44,802 bases of DNA from Aliarcobacter sp. (GTDB lineage: Bacteria; Campylobacterota; Campylobacteria; Campylobacterales; Arcobacteraceae). The notes beneath the pieces were generated by a model. That model saw nothing but the letters and a program-made list of their open reading frames with translations, was not told where the DNA came from and did not search any database. Below are positions 1 to 44,802 of the stretch, one piece after another. The translations under genes were made by a program, and so were the position numbers. Position 1 is the first letter of the stretch. Each line of letters starts with the position of its first letter. Location of the stretch: contig JAQVLW010000001.1 of the NCBI GenBank assembly GCA_028703945.1, positions 65,899 through 110,700 on the forward strand, written 5' to 3'.

Positions 1-146
1 TCTTTCACCGATGTTAAAGCATGATATGATGCTAAAAATGCAAAAAGTTCACCTTCATTTTGTGACTCTATCATTTTTTTTACCATACCAAAATAGTTTC
101 CTATGTGTATTGTCCCTGATGGTTGAATACCTGATAAAATTCTCAA
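1..146 (-). CDS. trpS: Tryptophanyl-tRNA synthetase, N-terminal fragment
   Basis: Partial gene running off the left edge. The minus-strand translation begins RILSGIQPSG followed by HIGNYFG, the class I synthetase N-terminus of TrpRS with its HIGN-type ATP-binding signature. It charges tRNA-Trp in the cytoplasm. I place the start at a TTG (146-144): the frame has no ATG, and an AAGGA Shine-Dalgarno (158-154) sits 7 nt upstream of the TTG. An out-of-frame ATG-ATT-TGA overlaps this start. It lies 43 nt downstream of mntP on the same strand and may be co-transcribed. The family is clear from about 48 visible residues; the rest lies outside the window. Confidence 0.9.
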   Translation of the reverse strand, partial: MRILSGIQPSGTIHIGNYFGMVKKMIESQNEGELFAFLASYHALTSVK

Positions 147-189
147 ATCATAATCCTTGTTTTTTTTGAAAATATTATATCAAAAGTAA

Positions 190-729
190 CTAAAAAATCA
201 GTATTTTAAATCCAATAAGGATTAAAATAATTCCACCAAGAAGTTCAGCTTTTGTTTCGTATTTATCTCCACCTTTTTGCCCAATATAAACACCTAAAAT
301 ACTGAATAAAAAAGTTATTATTCCAATAAGAAATAAAGATAAATAAACATTTAAATCAAAAAGATGTAAAGTAAATCCAGCAGCCATAGCATCAATACTT
401 GTAGCAATTGCTAAAGTTAATAAAATTTTATTTGATATTTTTGTTATCTCTTCTTCAACATTTTCATTTAAGGCTTCATATATCATTTTCCCACCAATGA
501 TTACTAATAATACAAAAGCAATGATGCTATCATATCCTTGAATATATTCTTTTAGTCCAATTCCTCCAAGGTATCCAATAAATGGCATTAATGCTTGAAA
601 AATACCAAAAAATAATCCAGCTTTTAATGCTAAGATTTTTATATCACCTTTATTTTTTATTCCAAGCCCAATAGAAACAGCAAAAGCATCCATACTAAGA
701 GCAAATGATAAGATTATAATTTCTAACAT
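190..729 (-). CDS. mntP: MntP-type manganese efflux pump
   Basis: 179 aa, six predicted transmembrane helices, the normal length for MntP (YebN, DUF204). The two halves carry the paired family motifs SMDAFAVSIGLG near residues 12-23 and TSIDAMAAG near 110-118, whose acidic residues line the transport path in the family. It should export Mn2+ across the inner membrane. The start ATG is preceded by an AAGGAAAA-type ribosome site. I looked upstream for a yybP-ykoY-type manganese riboswitch, as found before E. coli mntP, and saw none. Neighbours are trpS downstream and a divergent small gene at 908. Function rests on family homology only. Confidence 0.88.
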   Translation of the reverse strand: MLEIIILSFALSMDAFAVSIGLGIKNKGDIKILALKAGLFFGIFQALMPFIGYLGGIGLKEYIQGYDSIIAFVLLVIIGGKMIYEALNENVEEEITKISNKILLTLAIATSIDAMAAGFTLHLFDLNVYLSLFLIGIITFLFSILGVYIGQKGGDKYETKAELLGGIILILIGFKILIF

Positions 730-907
730 AATTTTCCTTTTTATAAAAGAAGGAATTGTAACTAAATATATTAAATATTAAAAATAAATAAAAAATTAAA
801 ATATAAGATTATGCTTATGACTTTCTAAATGAAACAGGAATAAACTTTATTAAAAGATAGTTATAATCTCTTTATGATACAATTGCAAAAATTAATAAAG
901 GATAATA

Positions 908-1114
908 ATGGCGGCTGTAATAGTTGAAAAAGCATGTGGTTGTTTTAGAAATTCAGATTTCGAGCAAGAAACACACTTTGAAACAATAGATGAAGCTTTA
1001 GAAAAAGCAAATGAAATGTGTATAATTATGAATGAAGATTTTTGTCATAAACATAAATTTAAAACAGAATATGTTGATGGTAATGTAATGATAAAAATGG
1101 AAATGAACGGATAA
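908..1114 (+). CDS. Small conserved-looking hypothetical protein (68 aa)
   Basis: 68 aa soluble protein with no signal peptide or membrane segment. It has a CGC pair near residues 10-12 and further cysteines near 37 and 46, so metal or redox binding is possible but unproven. Its start is supported by an AAAGGA Shine-Dalgarno 7 nt before ATG and by a GATACAAT -10 element at 876-883, about 25 nt upstream. It sits between divergent mntP and serS on the same strand. I do not recognise the family. Confidence 0.65.
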   Translation: MAAVIVEKACGCFRNSDFEQETHFETIDEALEKANEMCIIMNEDFCHKHKFKTEYVDGNVMIKMEMNG

Positions 1115-1189
1115 ATTTAACTTATCATCTAATCTCTTTGTAGAGTTTTTTTAGCTACAATGCACAAAAAATAATACAAAGAGCTAAAG

Positions 1190-2431
1190 ATGATAGATAT
1201 AAAACTACTACAAAAAGATTTTGAATATGTTGTAACAGCTTTACAAAAAAAAGGTGTTGATAACGAACTTTTAAATAACCTAAAAACTCTTGCAATTAAT
1301 ACAAAACAAAAAAGACAAGAGATGGAAGATGTAACAGCTGAGCAAAATATTCTTTCAAAAGAGTTTGGAAGATACAAAAAAGAGAACTTAGATATTATAT
1401 CACTTCAAGAAAATATAAATAATCTTAAAAATAAAAAACAAGAATTAGAAGAAGAAGTTAGAGTTTTAGAAGAAGAATTAAACTCTATCATTTTAGGTGT
1501 TCCAAATATGCCTGATGAGTCTGTTCCAAATGGAGTTGATGAAAATGAAAATGTGATTTTAGAAGTTCTTGGAATAAAACCAGTTTTTACTTTTGAACCA
1601 AAAGAACATTGGGATTTAAATAATGGTTGGATTGATTTTGAAAGAGGTGTAAAAATCGCTAAATCAAGATTTGCTGCACTTAGAGGTGATGGCGCAAGAC
1701 TTGAGAGAGCTTTAATAAATTATATGCTTGATTTTAATAGAGAAAGAGGATTTAATGAATGGTATGTTCCATTTATGGCAAACTCAAATACTCTTTTAGG
1801 AACTGGGCAACTTCCAAAATTTGCTGATGATTTATTTAAAATTGAAGGTGAAGATTTATATCTGATTCCAACGGCTGAGGTATCTTTAACAAATCTATTT
1901 AATGATGAGATTTTAGAAGAGAGTGAACTTCCAATGTTACTTACTTCTTATACTCCTTGTTTTAGAAAAGAAGCTGGAAGTGCAGGGCGAGATACAAGAG
2001 GATTAATTAGACAACATCAATTTGATAAAGTTGAAATGGTAGCAATCACAACTCCTGAACAATCAGAAGAAGTTTTCCAAAAAATGGTAGCTTGTGCATC
2101 TGATTTATTAACTTCTTTAGGTCTTCCTCATCAAAAAATGCAATTATGTACAGGTGATTTAGGATTTAGTGCAGCTGTTACTATTGACTTAGAAGTTTGG
2201 CTACCTGGTCAAAATAAATATAGAGAAATTTCATCTATTTCAAATACAAGAGATTTCCAAAGCAGACGAGCAAAAATCAGATATAAAGATGCAAATAAGA
2301 AAAATATTTTAACTCATACTTTAAATGGTTCATCTTTAGCAGTTGGAAGAACATTAGTGGCTATCATGGAAAATTATCAAAATGAAGATGGAAGTGTTAG
2401 CATTCCTGAAGTTCTTAAAAAATATATGTAA
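1190..2431 (+). CDS. serS: Seryl-tRNA synthetase
   Basis: 413 aa, full length for bacterial SerRS. Residues about 1-105 form the charged antiparallel coiled-coil arm that grips the long variable arm of tRNA-Ser. The class II core follows, with motif 2 ([17 protein letters not shown], near 260-276) and motif 3 ([12 protein letters not shown], near 385-396). It charges tRNA-Ser and also tRNA-Sec. A TACAAT -10 lies at 1156-1161. The ribosome site is weak (AAGAG). A strong intrinsic terminator follows the stop, so this is a single-gene unit. Confidence 0.97.
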
Positions 2432-2450
2432 TATAAAATAAAGTAAAGAA

Positions 2451-2482
2451 AAAAGGGAGAAGTTGGATGACTTCTCCCTTTT
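2451..2482 (+). terminator. Rho-independent terminator after serS
   Basis: Perfect 13-bp stem (2451-2463 with 2470-2482, core GGGAGAAG / CTTCTCCC), 6-nt loop TGGATG, running straight into a T tract. The following bases to 2744 are A/T-rich and hold no gene, RNA or repeat that I can see. Confidence 0.92.
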
Positions 2483-2744
2483 TTTTGGACTTTAAGTTTT
2501 ATATAAAAATAGCTTATAAAATATATACAATAAAACTTTTAATTTTTTTGGAAGAAATAAAAAAGAAGCTTCATCTTAAAAAAAAATCTTATAGAAACAA
2601 AATTTCTTAACTAAGGAGAGAGAAAGTAGACAAAACCTCTTATTTGTAGAATTGTACATACTTAAAACTTAAAAAATGCTATTTTAATGCTACGATTATA
2701 AAAAATTATTTAAATTTAGTAATTAATTTATAAAATTAAAAAAA

Positions 2745-3122
2745 CTACTTTACAAAAACTTTTGTATCATAAATTTTATCATCAATCTTAACTTCAAAAT
2801 AGCCTTTTGAAACATTGTAATGTTTAAAAGTTAATTCTTCTGCAATGTAAATCTTTTGTTTATTATAAATAGGAATAGAACTTTCAAAGTAACCTAAAGC
2901 GTTTCCTATTTTTACTTCAATTTTTTTATTTCTAATTTCACCAAATACAACTATTTTTGAAAAACAAATTCCATTATAATCTTGGTCAGTAATTTTCTTA
3001 TGTTGAATATTTTCACCAGTTCCATTTTCATGAAAAACTGCTACTGCATAAGATGCCTGAATATCAGAATTCGCTGCAAAAAGGGTAAAGCTTATAAAAA
3101 GTATAAATATTAGTATTCTCAT
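2745..3122 (-). CDS. Small exported hypothetical protein
   Basis: 125 aa. Residues 1-17 form a typical Sec signal peptide (basic start, hydrophobic core, cleavage near LFAAN), so the mature protein of about 108 aa is probably periplasmic. The rest looks beta-rich with alternating hydrophobic residues, a single cysteine and no recognised motif. It is divergent from the DUF2249 operon. The Fnr-type box at 3173-3186 lies about 34 bp from a possible TACACT -10 on this strand, so joint control is possible but the spacing is 2 bp off the pattern seen elsewhere. I do not recognise the family. Confidence 0.6.
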   Translation of the reverse strand: MRILIFILFISFTLFAANSDIQASYAVAVFHENGTGENIQHKKITDQDYNGICFSKIVVFGEIRNKKIEVKIGNALGYFESSIPIYNKQKIYIAEELTFKHYNVSKGYFEVKIDDKIYDTKVFVK

Positions 3123-3172
3123 AAAAAATATTACTATGTTTTAGTGTAATTTTGTATAAAAGAGGACTTATA

Positions 3173-3214
3173 TTGATAACTATCAAGGAATTATTTATAA
3201 TTAAGGGTTATTAT
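3173..3214 (+). promoter_or_regulatory. Fnr/Nnr-type promoter of the DUF2249 operon
   Basis: A perfect TTGATAACTATCAA box at 3173-3186 (centre 3179.5) and a TATTAT -10 at 3209-3214 (centre 3211.5). The 32-bp centre spacing puts the activator at about -41.5, a class II arrangement, the same as at the nap, nir and nor promoters in this window. Confidence 0.75.
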
Positions 3215-3240
3215 TTTAATTATAATTTAAGGAGAAGAAA

Positions 3241-3585
3241 ATGGGTATTCCACAAAATGCAAAACAAATTGAAGTGAATGGTGCAACAGTACCATTTTTT
3301 GAAGATGAAGAAGCTTATTATTTTGATTCAAGCTTAACAGGTCCGCCTGAACCTATGGTAAATGCGATGGTTGGGCTTCAATTACTTGATGATAAACATA
3401 AATTAGTAATGATAAATCATAAGCCTCCAATGGGATTATTTCCTAAAATACAAGATTCATTTAACTATGAAATAGTTGAATTACCTAATGATAAAGTAAA
3501 AGTAATTTTTATAAAAAAAACTAATACAAGTGTAAATCTAAATAGTGTAGATAGTTCTTGTAGTGGTTCTGGATGTATGCACTAA
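3241..3585 (+). CDS. DUF2249-like protein
   Basis: 114 aa soluble protein. The middle (about residues 28-90) has the DUF2249 pattern: a Leu-x-Gly-PPEPM stretch, a central KLVMINHKPPMGLFP stretch and a terminal beta strand. The family is a small TusA-like fold whose biochemical role is not settled and which often sits beside NO- or redox-stress genes. The C-terminal tail ends CSGSGCMH, a possible metal or cluster site not needed for the fold. AAGGAGAAGAAA is a strong ribosome site. It is the first gene of a three-gene operon with a perfect Fnr-type box, which ties it to anaerobic or NO physiology. Function unknown. Confidence 0.72.
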   Translation: MGIPQNAKQIEVNGATVPFFEDEEAYYFDSSLTGPPEPMVNAMVGLQLLDDKHKLVMINHKPPMGLFPKIQDSFNYEIVELPNDKVKVIFIKKTNTSVNLNSVDSSCSGSGCMH

Positions 3586-3588
3586 AAA

Positions 3589-4824
3589 ATGAATATATCA
3601 CAACAATTTGCCCCACCATTTAAACTTGTAGGAAGTTTCTTTATTAGTGCTATGATTATGTTTTTTATAAGCATATTATTACTTTTTAATTTTGATATAA
3701 ATTTAATTCATACGCAAAATAGTTTAGTTTTATCTTGGGTGCATTTGTATTTATTAGGTTTTGTTATGATGAGTATTTTTGCTTCCATGGCACAGCTTTT
3801 ACCAGTAGTTTTAGAAGTTGAACATTTTTCAATTGATTTATATTATGTTGTAAATCCTTTACTTTTTATGGGAACAACACTAATATTTATTGGTTTTTAT
3901 AAATATCCTATGGTTTTATCTTATGGTGGAGTTATTGTTTTTATTTCATTCTTTATTTTTCTATTTGAAAGTTTTTTAACTATTAAAAAAGTAAAAAAAC
4001 TAAATTTTTTATCAAGTACGGTTTTAGTTGCAAATATATTTTTATTTTCAGGATTAGTTGTTGCTATTCTTTTATCTTTTGTTTATTCAGGAGTATTATT
4101 TCTTAATATAAAAGCTTTGATGTTATCTCATATATATTTAGTTTTTGTGGGATATTTAGGAATTACGATTATTTCAATGAGTTATATTTTGATTCCTATG
4201 TTTTGGCTTTCTCATTCATTTAATAACATATATTTAAAAATAGCATTTTATAAGATTAGTTTTGGTGTGGTTTTAGTTGTTTTTAGTCAAATATTTGACC
4301 TTTATATATTTGAATATTTAGGATATTTTGAAGTATTACTTGGATTTATTTTTTTTATTTATCAATTATATCTGATATTTAAAACTAAAGTTAGAAAACA
4401 AAAAGATATATATTATAGATATATTGTATTTTCAGTTATAAATTTTATTATTGCTTTAGTTTTAGTTTGTTTTTATTTCGTATTATCAAATGATTATTTA
4501 TTATTTATTTCTGGATTTATATTTTTATTAGGTTTTTTAACACCAATTATCACAGCTCATTTATATAAAATTATTCCTTTTTTAGTTTGGTTTCATAGAT
4601 TCTCAAGCTTAGTTGGAAAACAAAAAGTTCCTATGTTAGCTGATATGGTACCTGTAAAAAGTTCAGATTTTGGTTTTGCTTTTTATTTACTTGGATTTAT
4701 TCTAAGTTTAATAGCTTTTATTTTTAGTAGTGATATTTTATTTAAATCGGCAGTTAGTTTTTTATTTGTAGGGACATCTTTTATCGTAAAAGATGTTTTT
4801 TATATCATAAATTTTAAAGGATAA
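3589..4824 (+). CDS. Polytopic membrane protein resembling heme-copper oxidase subunit I / NnrS
   Basis: 411 aa with about 12 hydrophobic helices and almost no soluble part. Histidines in or beside helices at H52 (WVHLYLLGF), H181 (LSHIYLVF), H209, H324 (TAHLYKIIP) and H336 (WFHRF) look like heme ligands, and H52-L-Y-L-L-G-F resembles the low-spin heme helix of cbb3/NnrS-type proteins. No HH pair of a catalytic copper site is visible, so it is unlikely to be an oxidase. It starts 3 nt after the DUF2249 stop with no clear ribosome site, suggesting translational coupling. A heme-binding role in NO handling is inference from context; the exact family is uncertain. Confidence 0.6.
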   Translation: MNISQQFAPPFKLVGSFFISAMIMFFISILLLFNFDINLIHTQNSLVLSWVHLYLLGFVMMSIFASMAQLLPVVLEVEHFSIDLYYVVNPLLFMGTTLIFIGFYKYPMVLSYGGVIVFISFFIFLFESFLTIKKVKKLNFLSSTVLVANIFLFSGLVVAILLSFVYSGVLFLNIKALMLSHIYLVFVGYLGITIISMSYILIPMFWLSHSFNNIYLKIAFYKISFGVVLVVFSQIFDLYIFEYLGYFEVLLGFIFFIYQLYLIFKTKVRKQKDIYYRYIVFSVINFIIALVLVCFYFVLSNDYLLFISGFIFLLGFLTPIITAHLYKIIPFLVWFHRFSSLVGKQKVPMLADMVPVKSSDFGFAFYLLGFILSLIAFIFSSDILFKSAVSFLFVGTSFIVKDVFYIINFKG

Positions 4825-4828
4825 TTTT

Positions 4829-5128
4829 ATGTACACAAAAGAAGAGATTTTTAAAGCAGTTTCAACAGTAAATGACCCAGAAGTTGGCTTTAATCTAGTA
4901 GAAATGGGTCTAATTTATGATGCTGTTTGTGATGAAAAAATGAATGTAGTTGTTACAATGACGTTAAGTACAAAAGCTTGTCCTTTGCATCAAATGATTT
5001 TACAATGGGTAGAAGAAGCGGTTTTAAGAGAACTTGAAAAAGTTGAACATGTTGAGATTGATTTAGTTTGGGAACCAGCTTGGAATATTTCAATGGCGAC
5101 AGATGAAGTAAAACAAAAACTTTCTTAA
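4829..5128 (+). CDS. DUF59 / MIP18-family iron-sulfur assembly protein (SufT/PaaD-like)
   Basis: 99 aa, a complete single DUF59 domain: DPEVGFNLVEMGLIYD near residues 17-32, the TMTLSTKACPLHQ segment with the family's cysteine, and a WEPAWN motif near 81-86. Such proteins help load Fe-S clusters. It is the third gene of the DUF2249 operon, starting 4 nt after the membrane gene, so it probably matures or repairs a cluster needed under NO or low oxygen. That role is inferred from position. A shared terminator follows. Confidence 0.82.
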   Translation: MYTKEEIFKAVSTVNDPEVGFNLVEMGLIYDAVCDEKMNVVVTMTLSTKACPLHQMILQWVEEAVLRELEKVEHVEIDLVWEPAWNISMATDEVKQKLS

Positions 5129-5133
5129 GTAAA

Positions 5134-5163
5134 TATAGTTAGATTAATTTTAATCTAACTATA
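5134..5163. terminator. Bidirectional terminator between convergent operons
   Basis: Perfect 14-bp inverted repeat (5134-5147 / 5150-5163; TATAGTTAGATTAA), A-rich before and T-rich inside. It lies between the DUF59 gene (+) and the PAS gene at the end of the nap operon (-), whose stop codon falls within the stem. Confidence 0.75.
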
Positions 5164-5598
5164 AATAACTCTTCTTGTGCTTTCATTTGCATCTTTTTTA
5201 AGTTGATCATAAAGTAGTTGATATTTTATCTTTTCATCAAAAGAAATAGGTGTTCTAATTGATTTATATTCGATTAAAACTCCATCTTTGTAAACTCTAG
5301 AAACTTCAGCATAAACCCAATAAAAACCTTCATCTTTCCTTTTGTTTTTTACAACTCCACTCCATGAACCCTTTATACCTAATTCTTTCCAAAGCTCTTT
5401 GAAAATAGATTTTGGCATATCAGGATGTCTTACAATATTGTGAGGTTTTCCTATTAATTCATCAACAGTATAACCTGAAATAAAAGCAAATGTTTCATTT
5501 GCATAAGTAATATTACCTTTTAGATCAGTCCTTGAAACTATTAATTCTTCTTTTGGAACAACAGTCTCACATAAAAAATTTCCTGATAAAAATTCCAT
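5155..5598 (-). CDS. Single PAS-domain (Aer-type) sensory protein at the end of the nap operon
   Basis: 147 aa from the preferred start. It is almost only a PAS domain: SRTDLKGNITYANETF, then FISGYTVDELIGKPHNIVRHPDMP and GSWSGVVKNKRKDEGFYWV. These are the hallmarks of the Aer energy-taxis family, which binds FAD and senses redox state. There is no HAMP, kinase or methyl-accepting domain. I start at 5598 because AGGAAG lies just upstream; a longer frame would begin at 5631 inside napD. It is the last gene of nap and could report respiratory state to a chemotaxis or regulatory partner elsewhere. That output is inference. Confidence 0.8.
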   Translation of the reverse strand: MEFLSGNFLCETVVPKEELIVSRTDLKGNITYANETFAFISGYTVDELIGKPHNIVRHPDMPKSIFKELWKELGIKGSWSGVVKNKRKDEGFYWVYAEVSRVYKDGVLIEYKSIRTPISFDEKIKYQLLYDQLKKDANESTRRVIYS

Positions 5599-5599
5599 A

Positions 5600-5986
5600 T
5601 TATCTTCCTGTTTTATCAAATGTTCTAGCAAATCCCTCTAAATCTTTTTTCTTTAAGTCACCATTATAAACAATATCAGAAGCACTAATTGTTGGGTCAT
5701 TTAAAACTTTTGGTACAGCATCTGCATTTTCTAAAACTTCCATGTGAGAACTTAACTCATCTTCACTATATGCCATTTGCATATCAGCACTCATTACATG
5801 TGGAATAGCTTCAATTACTTTTATTTTTTTTAATTCTTCTTGAACACCTTTTCCTTCAATTGTAATAATGATTCTTCCTAACTCATCATGCATATGATAA
5901 TCACACACATCACAGTTTTTTAAAGATTCAACTACTTCAGTTAAATGTTCTGGTAATGTTTTTACAACGATACTTGAAATATTCAT
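5600..5986 (-). CDS. napD: NapD, chaperone for the nitrate reductase NapA
   Basis: 128 aa. The N-terminal half (NISSIVVKTLPEHL, then GRIIITIEGKG) matches the ferredoxin-like fold of NapD, which binds the twin-arginine signal of NapA and holds it in the cytoplasm until the Mo cofactor is inserted. It is longer than E. coli NapD (about 87 aa), with an acidic C-terminal extension of about 40 residues as in other campylobacterota. AAGGATTATAAA precedes the ATG. It sits after napL in the canonical epsilonproteobacterial order. Confidence 0.88.
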   Translation of the reverse strand: MNISSIVVKTLPEHLTEVVESLKNCDVCDYHMHDELGRIIITIEGKGVQEELKKIKVIEAIPHVMSADMQMAYSEDELSSHMEVLENADAVPKVLNDPTISASDIVYNGDLKKKDLEGFARTFDKTGR

Positions 5987-6003
5987 TTTATAATCCTTTT
6001 AAT

Positions 6004-6963
6004 TTAATCAATTTTATAATAATTTATCTTTTTATCATCACTTGTAACAAAAATTTCATTTTCATTTATAAATAAAATATTTGTTAAAGTGCTTTTATTT
6101 TGTGTTAATTTATATAAATTTTCTTTTGTATTTATATTAAAAACAGTTACATTATTTTCTTCATCACTTGCAAATGCTGCTAATTTTGCACTTGGACTTA
6201 AAGCAGCACTATATATTAAAAAAGAGGCTTCTTTAAAATATGCGTTTTTCTTGTCTAAAGTATAAATTGCACATCTTCTATCTTGCCCAGCTGTGATAAT
6301 AACGTCATTTTTTATGTCAACTTGAAAAACGTTATCAAGATTTAAAGTATCAAACTTTTTTACTTGACTTAAATCTTTAGTATTTATTATAGTTAAGATA
6401 CCACTTTCATCAGCAACTACGAGTTTTGTTTTATTTTCATTTAGTTTAAAATTTGAAAATTTTGATTGAGATATTTGAGTCTCAGTTATAATCTTCTTGT
6501 TTTTTATATCATAAAGATAAAGTTGATTTGAAAGTAAGGCATATATAATATGATTTTCATCTATAAACTTAGCATAAGCAATAAATAATCTATCTTTATC
6601 TTCTATAATTTTATGTAATTTTCCATCTTTGTAAATATCAATATTTCTTCCACCACTTTCACCTTGAGATAAAATTAATAAATTATTATCAAAAATATCA
6701 ATACTATAAACTCGAGCATCTATACTTTCATTCATGAAATCTTTGATTTTAGGAATTATAATTGAGTCAATTTTTTCTTTTGTTTTTAAATCAAAAATAT
6801 CCACACTTGACGCAGTAGTTGCTACATACAAATGTTCATTTTTTAAAACTAAATCACTTACTCCACCACTTGTTGTTAAAGAATAATTTGGAATTAAATC
6901 TTTTGCTCCTAGGTTAGATAAAAACAAACAAAATCCTAAACATATAAATATAATTTTTCTCAT
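6004..6963 (-). CDS. napL: NapL, periplasmic beta-propeller accessory protein
   Basis: 319 aa with a Sec signal peptide (residues 1-20, cleavage near NLGAKD). The rest is a run of WD40/YVTN-like blades of about 40 residues, such as LYVATTASSVDIFDLK, LVVADESGILTIIN and AAFASDEENNVTVFN. NapL occurs only with campylobacterotal nap operons, between napF and napD, and its exact role is not established. No cytochrome c motif or other cofactor site is present. Name assigned from position plus fold. Confidence 0.82.
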   Translation of the reverse strand: MRKIIFICLGFCLFLSNLGAKDLIPNYSLTTSGGVSDLVLKNEHLYVATTASSVDIFDLKTKEKIDSIIIPKIKDFMNESIDARVYSIDIFDNNLLILSQGESGGRNIDIYKDGKLHKIIEDKDRLFIAYAKFIDENHIIYALLSNQLYLYDIKNKKIITETQISQSKFSNFKLNENKTKLVVADESGILTIINTKDLSQVKKFDTLNLDNVFQVDIKNDVIITAGQDRRCAIYTLDKKNAYFKEASFLIYSAALSPSAKLAAFASDEENNVTVFNINTKENLYKLTQNKSTLTNILFINENEIFVTSDDKKINYYKID

Positions 6964-6973
6964 TTATTCTCCT

Positions 6974-7453
6974 TTATCTCACAATTTTTATGGCATTAGT
7001 AGGACATGTTTTTATACAAAATCCACATGAAGTACAAGAGTCATTTATACTTGGTCTAAACATACCTAAAAAATCAATAGCATTATCTAAACATGGGTCT
7101 TTACATGAAAAACACATTGTTTTATTCCATGATAAACAAGATAATACATCTATTTCTATTTTTACATCTATTCTTTTTTTGTCTTCAACACTTAAAATTT
7201 CATTGGGGCAAACTTCTGCACATTTATCACAATAAGTACATCCACTTGATGTAAAATCAAGTTTTGGAGTACAGTCTTCTTGAATAAATATAATATTCTC
7301 TTCACAAACGGTAGCACATAAACCTTCACAATCTTTACAGTTTGTAAAGAAAATATCTTCATCTTTAAAGTAAGGAGGTCTTATTATTTTCTCTTGTTTT
7401 TCATCTTTTTTAAATGATGAAACAAGAGAACTAAAGAGTTCTCTTCTTTTCAT
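6974..7453 (-). CDS. napF: NapF, cytoplasmic polyferredoxin
   Basis: 159 aa, no export signal. Four cysteine clusters are visible: CKDCEGLCATVC, CTYCDKCAEVCP, a CLSWNKTMCFSCKDPC group and CTSCGFCIKTCP, enough for three to four [4Fe-4S] clusters as in NapF. NapF acts in the cytoplasm and is thought to help assemble or reduce NapA before export. It overlaps napB by one base and is followed after 10 nt by napL, so it is translationally linked within the operon. Confidence 0.9.
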   Translation of the reverse strand: MKRRELFSSLVSSFKKDEKQEKIIRPPYFKDEDIFFTNCKDCEGLCATVCEENIIFIQEDCTPKLDFTSSGCTYCDKCAEVCPNEILSVEDKKRIDVKIEIDVLSCLSWNKTMCFSCKDPCLDNAIDFLGMFRPSINDSCTSCGFCIKTCPTNAIKIVR

Positions 7454-8058
7454 TATTTTTTATTTTTTAAAGTATCTAAATCATCAGTCATAACTTCATT
7501 CCAAGTTGAATGACTTTTTCCATCTTTTCTTGTAAAGTTAGATTTGAAAGTATTTTCAACAGCTAAAGCTCCAGTACTTTGAGGAGCATGACAAGCATTA
7601 CAATTAAATCTTGCATTAGACATTGTATCTATTGGTTTTATTGAAACTTCATTTTTCATGTTATCAACACCTTTTACAAAACTACCATCACTTTGAAGTG
7701 TATCTTTTGGTCTAAAATTAATATAGTGTGATTTTGGAATTGCAGTTGCACCCATTGATTCAGCAACAGCTGCATCATGACAACCAACACAAGCATTATT
7801 ATCAGGTGTAATAGTTAATAATCCCTCAACATCATGTGGAATCATAGGAGGAGCATTTTGGTAAGCTCTCTCTATTTTATATCCACTCATTGGTTGTGAA
7901 GTACCATATTTTGTTTCATCAGGAGTAGCCTTGTCTTCTGAATATATGTCAACTTTTCTTAAACCTAACGAATCTTCCGTCACTGTTTTTGGTGCACTTG
8001 CAGCAAATAATATTGTTGTTGCTACTGTTATTGCTAAAGCTAATTTACCTAACTTCAT
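7453..8058 (-). CDS. napB: NapB, periplasmic diheme cytochrome c subunit
   Basis: 201 aa with a Sec signal peptide (about 1-20). Two heme c motifs are present, C90-VG-C93-H94 and C153-NA-C156-H157, and H75 and H111 are well placed as the distal ligands, as expected for bis-His NapB. It passes electrons from NapH/NapG to NapA. It overlaps napH by 14 nt and napF by 1 nt. Length and motif order are normal for campylobacterotal NapB. Confidence 0.96.
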   Translation of the reverse strand: MKLGKLALAITVATTILFAASAPKTVTEDSLGLRKVDIYSEDKATPDETKYGTSQPMSGYKIERAYQNAPPMIPHDVEGLLTITPDNNACVGCHDAAVAESMGATAIPKSHYINFRPKDTLQSDGSFVKGVDNMKNEVSIKPIDTMSNARFNCNACHAPQSTGALAVENTFKSNFTRKDGKSHSTWNEVMTDDLDTLKNKK

Positions 8059-8878
8059 TTTTGTTTTCCTTTTTTAAATTTTTTATTGAAAAATTAAGAG
8101 CATCATCATCACAAACTTCTACACATCTTCCACAGTTTGTACATTCACCGCTTAACACAGGAATAGAAGTTTTTGTAACCATGTGTAAAACTTGATTTTC
8201 AGGACAAACTTCTTTACATTTCATACAAGCTGTACAATTATCAGCATTGTGATGCACTCTTATTAAACTAAATCTTCCAACTAGTGAATAAAATCCACCA
8301 AGAGGACAAATATGACCACACCAACCATTTTTTAAAACAAATAAATCGAAAAGAAATATTACAAGCATTGCAGCCCAGCCAAATCCTAATCCAAAAATGA
8401 TTCCTCTATGAACCATAGAAACAGGAGATACTAACTCAAAAGCAGCAACACCCATAAAAAAAGATATTACAAGACTTATTGCTATTACCCAATATCTTAT
8501 ATTTCTTGAAGCTGGTTGTTTCTTTTGGATTTGATTAAATCCAAATCTTCTTCGTAAATAGTTTGCTAAATCTGTAATTATATTTACAGGACAAACCCAA
8601 GAACAAAAAGCACGACCTCCAACAATCATATAAAATATAAGAATAAAAAAAGCTCCAAGTAAAATATCAAATGATATAACTGCACCTGCAAAAAACATTT
8701 GTAAAACAGCGTATGGATCACTTAATGGAATAGTTTTTGCTACTAATGAAGAACTTAGATTCCCCATTAAAATATTTATTCCATACAAGTTTGCAATTAT
8801 ATATAAAACGATAATAGATATTTGAGAGATTCTTCTAGCAATCAGAAATCTATATTTTTTGTAAATATTATTTATCAT
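8045..8878 (-). CDS. napH: NapH, membrane quinol dehydrogenase polyferredoxin
   Basis: 277 aa with four membrane helices. Two cytoplasm-facing cysteine motifs (CSWVCP near residues 92-97 and CGHICP near 186-191) are followed by two C-terminal [4Fe-4S] motifs (CTACMKCKEVCP and CTNCGRCVEVC). NapH with NapG oxidises menaquinol and feeds NapB. No NapC tetraheme cytochrome is encoded here, so NapGH is the probable quinol link, the usual campylobacterotal solution. Overlaps napG by 4 nt. Confidence 0.95.
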   Translation of the reverse strand: MINNIYKKYRFLIARRISQISIIVLYIIANLYGINILMGNLSSSLVAKTIPLSDPYAVLQMFFAGAVISFDILLGAFFILIFYMIVGGRAFCSWVCPVNIITDLANYLRRRFGFNQIQKKQPASRNIRYWVIAISLVISFFMGVAAFELVSPVSMVHRGIIFGLGFGWAAMLVIFLFDLFVLKNGWCGHICPLGGFYSLVGRFSLIRVHHNADNCTACMKCKEVCPENQVLHMVTKTSIPVLSGECTNCGRCVEVCDDDALNFSIKNLKKENKNEVR

Positions 8879-9687
8879 TTTAATAAATTCTCCATATCAT
8901 TGCCATTATTCAAAGAATCAACTGCACTATCTTTGCTTATTTTTGTTTTTGTAGTAGTGCTTGTAGCATTTTCTACTCTTTCTTCATCTTTTTTATCCCA
9001 TCCTTGTACATAGTGATCTCCAACTTTACCTAAAGCTATATTTCTAGGGAGTACAAAAATCGCTGCTTTTTGCGTAACACATGCTTTTTCACACAATCCA
9101 CAACCTGTACATATATCCGTATGAACAACTGGTTTTAAAAAGGCGTGTTTCCCCGTTCTTTCATTTTTTGTATATTCAATACTAATAGCATTTCCTAAAA
9201 GAGGACATGCTCTATAACAAGCATCACACTGAATACCCCAAAAAGCGATACATGAACTATCATCAATGACTGCCACGCCCATTTGGGCTTTTGTGATGTC
9301 TAATTTCTTTTCTTCATTTTGTACTGATTTTATATTCAAAGCACCTGTTGGACAAACAGGAACACATGGAATATCAACACACATATAACAAGGAATTTCC
9401 CTTGGAATATAAAATGGTGTTCCAAGAGGTTTATTATCACCTGGTTTCGCCAATTTTAAAGTATCAAAGGGACAGGCTTCTACGCACATACCACATTTTA
9501 TACATGTTGCTAAAAAATCATCTTCTTTAAGTGCCGCAGGAGGTCTCAAAATTAATGAAGTAGCTTTTACTTCATTAACGAAAGCACTCCAAGTTAAACC
9601 TCCAAGAATTGCTAGACCTGTGGCTCTAGCAATTGTTAGAAAAAATTTTCTTCTTTCAGTTATTGGAAGGTTTTTTTCTATTTTCAT
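8875..9687 (-). CDS. napG: NapG, periplasmic ferredoxin of the quinol-oxidising NapGH module
   Basis: 270 aa. The N-terminus has a twin-arginine signal (TERRKFFLTIARATG, residues 10-24) followed by a hydrophobic stretch, so it is folded before export. Four [4Fe-4S] motifs follow: CIKCGMCVEACP, CYMCVDIPCVPVCP, CIAFWGIQCDACYRACP and CTGCGLCEKAC. The Ser/Thr/Lys-rich last 40 residues look unstructured. It lies 15 nt after napA in the conserved order. Confidence 0.95.
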   Translation of the reverse strand: MKIEKNLPITERRKFFLTIARATGLAILGGLTWSAFVNEVKATSLILRPPAALKEDDFLATCIKCGMCVEACPFDTLKLAKPGDNKPLGTPFYIPREIPCYMCVDIPCVPVCPTGALNIKSVQNEEKKLDITKAQMGVAVIDDSSCIAFWGIQCDACYRACPLLGNAISIEYTKNERTGKHAFLKPVVHTDICTGCGLCEKACVTQKAAIFVLPRNIALGKVGDHYVQGWDKKDEERVENATSTTTKTKISKDSAVDSLNNGNDMENLLK

Positions 9688-9702
9688 TTCTTCTCTTTAT
9701 TC

Positions 9703-12513
9703 TTATGCTTGGTAAATTTTTACCGCACATTTTTTATAGTCAGTTTGACCTGATTGTGGGCAAGTTGCATCTAAACAAACTTTATTGATAAATACTTTTT
9801 CATCAAACCAAGGTACAAACACTAAACCTCTTGATGGTCTATTTCTTCCTCTTGTTTCAACTCTTGCTTTTACTTTTCCTCGTCTTGACTCAACCCAACA
9901 TAATGCACCTTGTTTAACACCATATGTAACAGCATCTTCTGGATGCATATAACATAGTGCTTCTGGAACTGCTCTATAAAGTTCCGGAACTCTCATCGTC
10001 ATTGTTCCTGAATGCCAGTGTTCAAGTACTCTTCCTGTACATAACCAAACTGGATATTCAGTTGTTGGAACTTCCGGTGGATCCATATATGGTCTTGCAA
10101 AGATTTTTGCTTTATTTTTTAATGATTTTTTAGTTTCGTCTTTAACACCTAATAAATCACCTTGTGCTAATTCTTTTGCTAGTGTTCCATAGAATGCAAA
10201 ATCGCTATCTGGGCTTGCTTTTTTAGCATAAGGGTCATATTTAGTATTAAATCTCCATTGAGTTTCTTTACCATCAACAACTGGCCATTTTAATCCTCTT
10301 ACTTTATGGTAAGTATCAAAGTCAGCTAAATCGTGTCCATGACCTCTTCCAAATCCAGCGTATTCTTCAAATAGATATTTTTGAATAAAGAATCCATAAC
10401 CTTTAAACTCTTTCCCATCAGAACCAATAACTTTTCTTGAATCTCCTGAACCATCAGTATTATCATATCCATTTTGAACAGGATCTTTTAAATCTATTTT
10501 GTAAGATTTAGCTTTTTTATTTGCAAATAAAATTTCATACATAGTTGTATTTTCATTATATCCCATAGCTTTTGCAGCTGCAATAACATCAGGAAGTTTG
10601 ATTTCACCTTTTGAACTTAAAAGTGATTGCTCACCCCATAAATCTTTTACAGTAAATCTTTTTGAAAGTTCAACCCATTGCCATGTATCAGACATTGCAT
10701 CTCCAACTGGAACTACTTGTTGTCTCCAAAGTTGTGTTCTTCTTTCAGCATTTCCATATCCACCCCATTTTTCATAAATCATAGCAGATGGTAAAATTAA
10801 GTCAGAAACTTTTGCAGAAATTCCTGGATATCCATCTGATGTTACGATAAAGTTATCCATTTCTCTTGCTGCTTTAATCCAGTGTGTTGCACTTGCTGAA
10901 TCTTGATAAGGATTACAAACATTTACCCAAGCAAATTTGATATTTCCATCTTCAATATCTCTATGGATTTTCATAATATGTTGGTGACCTTTTGGATTTA
11001 AAGTTCCTTCAGGAATCGCCCATGCATTTTCAGCAATAATTCTATGTTTTGGATTATCTACCATCATATCAGCTGGAAGTCTATGTGAGAATACTCCAAC
11101 TTCTCTTGCTGTTCCACAAGCACTTGGTTGTCCTGTTAGTGAAAATGCTCCAGAACCTGGTTTTGCTTGTTTATTTAATAAAAAGTGAACATTATACGAA
11201 AGTGTATTTACCCATGTTCCTCTTGTATGTTGATTCATTCCCATTGTCCAGAAAGATACAACTTTTCTGTCTTTTTCAATATATAAATCAGCTAAAGTTT
11301 GAAGTTTTTTCTTAAATTCTTCGATATCTTCATCCGGATTTCCTTTTGAAATTTTTGCTACATAATCAAGTGTATAAGGTTCTAAAGCTCTTTTATACTC
11401 TTCAAATGAAATTTCCCAGTGAGCTAAACCTGTATTTTTGTTTACCATTTTATCACCAGCTTTATATCCATAAGGAGCAAGTGCTGGAGCTTCAGTTTCA
11501 GATACGATTTTTCCCATTTCTTTAGAAACTGTTTGCATTTCTAAATCAGAATATTTTCCATCTACAATAGATTTTTCATCGCTTCTTCTCATACCATATC
11601 CGATATTTACAGGACTTGCTGCAAATACAATATGTTCTTTAACAAAATCCCAATCAATAGCTTCTGGACGGTTATATACAATTTCTCTAGCTATATAATT
11701 CCATAAAGCAAGGTCAGTATTTGGAGTAAAAATGATTTCAATATCAGCGATATCCGAAGTTCTGTGTCTATATGTTGAAATATTTATAAGTTTTACTTTG
11801 TCAGGACTAGATAATTTTCTATCTGTTACCCTTGACCATAAAATAGGGTGCATTTCTGCCATATTTGAACCCCAAGTTACAACTGTATCTGTAAGCTCAA
11901 TATCATCATAACAACCACTTGGCTCATCAATACCAAAAGTTTGGTAAAAACCAGTAACTGCTGATGCCATACAATGTCTTGCATTTGGATCAATTGCATT
12001 TGATCTAAATCCAGCTTTCATCATTTTTTGAGCTGCATATCCTTCCATAATTGTATGTTGTCCAGATGCAAAAATACCAATTCCTTCAGGACCTTTTTCT
12101 TTAAGAGCGATTCTTATGTGTTTTTCCATTTCATCAAAGGCTCTTTTCCAAGAAACGGGAGCAAAATCTGCTTTTTTATCAAATTCACCTTTTGCATTCA
12201 TTCTTAATAATGGTTGTTTTAATCTATCTGCCCCATACATAATTTTTGCATTAAAATAACCTTTAATACAGTTAAGTCCTCTATTAACAGGTGCTGCTGG
12301 ATCACCTTTAACTGCAACAATTTTACCTTCTTTAGTAGCAAGCATAATCCCACAACCAGTTCCACAGAAACGACAAGCTGCCTTATCCCATCTCCATCCA
12401 CCTTCAGCTACATCCGCTTGTGCTTGTAAATCAGCTGGTACGTTCATACCAATTGCTACTGCTGCACTCGCTGCTGCTGAACTTTTTAGGAAGTCTCTTC
12501 TTGAAAGCGACAT
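9703..12513 (-). CDS. napA: NapA, periplasmic nitrate reductase catalytic subunit
   Basis: 936 aa, typical of the larger campylobacterotal NapA. Residues 1-32 are a twin-arginine signal (SRRDFLKSS). C47, C50, C54 and C82 bind the [4Fe-4S] cluster, and C181 in [10 protein letters not shown] is the expected molybdenum ligand of the bis-MGD cofactor. It reduces nitrate to nitrite in the periplasm with electrons from NapB. The ATG is preceded by AAAGGAG. It is the first gene of napA-G-H-B-F-L-D-PAS and is driven by a class II Fnr-type promoter shared with the divergent TrpD2-like gene. moaA, for its cofactor, is encoded at 32.4 kb. Confidence 0.98.
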
Positions 12514-12542
12514 CTTTTCTCCTTTTTGAAATATAATTCTTT

Positions 12543-12626
12543 ACTCTGAATTGTAACACTAAAGCCCTTATATATGGTTGACTTGAATCAAGACCATAAA
12601 ATCTTCATTAAGATACAATTTTTACA
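12543..12626. promoter_or_regulatory. Symmetric divergent Fnr-type promoter (napA / TrpD2-like gene)
   Basis: One TTGACTTGAATCAA box (12578-12591, centre 12584.5) serves two promoters. On the minus strand TACAAT lies at 12555-12550 (centre 12552.5); on the plus strand TACAAT lies at 12614-12619 (centre 12616.5). Both centres are exactly 32 bp from the box centre, so an activator would sit at about -41.5 for each. Confidence 0.82.
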
Positions 12627-12654
12627 TATAATATAAGAATTGAAGGATGAGTAA

Positions 12655-13548
12655 ATGGGATTTCATAGCTATATAAGAGCAGTTGGTACAGGACCAAAAT
12701 CAAACAGAGAATTAACAAAAAATGAAACAATAGATGCAATTGAATCTATTTTAAATCAAAGCGTTCATAGTGAACAAATCGCAGCATTTTTATTAGGTTG
12801 GCGTGTTAGACTTGAAACTGTTGAAGAACTCGAAACAACACTAGAAGTTTGTAATAAATATATAAAAAGAGTAAAAATACCAAACTCAATAGAACTAGGT
12901 TATCCCTTTGATGGAAAAGCTGATAATCCGTATTTATTACCATTGATTTCTAAATATCTTAAAAAATTTGATTTAAATCTTGTTATAAGTGGTGATGAAA
13001 TCCAACCTGCAAAAAAAGGTTTAACCATAAAACAACTTTATGAAAATATAGAATTTGATGATAATATTTTTTATTTTGATAGGGCTGATTATTTTAAAGA
13101 ATTAAGCAATCTTACAAATATTAGAAATATTTTAGGACTAAGAACTGCTTTTAATACAGTTGAAAAATTATTAAATCCAGGAACTTCAGACTATGCAGTA
13201 AATGCAGCTTTTCATAAACCTTATGTTGCTAAATATAATCAAATATTTGGTAACAACTATAAAAATTTAATTATCGTAAAAGGAAATGAAGGAACTCCAG
13301 AAATTTTCTCAAAATGCAAATATTGGCAAACTATTGATGGAAAAATAACAGAGTACATAATTGACCCTGAATATTTTGGAATAAACTATAAAAAATCAAT
13401 GCATATAATATCACCCGAAGAATCACTAAATATGACAAAAAACCCAAGTGATGAATTGGAAAAATTAGCAAAACTAAACGCTGCAATGTTTTTAATAACT
13501 GCTCAAAAAGCAGATGATATTAAAACAGCTTTTGAAATGATTGAATAA
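12655..13548 (+). CDS. TrpD2/YbiB-like protein, copy 1 (anthranilate phosphoribosyltransferase fold)
   Basis: 297 aa. The N-terminal helical domain (YIRAVGTGPKSNRELT, then AAFLLGWRVRLETVEEL) and the later FNTVEKLLNP and AAFHKPY segments follow the TrpD fold. The GTGGD phosphoribosyl-pyrophosphate loop is replaced by GYPFDGKADNP, so tryptophan synthesis is unlikely. TrpD2/YbiB in E. coli binds nucleic acid instead. AAGGATGAGTAA precedes the ATG. It shares the Fnr-type box with napA, so it should be induced with nitrate respiration. A close paralogue lies at 31427. Role unknown. Confidence 0.8.
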   Translation: MGFHSYIRAVGTGPKSNRELTKNETIDAIESILNQSVHSEQIAAFLLGWRVRLETVEELETTLEVCNKYIKRVKIPNSIELGYPFDGKADNPYLLPLISKYLKKFDLNLVISGDEIQPAKKGLTIKQLYENIEFDDNIFYFDRADYFKELSNLTNIRNILGLRTAFNTVEKLLNPGTSDYAVNAAFHKPYVAKYNQIFGNNYKNLIIVKGNEGTPEIFSKCKYWQTIDGKITEYIIDPEYFGINYKKSMHIISPEESLNMTKNPSDELEKLAKLNAAMFLITAQKADDIKTAFEMIE

Positions 13549-13565
13549 TAGTTTTTATTATACTT

Positions 13566-13955
13566 TGGATATTTTGACAAAAGTTGAATATAGCAAAACA
13601 GTAAAAGAAGAAAAATACCAAGATAGATATTTAAAAGATATTTTTGAAAACTGTTTAGCTTATTATGAGAAATTTTCTCTTTTTAATCTTAGCTATAAAC
13701 GAGAGAAATGAAAGATTAAATATTCCAAAATATAACGGTGGGTTATTTTCAAAAGATGAATTACTTGATAGTTTAATTATTGATGATAGTTTCCTTGATG
13801 TAAAAACTCAAAAACTTAGTGATTATGATTTTGAAAGTGAAATATCTGTAAATATTTTAGGACATATCTTTGAACAATCTTTAACAGATTTAGAAGAGAT
13901 ACAATACATTCTAATTATAAAAATATACTATACAGCATATCTCGTACTTTCTTGA
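13566..13955 (+). pseudogene. Fragment of a type IIG restriction-methylation enzyme (frameshifted)
   Basis: One reading frame gives DILTKVEYSKTVKEEK to CLAYYEKFSLF and a second gives LAINERNERLNIPKYNGGLF through VNILGHIFEQSLTDLEE. Joined across a shift near 13676-13690, they match an internal part of Eco57I-like restriction-modification proteins (normally about 1000 aa), whose NIPKYNGGLF and ILGHIFEQSLTDLEE stretches are characteristic. Both ends are missing and the last 15 residues of the second frame are unrelated. No promoter or ribosome site fits. This is a dead remnant. Family named from memory of these motifs. Confidence 0.72.
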
Positions 13956-13989
13956 TTTATTTTAATTGCATTAATGATAAATCAAATAA

Positions 13990-14284
13990 ATCTATATTTT
14001 TATAAACAATTTGCTAAAAAGTGTCATTAATGAAGTGCTTTTGATAGATAACTACATGGATAAAACAGTTTTTACATTCTTTTCCAAATATTAGAATCAA
14101 AATCTATACGGCAAATATTACAAAACAATACCAAAACATAGAACTTTTGGAGTTCAAAAACTCCCACGATAGATTTTTAATTATTGATAAAAAAGAAGTT
14201 TTTTATATAGGTGCAGGTTTAAAAGATTTGGGTAAAAAGTGGTTTGCTTTTTCAATGTTTGAGATTGAAGTTTTGATATTCTAA
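13990..14284 (+). pseudogene. C-terminal fragment of an ORF6N/RhuM-type protein (PLD-like end), frameshifted
   Basis: The first frame reads NNLLKSVINEVLLIDNYMD to TFFSKY and stops at 14092-14094. Shifting one base near 14084 continues NIRIKIYTANI, then SHDRFLIIDKKEVFYIGAG and LKDLGKKWFAFS to the stop at 14282. Together these are the C-terminal domain common in ORF6N/RhuM proteins of mobile and defence islands, with an SHDRFLIID phospholipase-D-like strand. The N-terminal ORF6N domain is absent. Between 13956 and 13989 nothing is recognised. Confidence 0.68.
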
Positions 14285-14320
14285 AAAGGCTGGAATAAAC
14301 TTTACTGAAGGCTCTACCTA

Positions 14321-14719
14321 TCAAGAGTTAAACTCTCCAAAATTAGCAAAAGCACCTTCAATACTTGGGATGTTTTTGTAGTGAGTTGAGGTTAGTCTCA
14401 CATTATTTGTTTTAAGATTACATATTGCGATCCTAAAACTAGAACCCATAAATGGTTCTACAACACAAATAATTTTATCTTCAATCTGTCGTGTTGCATA
14501 AATAGTACCTTGCAAATTAGTAAAAAAATATTTCGGATAAGTTAATGGCGTTATTTCAACAATATCAATAGCCTCTTGATTTTCAAGAGTTTGAACTATA
14601 TCCATAGCATCTTCATAACTCTCAAATTGAATACACCAATCATCAAATTTTTTATTAAAATGTTCTAAATCCTCATCTAGAAAACCACCAACTAAAGATT
14701 GTAAAGCAAAAATAGACAC
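14321..14719 (-). CDS. Hypothetical protein at the end of the siroheme-decarboxylase operon
   Basis: About 132 aa. The open frame begins at a GTG at 14728, but the AAGG just before it is better spaced (8 nt) for the second GTG at 14719, which I prefer. There is no clear signal peptide or helix beyond a short hydrophobic start. Acidic overall, with a WCIQFESYEDAMDIV segment. I do not recognise the family. It is the third leftward gene after the fused NirD/L-type gene, 61 nt after its neighbour, so membership of the same transcript is likely but not certain. Confidence 0.55.
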   Translation of the reverse strand: MSIFALQSLVGGFLDEDLEHFNKKFDDWCIQFESYEDAMDIVQTLENQEAIDIVEITPLTYPKYFFTNLQGTIYATRQIEDKIICVVEPFMGSSFRIAICNLKTNNVRLTSTHYKNIPSIEGAFANFGEFNS

Positions 14720-14789
14720 AAAAGACACCTTGAATATACATAATTTTGAAAGTTAATTTTAACATATTTAACTTTCAACTCTCTCAAGA

Positions 14790-15182
14790 TTATTTAGCTT
14801 CTTGCAAAGTTACAGGAACATGTTTTATACATCTTGCTGTGAAAAAATCTCTACTATAATTTGGAGAAGATAACATATGATTTTCAAGTGTCCATTCATT
14901 TGTTTTTTCGATAGTTACACTTTGTGAAACTTTTCTTACGACTCTATTTTCACATATAACCTTTTCATGGTTATTAAAAGCAGTTTCAACTTCATTAATT
15001 CTGTCTGTCGTCACAAGATAGTGCATACCAATAAAAATTCCCACGATTATAGTCATAATTAATAAAGCTCTTTTCCAAACACCAGCTGGCATAAAACTTC
15101 TTGTAGTAACTATGATTGTAACGACCAATATAAAAATAGCAATTGCTAAATATCCAGCTTCTAGTTTTAAAAATAATTCCAT
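14790..15182 (-). CDS. Hypothetical membrane-anchored protein
   Basis: 130 aa. Two hydrophobic helices (about 9-28 and 38-57) are followed by a soluble domain of about 70 residues with two cysteines (in VICENR and ARCIKH) that could form a disulfide or bind a metal if the domain faces the periplasm. It begins 15 nt after the fused siroheme decarboxylase and is almost certainly co-transcribed with it from the Fnr-type promoter near 16230. That suggests a role in heme d1 supply or nitrite respiration. Family not recognised. Confidence 0.65.
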   Translation of the reverse strand: MELFLKLEAGYLAIAIFILVVTIIVTTRSFMPAGVWKRALLIMTIIVGIFIGMHYLVTTDRINEVETAFNNHEKVICENRVVRKVSQSVTIEKTNEWTLENHMLSSPNYSRDFFTARCIKHVPVTLQEAK

Positions 15183-15197
15183 TGTATTAATCCTTTT

Positions 15198-16199
15198 TTA
15201 ATTTAAATATTTTTCTTCCCAATTTTTAAATTCATCACAAAAGTATTTAATTCTTACTTTTTTAAATTCTCTTGATGAATAAAGTGGAAGATTTGATTTG
15301 TATTCTATCTCTTTTGCAATATTATCTATAACTTCTTGAGTGTCTTCTACTGTTTTACCATGAATCATTGTAAATAAGTTATAGTTCCAAGTTGGGTATT
15401 TGGGTCTTAAGTAACAATGTGAAACGGCAGAAAATGAAGCTGCAATTTTTCCTATTTCTTCACCTTTTTCACCTTCTTCAATATCCCAAGCAACCATTGC
15501 ATTTGCCCCAAATCCTGCGTGTCTATGATTTAATATTGTAGCAAATCTTCTCATAACACCTGTATCTTGAAATTCATTTAAAACACTAAAAAATTCAGCA
15601 TAAGAAATATTAAGTCTTTCCACCATTTCTTTAAATGGCTCTTGAGTTATTTCTATATCATTTTGAGCTTCTTTGATTATGTTATAGTGATATTCATTTA
15701 ACTGCATACCTTTAAAATCAGTTTTTGCAACATGCTCTTTTTTCTCTGCTTTATTTGTAGTGTCAAGCTTTACAGAGATTTTAAAAAGTTTTAATGTAGG
15801 TAAAATAATATAATCTTTTGCCTTTGTAAGTTTTGCTAAAGTGGCAATTGTATCTTCTAAAGTTGATTTAGAATTTGGTGCAATTGCAAGGGTAAACCAA
15901 ATATTATATTTGTGATTTCTTTCATAGTTATGTGAAATCCCTGGATGAGAATTTAGTATTAAAACTGCATCATCAATATCTTCAGGTGCAATTTCAAAAG
16001 CAACTAAAGATGAAGTATATCCTAGCTTTTTTGTATCAAATATTGCTGAAGTTTGTCTTATGATTTTATTTTTTTTTTCTTCTTTTAAGATTCTTAAAAC
16101 TTCATCTTCTGTTGTATTTAATTCCTTTGCAATTTCTTCAAAAGGTCGAATAGTAAGTGGAAAGTTTTTTTGAATTCTATATAATATTTGGTCTTTCAT
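15198..16199 (-). CDS. Fused siroheme decarboxylase (NirD/L/G/H family), heme d1 biosynthesis
   Basis: 333 aa made of two Lrp/AsnC-like halves (about 1-150 and 165-333). Each has a winged helix and a matching domain: IIRQTSAIFDTKKLGY versus VMRRFATILNHRHAGF, and SHNYERNHKYNIWFTL versus SHCYLRPKYPTWNYNLF. These motifs, with H90, H96 and H261, are typical of NirD/L/G/H and AhbA/B, which remove two acetate carboxyls from siroheme to give didecarboxysiroheme. The despite-the-fold DNA-binding helix is not evidence of regulation. One fused gene appears to replace nirD, L, G and H. Promoter: near-consensus box at 16256 with TATACT. Confidence 0.88.
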   Translation of the reverse strand: MKDQILYRIQKNFPLTIRPFEEIAKELNTTEDEVLRILKEEKKNKIIRQTSAIFDTKKLGYTSSLVAFEIAPEDIDDAVLILNSHPGISHNYERNHKYNIWFTLAIAPNSKSTLEDTIATLAKLTKAKDYIILPTLKLFKISVKLDTTNKAEKKEHVAKTDFKGMQLNEYHYNIIKEAQNDIEITQEPFKEMVERLNISYAEFFSVLNEFQDTGVMRRFATILNHRHAGFGANAMVAWDIEEGEKGEEIGKIAASFSAVSHCYLRPKYPTWNYNLFTMIHGKTVEDTQEVIDNIAKEIEYKSNLPLYSSREFKKVRIKYFCDEFKNWEEKYLN

Positions 16200-16227
16200 T
16201 TTTTTTGCCCTTAATAAAATTTCAAAA

Positions 16228-16320
16228 AGTATAACAACTAAAACTTATTTATGCATTGATTTAAAACAACTAAATTACTTGATATGAATTAAGAGTTTTA
16301 TTTTTTAATTTAAATATAAT
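16228..16320. promoter_or_regulatory. Divergent promoters with two near-consensus Fnr-type boxes
   Basis: Box A TTGATTTAAAACAA (16256-16269, centre 16262.5) is 32 bp from TATACT (16233-16228) for the leftward decarboxylase gene. Box B TTGATATGAATTAA (16279-16292, centre 16285.5) is 32 bp from a perfect TATAAT (16315-16320) for the rightward gene at 16347. Each box has one mismatch to TTGAY-N4-RTCAA, and the whole is symmetric around 16274. Confidence 0.7.
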
Positions 16321-16346
16321 AAATTTAGTATTACGAAGGAAAAAAA

Positions 16347-16721
16347 ATGAAAAAGAAATTGTTATTATTTGCATTTTTTGCAATGTTTATGTTTTTAGGA
16401 ATTATGGCTTTAAAAGAAGGAATGCCCTCTCCTAAAAATGAAAGAGTTTATGTGATTTTACAAAAACATATGCCTTATACTTTAGAAAAAAGAGTAGGTG
16501 GATATTCAATTGTAAGTAATGAAACAGGGATAAAAGAAAAGCCACCTGCAAAAGATTTATTTTTGAGACTAGAGCAACTTGAAAAATTATGGGGTAAAGA
16601 TTTTTTAAAATTAGAAGATAATACTTTAATAATTTTAGATAAAGATAAAAAAGAAGTTGAAAAAATAGAGTTAAAAACAAAAGAAGAATTAGACTGGGTT
16701 AAAAGTTATTTTAGTTTTTAA
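16347..16721 (+). CDS. Small membrane-anchored or exported hypothetical protein
   Basis: 124 aa. Residues 5-22 form a signal peptide or signal anchor; the rest is a soluble, Lys/Glu-rich domain of about 100 residues with no cysteine and no motif known to me. ACGAAGGAAAAAAA is a good ribosome site. The promoter has a near-consensus Fnr-type box and a perfect TATAAT at class II spacing, so it should be strongly induced with denitrification. It is followed by a Crp/Fnr regulator on the same strand after 77 nt. Function unknown. Confidence 0.68.
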   Translation: MKKKLLLFAFFAMFMFLGIMALKEGMPSPKNERVYVILQKHMPYTLEKRVGGYSIVSNETGIKEKPPAKDLFLRLEQLEKLWGKDFLKLEDNTLIILDKDKKEVEKIELKTKEELDWVKSYFSF

Positions 16722-16798
16722 TTGACTAAAATTTAGAGTAAACAGTAGGTTATAATTATTTATTGATTATAATCCGCGGTTAAAGATTAGGAGTTTAT

Positions 16799-17431
16799 AT
16801 GAAAAATAAGTTAAAAGAGATATATTTATTTAAAGATTTGTGTGATAATACTTTAGACAGAATAGGCGAATTTACTACTTTTTTAAAATTATCAAAGGAT
16901 AATGTTTTATTTTATGAAGGGGATGAGCCAAAATATCTTTTCTTGTTAAAAAAAGGTATTGTAAAACTTTATAAAACTTCATCAAATGATAAAGAAATAC
17001 TTTTAAAATATTTTCATTCAAATGAACTAATAGCTGAAGTTGCAAATTTCGAACAAATTCCATATCCGGCAACTGCACAATCTTTTACAGATACAGAGGT
17101 ACTAAGAATTGATTTTGGAAGTTTAAAAGATATAATTTATTCAGACCCAAATTTATCTTTTTTGATTCAAACTTCTTTGATAAAAAAAATAAGAAACCTA
17201 GAAAATATAGTATCTTTACATGTTGTTTTGGATTCAAAAGAAAGAATAGCAAAATACCTATGCGATCACTCAGAAGAGTTTTTTAACACAAAAAATATTA
17301 TTGTTGCAGAAATTCTAAATATTTCACCTGAGACACTTTCAAGAATGTTAAGAGTATTTAAAAATGATGGATTAATAGATAATAAAAAGAAAACAGTAGA
17401 TAAAGAGCGATTAAGCGCTTTGTTTTTATAG
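16799..17431 (+). CDS. Crp/Fnr-family regulator 1 (DNR/NnrR-like)
   Basis: 210 aa. Residues about 10-125 form the cyclic-nucleotide-binding-like barrel, followed by the long dimer helix and a winged helix at 150-205. The recognition helix SPETLSRMLRVF carries E178-xx-S181-R182, the core that in Fnr reads TTGAT. It has only two cysteines (C15, C155), so no Fnr-type [4Fe-4S] oxygen sensor; a DNR/NnrR-like NO role is plausible. A TTGATTATAATCCG near-box overlaps a TATAAT -10 at 16768, which could mean autorepression. AGGAG precedes the ATG. Confidence 0.85.
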   Translation: MKNKLKEIYLFKDLCDNTLDRIGEFTTFLKLSKDNVLFYEGDEPKYLFLLKKGIVKLYKTSSNDKEILLKYFHSNELIAEVANFEQIPYPATAQSFTDTEVLRIDFGSLKDIIYSDPNLSFLIQTSLIKKIRNLENIVSLHVVLDSKERIAKYLCDHSEEFFNTKNIIVAEILNISPETLSRMLRVFKNDGLIDNKKKTVDKERLSALFL

Positions 17432-17436
17432 TGAGG

Positions 17437-17461
17437 AGTTACTAAAAAGTATTTAGTAACT
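17437..17461. terminator. Bidirectional terminator between regulator 1 and the heme-copper operon
   Basis: 10-bp perfect stem (17437-17446 / 17452-17461, AGTTACTAAA / TTTAGTAACT), 5-nt loop, then TTTTC. It ends both convergent transcripts; the stop of the leftward gene lies in the stem. Confidence 0.7.
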
Positions 17462-17990
17462 TTTCAGTATTTATATAAAGTTCTTTAAATTTTTTATTAT
17501 TTATTTCATATTTCTTTTTTTGTTTATTTGCGTATAACCATGCAAATAGAACAGAGAGACCAAATAATCCGTATATTTCCAATTGCCAATCTTTTAATCC
17601 TAATAACACAATAAAATACTGAACAGAAAATAATACAAAAAATTCAATTGAAAATATAAAAACTAAAGTTGGACTCTCTTCAAATCTTAAAGTGTACTTT
17701 TCAATATCTCTCAAAATATTTAAATTTCTATTTATTTTTTGTATATCACTTTTTTTATTTTCTTCTAATGTATCTATTTTTAGATTTTGGAAATGAATAT
17801 TACTTATATTATTTTCAATATTCGTTTGCTTATAATTTTCTAATATTTCAGGATTAGAAAAAAGAAGAGATAAAATCTCTTCCTCCTTTAATAATTCTTT
17901 ATTAGATATTTTCAAACAATCTTGTAGTATAAAATCATAAAGTCCAACATCTTTAATATCATTTGCAACTAACTTTAAATCAATCAACAA
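17442..17990 (-). CDS. Hypothetical membrane protein, third gene of the unusual heme-copper operon
   Basis: 182 aa. Residues 1-100 are soluble, helical and charged with one cysteine (C25). Two transmembrane helices follow (about 108-130 and 137-154, a hairpin), then a short basic tail. No heme or metal motif is apparent. It begins 14 nt after the catalytic subunit and ends at a terminator, so it is very likely made with that enzyme as a small subunit or assembly factor. I do not recognise the family. Confidence 0.65.
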   Translation of the reverse strand: MLIDLKLVANDIKDVGLYDFILQDCLKISNKELLKEEEILSLLFSNPEILENYKQTNIENNISNIHFQNLKIDTLEENKKSDIQKINRNLNILRDIEKYTLRFEESPTLVFIFSIEFFVLFSVQYFIVLLGLKDWQLEIYGLFGLSVLFAWLYANKQKKKYEINNKKFKELYINTEKLLNTF

Positions 17991-18004
17991 AATAAATCCT
18001 TTAC

Positions 18005-19645
18005 TTAAATACCATAACTTGATTCTTTATTTTTTGATGGTAAAAATATTCCAATAAGACCTTTTAATCCTATTGACATAATAATATTAAATAAGAATAT
18101 AATCCAAGCAAGTAAAATCATAGCACCACAAACTCCTGCTAAAATCATCATTAAATCAAATTCTCCATTAAAATACATATGTCGTCTAAGCATACCATCA
18201 AGACCAGCCATTCCCATAAATGCACCCATACCAATACCTCCAATTAAATGTAACCAGAAGTGTGTATTTGCTAATTTTTGACTCCATAATTTTGCATTAT
18301 TTGTAACATGTGGCCATAATACATAAACTGCTGAATATAAAGTCATATAAAGTCCAACAATAATTGCAATATGAACATGTGCCCCAATAATCCATTGAGT
18401 ATTATGTAAAACTTTATTCATAGCCATATCTGCTTGAATAATTCCTGCTGGTACTGCTAAACCAAATCCAATTAATCCACCTAAAAGATATTTTAATTCA
18501 TTTGTCATTTTAAGAGGTCTTGCTTTCCATAGGGTTACAAGAGTAATAAATAAAGCTAAACCTTGAGTTAATAATTCAAATGCTGTTACCATTTCTCCTG
18601 AAATTAATTTCATCATTTCAGGTTGACCTTGATCTGCTAATAAGTGATGAGACCATACCATCCAAGATACAAGTAACTCTAACATAAGTGCAGCTCTTGC
18701 CACATTTTCCATAAATAACTTTTGCCCTGTAATAATAGTTGCTAAAAGATACCAAGAACCAGCTACATAAATTAATACAAGACCATCTGCAACTAAATCT
18801 AATCCCCACCAGAACCAGTTTTTATATAAAAGTGCATCAACTGATTTTACATCTAAATTAAAACCACCAAGATCAGCAAAAAGATATACTAAAACTAAAA
18901 TCCCTGCTCCTAAAATGATAAGAGCATCTAAAAATGTATCAACTGTTCCTCTAAAGATTGCAACAACAGGTAAAGAAAGCGCAGGTTCTTTTGTGTAAGG
19001 TTGTCTTCCAGTTAATTTGTACCAAAGATTTAAAATACCATCAATACCAAAACCAGAAATTAAAAGTTCTTTCATCGTTTTGTTTTGATGAGCACCAACT
19101 CTTGCAAAAATTGTTGCATAGATGTTATATATAAAACCAAAAGTTCCTAGCATAATAAGAGCAACCCCTAAGATAAATACAATTCCGCCAATAGTCTTAA
19201 ATTGTTCAGTATCAGCAGGAAGAGGCCAATATAAAGTATATAAAGGAGCATAATTCCATGCAAATGCTGCAATCCATGATAATGCCGTACCAACAGTAAT
19301 TAATAACCAAACCCAGTTTGCTAATTTGACGCTATATAATGGTTTTTTAGTTAAAAAAGGAACTAAAAACATAAATGCACCAAATACCAATTGATAAGTA
19401 GAACCAAAAATTCCAACTATTGGGTGAACTGTCATAATTGAAAAATAGTGTTCAGGTGAACCATAAACAGGAGGAATTGAAGGAATAACAGAAGCTGTTC
19501 TCATAATCATACCCTCAATTGCAGCAAGACCATAAAATAGAAAAGCCATTACAACTGCTCTTAAAGTAACTTTTTGTAGAGCATTTAAACTTGTATGATC
19601 AAATTTATTATCTGCTCCATTAATTAAATCGCTTACAAAACTCAT
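18005..19645 (-). CDS. Heme-copper enzyme subunit I with Asp in the copper site (candidate gNOR-type NO reductase)
   Basis: 546 aa, about 14 helices. Conserved ligands seen: H74 (TVHPIVGIFGS) for low-spin heme, H333-H334 (WSHHLLADQG) for the copper-site pair, and H423-x-H425 (GAHVHIAI) for the two hemes. Where oxidases have HPEVY and cNor has H-LWV-E, this protein has D283-LVA-D287 (WFWWGLDLVADG). So the first metal-ligand His is Asp and the cross-linked Tyr position is also Asp. That rules out an ordinary oxygen reductase and resembles the alternative NO reductases called gNOR, as I recall them. ATGA overlap with subunit II. Reaction NO to N2O is inferred. Confidence 0.78.
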   Translation of the reverse strand: MSFVSDLINGADNKFDHTSLNALQKVTLRAVVMAFLFYGLAAIEGMIMRTASVIPSIPPVYGSPEHYFSIMTVHPIVGIFGSTYQLVFGAFMFLVPFLTKKPLYSVKLANWVWLLITVGTALSWIAAFAWNYAPLYTLYWPLPADTEQFKTIGGIVFILGVALIMLGTFGFIYNIYATIFARVGAHQNKTMKELLISGFGIDGILNLWYKLTGRQPYTKEPALSLPVVAIFRGTVDTFLDALIILGAGILVLVYLFADLGGFNLDVKSVDALLYKNWFWWGLDLVADGLVLIYVAGSWYLLATIITGQKLFMENVARAALMLELLVSWMVWSHHLLADQGQPEMMKLISGEMVTAFELLTQGLALFITLVTLWKARPLKMTNELKYLLGGLIGFGLAVPAGIIQADMAMNKVLHNTQWIIGAHVHIAIIVGLYMTLYSAVYVLWPHVTNNAKLWSQKLANTHFWLHLIGGIGMGAFMGMAGLDGMLRRHMYFNGEFDLMMILAGVCGAMILLAWIIFLFNIIMSIGLKGLIGIFLPSKNKESSYGI

Positions 19646-20232
19646 TTAACACCCCCATTCTTTTCAGAAATATTTTGACAACCTACAACTTCAACTGCAT
19701 CTTTTACAAACATAGCATTTCCTTTTGGTCCTGAATATTCTGTTGACATCAAGTCATAAATTCCATTTTGATTAAATGTCCATAAAATATCATTTTTACT
19801 TCCTGGATTTACTTGCATTTGCATAACCATTGTGTTATCTTTTCTAAATAATCCAAAACCATATACTAAATCTTCACTTGTAACATCAAATAAGACTTGT
19901 TCTTTACAGTTAATAACCATCTTTTCTGTTGGTAAAATAAACACATGTTTTTTTACATTAATATGATAAACCTTATCAGGCGTCATGTCATGTCGATTTA
20001 TATCTTGTGCAACCCAAGGAACAGTATTGTAAGTAAAGATATGATGCCCAACTCCCGCAACAACTAAGAAACCAATAAAACTATAAAAAGGGATTCTTAT
20101 TAGAGATTTGGCTTTTTCTTGCTTCGTTAAGTTGTAGCCAAACCAAGCAACTACAGAAATAATCAAAGCAGAATAGACTGAATATGCGACCCAGTGAAAT
20201 GACAATAACTCAAGTGAATCATTAAAAGTCAT
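19642..20232 (-). CDS. Heme-copper enzyme subunit II lacking the CuA centre
   Basis: 196 aa from the preferred start at 20232, which has AAGGAG 6 nt upstream (a longer frame starts at 20265). Two N-terminal helices anchor a periplasmic cupredoxin domain. In longer-frame numbering, the CuA ligand positions hold Y135 (for His), S174 and S178 (for both Cys) and G182 (for His), with only E176 and M185 kept in STEYSGPKGNAM. It therefore cannot bind CuA and should not take electrons from cytochrome c in the usual way. It is coupled to subunit I by ATGA and driven by a perfect Fnr-type box. Confidence 0.8.
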   Translation of the reverse strand: MTFNDSLELLSFHWVAYSVYSALIISVVAWFGYNLTKQEKAKSLIRIPFYSFIGFLVVAGVGHHIFTYNTVPWVAQDINRHDMTPDKVYHINVKKHVFILPTEKMVINCKEQVLFDVTSEDLVYGFGLFRKDNTMVMQMQVNPGSKNDILWTFNQNGIYDLMSTEYSGPKGNAMFVKDAVEVVGCQNISEKNGGVK

Positions 20233-20254
20233 TTTATACTCCTTTTTTATCGGA

Positions 20255-20296
20255 ATAATAACCACTATTAAAGTATAAAAAATTGATATAAATCAA
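20255..20296 (-). promoter_or_regulatory. Fnr-type promoter of the unusual heme-copper operon
   Basis: A perfect TTGATATAAATCAA box (20283-20296, centre 20289.5) and TATTAT -10 on the minus strand (20260-20255, centre 20257.5): 32 bp between centres, class II spacing. Confidence 0.78.
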
Positions 20297-20338
20297 TATA
20301 CATTAATAATGTATATTAAATATACAGTAAAATGTATA
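20297..20338. repeat. Two tandem palindromes, TATACA-N6/7-TGTATA
   Basis: TATACATTAATAATGTATA (20297-20315) is a perfect palindrome around one central base. TATACAGTAAAATGTATA (20321-20338) repeats the arms with a 6-nt spacer. A further half site TATACA follows near 20352. The pair abuts the Fnr-type box upstream of the heme-copper promoter and may be the operator of a second regulator. Low sequence complexity means chance cannot be excluded. Confidence 0.5.
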
Positions 20339-20478
20339 CTTAATATTTTTTATACAAATGATTAATTAATTTATAAAAAAATATTTAATATTAAAAAGCT
20401 TGATAAAGAAATATTTACTAAGTAGTGTGGAAAGAAATAAAAAAAGATTAAAAAAGAAGAAATAAGCGACTAAATGGT

Positions 20479-21210
20479 TTATTTAAACCACTTAATCTTA
20501 TCTCTTAAAGTTACAACTTCTCCAATAACAATGATAGCAGGTGTTGGCATATCTTTTGAAAGCTCAACTATTGTTTCTAAAGTTCCTACAACAACTTCTT
20601 GTTCAGGGGTACTTCCTTTTGAAATTACAGCACATGGGTAATCTCTTCTTTTCCCAAGGTTCATAAGTTTTCTAGTGATTAGTTTTATATTATGGAATCC
20701 CATTAAAAATACAATTGTTTCGTCATTTAAAAAAGTTTGCCACTCTATTTGTGATATTTTTTTCTTTGGTGTTTCATGTCCTGTCACTACTCTAAATGAT
20801 GTAGTGATTCCTCTATGAGTTACAGGAATTCCAGCATATGCTGGAACGGCTACAGATGAGCTAATACCTGGAATTATCTCGAACTTTATATCTCTATCAA
20901 AAAGATAAATAGCTTCTTCTCCACCTCTACCAAATACAAAAGGATCGCCACCTTTTAATCTTACAACATTTTCATATTTTAACGCAGCCTGATAAATGAT
21001 TTCATTTATTTCATCTTGTGGAACAGAATGTTTTCCATCTTGTTTTCCCACATAAATCATTTCACAGCCATCTTTTGCCATTTCAAGAATTCCTGGATTT
21101 GCAAGTCTATCATAGATGATTATATCTGCTTCTTTTACTACTCTCGCAGCTTTTAGAGTCATTAACTCCATATCTCCAGGACCAGCTCCCGTTAAATACA
21201 CTTTTGCCAT
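20479..21210 (-). CDS. nirE: Uroporphyrinogen-III C-methyltransferase (NirE/CobA type)
   Basis: 243 aa, normal length for a single-domain SUMT. It has the GAGPGD SAM loop (residues 8-13), YVGKQDGKHSVPQDEIN, VRLKGGDPFVFGRGGEE and the GIPVTHRG segment. It makes precorrin-2, the entry to siroheme and heme d1. It starts 2 nt after nirF and is the last gene of nirC-J-F-E, so supply of heme d1 for NirS is the likely job. A hairpin with a GGTTTA/TAAACC stem overlaps the stop (about 20472-20493) and may be a weak terminator. Confidence 0.9.
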   Translation of the reverse strand: MAKVYLTGAGPGDMELMTLKAARVVKEADIIIYDRLANPGILEMAKDGCEMIYVGKQDGKHSVPQDEINEIIYQAALKYENVVRLKGGDPFVFGRGGEEAIYLFDRDIKFEIIPGISSSVAVPAYAGIPVTHRGITTSFRVVTGHETPKKKISQIEWQTFLNDETIVFLMGFHNIKLITRKLMNLGKRRDYPCAVISKGSTPEQEVVVGTLETIVELSKDMPTPAIIVIGEVVTLRDKIKWFK

Positions 21211-21212
21211 AA

Positions 21213-22307
21213 TTATTTTCCATCCTCATATATAAATATTCCTGAAGGTTTTTTAACATTAAATATTTCTCTATTTAAAAACCATTCTTTTGTGTGTATA
21301 ACTGCGATTTTATTTGTATCATTTACAGATACATAAAGTTGTGGAGAATTTTCTGACCATCTAACATGCAATACTTTTCCATCAAAATTAAATGTCTGAA
21401 TAATTTCTAAAGTAGTAGTATCAATTATTTGAATAGTTGGGAAATCTTTTCCTGAATATGTAACTGCTAAATATTTTTTATCTGGACTTAAACTTGTAAA
21501 TACAGGCAATCCTTGAGTTTGAATATTTTTCACAAATTTAAAATCATTATCATAAACCATTACTTTATTATCCCCAACAGCTGGAACAAATATTTTATCT
21601 CCACCAATTGACCAAAACCCAAAATGTGGAACTTTTAGAATCATTTGTTTATTTTCATCTAAGAAAACATCAATTTTTTTATATTCCATTTTCTTTAAGT
21701 CAACAACACCAAAGAATTTTGAAGTAAAAAATCCAACTATGTATTTTTCATCTTTTATCATAGCATCAAAAGGAAGTTCTCCCGCATCTTTAAACTCTTT
21801 AAATAGTTTAAAGTTTGGTTTGTTTTTTCCTTCGTTCATATCTTTAAAAATACTGATGGTATCATTTTCCATTTGTGAGAATATAAGATAATTTTCATAT
21901 GTTTTAATTCCCACATTTTTTGAACCGGTTTGTATTTTCTCTAAGGGCTTTAAATCTCTATCTAAAATATCAACACTTTTATCATCATAATTAGCAACCG
22001 CAACATAGTTTGCACCAATTACAAAACCAATTGCTGATTTTGAAGTTTTATACTCTGCTAAAATTTTTTCAGATTCAGGGTCAAATTTTACTACGAAACC
22101 ATCTCTTGAAATTGCATAACCATCTTTCCCATCAAATTTCACAACACCATGATTCATGTTGTGCATACCTTCTATATTTGTTCTTTTTACACCATTATAA
22201 ATTGTTGCTAATGATTCACTTTCTCTTTCAACTACGAAAAATTTCTCTTTTGCACAAACCCAGCTACTAGCAATACTTGCAATTAGCAATAAATTTAATA
22301 ATTTCAT
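21213..22307 (-). CDS. nirF: NirF, heme d1 biosynthesis protein
   Basis: 364 aa with a signal peptide (about 1-19), then an eight-bladed beta-propeller like the d1 domain of NirS: GVVKFDGKDGYAISRDGFVVKFD, YVAVANYDDKSVDILD and similar blades. No CxxCH is present, which separates NirF from NirN and NirS. NirF acts on a late heme d1 intermediate in the periplasm. The SSWVCAKE stretch resembles a lipobox only weakly. It lies 3 nt after nirJ and 2 nt before nirE. Assignment rests on fold, length and operon. Confidence 0.88.
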   Translation of the reverse strand: MKLLNLLLIASIASSWVCAKEKFFVVERESESLATIYNGVKRTNIEGMHNMNHGVVKFDGKDGYAISRDGFVVKFDPESEKILAEYKTSKSAIGFVIGANYVAVANYDDKSVDILDRDLKPLEKIQTGSKNVGIKTYENYLIFSQMENDTISIFKDMNEGKNKPNFKLFKEFKDAGELPFDAMIKDEKYIVGFFTSKFFGVVDLKKMEYKKIDVFLDENKQMILKVPHFGFWSIGGDKIFVPAVGDNKVMVYDNDFKFVKNIQTQGLPVFTSLSPDKKYLAVTYSGKDFPTIQIIDTTTLEIIQTFNFDGKVLHVRWSENSPQLYVSVNDTNKIAVIHTKEWFLNREIFNVKKPSGIFIYEDGK

Positions 22308-22310
22308 TTC

Positions 22311-23432
22311 CTATCTCCTAGTTTCTTCTAAAGTTAAATAACATGATGGATCTTCTTCCCACAAATCTCCACTAATTGCATATGCCCGTGAACGTGAACC
22401 ACCATTACAAATTTCAATATATTTGCATTGAGAACATCTTCCTTTTATTTGTCGTGGATGTTCTCTCAGTTTATTTAAAATATCATTTGAGGTAGAAGTC
22501 CAAATCTCATCAAAGGGTGTTTCTAAATAATTTCCAACAACAAAAGGAAAAAATGGATCTGGTTTTACATTTCCTGCCCAATCCATATTCCCAAGTCTAT
22601 GCCCAGCTGAATTTCCACCCCAAGCTTTTAGTTTTTGCTCTAATGTTTCTACAAAATCTGGATATTCTTTTTTGAATTTATCTAAAAGCATAATTGCATC
22701 CATTTCCATATTTCCAGTTACTAAATCAATATTATTTCCATTTTTATAATATTCAAATGCTTTATCAATAATAAATTCAACATATTTTTTTCTTTGTTCT
22801 TTTGATATATCTATTTCAAGATTATCTTTTCCCCGTCCAGAATAAACAAGATGAGAGATATATAGTTTATCGACTTTTAGCTCTTCACATAACTCAAACA
22901 TTGCATAAAAACTATCCTGAGTCTCTTTTGTGATGGTAAATCTAATACCAGCATTTCCACCATGAGCTTGTATTAATTTTATAGCCTCAATAGATTTTTT
23001 GTATGCACCTTTTTGACCTCTAAATTGGTCGTGTATTTCTTCAATTCCATCTATTGAAATCCCAATATAATTAAAAGTTTCTATAATTTGATCCACATTT
23101 TTAGGACTTACATAAATCCCATTGGTAGATAAATATGTCATTATATTATATTCTTTCATAACTTTAGCAATATCAAATATGTCTTTTCTTAAAAGTGGTT
23201 CTCCACCTGAAAAAATAACAAAATTTACACCACCTGCTTTTAGTTTTGAAATAGTTTGTTCAATTTCTTCAAAAGTAAGTGTATCTTTTTCATTTGCATC
23301 AGCTTTACTATAACAGTGATGGCAAAGTAAATTACATCTATTTGTAAAATTCCATATCATAATAGAACCATTTAATGTTCTTGATTTTTGATTTTCAAGG
23401 GTCGATTTAATCAAATTTGATAATCTAAACAT
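22311..23432 (-). CDS. nirJ: NirJ, radical SAM enzyme of heme d1 biosynthesis
   Basis: 373 aa. The radical-SAM cluster motif is C33-NLL-C37-HH-C40, followed by the GGEP motif (FSGGEPLLRKD). A C-terminal CSQCKYIEICNGG...C set would hold an auxiliary cluster as in SPASM/NirJ proteins. NirJ removes the propionate side chains from didecarboxysiroheme on the way to heme d1. It starts 4 nt after the cytochrome gene in the nirC-J-F-E operon. Length and context fit NirJ. Confidence 0.92.
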   Translation of the reverse strand: MFRLSNLIKSTLENQKSRTLNGSIMIWNFTNRCNLLCHHCYSKADANEKDTLTFEEIEQTISKLKAGGVNFVIFSGGEPLLRKDIFDIAKVMKEYNIMTYLSTNGIYVSPKNVDQIIETFNYIGISIDGIEEIHDQFRGQKGAYKKSIEAIKLIQAHGGNAGIRFTITKETQDSFYAMFELCEELKVDKLYISHLVYSGRGKDNLEIDISKEQRKKYVEFIIDKAFEYYKNGNNIDLVTGNMEMDAIMLLDKFKKEYPDFVETLEQKLKAWGGNSAGHRLGNMDWAGNVKPDPFFPFVVGNYLETPFDEIWTSTSNDILNKLREHPRQIKGRCSQCKYIEICNGGSRSRAYAISGDLWEEDPSCYLTLEETRR

Positions 23433-23436
23433 TTTT

Positions 23437-23763
23437 CTAATCCTTTTTTGATTTGAATGATAGTATAAAATCTGTAATTGCGTCTAGTTGTTCTTGAGAT
23501 AATTCATCTTTAAAGCTAGGCATTACTGATCTTTTATGACCTAATTGTTTGTACATTGATTTTGGATCAAGGATATGTCCTTGAATCTCTCCCACAGTTC
23601 TTTTGTCTGCTATTTGCTGAAATGACGGACCAAAAGCAACTGAAGTTTCATGATGACAGCCCCAACAATATTGTTTAAATATTTTCTCTCCATCTAATGC
23701 TGAAGCACTTAACAGATTAAAAGAAAATATTAGTACAAGTGGTATTTTATACTTAATACTCAT
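23437..23763 (-). CDS. nirC: NirC-like monoheme cytochrome c
   Basis: 108 aa: signal peptide (1-22), heme motif CWGCH near residues 33-37 and a methionine ligand in SVMPSF near 85-90. Small class I cytochromes in nir clusters (NirC, cytochrome c55x) carry electrons to heme d1 maturation or to NirS. It is the first gene of nirC-J-F-E with AAGGAG upstream, and its promoter has a perfect Fnr-type box. Named from position and size. Confidence 0.82.
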   Translation of the reverse strand: MSIKYKIPLVLIFSFNLLSASALDGEKIFKQYCWGCHHETSVAFGPSFQQIADKRTVGEIQGHILDPKSMYKQLGHKRSVMPSFKDELSQEQLDAITDFILSFKSKKD

Positions 23764-23791
23764 GTTGTACTCCTTTTTTTGATATAAATAA

Positions 23792-23860
23792 ATCTTAACA
23801 TAAAGAAAAAACTAAAGGATTGATTGGTATCAATAAATTATTAATAAAAATGGCTAAAAT
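23792..23860. promoter_or_regulatory. Divergent Fnr-type promoter (nirC operon / Sel1 gene)
   Basis: A perfect TTGATTGGTATCAA box at 23820-23833 (centre 23826.5). Leftward TAAGAT at 23797-23792 is 32 bp away; rightward TAAAAT at 23855-23860 is 31 bp away. One box can thus serve both promoters. Confidence 0.7.
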
Positions 23861-23885
23861 AAGATATATATTTATTAAGGAAAAG

Positions 23886-24509
23886 ATGATGAAGAAATTT
23901 TTATTTTCAATGGCTTGTGTAAGTTTTTTATTTGGAAATGACTATGATGTAGGACTTGATTTTTACAAAAATAAACAGTATCAAAATGCCTATGAATATT
24001 TTTTAAAAAGTGCAAATAGTGGTAATTCACAAGCTGCACATAATTTAGCTATTATGTATCACAATGGTGATGGTGTTAAAAAAGATATAACAGAATCAAT
24101 CAAATGGTTACAAATTGCAAGTGATGCAAAAAATCCTTATGCAATGACACAACTTGGTAATAATTATATGAATGGCTTAGGCGTACCAAAAGATTATAAA
24201 AAAGCAATAGCACTTTTTACAGAAGCTGCACTTTTGGATAATCCACAAGCTGCTTATAATCTTGGATATATGTATACAATCGGAATTGGAGTTCCAATAA
24301 ATAATGAAACAGGAGCTTCTTGGTATGAAAAAGCTGCATTATTGGGTGATGAAAATGCTCAAATAAATTTAGGATTTATGTATATGTCAGGACAAGGTAT
24401 TCCAAAAGATATGAAAAAAGCTGCAATGTATATTAAAAAAGCAAAAGACAATGGAAATGAAAAAGCTGCTTCTTTATGGGAACAATTTGAGTTAGAAAAA
24501 GAGTTATAG
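23886..24509 (+). CDS. Exported Sel1-repeat protein
   Basis: About 207 aa from the start at 23886; a longer frame from 23820 runs through the Fnr box and is less likely, and AAGGA lies just before 23886. A signal peptide (about 1-17) precedes four to five Sel1-type repeats of 36 residues, for example AAHNLAIMYHNGDGV, AMTQLGNNYMNGLGV, AAYNLGYMYTIGIGV and AQINLGFMYMSGQGI. These form a helical protein-binding scaffold. Unlike Helicobacter Hcp proteins it lacks paired cysteines. It shares the nirC promoter region, so it may help assemble periplasmic denitrification proteins. That role is inferred. Confidence 0.8.
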   Translation: MMKKFLFSMACVSFLFGNDYDVGLDFYKNKQYQNAYEYFLKSANSGNSQAAHNLAIMYHNGDGVKKDITESIKWLQIASDAKNPYAMTQLGNNYMNGLGVPKDYKKAIALFTEAALLDNPQAAYNLGYMYTIGIGVPINNETGASWYEKAALLGDENAQINLGFMYMSGQGIPKDMKKAAMYIKKAKDNGNEKAASLWEQFELEKEL

Positions 24510-24517
24510 GATTTAAA

Positions 24518-24703
24518 ATGCAAATTATAATGACTTTAGTATTTACAAGTGTTCTTTTAGTATTTATGATTTATCCTGCTATTAAAATTGTTGGTTTTTT
24601 AGAAACTAAGATGAATATTAGTGATAAAACATACAATGTCCTAACCGTTGTAATTACAATAATATTAGCTTTAATTGTTGGGGCTGGATTATATTTTATT
24701 TAG
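24518..24703 (+). CDS. Small two-helix membrane protein (61 aa)
   Basis: 61 aa with two transmembrane helices (about 2-26 and 39-60) joined by a short polar loop (LETKMNISDKTYN). It begins 8 nt after the Sel1 gene and is probably in the same Fnr-controlled transcript. Its stop overlaps the convergent thioredoxin-like gene by 8 nt. No family recognised. Confidence 0.6.
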   Translation: MQIIMTLVFTSVLLVFMIYPAIKIVGFLETKMNISDKTYNVLTVVITIILALIVGAGLYFI

Positions 24704-25103
24704 TTTTTAAATCTATTGAATATAAAGTATTTAAAAACTCTTCTTTTGAATTAAACTTATAAATAGGGTGAGTTAAATATGACTCATCCCTGTATGATGC
24801 AAAAAATATACTTGGAAAGCTTGTTGTATAAAATAACTCTATTGGATATGAAGTCTTATGTTCGACAGTGATTAAGACACTTATAAAATTCTTATTTATA
24901 TACTCTACATAATCTTGATTTAGAAAATACTGCTTTAAAATCTCATTTGAATTATAACTTTTAGTTGAAGCTATAAAAAGCATTAGGTTTTTTTTCTCTT
25001 TTTGTGCTGTAATTAAAGCTTTTTCATAAGAGTGATACCAAGAAATATTATTTGAAAATAGATTTGAAAGAAGTAAGATTAAAATTAAAAGTATTTTAAA
25101 CAT
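24696..25103 (-). CDS. Exported thioredoxin-fold protein without the CxxC pair
   Basis: About 135 aa from ATG 25103. A longer frame starts at 25121, but that lies inside the nirS terminator stem. A signal peptide is followed by a thioredoxin-like core of the DUF255/thioredoxin_7 kind: SYEKALITAQKEKKNLMLFI, a later YVEYINKNFISVLI, and TTSFPSIFF with the cis-Pro. The active-site position reads STKSYNSN instead of CxxC, so it is not a disulfide oxidoreductase in the usual sense. It lies just downstream of nirS but after a terminator. Confidence 0.6.
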   Translation of the reverse strand: MFKILLILILLLSNLFSNNISWYHSYEKALITAQKEKKNLMLFIASTKSYNSNEILKQYFLNQDYVEYINKNFISVLITVEHKTSYPIELFYTTSFPSIFFASYRDESYLTHPIYKFNSKEEFLNTLYSIDLKTK

Positions 25104-25111
25104 AATATAAA

Positions 25112-25140
25112 AAATACCCATCTAAAAAAGATGGGTATTT
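25112..25140 (-). terminator. Intrinsic terminator after nirS
   Basis: 12-bp perfect stem (25112-25123 / 25129-25140; AAATACCCATCT / AGATGGGTATTT) with a 5-nt loop, followed in the leftward direction by a T-rich stretch. Confidence 0.85.
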
Positions 25141-25152
25141 GATTTTTCCTAA

Positions 25153-26868
25153 TTAAGCACCAGGAATAGTTTGTCTGTGTTCAACAGAATAAGTAAATGT
25201 AGGAGTAGTTAAGTTGTTAATATATTTAACAAATTTACCGCTATCTGATTCATAAATACCAATTCTTCCAGTTGTCCACTCAGAAATCATAGTCCATTTA
25301 CCATGATTTGCAGGTTCAGCATGTAATAATCTTGGTTGAACAGGATTTTTTACTTTTTCACCTAATTTATCTGTATATTTGATAATTTTATCTTTTCCAA
25401 TTTGTGGATCAGATTCAGGGAAAGTAGCTGTTTCATACTGTGTTGCATCCCAAGTTTGTAAAACTTTTTTAGTTTTAGCATCAAGTAATTGCCCTTCAGT
25501 TTTTCCAACTTTTACAATTTTATCTGTTTCTAAAGTTTCTTTATTAATTAAGTAAACTTCATTATAAGTTTCAGGACTTCCAATTACTGTATCTGCCCAG
25601 ATATAAGGAGTATCATGTGCAGTTCCTACGAATAATCCACCACCAGAAGTTTCAACTTTTTTAACAATTTCCCAATTTGAATCCCAAATTACAACAGAAC
25701 CAATGTTCATAGAAACAGTTGCGTGTAATTGTTTTCCCATTTTTTTGTTAAACCAAGAAGATCCTTGACCTGGATGTGGTTTAGATTTTTCACCTGTGTA
25801 AACTTTTGCAGCTAAATTTTTCTCTTTAAAGTCTACGATACCCATAACATCACTTCCTTGAGAAGCAATCATGTAGTATCTTCCGAAATCCTTACCTTCA
25901 TCTTCATTTAAGAATGCATCATGTAAAACTTTTCCAATGTTAGGAACATCTCCAACAATTGGGAATCCAGGTTTAGAATAATCAATTAAATATACTCTTC
26001 CTGCATCTTTTAATGCCATTGCAAAATAAGGCCCATAAGGAGTATCAGCTAATGACGCAACCCTTGAAGCTTCAATTTGTCCATCAATGTTAATAACAGC
26101 AGATGTATCATAAGCTTTTAATGGCTCTAATGTCATAGCATCACATAAAACTGCTCCACCTGGTGTGTAGTTTCCTGCAATTACATATTTTCCATCTGGA
26201 GAAACTGCTAATCCTCTTGATTCAAATCCAACTTGTACTGAAGCGATCGCTGGTTGACCAGGTGCTGCAATATCAAACATTGTCAATCTTCCAGATCTAG
26301 AAATCGAGTATGCATATCTTGGATTTTTCTTATTTGTAACAGTTACGTGAACGGCAAATCCAGCTTTATGTCTAGATAAAACTTTTCCAGTTGTACTATC
26401 AATAAAGTCAACTAAAGAAGCATCTCTTTCTGTTGCAAATGTAACGTCAAGAACTGATTTTGTATCAACTGAATTTGGATATTTTTTAGCTAATTCATCT
26501 CTATCTGCTAATTTTGTCCAAGTACCTTTGATTTCCTCTAAATTTAATTTAAAGTTAGTGTTATCTTTCCAGTTCATTAACCAGTCAACCATTCCATCAG
26601 CATCATCTTTACTAAACATATGTTGCCATTGTGGCATTGCTGTATTAGGAATACCATTCATAATAGAGTCTCTTAATACATGTCTTTCTTTTTTCTTTAA
26701 TGCATCAGGTCTTAAATCAGAACCAACTCCACCTTGGTGAATTGGACCATGACATCCTTGACACTCTTTTTCATATACATTTGCAAAGTTCATTGTTGAA
26801 CTTCCTGCGTATAAAGAACCTGCTAATACCGAACACGCTGTTAAACTTAAAATTTTTCCAATTTTCAT
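25153..26868 (-). CDS. nirS: Cytochrome cd1 nitrite reductase
   Basis: 571 aa from the ATG at 26868, chosen for the GGGAG ribosome site and because a signal peptide (1-21) begins there; the open frame reaches 26916. The cytochrome c domain has C36-QG-C39-H40 and M78 (NTAMPQW). The eight-bladed d1 domain has H174 (GFAVHVT) as d1 axial ligand and H316 and H365 (LHDAF, PHPGQG) at the positions of the two active-site histidines of Paracoccus NirS. It reduces nitrite to NO in the periplasm. It is a single-gene unit with its own terminator; no clear Fnr-type box is seen upstream. Confidence 0.96.
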   Translation of the reverse strand: MKIGKILSLTACSVLAGSLYAGSSTMNFANVYEKECQGCHGPIHQGGVGSDLRPDALKKKERHVLRDSIMNGIPNTAMPQWQHMFSKDDADGMVDWLMNWKDNTNFKLNLEEIKGTWTKLADRDELAKKYPNSVDTKSVLDVTFATERDASLVDFIDSTTGKVLSRHKAGFAVHVTVTNKKNPRYAYSISRSGRLTMFDIAAPGQPAIASVQVGFESRGLAVSPDGKYVIAGNYTPGGAVLCDAMTLEPLKAYDTSAVINIDGQIEASRVASLADTPYGPYFAMALKDAGRVYLIDYSKPGFPIVGDVPNIGKVLHDAFLNEDEGKDFGRYYMIASQGSDVMGIVDFKEKNLAAKVYTGEKSKPHPGQGSSWFNKKMGKQLHATVSMNIGSVVIWDSNWEIVKKVETSGGGLFVGTAHDTPYIWADTVIGSPETYNEVYLINKETLETDKIVKVGKTEGQLLDAKTKKVLQTWDATQYETATFPESDPQIGKDKIIKYTDKLGEKVKNPVQPRLLHAEPANHGKWTMISEWTTGRIGIYESDSGKFVKYINNLTTPTFTYSVEHRQTIPGA

Positions 26869-26961
26869 AATGTCTCCCTTACCTTTTTTTAATGTAATTT
26901 CATACCTTACTACCAATAAATAGTCTCTTTGAACGCAGTTCTACTATCTATATAATTGTCT

Positions 26962-26989
26962 AAATCAAGAGAAAAATCTCTCTTGATTT
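26962..26989 (-). terminator. Hairpin after the nor operon
   Basis: 11-bp perfect stem (26962-26972 / 26979-26989; AAATCAAGAGA / TCTCTTGATTT), 6-nt loop, directly after the 51-codon gene. The T tract in the leftward direction is short, so termination may be partial. Confidence 0.55.
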
Positions 26990-27145
26990 TTATTTTTGTT
27001 CGTCTTCTAATCTTCTTTTCTCTTGTTTATAAATCCAGAACATTGGAAGTACAATAAAAGTATGAAGAAAAATAGTTAATGTTAATGGACCTTGGTTTAA
27101 TATTGCAAAAAAACTAGGTACCAAATCTGTCATTGGTTCAAACAT
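26990..27145 (-). CDS. 51-residue single-pass membrane protein at the end of the nor operon
   Basis: 51 codons, begins MFEPMTDLVPSF, one helix about residues 8-38 (with LTLTIFLHTFIVLPMFWIY) and a charged tail KQEKRRLEDEQK. AAGGAGATAAC immediately before the ATG is one of the best ribosome sites in the window. It starts 9 nt after the norB stop and is followed by a hairpin. A small subunit or assembly factor of cNor is likely from position, by analogy with the small subunits of other heme-copper enzymes. No family recognised. Confidence 0.75.
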   Translation of the reverse strand: MFEPMTDLVPSFFAILNQGPLTLTIFLHTFIVLPMFWIYKQEKRRLEDEQK

Positions 27146-27154
27146 GTTATCTCC

Positions 27155-28570
27155 TTATCTCTCGTGTCTAGGGCTTTTAGAAGTAGTTAATAAATCTTTA
27201 ACTAAGTATAAAAATCCAACAAACGTCATAATACCAGTTGCTAATCTCCATCCAAGACCTTGAACAAACCATACCATATCTTGAGATACGAAGAATCCTT
27301 CCCAAGTTGCTCCCATTTGAGCTCTTTCAACTAATACTTGACCATATCCAGCAACAGTTAAAGAAATAGTCATACCTAATACTCCAAGAGTAATTAAAGT
27401 AATTGCCATTTTAGAAGCAAATGTTGCTTTCATAACTTTAATACCATTTTTACCTTGTACACCCATATAGAACATACCGATTAGAATAGTAGCATAAGCT
27501 CCAAAAAACGCTAAGTGACCATGTGCAGATGTAAACTGCGTACCATGTGTATAAATATTTACTTGTGGTAATGTGTGGAAGAATCCCCAAATACCAGCAC
27601 CTAAGAAGTTACCAAATGCATTAGTAACAAACCAAGCAAATGCAGGTGAATTGTTCATAGTTTTTTCTTCTGTTCCAGCTTTTAAACCAGTTTCTTTTCC
27701 CCAGTCATAAATAACGTGAACAAACATAGCAACTAAAGGAACAGGCTCAAGTGCTGAGAATAATGCTCCAATTTCCCACCAGTACTCAGGAGTACCAATC
27801 CAGAAATAGTGGTGTCCCATACCTAAGATACCAGAACCAAATAACATTGAAACTTCAATCCATAACCACATTTCAACAACTTCTCTTCTCGCACCAATAA
27901 TTTTGATTAATCCATAAGCTGCTAAACAACCTACAAATACTTCCCATGTAGCTTCAACCCATAAGTGAATTACCCACCACCACCAGTATTGATCCATAGA
28001 AATATTATCAGTAAAGAACATACCTGCTAAGTATAAACCAGCAAGTGCAAGAACGTCAGCCATTAATACTGTTACAATTCCTGTTTGTTTACCTTTCATT
28101 GCAGTTGCAAAAAGGTTAAATACAAATACTAAAACAACAACAACGATACCAATATCGGCCCATCTTGGAGCTTCAATATATTCTCTACCCTCAGTGATTA
28201 ACCAAATAGTTGATTCACTAGCAGGTCCAACTTGAACTAGAATAAATACTAGAACAACTACTGTTACAGCAGCAGTTAAAACATAAAATCCTAATTTACC
28301 AAGTTTGATTCCAACTGTTTCAATACCTGTTTCATCAGGTAATAAATAGTAAACAGAACCAATCATTGCGTATAACATCCATACAACTAAAGCATTGATA
28401 TGTATCATTCTAGCTATAGAGAAATCAAAGATTTCAAAAAGAAAACTTGGATATAAAAACTGAGTAGCAGCAATAAGACCCATTACTAATTGAGCACCAA
28501 ACAAAATAGCAGCAACTACGAAATAGTTGATAGCTAATTTTTGAGATTCAAATTTTAAATTATTTGCCAT
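27155..28570 (-). CDS. norB: NorB, cytochrome b subunit of nitric oxide reductase (cNor)
   Basis: 471 aa, 12 helices. It has all cNor marks: H57 for the low-spin heme, H202 with E206 and E210 (WWWWVIHLWVEATWE), H253-H254 (GHHYFWIG), E275 (SALEPVPL) and H350-x-H352 (SAHGHLAFFGAY). The glutamates are typical of the non-heme iron site and distinguish it from oxygen reductases and from the Asp enzyme at 18 kb. It reduces 2 NO to N2O in the inner membrane. It overlaps norC by 11 nt. Confidence 0.97.
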   Translation of the reverse strand: MANNLKFESQKLAINYFVVAAILFGAQLVMGLIAATQFLYPSFLFEIFDFSIARMIHINALVVWMLYAMIGSVYYLLPDETGIETVGIKLGKLGFYVLTAAVTVVVLVFILVQVGPASESTIWLITEGREYIEAPRWADIGIVVVVLVFVFNLFATAMKGKQTGIVTVLMADVLALAGLYLAGMFFTDNISMDQYWWWWVIHLWVEATWEVFVGCLAAYGLIKIIGARREVVEMWLWIEVSMLFGSGILGMGHHYFWIGTPEYWWEIGALFSALEPVPLVAMFVHVIYDWGKETGLKAGTEEKTMNNSPAFAWFVTNAFGNFLGAGIWGFFHTLPQVNIYTHGTQFTSAHGHLAFFGAYATILIGMFYMGVQGKNGIKVMKATFASKMAITLITLGVLGMTISLTVAGYGQVLVERAQMGATWEGFFVSQDMVWFVQGLGWRLATGIMTFVGFLYLVKDLLTTSKSPRHER

Positions 28571-29234
28571 GAATCGCTCCTGTTACACCATCTGTTGACA
28601 TTCTTGCAAAGTTTCTTGGGAAACCATTTGTATCAATTGATGACATATGTTTTAAAAATGCTACAAGACCCATTGCTTCTTTTTCAGTAATACCAAGATT
28701 TGGCATCATTCTTTGATGTGTTGGGAATTGAGACGGATTTTGTAAAAATTTAGACATAGCTTCTTCTTTCGTAGTAGAATTAGTCATACCTAAATATGCT
28801 CCATTTGGTCCCCATGCTGGATCTAACCAAGCTTTTGTTAAATCTGGAGCATAATATGCACCATTTCCAAGTAATGTATGACAATCCATACAGTTCTTTG
28901 CTTGTGAACCTAATTTTCCTAAATGAAGAAGCTCCGCAGCTTCTTGCTCAGACCAATCATCTCTTCCAAAGAATTTCTCTTTTTCACCAATAACTGGCAC
29001 CTCATGACCTCTTCTTGTATCCATTTTATAATCAATATTATAATTGATTACTGTTGGACCTGGTACTCTTTTTGTAATACCGTTTTTAAGATCAGCGTCC
29101 GTTCCCATACTAATTTGACCCATTGAATCAAATGTTAACCAAATTAATAGTATTGCAGCAAAACCAGTTACCCACGCAGCTGATCTTCTCCAAAAAGGAA
29201 TACTCGTCCATACTGAAACAACTTTTTTTGACAC
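28560..29234 (-). CDS. norC: NorC, cytochrome c subunit of nitric oxide reductase
   Basis: 224 aa, longer than the about 146 aa of Pseudomonas NorC because of an extra periplasmic segment (about 42-100) between the anchor helix (19-36) and the heme domain. The heme site is C115-MD-C118-H119, with a methionine ligand in HQRMMPNLG. It brings electrons from periplasmic cytochromes to NorB. It is preceded by a small membrane gene and overlaps norB, so the order is unknown gene-norC-norB-small gene. Confidence 0.95.
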   Translation of the reverse strand: MSKKVVSVWTSIPFWRRSAAWVTGFAAILLIWLTFDSMGQISMGTDADLKNGITKRVPGPTVINYNIDYKMDTRRGHEVPVIGEKEKFFGRDDWSEQEAAELLHLGKLGSQAKNCMDCHTLLGNGAYYAPDLTKAWLDPAWGPNGAYLGMTNSTTKEEAMSKFLQNPSQFPTHQRMMPNLGITEKEAMGLVAFLKHMSSIDTNGFPRNFARMSTDGVTGAIHGK

Positions 29235-29251
29235 TTGTTCCTCCTAAAATT

Positions 29252-29578
29252 TTATTGTTCGTATCTTTGTGCAGACTTAACATTTAAGTAATAATAAAGA
29301 TGCGGTAAAATTAAATAACACACCATAGTTACCATTAATGCTTTAAGGGTAAAACCATTACTTTGAATCTTGTCTGCGAAATAGTACATACAATATGTTT
29401 GCAAAGCCCAAAAAATATATGCAAAAGGCATGTATATTTTTTTTAATCTTTCCATTTTTACTAGCGTATAAATAGCTACGTAAAACAGTCCAAATAGTAA
29501 AACAAAAGATGAAGATAAAAATATAGGCAAGAAATCGTCAAGAGCAATTTCTGGTCTAATAATCAAGATTGGTTCCAT
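29252..29578 (-). CDS. Small membrane protein, first gene of the nor operon
   Basis: 108 aa with three hydrophobic helices (about 15-40, 47-66 and 76-98) and no cofactor motif. AAAGGAG precedes the ATG. It starts the transcript that continues 17 nt later into norC. The operon has an Fnr-type box, so it is made with cNor. It might be an assembly factor, but it does not resemble NorD, NorE, NorF or NorQ as I know them. Unknown. Confidence 0.65.
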   Translation of the reverse strand: MEPILIIRPEIALDDFLPIFLSSSFVLLFGLFYVAIYTLVKMERLKKIYMPFAYIFWALQTYCMYYFADKIQSNGFTLKALMVTMVCYLILPHLYYYLNVKSAQRYEQ

Positions 29579-29617
29579 TTTTTTCTCCTTTTTTTGAAAT
29601 ACCAGAACTATGGAAAA

Positions 29618-29659
29618 ATTTTAGTCTAAACACAAGGAGAAAAAAATGATATATGTCAA
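29618..29659 (-). promoter_or_regulatory. Fnr-type promoter of the nor operon
   Basis: Minus-strand box TTGACATATATCAT (29659-29646, centre 29652.5; one mismatch) and TAAAAT -10 (29623-29618, centre 29620.5), again 32 bp apart. Confidence 0.7.
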
Positions 29660-29678
29660 TATTAAAAAAGTAAGAATT

Positions 29679-30680
29679 TTATTTTATTTTACAAGAGTTT
29701 AATAATTTATCTAACTCATTTTTAAGTTCTTGTAATTTTTTTGTAGAACTAATTAGTTCTTCTTGAGTTTGAATAACTATATCTTCACTTTTATTAAGTT
29801 GTGCGGATATTTCTGCTGAGTTTGTTAGTTCATTAATAATAACATCAAATTCATCTGTAATTTCTTCAAGTTTTATTGAAGCATTTTTTGATTGTTCAAC
29901 TGCATTTGCTGAATAAATCATTGCAGAATTTATTTTATCAATAAAGCAATTAATAGTATCCGTAGCTTCAACAATCTCTTTTTCTGCTTCAATTTGAATT
30001 GGTTCAAGTGGTTCATTTGTAGGATTTTGAACGATTTTTTTAGATAATTCAAAGAATTTTTTTACATTTTCTTCCATTGTTTTTAATTGATTAAAACTAT
30101 ACAACATTAAAAATAAAATTATTAATCCAAAAATATATTGAATAGTTTTTAAATAATCACTTTTTTCTTCCATATGTGCGGTATACATTGAAACTAAAAT
30201 ATCAACTTCATTTAGTAATATTGTATTAATTATATAAATGGAATCAATCGAATTTTTAAACTTTTGTTCAGTTGTATCATCTTTTGAATCAAGTATTTTT
30301 TTAAACTCATTTATAGATAAATAAAAATTATTCCACAAAATTTCAACTTTTGAAATTTGTTTTTCAATCATATCGGTTGGAGCTTTATAAATACCTAATT
30401 GATTATTTCCATATTTTAAAGAATTTAGATTATGCATAAATTCTATTGTTGCATCATCTAATTCATTATATGATTGCTTATTATTATTATGATATATATA
30501 AAAAATATTTTTAGATATTTTTTGTGTAAGCATTCTTTGTTTACCAGCTATATTTATAACTTGAGCATCTTTTTTATTTTTTTCATTTAAGTAAATTGTT
30601 GTGATGATTATACTTGTCATTAATATTATGAAAAATATTCCGATTAATTTTATTTTTGTGCTTATTGTATTTGGTTTCAT
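29679..30680 (-). CDS. NarX/PilJ-type nitrate-sensing membrane protein without an output domain
   Basis: 333 aa. TM1 (11-31), a periplasmic helical domain (32-178), TM2 (180-198), then about 135 residues of coiled coil. Residues 42-56 (INIAGKQRMLTQKIS) match the P-box of NarX/NarQ and PilJ-type domains, which binds nitrate or nitrite. There is no histidine kinase, methyl-accepting or HAMP domain that I can see. Its ATG overlaps the stop of regulator 2 (ATGA), so the two are made together. It may signal by holding or releasing the regulator, which is inference. Confidence 0.78.
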   Translation of the reverse strand: MKPNTISTKIKLIGIFFIILMTSIIITTIYLNEKNKKDAQVINIAGKQRMLTQKISKNIFYIYHNNNKQSYNELDDATIEFMHNLNSLKYGNNQLGIYKAPTDMIEKQISKVEILWNNFYLSINEFKKILDSKDDTTEQKFKNSIDSIYIINTILLNEVDILVSMYTAHMEEKSDYLKTIQYIFGLIILFLMLYSFNQLKTMEENVKKFFELSKKIVQNPTNEPLEPIQIEAEKEIVEATDTINCFIDKINSAMIYSANAVEQSKNASIKLEEITDEFDVIINELTNSAEISAQLNKSEDIVIQTQEELISSTKKLQELKNELDKLLNSCKIK

Positions 30681-31342
30681 ATCCCAATTCCTCTAAAAAT
30701 AGATACTAAGGCTTCATTATTTGTAATTTTTACAGTTCCTAAATCAACTTGAATAATTTCATTTCTTGATAATCTTTTTAAAACTCTTGATAAAGTTTCT
30801 GGTTGAATATGTAGCATAAATGATACTTCTTGTCTTTTTAGTCTATTGAACATTTCTAAATCTTGACTTAACATAAAAGCAACTTTTGCAGTTGCATCAA
30901 AAACCAATTCTCTATTTACAATACATTGTAATTGGTGAGTTTTATTTAGTAAAACTTCTAATAATTCCATTGTTAAAATATTTTTTGATAAAAAATATTC
31001 TTGAAATTTTTCAAAGTTAATAGATAATACAATTGAATCTTCAATAAATTCTGCATTAGAAAAACAATAAATCTCTTTATTATTAGTGGATGTAAGTTCA
31101 CTAATCATTGAATTTTTATAAATATGATATAAAAATATTTCATTATTAAACTTATCAACCTTATAAATTTTGATAAGTCCTTCAACTAAAAAAAGCAAAT
31201 TTTTATTTATATCACTTTCATAGTATAAAATTGATTTATTAGGCTGTTTTGATACAGTTGAAATGGAAGCAATAATGTTAATTTGTTCATCACTTAAGTT
31301 ATTAAAAAAACTTATTTTTCTAATAATTTTTTGTACAGTCAC
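30677..31342 (-). CDS. Crp/Fnr-family regulator 2
   Basis: 221 aa starting at a GTG (31342), with GAAGG 6 nt upstream. Barrel domain about 8-125, dimer helix, winged helix 150-205. The recognition helix QPETLSRVLKRL again has E182-xx-S185-R186, the Fnr core for TTGAT. The two cysteines (C93, C140) cannot hold an Fnr-type cluster. Its promoter has a TACAAT (31378-31373) but no Fnr box at 32 bp, so it may be expressed constitutively. Coupled to the nitrate sensor gene. Confidence 0.85.
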   Translation of the reverse strand: MTVQKIIRKISFFNNLSDEQINIIASISTVSKQPNKSILYYESDINKNLLFLVEGLIKIYKVDKFNNEIFLYHIYKNSMISELTSTNNKEIYCFSNAEFIEDSIVLSINFEKFQEYFLSKNILTMELLEVLLNKTHQLQCIVNRELVFDATAKVAFMLSQDLEMFNRLKRQEVSFMLHIQPETLSRVLKRLSRNEIIQVDLGTVKITNNEALVSIFRGIGI

Positions 31343-31426
31343 CTTGAACCTTCATATTGTTTTATTTAAGCTATTGTATATTATGCTTGTAAAAATACTA
31401 ATTAAAGATATAAAATAAGGTTTAAA

Positions 31427-32344
31427 ATGAGTTTTAAAAAATATATAAAAGCAGTTGGAACAGGTCCTAAAGGAAATAGAGATTTAGAAGAATCTGAAGT
31501 AATAGATGCAATTGAGTTAATCTTAGAAAATAAAGTTACACAAGCTCAAATTGGTGCATTTTTAATTGCATGGAGAACAAAACTTGAAACAGATAGTGAA
31601 TTAATAGCAGCAGTAAAAGCTTTAAAAAAATATATTAAATTTACAAAAATTGAAAATTCGCTAGAACTTGGATACTCTTTTGATGGAAGAGAAAATAATC
31701 CATTTTTATTTCCACTTTATGAAAATATCTTAAAAGAATTTCATGAAAAAAATAAAGATATTACACCTTTAAATCTTGTAATCTCAGGAGATTTTCTTCA
31801 ACCTGCAAAAAAAGGTTTAACAACAAAAGATATTTTTAATTCAATTGACAAGGGTCAATATGTACACTATTTTGATAGGATAGAATACCTAAGAGAGTTA
31901 AGCGATTTAACAAAATTAAGAGAAGAATTAGGTTTAAGAACAGTTTTTAATACAATTGAAAAACTTTTAAATCCAGCTTCTAGTGATTTTGGGGTTACAG
32001 CTGCTTTTCATAAACCTTATGTAAAAAAATATCTTGTAATGTTTAAAAAATACTATAAAGATGTTTTAGTTTTAAAAGGTGCTGAAGGAAGCCCTGAGGT
32101 ATTTAGTAATGGTAAGTATTGGAAAGAAGTGGATGGACAAATTATAGAAATCCCATTTTCATTGAGTGATTTTGGTATTACTTATGATAAAAATTATGAG
32201 AATATCTCTTTAGAAGAAGCTTTAGAAATAGTTAAAAATCCAAATGATGAGATTTTAAAACTAGCAAAATTTAATATTGCATTATATTTAGTATTTGCTC
32301 AAAGAGTAGATAGTCTTGAAGATGCATGGAAAAGGTTAAATTAA
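31427..32344 (+). CDS. TrpD2/YbiB-like protein, copy 2
   Basis: 305 aa, clearly paralogous to the product at 12655 over its whole length (YIKAVGTGPKGNRDL, AFLIAWRTKLET, ISGDFLQPAKKGLTTK, FNTIEKLLNP, AAFHKPYVKKY). The PRPP-binding GTGGD is again replaced, here by GYSFDGRENNP, so phosphoribosyl transfer is doubtful and nucleic-acid binding as in YbiB is possible. It lacks the Fnr-type box of copy 1. It is followed after 58 nt by moaA. Confidence 0.8.
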   Translation: MSFKKYIKAVGTGPKGNRDLEESEVIDAIELILENKVTQAQIGAFLIAWRTKLETDSELIAAVKALKKYIKFTKIENSLELGYSFDGRENNPFLFPLYENILKEFHEKNKDITPLNLVISGDFLQPAKKGLTTKDIFNSIDKGQYVHYFDRIEYLRELSDLTKLREELGLRTVFNTIEKLLNPASSDFGVTAAFHKPYVKKYLVMFKKYYKDVLVLKGAEGSPEVFSNGKYWKEVDGQIIEIPFSLSDFGITYDKNYENISLEEALEIVKNPNDEILKLAKFNIALYLVFAQRVDSLEDAWKRLN

Positions 32345-32402
32345 TTTTACCTTTTAAGCTAGTTTATACTATTCTAGAAGCTATTAAAAATAGGAATAAA
32401 AT

Positions 32403-33377
32403 ATGCTAATAGATGGATTTGGAAGAAAACATGATTATTTAAGGGTTTCAGTAACAGAAAGATGTAATTTTAGATGTCAGTACTGTATGCCAGAAAAACC
32501 TTTTTCTTGGGTTCCAAAAGAAAACTTACTTTCGTATGAAGATTTATTTAAATTTATAAAAGCTTCAATTGATGAAGGTATAAAAAAAGTAAGAATAACA
32601 GGTGGTGAACCACTCTTAAGAGAAGGTCTAGACCAATTTGTAAAAATGATATTTGATTATAAAAATGATATAGATTTAGCATTAACAACAAATGGTTTTT
32701 TATTGCCAAATGTTGCTCAAAAATTAAAAGATGCAGGACTTAAGAGAATAAATATCTCTCTTGATTCATTAAATGCAGCAACTGCTGCAAAAATTGCTCA
32801 AAAAGATGTTTTGGAAACAGTTCTTAAAGGAATTCAAGCAGCAGATGATGCAGGACTTAAAATAAAAATAAATTGTGTTCCAATAAAAGGAATAAATGAT
32901 ATTGATTTAATAGAAATTTTAGATTTTTGTAAAAGTAAAGGTTATGTTGTTAGATTTATTGAATTTATGGAAAATAATCATGCAAAAGATGGTGCAAAAG
33001 GATTAAATTCTGATGAAATAAAAGCAATTATTGCGACAAAATATCCAGATTTTAAAATAGTTCCAAGAGATAACAGTTCTCCAGCTCAATATTATGAGCT
33101 TGAAGATGGTTTTCAATTTGGAATAATAGAACCGCATAAAGATGATTTTTGTGCAGCCTGTAATAGAATTAGGCTAACAGCTGAGGGGTTTTTAATACCT
33201 TGTTTATATTTTGAAGATGCAATGAGCATAAAAGATGCAGTTAGGAATAATAATATTGATGAAGCAGTTGCAATTTTGAAAAAAGTATTAGCTGGAAAAC
33301 CAGAAAAAAATAAATGGTCAAATCAAGAAGATGATAATAAAATTTCAACAAGAGCTTTTTATCAAACAGGTGGATGA
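32403..33377 (+). CDS. moaA: GTP 3',8-cyclase MoaA (molybdenum cofactor biosynthesis)
   Basis: 324 aa. N-terminal radical-SAM cluster C21-NFR-C25-QY-C28, TGGEPLLRE, and C-terminal cluster motif [18 protein letters not shown]. The protein ends in the GG pair required in MoaA. It converts GTP to the cyclic intermediate of molybdopterin, needed for NapA. Placing it beside the denitrification island makes sense for cofactor supply, although no Fnr-type box is seen before it. Confidence 0.96.
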
Positions 33378-33476
33378 AAACAATTATTTAAAGTAAAAGT
33401 AAAGTAAAGTTTGAATATAATTCGCGCTCATTTATTGTAAATGAAAAAAATAACATATACCTATTAGGAGGTCAAC

Positions 33477-33749
33477 ATGGCTTTAGATCAGGAAGTAAAA
33501 GCAGCTATAGCAGCAAAATACGGGAAAAAAGATGGTGATACTGGTTCATCAGAAGTTCAAATTGCTTTATTAACAGAGCAAATTAAAATATTAACAGAAC
33601 ACTTAAAAGTTTTCAAAAAAGATCATTCTTCAAGATTAGGTCTATTAAAAATGGTTGGTAAAAGAAAAAGATTATTAAAATACTTAAGAAGTAAAAATTA
33701 TGCTTCATTTGTTGAATTAGTAGCTTCTTTAGGAATTAGAGCTAAATAA
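33477..33749 (+). CDS. rpsO: 30S ribosomal protein S15
   Basis: 90 aa, full length, with the S15 signature ([36 protein letters not shown]). Binds 16S rRNA in the 30S platform. A TATAAT -10 lies at 33416-33421 and AGGAGG 6 nt before the ATG. The leader of about 50 nt could hold S15 autoregulation, but no clear structure is visible. A strong terminator follows. Confidence 0.98.
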
Positions 33750-33765
33750 TTTTAGTTTTTTTCCG

Positions 33766-33802
33766 AAAAAAAGGGTTGTAGCATTGCTACAACCCTTTTT
33801 TT
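33766..33802 (+). terminator. Rho-independent terminator after rpsO
   Basis: 17-bp perfect stem (33766-33782 / 33786-33802, core GGGTTGTAGC / GCTACAACCC), 3-nt loop ATT, ending in T residues. Confidence 0.94.
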
Positions 33803-33891
33803 TTGCCTAAATATTTCAATTGATTGATTTTAATAACGAATCTTAATAATAGTTCTTGTAGAATAAACAAAAAATATTGGAAATATATAAC

Positions 33892-34290
33892 ATGTTATTA
33901 ACAAAAAAGAGTGAATACGCACTATTATCTTTAATTGCTATTGCAAAGAGTGATGAACCAAAGAATGTAGATGAGTTATCAAGAGAATTAAATATATCAA
34001 AATCATTTTTAGCAAAGATTATGCAAAATCTTGCAAAACAAAATTTAGTAATATCTCACAGAGGTGTAAATGGTGGTTTTGCTTTAAATAAATCTTGGGA
34101 ATTAATTACGATTTTAGAGATTGTTGTTGCAGCAGAAGAAAAAATACCATCTGTATTTGAATGTTCTCCTTCTGCTGATAATTGTCCAAACCAAGTGGCA
34201 ATGCTTTGCACCATTTGGCCTTTATTAAATAATTTACAAATAAGAATCAATGATTTTTTAGAAAAGTTAACATTAAAAGATATTGCTTAA
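33892..34290 (+). CDS. Rrf2-family regulator with three cysteines
   Basis: 132 aa from ATG 33892; a TTG-started frame from 33877 is less likely because GGA lies between them. Winged helix at 1-65 (MLLTKKSEYALLSL, ISKSFLAKIMQNL, GVNGGFALNK) is typical Rrf2. C91, C98 and C106 (CX6CX7C) are placed like the Fe-S ligands of IscR and NsrR, so it may sense cluster status or NO. The target genes are unknown. It overlaps the DHH gene by one base (TAATG). Confidence 0.85.
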   Translation: MLLTKKSEYALLSLIAIAKSDEPKNVDELSRELNISKSFLAKIMQNLAKQNLVISHRGVNGGFALNKSWELITILEIVVAAEEKIPSVFECSPSADNCPNQVAMLCTIWPLLNNLQIRINDFLEKLTLKDIA

Positions 34291-35336
34291 TGAAGTTATT
34301 TCATATTTCTCATACAGATTTAGATGGATATGGATGCCAATTAATTACAAAAGAGTATTTTAAAGAAGGTTTTTTCTACAATGCAAATTATGGTTTAGAA
34401 GTAAAATTAAGTATAAAAAAAGTTTTAGAGCAAGTTCTAGAATATAAAGAAGATGAAATTCTTATATTAATAAGTGATTTGAACTTAACTTTTCAAGAAG
34501 CAAAAGATCTAGATAATGATGTAGATAAACTTCTAAAAAATGGCTACAAGATAAAACTTCAACTCTTAGACCATCATATAAGTGGTAAAAAAAGTGCTGA
34601 AACTTTTCCCTGGTATTATTTAGATGATAAAAGATGTGCTACAAAAATAGTTTATGATTATATGTTTGAAGAATATGAAGGTTTTGATTGCAATATAAGT
34701 GATTGGTTAAAACCTTTGGTAGATGCAATTAATGCTGTTGATATTTGGCTTGAAAATGAAGTGAAAAACTTTGAATTTGGAAAAGTTTTAATGTCTATGA
34801 TTACAAAGGTACGAGAAATAAATAATATTTTATTTGCAGATTTAAATAGAGATTTTAGATGTCATTTACTAAAACAAGCAGCTAAATATTTAGATGAGGT
34901 AGATGGGCATATAAAATTAGATAATGATGTCCACTTTATGAAAAAAGATTTCCTAAAATTAAGCAATAAAGATGATACTTTAGATAATTTATCTGCAACT
35001 TATCTTGTAAAAACTTTAGTCGATGTAAAAGATGATTTAACAGTTACTTACAAAGGACATAAAGGATTATTAACTTATTGTTTAGGTTCAATTTCAATTC
35101 CTGCAAATGCCTTTTTACGAGCAAATCCTGAATATGATTTTTTTATTGATATAAATAAAAAAGGTAATGCTTCTTTTCGTGCTGATGGAAAAGTTGATGT
35201 TGCACTAATGGCTGCAAAACTATCAAATGGTGGTGGACATGTAAATGCAAGTGGTGGGAAATTTGATGATTTTAAAGAAGTTATTGATTTTTATGAAGTT
35301 AAAACTTACATACAAAAGAAGCTAGATAAAATCTAG
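34290..35336 (+). CDS. DHH/DHHA1-family phosphoesterase
   Basis: 348 aa. The N-terminal DHH domain has HTDLDGYG (8-15), a DLN metal site near 63-65 and D94-H95-H96. The C-terminal DHHA1 domain carries GGGHVNASGG near 310-320. Relatives degrade oligoribonucleotides or cyclic dinucleotides (NrnA, GdpP-type), with Mn2+. The exact substrate cannot be read from the sequence. Translationally coupled to the Rrf2 gene. Confidence 0.85.
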   Translation: MKLFHISHTDLDGYGCQLITKEYFKEGFFYNANYGLEVKLSIKKVLEQVLEYKEDEILILISDLNLTFQEAKDLDNDVDKLLKNGYKIKLQLLDHHISGKKSAETFPWYYLDDKRCATKIVYDYMFEEYEGFDCNISDWLKPLVDAINAVDIWLENEVKNFEFGKVLMSMITKVREINNILFADLNRDFRCHLLKQAAKYLDEVDGHIKLDNDVHFMKKDFLKLSNKDDTLDNLSATYLVKTLVDVKDDLTVTYKGHKGLLTYCLGSISIPANAFLRANPEYDFFIDINKKGNASFRADGKVDVALMAAKLSNGGGHVNASGGKFDDFKEVIDFYEVKTYIQKKLDKI

Positions 35337-35407
35337 TTTATTCTTTTTTTTAGCATACTTTTAAATAATTTATTTATAATAGAGTAATTTATTATAAAGG
35401 ATATAAA

Positions 35408-35836
35408 ATGGAGTGTGAATTCCCAACCGTAGACTCAAAAAGTGAAGAAATAATTGAAATCTTAAAAAATACAAAAACTATTGCAATAGCTGGACTTTCT
35501 CCTGACCCTACAAAAGCTTCAAATGCTGTTGCAGCTTATTTACAGAGTGTTGGATATAAAATAGTTCCTGTTTATCCGAAAGAAGATATGATTTTAGGAG
35601 AAAAAGTTTATAGAACAATTTCAGAAATTCCTTTTAAAATTGATATGGTTGATATTTTTAGAAAACCTGATGCAATAGCTCAGATTGTAGACGAAGCAAT
35701 AAAAATTGGTAATATTGATACTGTTTGGTTTCAATTAGGACTTGTGAATAATGAAGCAGCAGCTAAGGCAAAAGAAGCTGGATTAAAAGTAGTACAAAAT
35801 AAATGTACAAAAATTGAGCATAGAAATTTATTTTAA
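35408..35836 (+). CDS. CoA-binding protein (YccU-like, Rossmann fold)
   Basis: 142 aa, one complete CoA_binding_2 domain: TIAIAGLSPDPTKASNAVAAYL, then GYKIVPVYPKE, IDMVDIFRKPDA and VWFQLGLVNNEAA. Function in cells is not known; it is found in many bacteria. Convergent with the sensor kinase gene, the two stop codons overlapping by 4 nt. AAAGGA precedes ATG. Confidence 0.88.
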   Translation: MECEFPTVDSKSEEIIEILKNTKTIAIAGLSPDPTKASNAVAAYLQSVGYKIVPVYPKEDMILGEKVYRTISEIPFKIDMVDIFRKPDAIAQIVDEAIKIGNIDTVWFQLGLVNNEAAAKAKEAGLKVVQNKCTKIEHRNLF

Positions 35837-37119
35837 ATAATATCTTTTGATGTGTTGCTTCTTAAAATAAGTTTAGCAACACATCCGCTTTTTTGGTCAT
35901 CTCTATTTACAAGAGTTATTTTTGCTCTTAATGCATCAGCTGCATTTTTAGCTAAAAATAAACCTAATCCAACTCCACTTTGATTACCTATTCTTTTAAA
36001 TGGAGCAAATAAATCTACATTTTCTGGTATTCCAATGCCTTCATCTGTTACTGTAATAATTATTTTCTCTTTAGTTTTCTTTAATCTAATTGCGATTGAT
36101 TTTTCATTTGGTGTAAATTTAATTGCATTTTGAACAAAGTTTTGTAATATTTGGTTAAATAAAGTTAGTTGAAGAGAAGTGTTTAAATGATTTACATTTG
36201 AAAAGAAAGTAATAATAATATTTTTTTGAGCACTTAACATTCTATAATCATTTGTCTTTTTCTTTATATATTCAACTAAATCGAGATTTACAGTTTGTTC
36301 AAATTGTGCTCCTTCGGTTCTTCCTATATCCAAAATTGAAGAAATCATTTTATTCATTTCATCAATTTGTTTTACGGTTAAATTTAGAACTTCCTCATAT
36401 TGTTCAACTTCTCTTTTCTTTTTTAAAGTTACTTCAGTTTTTAATTTCATAACAGCAAGTGGAGTTTTAAGTTCATGTGCTGCCCCAATAAAGAGCTCTT
36501 TTTTGAACTTTACATAAGTTTCAATTCTATTTGTTAATGTATTTATAGAGTTTGCAAGAGAATGAAATTCTATAGGTAAATCTTTTTTATCAATTTGTGT
36601 TAAGGAATTTTCATCCATATTTGATAATTTTTTATTGATTTGAAGAATAGGTTTTAAAAGAGATTTTGAAACAATTAAAGAATAAATAAGCATTAAAATA
36701 AAACCAGGAATTGCTAAAACAAAGAGATTTTTAAATATTACAGAGTATAAAAGTTCTCGTTCAAAACTTATATTTTTATCAATTTCTAAAAAAAGTTTAT
36801 TTTCTAAATCAAAAGGATAAAGAAGTTTTATAAAATAATCACCATGTTTCTGATAGTTTAAAAATTTATAGTTTTTTAACTGTATATTTTCAACTAGGTT
36901 AATAGTTATATTATCATTTTCAACAGGAATAAAACTATTTGTTGAAAGAGAAGATTTGTAAAGTTGTTCAGCATGGATTAACATATTTTTTTGAATATCG
37001 TCATAAACTGTACTTCTAGCATATTCATAAAATATAAATGAGAGAGTAATAATGAAAAGAGAGGTAGCTATAATCAGTTTAGTATAAAACTGTTTATAAA
37101 TACTTTTACTTTCCACCAT
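35833..37119 (-). CDS. Sensor histidine kinase of an OmpR-type two-component system
   Basis: 428 aa. TM1 about 12-30, periplasmic domain of about 100 residues, TM2 about 130-155, HAMP-like linker. H-box AAHELKTPLAV holds the phospho-His; LQNFVQNAIKF is the N box, DEGIGIPE the G1 box and GVGLGLFLAKNAA the G2 box. It phosphorylates the response regulator encoded 16 nt upstream. The sensed signal is not evident. Confidence 0.92.
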   Translation of the reverse strand: MVESKSIYKQFYTKLIIATSLFIITLSFIFYEYARSTVYDDIQKNMLIHAEQLYKSSLSTNSFIPVENDNITINLVENIQLKNYKFLNYQKHGDYFIKLLYPFDLENKLFLEIDKNISFERELLYSVIFKNLFVLAIPGFILMLIYSLIVSKSLLKPILQINKKLSNMDENSLTQIDKKDLPIEFHSLANSINTLTNRIETYVKFKKELFIGAAHELKTPLAVMKLKTEVTLKKKREVEQYEEVLNLTVKQIDEMNKMISSILDIGRTEGAQFEQTVNLDLVEYIKKKTNDYRMLSAQKNIIITFFSNVNHLNTSLQLTLFNQILQNFVQNAIKFTPNEKSIAIRLKKTKEKIIITVTDEGIGIPENVDLFAPFKRIGNQSGVGLGLFLAKNAADALRAKITLVNRDDQKSGCVAKLILRSNTSKDII

Positions 37120-37135
37120 TTATTTTAAAGCCTAA

Positions 37136-37825
37136 TTATTTAGCTTTAGGGTCTTCAATTTTGTTTGGGTAACAGAATCTATAACCTCTTCTTCTGATTG
37201 TTTCAATAGTAGAGATATTTAATGGTTTATCCATTTTTTGTCTAATTTGATTAATCGCAACTTCAATTACATTTGGAGTAACTAATTCTGGTTCTTCCCA
37301 AATTGCATCAAGTAATTGTTCTTTTGAAACAATTTGATCTCTATGTCTTGCTAAGTGTGTTAATACTTCAAAAGGTTTCCCTTTTAATTCGATTTCTTCA
37401 CCAGCATATTCGATTTTTTCTTCATCAGGATTAATGATTAAATCATCAATTTCTATGATATTTGTTCCACCAAATCTAAGTCTTGCTTCGATTCTAGCTA
37501 GTAAAATATCAAAATCAAATGGTTTTTTAATAAAGTCATCAGCACCTGATTTTAATGCTTCAATTTCACTTTCTTTATCATCTCTAGCTGAGATAATAAC
37601 AACAGCTGTTCTTGAACTTCTGTTTTTAACTAATTTACATAGCTCTATTCCGTCACCATCTGGTAACATCCAATCAGTTAATACTAAATCATAGTTTCTA
37701 ATGTCGATAAAGTATTCTGCATCTTTATAATTTTCAGCAGTATCTACTTGATATCCAAAGTCTGAAAGACCTTCTTGTAGTGTTCTATTTAGTGTAATTT
37801 CATCTTCAATAATTAAAATTCTCAT
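37136..37825 (-). CDS. OmpR-family response regulator
   Basis: 229 aa. Receiver domain 1-115 with acidic D8/E9 pair, phospho-acceptor D51 (LVLTDWMLPDG) and K103 (FIKKPFDF). C-terminal winged helix (about 125-222) with PFEVLTHLARHRDQIVS and RRRGYRF. It is the first gene of the pair with the kinase following, in the usual order. Targets unknown; no autoregulatory repeats stand out in the 150 nt upstream. Confidence 0.94.
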   Translation of the reverse strand: MRILIIEDEITLNRTLQEGLSDFGYQVDTAENYKDAEYFIDIRNYDLVLTDWMLPDGDGIELCKLVKNRSSRTAVVIISARDDKESEIEALKSGADDFIKKPFDFDILLARIEARLRFGGTNIIEIDDLIINPDEEKIEYAGEEIELKGKPFEVLTHLARHRDQIVSKEQLLDAIWEEPELVTPNVIEVAINQIRQKMDKPLNISTIETIRRRGYRFCYPNKIEDPKAK

Positions 37826-38044
37826 TATTATTCCTTAAATTTAAGTTAAGTTTAAATTTTGACGGAATTGTATCATAAAAATTACGAAATTTAAAGTGTT
37901 TTTAAGCTAAATTTTAAAATTTATAAAACAGGAATTTATAAAACTAAAATATTATATAAAAGTAGCTATTTTTTAGTGATAAATCAACTGTTTATTAACT
38001 ATGAATTGATAAAATACGCAAAATATAAAATCTCAAGGAAAATT

Positions 38045-38848
38045 ATGAAAAGAATAGTAACAAGTTTAGTTGCATCAATAGTTTTAGTGACTGTTTTAAA
38101 TGCAAATGATTATGGTTCAGTTGATGGTGATGCAATTACAAAACAAGACATTGCAATGGTTTTACAAGATCCAAGAATAGATTTTGACAAATTACCTGAT
38201 CCTTCAAAAAAACAAGTAATTGAACAAATTGTTAATAAAAAATTAATTGCAAAAAATGCAATTAAAAATGGAATTGAAAAAGACCCTCAATATGTTGAAG
38301 CAATGAGCGGAATAAAAGAAGATTTAGCTCTTCAAGTTTGGCAAAAAAATGAAGTTGATAAATTAAAATTTACAGATCAAGATAAAAAAGATTTTTTTGA
38401 AAAAAATAAAGATAAATTTGTAATGCCTGAAATTTTAGAATCAAGACATATCTTAGTAAAAACAGAAGCTGAAGCAAAAGCTATTATTATAGAACTTGAT
38501 AAATCAGCAAAAAAAGAAGACAAATTTGCTGAACTTGCAAAAACTAAATCAGCGGATGCAACTGCTCAAAATGGTGGATATTTAGGAAAAGTTCCTGCTG
38601 ATAAATTAGTTCCTGAATTTACTGCTGCTGCAAAAGCATTAGCTAAAAATACATATTCTAAAACGCCTGTAAAAACTGAATTTGGTTATCATATAATTTT
38701 CTTAAAAGATAAAACAGCTCCAAAAGCTTTGACATATGCTGAAGTTGAACCTAAAATCTCACAAATTTTAATTGGAAATGCTTTTAGTAAAAAAATAAAA
38801 GAATTAACTGATGAATTAAAAAAAGATGCAAAAATAGTTATTAAATAA
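38045..38848 (+). CDS. Periplasmic peptidyl-prolyl isomerase of the PEB4/SurA type
   Basis: 267 aa from ATG 38045, chosen for AAGGAAAATT upstream and because the signal peptide (MKRIVTSLVASIVLVT) starts there; the open frame extends to 37976. SurA-like N-terminal helices, then a parvulin (PpiC) domain with ESRHILVKTE, GGYLGKVPADKLVPEF and FGYHIIFLKDK. It helps fold outer-membrane proteins. It precedes fba by 9 nt, the same arrangement as peb4-fba in Campylobacter jejuni. Confidence 0.9.
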   Translation: MKRIVTSLVASIVLVTVLNANDYGSVDGDAITKQDIAMVLQDPRIDFDKLPDPSKKQVIEQIVNKKLIAKNAIKNGIEKDPQYVEAMSGIKEDLALQVWQKNEVDKLKFTDQDKKDFFEKNKDKFVMPEILESRHILVKTEAEAKAIIIELDKSAKKEDKFAELAKTKSADATAQNGGYLGKVPADKLVPEFTAAAKALAKNTYSKTPVKTEFGYHIIFLKDKTAPKALTYAEVEPKISQILIGNAFSKKIKELTDELKKDAKIVIK

Positions 38849-38857
38849 GGGAATAAA

Positions 38858-39928
38858 ATGGGTGTATTAGATGTTGTAAAACCAGGAGTTTTAACTGGAA
38901 GTGAAGCAAAAAAACTTTTTGCTTATGCAAAAGAGAATAATTTTGCAATTCCAGCTGTAAATGTAGTTGGAACAGATTCTGTAAATGCTGTTTTAGAAGT
39001 AGCAGCAAAAGTTAATTCACCAATTATTATTCAATTTTCAAATGGTGGTGCAAGTTTTTATGCTGGAAAAGGCTTAAAAACTGCAAATGCAGCAGTTCTT
39101 GGTGGAATTAGCGGTGCAAACCATGTTCATATGATGGCTGAAGCTTATGGAATTCCTGTAATTTTACATACAGACCATGCAGCAAAAAAACTTTTACCTT
39201 GGATTGATGGATTATTAGAAGCAGGGGCTAAACATTTTGAAAAAACTGGACGACCTTTGTTTACTTCTCATATGCTTGATTTAAGTGAAGAGCCTTTAGA
39301 AGAAAATATTGAAATTTGTGTTGAGTATTTCAAAAAAATGAATGCACTTGATATGATGCTAGAAATTGAGCTTGGAATCACAGGTGGAGAAGAAGATGGT
39401 ATTGACAACTCAGATGTTGATAATGCTTTACTTTACACTCAACCTGAAGAAGTTTGTTATGCTTATGAAGAGTTAAGTAAAGTCGGGAGCAATTTTACAA
39501 TTGCTGCAAGTTTTGGAAATGTTCATGGTGTTTATAAACCAGGAAATGTTCAATTAAGCCCAAAAATATTAAATAATTCTCAAAAATTTATTCAAGAAAA
39601 ACTGGGAACTTCATCTGCTCAACCTGTTGATTTTGTATTTCATGGTGGTTCAGGTTCACTACTTGAAGAAATTAGAGAAGCTATTACTTATGGTGTTATT
39701 AAAATGAATATTGACACAGATACTCAATGGGCAACTTGGGATGGTGTAAGAGCTTATGAAGCTAAATATCATGGATATTTACAAGGTCAAATCGGAAACC
39801 CTGAAGGTGCTGATAAACCTAATAAGAATTATTACGACCCAAGAAAATGGATTCGAGCTGGGCAAGAAACTATGATTGCTAGACTTGAAGTTGCATTTTC
39901 TGATTTATGTGCTTTAAATAAAAATTAA
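38858..39928 (+). CDS. fba: Fructose-bisphosphate aldolase, class II
   Basis: 356 aa, class IIA length. It has the Zn site HTDHAAKK (near 110-117), ELGITGGEEDG, NVHGVY and the DFVFHGGSGS phosphate loop. It splits or forms fructose 1,6-bisphosphate. In this largely non-glycolytic group it serves mainly gluconeogenesis. Follows the isomerase closely and ends at a hairpin. Confidence 0.97.
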   Translation: MGVLDVVKPGVLTGSEAKKLFAYAKENNFAIPAVNVVGTDSVNAVLEVAAKVNSPIIIQFSNGGASFYAGKGLKTANAAVLGGISGANHVHMMAEAYGIPVILHTDHAAKKLLPWIDGLLEAGAKHFEKTGRPLFTSHMLDLSEEPLEENIEICVEYFKKMNALDMMLEIELGITGGEEDGIDNSDVDNALLYTQPEEVCYAYEELSKVGSNFTIAASFGNVHGVYKPGNVQLSPKILNNSQKFIQEKLGTSSAQPVDFVFHGGSGSLLEEIREAITYGVIKMNIDTDTQWATWDGVRAYEAKYHGYLQGQIGNPEGADKPNKNYYDPRKWIRAGQETMIARLEVAFSDLCALNKN

Positions 39929-39937
39929 TTAAAATAA

Positions 39938-39968
39938 AAAGGGCGAATAATTTGATTATTTGTCCTTT
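39938..39968 (+). terminator. Probable terminator after fba
   Basis: 14-bp stem (39938-39951 / 39955-39968) including two G-T pairs, 3-nt loop TTG, followed by the short run CTTTG. Weaker than the serS and rpsO terminators. Confidence 0.65.
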
Positions 39969-40023
39969 CTTTGAATAGATATTTATATTAAAATTATATA
40001 ATACATGTTCAAAGGAAAATCTA

Positions 40024-41463
40024 ATGAACATAACTCTAAATAAAAAAAATATCAATAAAAAAGATTCATCTGTTGAGATAATTATCTTAAATAAAATTAA
40101 AGATATGACTCAAAAAGATCAAGAATTACTAAAAAATATTAATTTTCATAAAAAATCTTTTAACATACATTTTGATATGAAAAATAGTAAATTATATGTT
40201 TCATGTTTAAAATTAAAAGATGAAAATATAAAAACTGCAATTTCAACAGCAATTAACTTTTTGAAAAAAACAAAAAAACAAAATATAAAAATAGATATTA
40301 CTCAGAGTAAAAAAGAGTTAGAAATCCAAACAATTGTTGAGGGTTTAGTTTTAGGAAATTATGAATTTTTAAAATACAAATCTGCAATAAATGAAGAAAA
40401 AATAAAAGATGTAGAAATCAACATAAATTCATCTTCTAAAACAAAAGAAGAATTAGAAGAGAATCTAAAAAAAGCTTTAATTATTTGCAATAGTGTGAAT
40501 TTTACAAAAGATATAGTAAACAGTTCACCTGAAGATTATTATCCTCAAATTATGGCCGATGATGCTTTGAAAATTGCTCAAAATAATAAAAATATTGAGT
40601 GCAAGATTTTTGGTGAAGATTATTTAAAAGAAAAGAGTATGAATGCCATGTTAAGTGTTGGAATTGCCTCTCCACATGAGAGTAAATTGATTCATCTAAC
40701 ATATAAAACTAAAAATCCAATAGCAAAAATTGTCTTAGTTGGAAAAGGTGTAACTTATGACACTGGTGGAATGAGTTTAAAGCGTGGTGATGGAATGGTT
40801 TCAATGAAGTGTGATAAAGCAGGAGCTGCGACTATTTTGGGTGTTATTCAAGCTCTGGGTGCTCTTAATTTACCTTTTGAAGTTCATGGAATCATTGGAG
40901 CTGTTGAAAATATGATTGGTGGCAATGCTTATAAACCTGGAGATGTATTAAAAGCTTCAAATGGAAAAACAATTGAAGTTACAAATACAGATGCAGAAGG
41001 ACGATTGGTTTTGGCTGATTGTTTGCATTATGCCCAAGAAAATATAGAAGATTTTGATTATATTTTTGATTTAGCAACATTAACGGGAGCAAGTATTGGA
41101 GCATTTGGTGGATATACAACTGCTATTATGGGATATAGTGAAAAACTAAAAAAGAAGATTTTAAAAGCTTCACAAAAATCAGGTGAATTGGTTGGATTTT
41201 TACCTTTTAATGACTATTTAGAAAAGTTATTAGAAAGTCAAATAGCTGATTTTGTAAATACGAGTGCTAATAAAAATGGAGCAGCAATTACTGCATCTAT
41301 ATTTTTAAGTAAATTTATAAAAAATAAAAACAAGAAAAAATGGCTTCATTTTGATATAGCTGGACCTTCTTATCGAAAAGAAGTTTGGGCTTATCATTCT
41401 TATGGAGCAACTGGAGTTGCCGTTAGATTACTTCTTAAATTCATGGAAAATTTGAAAAAATAG
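40024..41463 (+). CDS. pepA: Leucyl aminopeptidase (PepA, M17)
   Basis: 479 aa. The C-terminal catalytic domain has VGKGVTYDTGGMSLK, the metal-binding NTDAEGRLVLAD and DLATLTGA, all hallmarks of M17 leucyl aminopeptidase with two metal ions. The N-terminal macro-like domain (1-165) is variable. Cytoplasmic peptide turnover; in some bacteria PepA also binds DNA. AAAGGAAAATCTA precedes the ATG. Single gene. Confidence 0.95.
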   Translation: MNITLNKKNINKKDSSVEIIILNKIKDMTQKDQELLKNINFHKKSFNIHFDMKNSKLYVSCLKLKDENIKTAISTAINFLKKTKKQNIKIDITQSKKELEIQTIVEGLVLGNYEFLKYKSAINEEKIKDVEININSSSKTKEELEENLKKALIICNSVNFTKDIVNSSPEDYYPQIMADDALKIAQNNKNIECKIFGEDYLKEKSMNAMLSVGIASPHESKLIHLTYKTKNPIAKIVLVGKGVTYDTGGMSLKRGDGMVSMKCDKAGAATILGVIQALGALNLPFEVHGIIGAVENMIGGNAYKPGDVLKASNGKTIEVTNTDAEGRLVLADCLHYAQENIEDFDYIFDLATLTGASIGAFGGYTTAIMGYSEKLKKKILKASQKSGELVGFLPFNDYLEKLLESQIADFVNTSANKNGAAITASIFLSKFIKNKNKKKWLHFDIAGPSYRKEVWAYHSYGATGVAVRLLLKFMENLKK

Positions 41464-41481
41464 TTATTTCAAATTTTATTC

Positions 41482-42351
41482 TTATTGTGTTTTCGAAATA
41501 GGTGCTATATATTCAACTCCAAAATTTTCAAAGATTTCTTTTATTTCATTATTTTTATAAGCCGTATCAAGTAGTTCATCTATTTGATAGCTTAAATCTC
41601 TATAGTTGCTAGAAACAGCTGTTGCTAAATCCCATTGAGATTTCATTTGTGGAATATCTTGCGTTAAATAGTATTTGTCTTTATTATTTTTATAATCAAT
41701 TAGATACTCAATTTGTGATTTTAATCCTGCTATTGCATCAATTTTCCCATTTTTAAAATCATTAATTGCTTCTTGAAATTTAGTATAATGCTTAATATTT
41801 TTTTGCAGTAATCCTCTTGCAAAACCGCTTAAATGAAGGTCTGGAAGTGTATCAACTTCCACACCAATAGTTTGATAGGCAAATATAGCTAAAGTTTTTA
41901 TTTGTGGAATTATTTCTTTATTTGTAGCAATAATCCATTTTTCACTTTGATATGGTCCTTTTATAGTAACCATTTCATTTTCTAATTCACCTGTAGATTT
42001 ATTTGTCATTCTTAAATAATCATAATCATAAGGAATTCTAAACATTACATCTGCTTTAGTTTTATGTACTAAATTTCCCCTCCATATTGTATTTCTTAGG
42101 TCATCTGCCAAATTTTCATCAGAACCTGTGAAATACCAAATGGGTTTTACATTTAATGAGTTTGCAACCTTTTTCCCCAATTCAATATCGATTCCTTTTG
42201 GAACACCATCTTCCATAAATGAGTAAGGAGGAAAATCCTCGTAAACTGCTATCACAATTTCCCCACTTGCTTTTATGTCATCAATACTTCTTGCCAATAA
42301 GCTTATTGAAAAGAATAGTGTTAATAGAGATAATTTAAGAATTAGATTCAT
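41482..42351 (-). CDS. Periplasmic family-3 binding protein, XoxJ-like
   Basis: 289 aa with a signal peptide (1-20) and the family 3 solute-binding fold (VIAVYEDFPPYSFMEDGVPKGIDIELGKKVA; DALAGLK-like segment near 222). It starts 12 nt after the PedF-like cytochrome gene. Binding proteins of this kind, linked to quinoprotein alcohol dehydrogenases (XoxJ), accompany such cytochromes rather than ABC permeases and may help activate the dehydrogenase. No amino-acid permease is adjacent on this strand. Assigned by context plus fold. Confidence 0.68.
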   Translation of the reverse strand: MNLILKLSLLTLFFSISLLARSIDDIKASGEIVIAVYEDFPPYSFMEDGVPKGIDIELGKKVANSLNVKPIWYFTGSDENLADDLRNTIWRGNLVHKTKADVMFRIPYDYDYLRMTNKSTGELENEMVTIKGPYQSEKWIIATNKEIIPQIKTLAIFAYQTIGVEVDTLPDLHLSGFARGLLQKNIKHYTKFQEAINDFKNGKIDAIAGLKSQIEYLIDYKNNKDKYYLTQDIPQMKSQWDLATAVSSNYRDLSYQIDELLDTAYKNNEIKEIFENFGVEYIAPISKTQ

Positions 42352-42362
42352 TTAAATACTTT

Positions 42363-42764
42363 TTATTTTTTTGGTAAGCTCATAATATAAGCTCTAATAG
42401 CCCACATTGCTTCTTGATTTACTACACCTTCAAATGGTGGCATATATACATTACCATTTCTAACAGCTCCACCTCTTACTCTTTCCATATACCACTCATC
42501 ACCTTCAATTCCATCATCTAAGAATCTTAAATCAGGTGCAATTCCACCTGAAACAGCTCCTAGTCCATGACATCTTGCACAGTTTTCACTATATCCATGT
42601 TCTCCAACTTTAATTGCAACTGCATTATCTTTATATGGATTTTGTTCTAGCCATTCAGCTCCTAATGGTTTTAACTCTTTAGTATCAACAGCTTGAGGAG
42701 TAACACTTCCATGTCCAAAAGCCAATATAGTTGTAGCAAGTAATGCTAGAGTTATTTTTTTCAT
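42363..42764 (-). CDS. PedF-like cytochrome c-550
   Basis: 133 aa: signal peptide (1-17), then GHGSVTPQAVD, ENCARCHGLGAVSGGIAPDL with C62-AR-C65-H66, and MPPFEGVVNQEAMWAIRAY with M108 as likely ligand. These stretches match the c-550 that accepts electrons from PQQ-dependent alcohol dehydrogenases (PedF family). AAGGACGAGAG precedes the ATG. A dehydrogenase gene is not in the window and would be expected just beyond it or elsewhere. Confidence 0.82.
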   Translation of the reverse strand: MKKITLALLATTILAFGHGSVTPQAVDTKELKPLGAEWLEQNPYKDNAVAIKVGEHGYSENCARCHGLGAVSGGIAPDLRFLDDGIEGDEWYMERVRGGAVRNGNVYMPPFEGVVNQEAMWAIRAYIMSLPKK

Positions 42765-42908
42765 CTCTCGTCCTTTTAATTTTAAATTATGGAATTATAA
42801 ACAAAAATTATAGCCTGATTATAGCGACTTAAATTATTAACAAATGGCTATTATTGGGCTATAAAACTTATATATAATTCTATTATTAAATAAAATAGAG
42901 GAAAAAAA

Positions 42909-43871
42909 GTGATACAAAAATTAATTTTAATTTCATTATTATGCATAATAAACTTATATGCTCAAGGAAATTTGCGAATAGGTGTTTTAGCTTATGGGAC
43001 TGTAAATTGGGAATTAGATGTTTTAAAATATCATAACTTAGATAAGAAATATGGTTTTAATTTAGATGTAGTTGAACTTGCCTCAAAAAATGCTCAATTA
43101 GTATCTTTACAATCACAAGATGTAAATATGATTGTAAATGATTGGATTTGGGTAAATACACAAAAAGCAAAAGGAAAAGATTTTAGTTTTTATCCTTACT
43201 CAAAAGCAACAGGAACTTTAGTTGTAAATGAAAATAGTAATATCAATAATTTACTTGATTTAAAAGGCAAAGAGCTTGGAATTGCAGGTGGCGTTTATGA
43301 TAAAACATGGTTATTATTTCGTGCATATAGTAAAAGTAAATATGATATAGATTTAAAAGATATAGTAACTCCTTTGTTTGCACAAGCTCCAATTTTATAT
43401 AAAAAGATGGAAGATAATTCTTTGGAAGCTGCAATTAATTTTTGGCATTTTAATGCAAAACTAGAATCAAAAAATATAAAACCATTAGTAGAAATTAAAG
43501 ATATATTGCAAGAATTGGGAATTCAAAAAGATGTTTCTTTTGTTGGTTGGACTTTTAATACTCAATTTGCAAATAACAATAAAGAGATAATCAATGGATT
43601 TTTAAAAGCTTCAAAAGAAAGTAAAGAGATACTGAAAAATAGTGATGAAGAATGGAATAGAATTAAAGAACAAATGAATGTGAAAAATGACAAAGAGTTT
43701 GAAGCTTTAAAAAATGGTTATAAAAAAGGGATTATTGAAGAGTTTGATGAAGAGAGTATTAATGATTTACAAAAGGTATTTAAAATACTTTTAAAAGAGG
43801 GTGGAGAGAAATTTGTGGAAGATACGGTTTTCTTAGATAATAATATATTTTGGAATTTTGATTCAAAATAG
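42909..43871 (+). CDS. ABC transporter substrate-binding protein, NitT/TauT type
   Basis: 320 aa starting at GTG with GAGGAAAAAAA upstream. Signal peptide about 1-18, then the two-lobe binding fold of the NMT1/TauA/SsuA class: NLRIGVLAYGTVNWELDVL, a YGFNLDVVEL segment and LLDLKGKELGIAGG. It probably delivers a small anion or cofactor precursor to the permease encoded 14 nt downstream. The substrate cannot be named from sequence. Divergent from the PedF-like gene; the shared spacer has ATTATAGCC / GGCTATTAT / GGGCTATAA repeats. Confidence 0.82.
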   Translation: MIQKLILISLLCIINLYAQGNLRIGVLAYGTVNWELDVLKYHNLDKKYGFNLDVVELASKNAQLVSLQSQDVNMIVNDWIWVNTQKAKGKDFSFYPYSKATGTLVVNENSNINNLLDLKGKELGIAGGVYDKTWLLFRAYSKSKYDIDLKDIVTPLFAQAPILYKKMEDNSLEAAINFWHFNAKLESKNIKPLVEIKDILQELGIQKDVSFVGWTFNTQFANNNKEIINGFLKASKESKEILKNSDEEWNRIKEQMNVKNDKEFEALKNGYKKGIIEEFDEESINDLQKVFKILLKEGGEKFVEDTVFLDNNIFWNFDSK

Positions 43872-43885
43872 AGATTGAAAATATT

Positions 43886-44620
43886 ATGAATAATTCTAAT
43901 AAATTTTTATCAATATTTGTATTTGCAATATTATGGCAGTCAATTTCAATATTAGCAAATACGGATGTTTTTCCTTCTGTTGTGGATATATTGAGAAGTT
44001 TTTTTGATCATCTTTTAAACAAAGAGTTAATTCATCATGTATCAATAACTCTGCAAAGAGTTTTTATAGCATTTATAATTGCTATGATTATTGGAGTTTT
44101 TCTTGGAATTATTATGGGGTTATTTCCAAAAATTGATTCTTCTTTAGATATTTTTTTGATAATTGGTTTAAATATGCCAGCACTTGTAACAATAATAATT
44201 TGTTATATTTGGTTTGGATTAACTGATTTTTCAGCAATATTAGCAGTCGTTATAAATAAAGTTCCAATAATAATAGTAAATATTAGAGAAGGTGTAAAAG
44301 CAGTTGATAAAAAATATTTAGATTTAGCAAGTATTTATGAAATACCAGAAAAAGATGTTATAAAAAAAATATATTTACCTCAAATCTATCCATATATTAT
44401 GGCGACAACAAGACTTACAATATCATTGGTTTGGAAAATAGTTTTAGTGGTTGAATTATTAGGTAGAAATGATGGTGTTGGTTTTCAAATCGCATTATTT
44501 TTTCAAGATTTTGATATTACTTCAATTCTCACATATTCTTTTGCTTTTATATTTATTGTGATTCTAATAGAAAAAATATTCTTAAATCCAATAGAAATAA
44601 AAATGAGAAAATGGAGATAA
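43886..44620 (+). CDS. ABC transporter permease, NitT/TauT type
   Basis: 244 aa with six membrane helices. The EAA-like loop that meets the ATPase is near residues 150-170 (KYLDLASIYEIPEKDVIKKIYLPQI, read in parts). Works with the binding protein before it and the ATPase after it, whose start is 1 nt beyond its stop. BPD_transp_1 family, importer orientation. Confidence 0.88.
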   Translation: MNNSNKFLSIFVFAILWQSISILANTDVFPSVVDILRSFFDHLLNKELIHHVSITLQRVFIAFIIAMIIGVFLGIIMGLFPKIDSSLDIFLIIGLNMPALVTIIICYIWFGLTDFSAILAVVINKVPIIIVNIREGVKAVDKKYLDLASIYEIPEKDVIKKIYLPQIYPYIMATTRLTISLVWKIVLVVELLGRNDGVGFQIALFFQDFDITSILTYSFAFIFIVILIEKIFLNPIEIKMRKWR

Positions 44621-44621
44621 T

Positions 44622-44802
44622 ATGATTAAAATAGATATAAAAGAGAAATTTTTTAATGAGACAAAAATATTAGAAAATATTCAAATCTTTGTTTCTGATG
44701 GTGAATTTTTATCTATTATTGGACCATCTGGATGTGGGAAAACAACACTTTTAAATATTGCTTCATCTTTGGATAAAGATTTTAATGGTAAGGTTGATAT
44801 TT
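44622..44802 (+). CDS. ABC transporter ATP-binding protein, N-terminal fragment
   Basis: The first 60 codons, cut by the right edge. Walker A GPSGCGKTTLLNI lies near residues 34-46, preceded by the ILENIQIFVSDGEF strand. GGAGATAAT precedes the ATG. Third gene of the NitT/TauT-type importer operon. Confidence 0.9.
   Translation, partial: MIKIDIKEKFFNETKILENIQIFVSDGEFLSIIGPSGCGKTTLLNIASSLDKDFNGKVDI

Follow-up and report, generated by a model that had tools for sequence, protein, structure and literature searches.

A putative nitric oxide reductase of the gNOR type and its conserved third gene in a denitrification cluster of Aliarcobacter

The window analysed here, a stretch of 44,802 bp from Aliarcobacter sp., carries the genes of a cNOR (NorCB, 27155-29234) and, within the same cluster, a gene for a further heme-copper enzyme. 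Judging from the letters, an earlier note had regarded it as a second NO reductase, of the gNOR type, and the presence of norCB in the same window agrees with two NOR-family enzymes side by side. The surroundings also turned out as claimed there: one flank harbors nirS, norCB, nirJ, nirF-like and cobA genes, and the other a CRP/FNR-family regulator, a fused siroheme decarboxylase (NirDL type) and napA, with napG and napH likewise within the window. Several NO reductase families, gNOR among them, have been proposed on sequence grounds alone, so that a denitrifier with gNOR beside cNOR offers a test of NO reduction by gNOR through deletion of the genes singly and together. The greenhouse gas N2O is formed at the step of NO reduction.

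Subunits and active-site residues

The following features were assigned to the two subunits:
18005..19645, minus strand: gNOR subunit I, catalytic heme-copper subunit, 546 amino acids (Pfam COX1, E 2e-52; own clade in the heme-copper tree, 100/100; predicted fold, Z about 33)
18797..18799, minus strand: codon of Asp283, at the position of the TM6 CuB-ligand His (MAFFT, hhalign, invariance)
18785..18787, minus strand: codon of Asp287, at the position of the oxidase cross-linked Tyr or cNOR Glu (alignments; gNOR active-site residue D in PMC8756737, Table A4)
19642..20232, minus strand: gNOR subunit II, membrane-anchored, cupredoxin-type, no CuA ligands, 196 amino acids from the ATG at 20232 (weak CoxB match; alignment)

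For subunit I, the coordinates given in the earlier note were correct, with the minus strand as the coding one. The residues singled out there (H74, H333-H334, H423/H425 and D283-LVA-D287) were all found, and H74, D283, D287, H333, H334, H423 and H425 were invariant in 29 and again in 48 aligned gNOR sequences, the query being counted in both sets. The TM6 motif reads F-W-W-G-L-D283-L-V-A-D287. When MAFFT was left to align subunit I freely with A-, B- and C-type (cbb3) oxidases, eNOR and cNOR, D283 fell into the column of the TM6 His and D287 paired with the cNOR Glu, so that an Asp occupies the position of the Tyr used by A and B types. Profile-profile comparison against B-type/eNOR proteins (hhalign, probability 99.6, E 8.7e-25) also paired D283 with the invariant TM6 His. 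Thus, the proposed exchange of the TM6 His for Asp was reproduced by both methods and that of Tyr/Glu for Asp by the MAFFT alignment, and since both residues are invariant across gNOR homologues, they are explained neither by sequencing error nor by chance. A neighboring residue that might supply the TM6 His was ruled out, as the helix FWWGLDLVADGLVLIYVAGSWYLL of subunit I does not contain any His. The earlier note had named such a nearby His in a protein of an oxygen-reductase clade as evidence against its reading; the helix is free of His and the protein falls into a separate clade.

Structure prediction followed by structure comparison revealed a fold similar to HCO subunit I structures (Z about 33), but the modelling of the site suggested in the earlier note was informative for the fold only: pLDDT was under 50 at residues 279-292, i.e., the active-site stretch, and therefore no geometry of Asp283 was taken from the model. 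Further invariant polar residues of the gNOR alignment are located in the TM8 region (E351, T354, E357, T360, and Q361). The match of the subunit I profile to cNOR was confined to the C-terminal helices.

The subunit II gene is located upstream of the subunit I gene and overlaps its start by 4 bases. Its assignment to the cupredoxin type is based on a weak CoxB match, a weak COX2 match in one relative, and the alignment with CuA subunits. No CxxCH heme c motif was present in subunit II, and both Cys and both His of the CuA ligands were replaced in all of the 30 aligned loci. Where CNEYCGxGH would be expected, subunit II reads STEYSGP, with a Y for the first His, whereas B-type and eNOR subunits II used as controls retain CxxxCGxGHxxM. 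With neither CuA nor heme c in subunit II, direct oxidation of menaquinol is the simplest reading, which makes a quinol the likelier electron donor.

Family placement and previous descriptions

In a tree of 22 sequences, the gNOR proteins formed a single clade (support 100/100) on the A/B/eNOR side, apart from cNOR, qNOR, and the cbb3 oxidase, with support of just 68/49 for its sister group. The alignment and tree called for by the earlier note therefore placed the protein separately from cNOR/qNOR and from A-type, B-type, and eNOR enzymes. The closest named relatives of subunit I were those of Aliarcobacter sp. STD2_58 (97% identity) and a Sulfuricurvum MAG (91%), followed by Sulfurospirillaceae (86%) and Sulfurimonas/Sulfurovum (79-86%). 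The protein revealed Asp287, a cupredoxin-type subunit II lacking heme c, a place in one clade with the Sulfurimonas/Sulfurovum proteins, and Asp283 instead of the TM6 copper-ligand His, an exchange which we take to be the defining feature of gNOR. Neither the Gln at the Tyr position together with a retained TM6 His, as in eNOR, nor the H-LWV-E motif and heme c partner of cNOR, nor the three copper His and cross-linked Tyr of A-, B- and C-type oxygen reductases were found in these subunits, which show D283/D287 and lack the TM6 His.

Based on its own clade, D283/D287, and these relatives, the gNOR assignment of the earlier note was confirmed at the level of sequence: 18005-19645 encodes a gNOR, a type of NO reductase already proposed in the literature. 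The label follows the published descriptions and the clade shared with Sulfurimonas/Sulfurovum proteins, rather than named gNOR reference sequences. As cited in PMC8756737, PMC11388526, and PMC8906906, proposals of gNOR go back to 2008 and concern, as NorGH, Sulfurimonas, Sulfurovum, and Persephonella (Hemp & Gennis 2008; Sievert et al. 2008; Murali et al. 2024). It was proposed jointly with sNOR and nNOR from phylogeny and conserved proton channels and stands outside the biochemically characterised families (PMC11388526), and it has already been counted in genome surveys (PMC12569097). For Sulfurimonas/Sulfurovum gNOR, an active-site Asp at the oxidase Tyr/cNOR Glu position has been described (PMC8756737, Table A4), and the second subunit has a cupredoxin fold and not heme c (PMC8756737). 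The earlier note had also suggested that NO reduction may be coupled to energy conservation. This part was not supported by the descriptions consulted: gNOR is listed without a predicted proton channel (PMC8756737, Table A4) and is termed "quinone-oxidizing non-electrogenic", with the genes norGH (PMC8906906). Given the conserved proton channels named for sNOR, gNOR, and nNOR together in PMC11388526, such coupling may nonetheless exist.

No gNOR was found on viral contigs, and the plasmid records searched for it contained distant oxidases only. On a plasmid of Azospirillum sp. TSH58, an ORF around 2501-3169 (L128) is heme-copper-like, with Tyr at the positions of a copper His and the proximal heme His (YHMF, YFHF).

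The third gene and the transcription of the locus

The less expected and fresh part of the locus is a conserved third gene, here called ORF3, and together with the CuA-less subunit II it is the most useful addition made by this analysis. It is listed here with the putative regulatory features:
17442..17990, minus strand: ORF3, third gene conserved in the gNOR cassette, encoding 182 amino acids (two membrane helices predicted; unmatched in the family searches)
20283..20296, no strand assigned: FNR-type box TTGATATAAATCAA, 50 nt upstream of the subunit II start (motif scan; conservation in homologous loci)
16799..17431, plus strand: CRP/FNR-family regulator gene, convergent neighbor (Pfam cNMP_binding, HTH_Crp_2)
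17432..17466, no strand assigned: inverted repeat between ORF3 and the CRP/FNR-family gene, whose ends converge (consensus scan only)
20468..20497, minus strand: terminator-like hairpin after cobA (consensus scan only)

ORF3 starts 14 nt downstream of subunit I, and of 80 named loci, 76 have a homolog of about 200 amino acids following subunit I; in three of the exceptions the locus ends close to a contig edge, and the fourth (L071) gave no match. A profile search in 298 Campylobacterota genomes identified ORF3 in 28, all of them among the 32 genomes with gNOR, and comparison of coordinates showed that it adjoins gNOR in every one of the 28. The four gNOR genomes without ORF3 belong to the divergent branch at 62-63% identity, and in two of them a short two-helix protein of 51-66 amino acids replaces ORF3 directly after subunit I (an ORF in L031; L032/L140, L140:2053-2253). 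ORF3 is under purifying selection, with dN/dS values of about 0.03-0.24 in eight pairs (a ninth pair was not computable). Conservation within ORF3 is highest in the first membrane helix, EFFVLFSVQYFIVLL, a stretch not kept in the 67-69% clade. Compared with its homologs, ORF3 lacks about 20 C-terminal residues both in the window and in L034.

Searches of ORF3 against NCBIfam and PHROGs resulted in no match and against Pfam in none above noise. Its model (pLDDT 79) displayed two membrane helices and helical ends, for which the best Foldseek matches had E above 1 and none was informative. No heme motif was detected in ORF3, and no mention of it was found in the literature covered, in which the primary gNOR descriptions (Sievert 2008, Murali 2024) figured as citations. 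We infer for ORF3 a role in structure or assembly and not in redox chemistry; most likely it is a small membrane subunit dedicated to this enzyme or a factor for its assembly or stability. The evidence seems evenly balanced for the wider proposal that most Campylobacterota gNORs are three-protein systems, in which ORF3 would either be an integral subunit not described so far or specifically serve the maturation of the Asp-liganded heme-copper site, with a short two-helix protein instead in the most divergent lineage (at least two genomes). Attempts at expressing gNOR should take in the linked ORF3.

The perfect FNR-type box pointed out in the earlier note was confirmed and occurs exactly in 46 of 72 homologous upstream regions, compared with 0.3% of shuffles, its central bases varying among these regions; it was absent from the two Sulfurospirillaceae MAG loci examined (L036, L038). 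With at most one mismatch, 14 boxes were found in the window versus 9.2 expected, a mild excess, so that the window alone proves little and the conservation across loci proves more. Two more exact boxes lie at 3173-3186 and 23820-23833, the latter just upstream of cytochrome c/nirJ genes. The hairpin after cobA, detected by consensus scan only, suggests separate transcription of gNOR and the nir operon. In three genomes of group f10, presumably Sulfurospirillum-like as judged by gNOR similarity, a divergent gene for an Rrf2-family regulator with a Cys cluster is located beside gNOR (L134:8988-9401, L135:8366-8764, L136:11133-11546). As it scores below the NsrR cut-off, it is labelled "Rrf2 family" only, and it is possibly an NO sensor.

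Distribution, proposed role, and comparison with known systems

Of the 298 genomes, 32 had gNOR, 30 NirS, 89 NosZ, 37 qNOR, and 44 cNOR, for which at least 69% identity was required. gNOR was shared by 22 of the 30 NirS genomes (Fisher p 2.6e-19) and 27 of the 44 cNOR genomes (Fisher p 5.8e-22), and it occurred together with NosZ in 25 genomes (p 2.8e-9). At the genus level, all nine NirS genera were gNOR genera (p 4.7e-7), and the link to cNOR was retained (p 1.7e-10); since these tests ignore shared ancestry, for which the genus count corrects partly, they are support and not proof. No genome harbored both qNOR and gNOR (0/298), an exclusion that was not significant by genus. NirS was missing from 10 of the 32 gNOR genomes, four of which (G096, G125, G146, and G249) lacked both NirS and NosZ. 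In addition, a second cNOR-like NorB lineage, 37-41% identical, was noticed (L131:1633-2997; genomes G129, G176, G252, G285, and G292), of which the one aligned, NorB of G292, has a normal HLWVE motif.

As cNOR is also present in most gNOR genomes, gNOR is not needed to explain denitrification there. In five genomes (G125, G131, G146, G229, and G272), however, it was the only NOR-type gene found, and surveys limited to cNOR/qNOR would miss them. G131 (L132, L133) harbors NirS, NosZ, and gNOR with no cNOR or qNOR detected, which makes it a natural test case for gNOR function, though in this draft genome the missing cNOR may be an assembly gap. Within the genus of the window, 2 of 10 sampled genomes carried gNOR, and in the tree these two join a Sulfuricurvum protein (support 88). 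Their small number and this tree link suggest lateral transfer. Arcobacteraceae gNORs come from no fewer than three places in the gNOR tree, as seen with L027 (G203), L070 (an uncultured Arcobacter), and the window, a pattern suggestive of repeated acquisition by lateral transfer.

Altogether, we consider it quite probable that the locus as a whole encodes a gNOR (NorGH-type) nitric oxide reductase, and NO reductase activity of this enzyme is likely. The low-spin heme would be bound by H74 and H425 of subunit I, and the heme-copper center would use H423 as heme ligand and H333 and H334 as copper ligands, with Asp283 as the probable third copper ligand and Asp287 in place of the oxidase Tyr or cNOR Glu. 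Menaquinol would be the probable electron source, given the loss of all CuA ligands from subunit II and its lack of heme c, and two NO, the presumed substrate, would be converted to N2O. Low oxygen probably induces the operon along with the nitrite reductase, through a putative FNR/CRP-type regulator.

An oxygen reductase with an unusual copper site, i.e., a quinol oxidase for microaerobic respiration, would also fit the position of the clade in the A/B/eNOR half rather than with cNOR/qNOR and the strong profile match to B-type/eNOR enzymes, and known quinol oxidases lack CuA as well. However, the cross-linked Tyr and one copper His are missing, gNOR tracks NirS and cNOR across genomes, and a ccoN-like gene of a cbb3-type oxidase (L001) is already part of the genome, so that we regard this reading as improbable. 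Still less credit is given to a NO dismutase or another NO-converting heme-copper enzyme. The changed copper ligand would be in line with it, and putative NO dismutases (NOD), which are related heme-copper proteins, have been found next to gNOR in Methylomirabilis, but the two are treated as distinct families within the same genomes (a comparison by description), and the heme and two copper His are retained in subunit I.

A tentative alternative, less probable than respiration though of more weight than the two preceding ones, is a NO reductase serving detoxification, e.g., of NO leaking from other nitrite-reducing enzymes. It shares the NO reductase chemistry with the preferred reading and differs in role only, so the confidence placed in the two overlaps. 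The ten gNOR genomes without NirS, three of them with the Rrf2-family regulator beside gNOR, and the description as non-electrogenic (PMC8906906) speak for it, whereas the gNOR of the window lies within a denitrification cluster behind a conserved FNR-type box, and gNOR co-occurs with NirS across the phylum.

Compared with known systems, the enzyme shares with cNOR (NorCB) the presumed reaction and the gene cluster, but cNOR possesses H-LWV-E and a heme c subunit and belongs to a distant clade. A probable quinol donor is common to it and qNOR, which also forms a distant clade. B-type (ba3) oxygen reductases are similar in fold and profile and differ in having the TM6 His, the Tyr, and CuA. eNOR falls into the same half of the heme-copper tree and likewise consists of two subunits with a cupredoxin subunit II, but it has the TM6 His, Gln at the Tyr position, and CuA ligands and forms a separate clade. 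The strongest likeness is to the gNOR (NorGH) of Sulfurimonas/Sulfurovum, with the same active-site Asp, a cupredoxin-type second subunit, the same bacterial groups, and 79-86% identity, from which the system described here differs in its host, Aliarcobacter, and in the ORF3 alongside.
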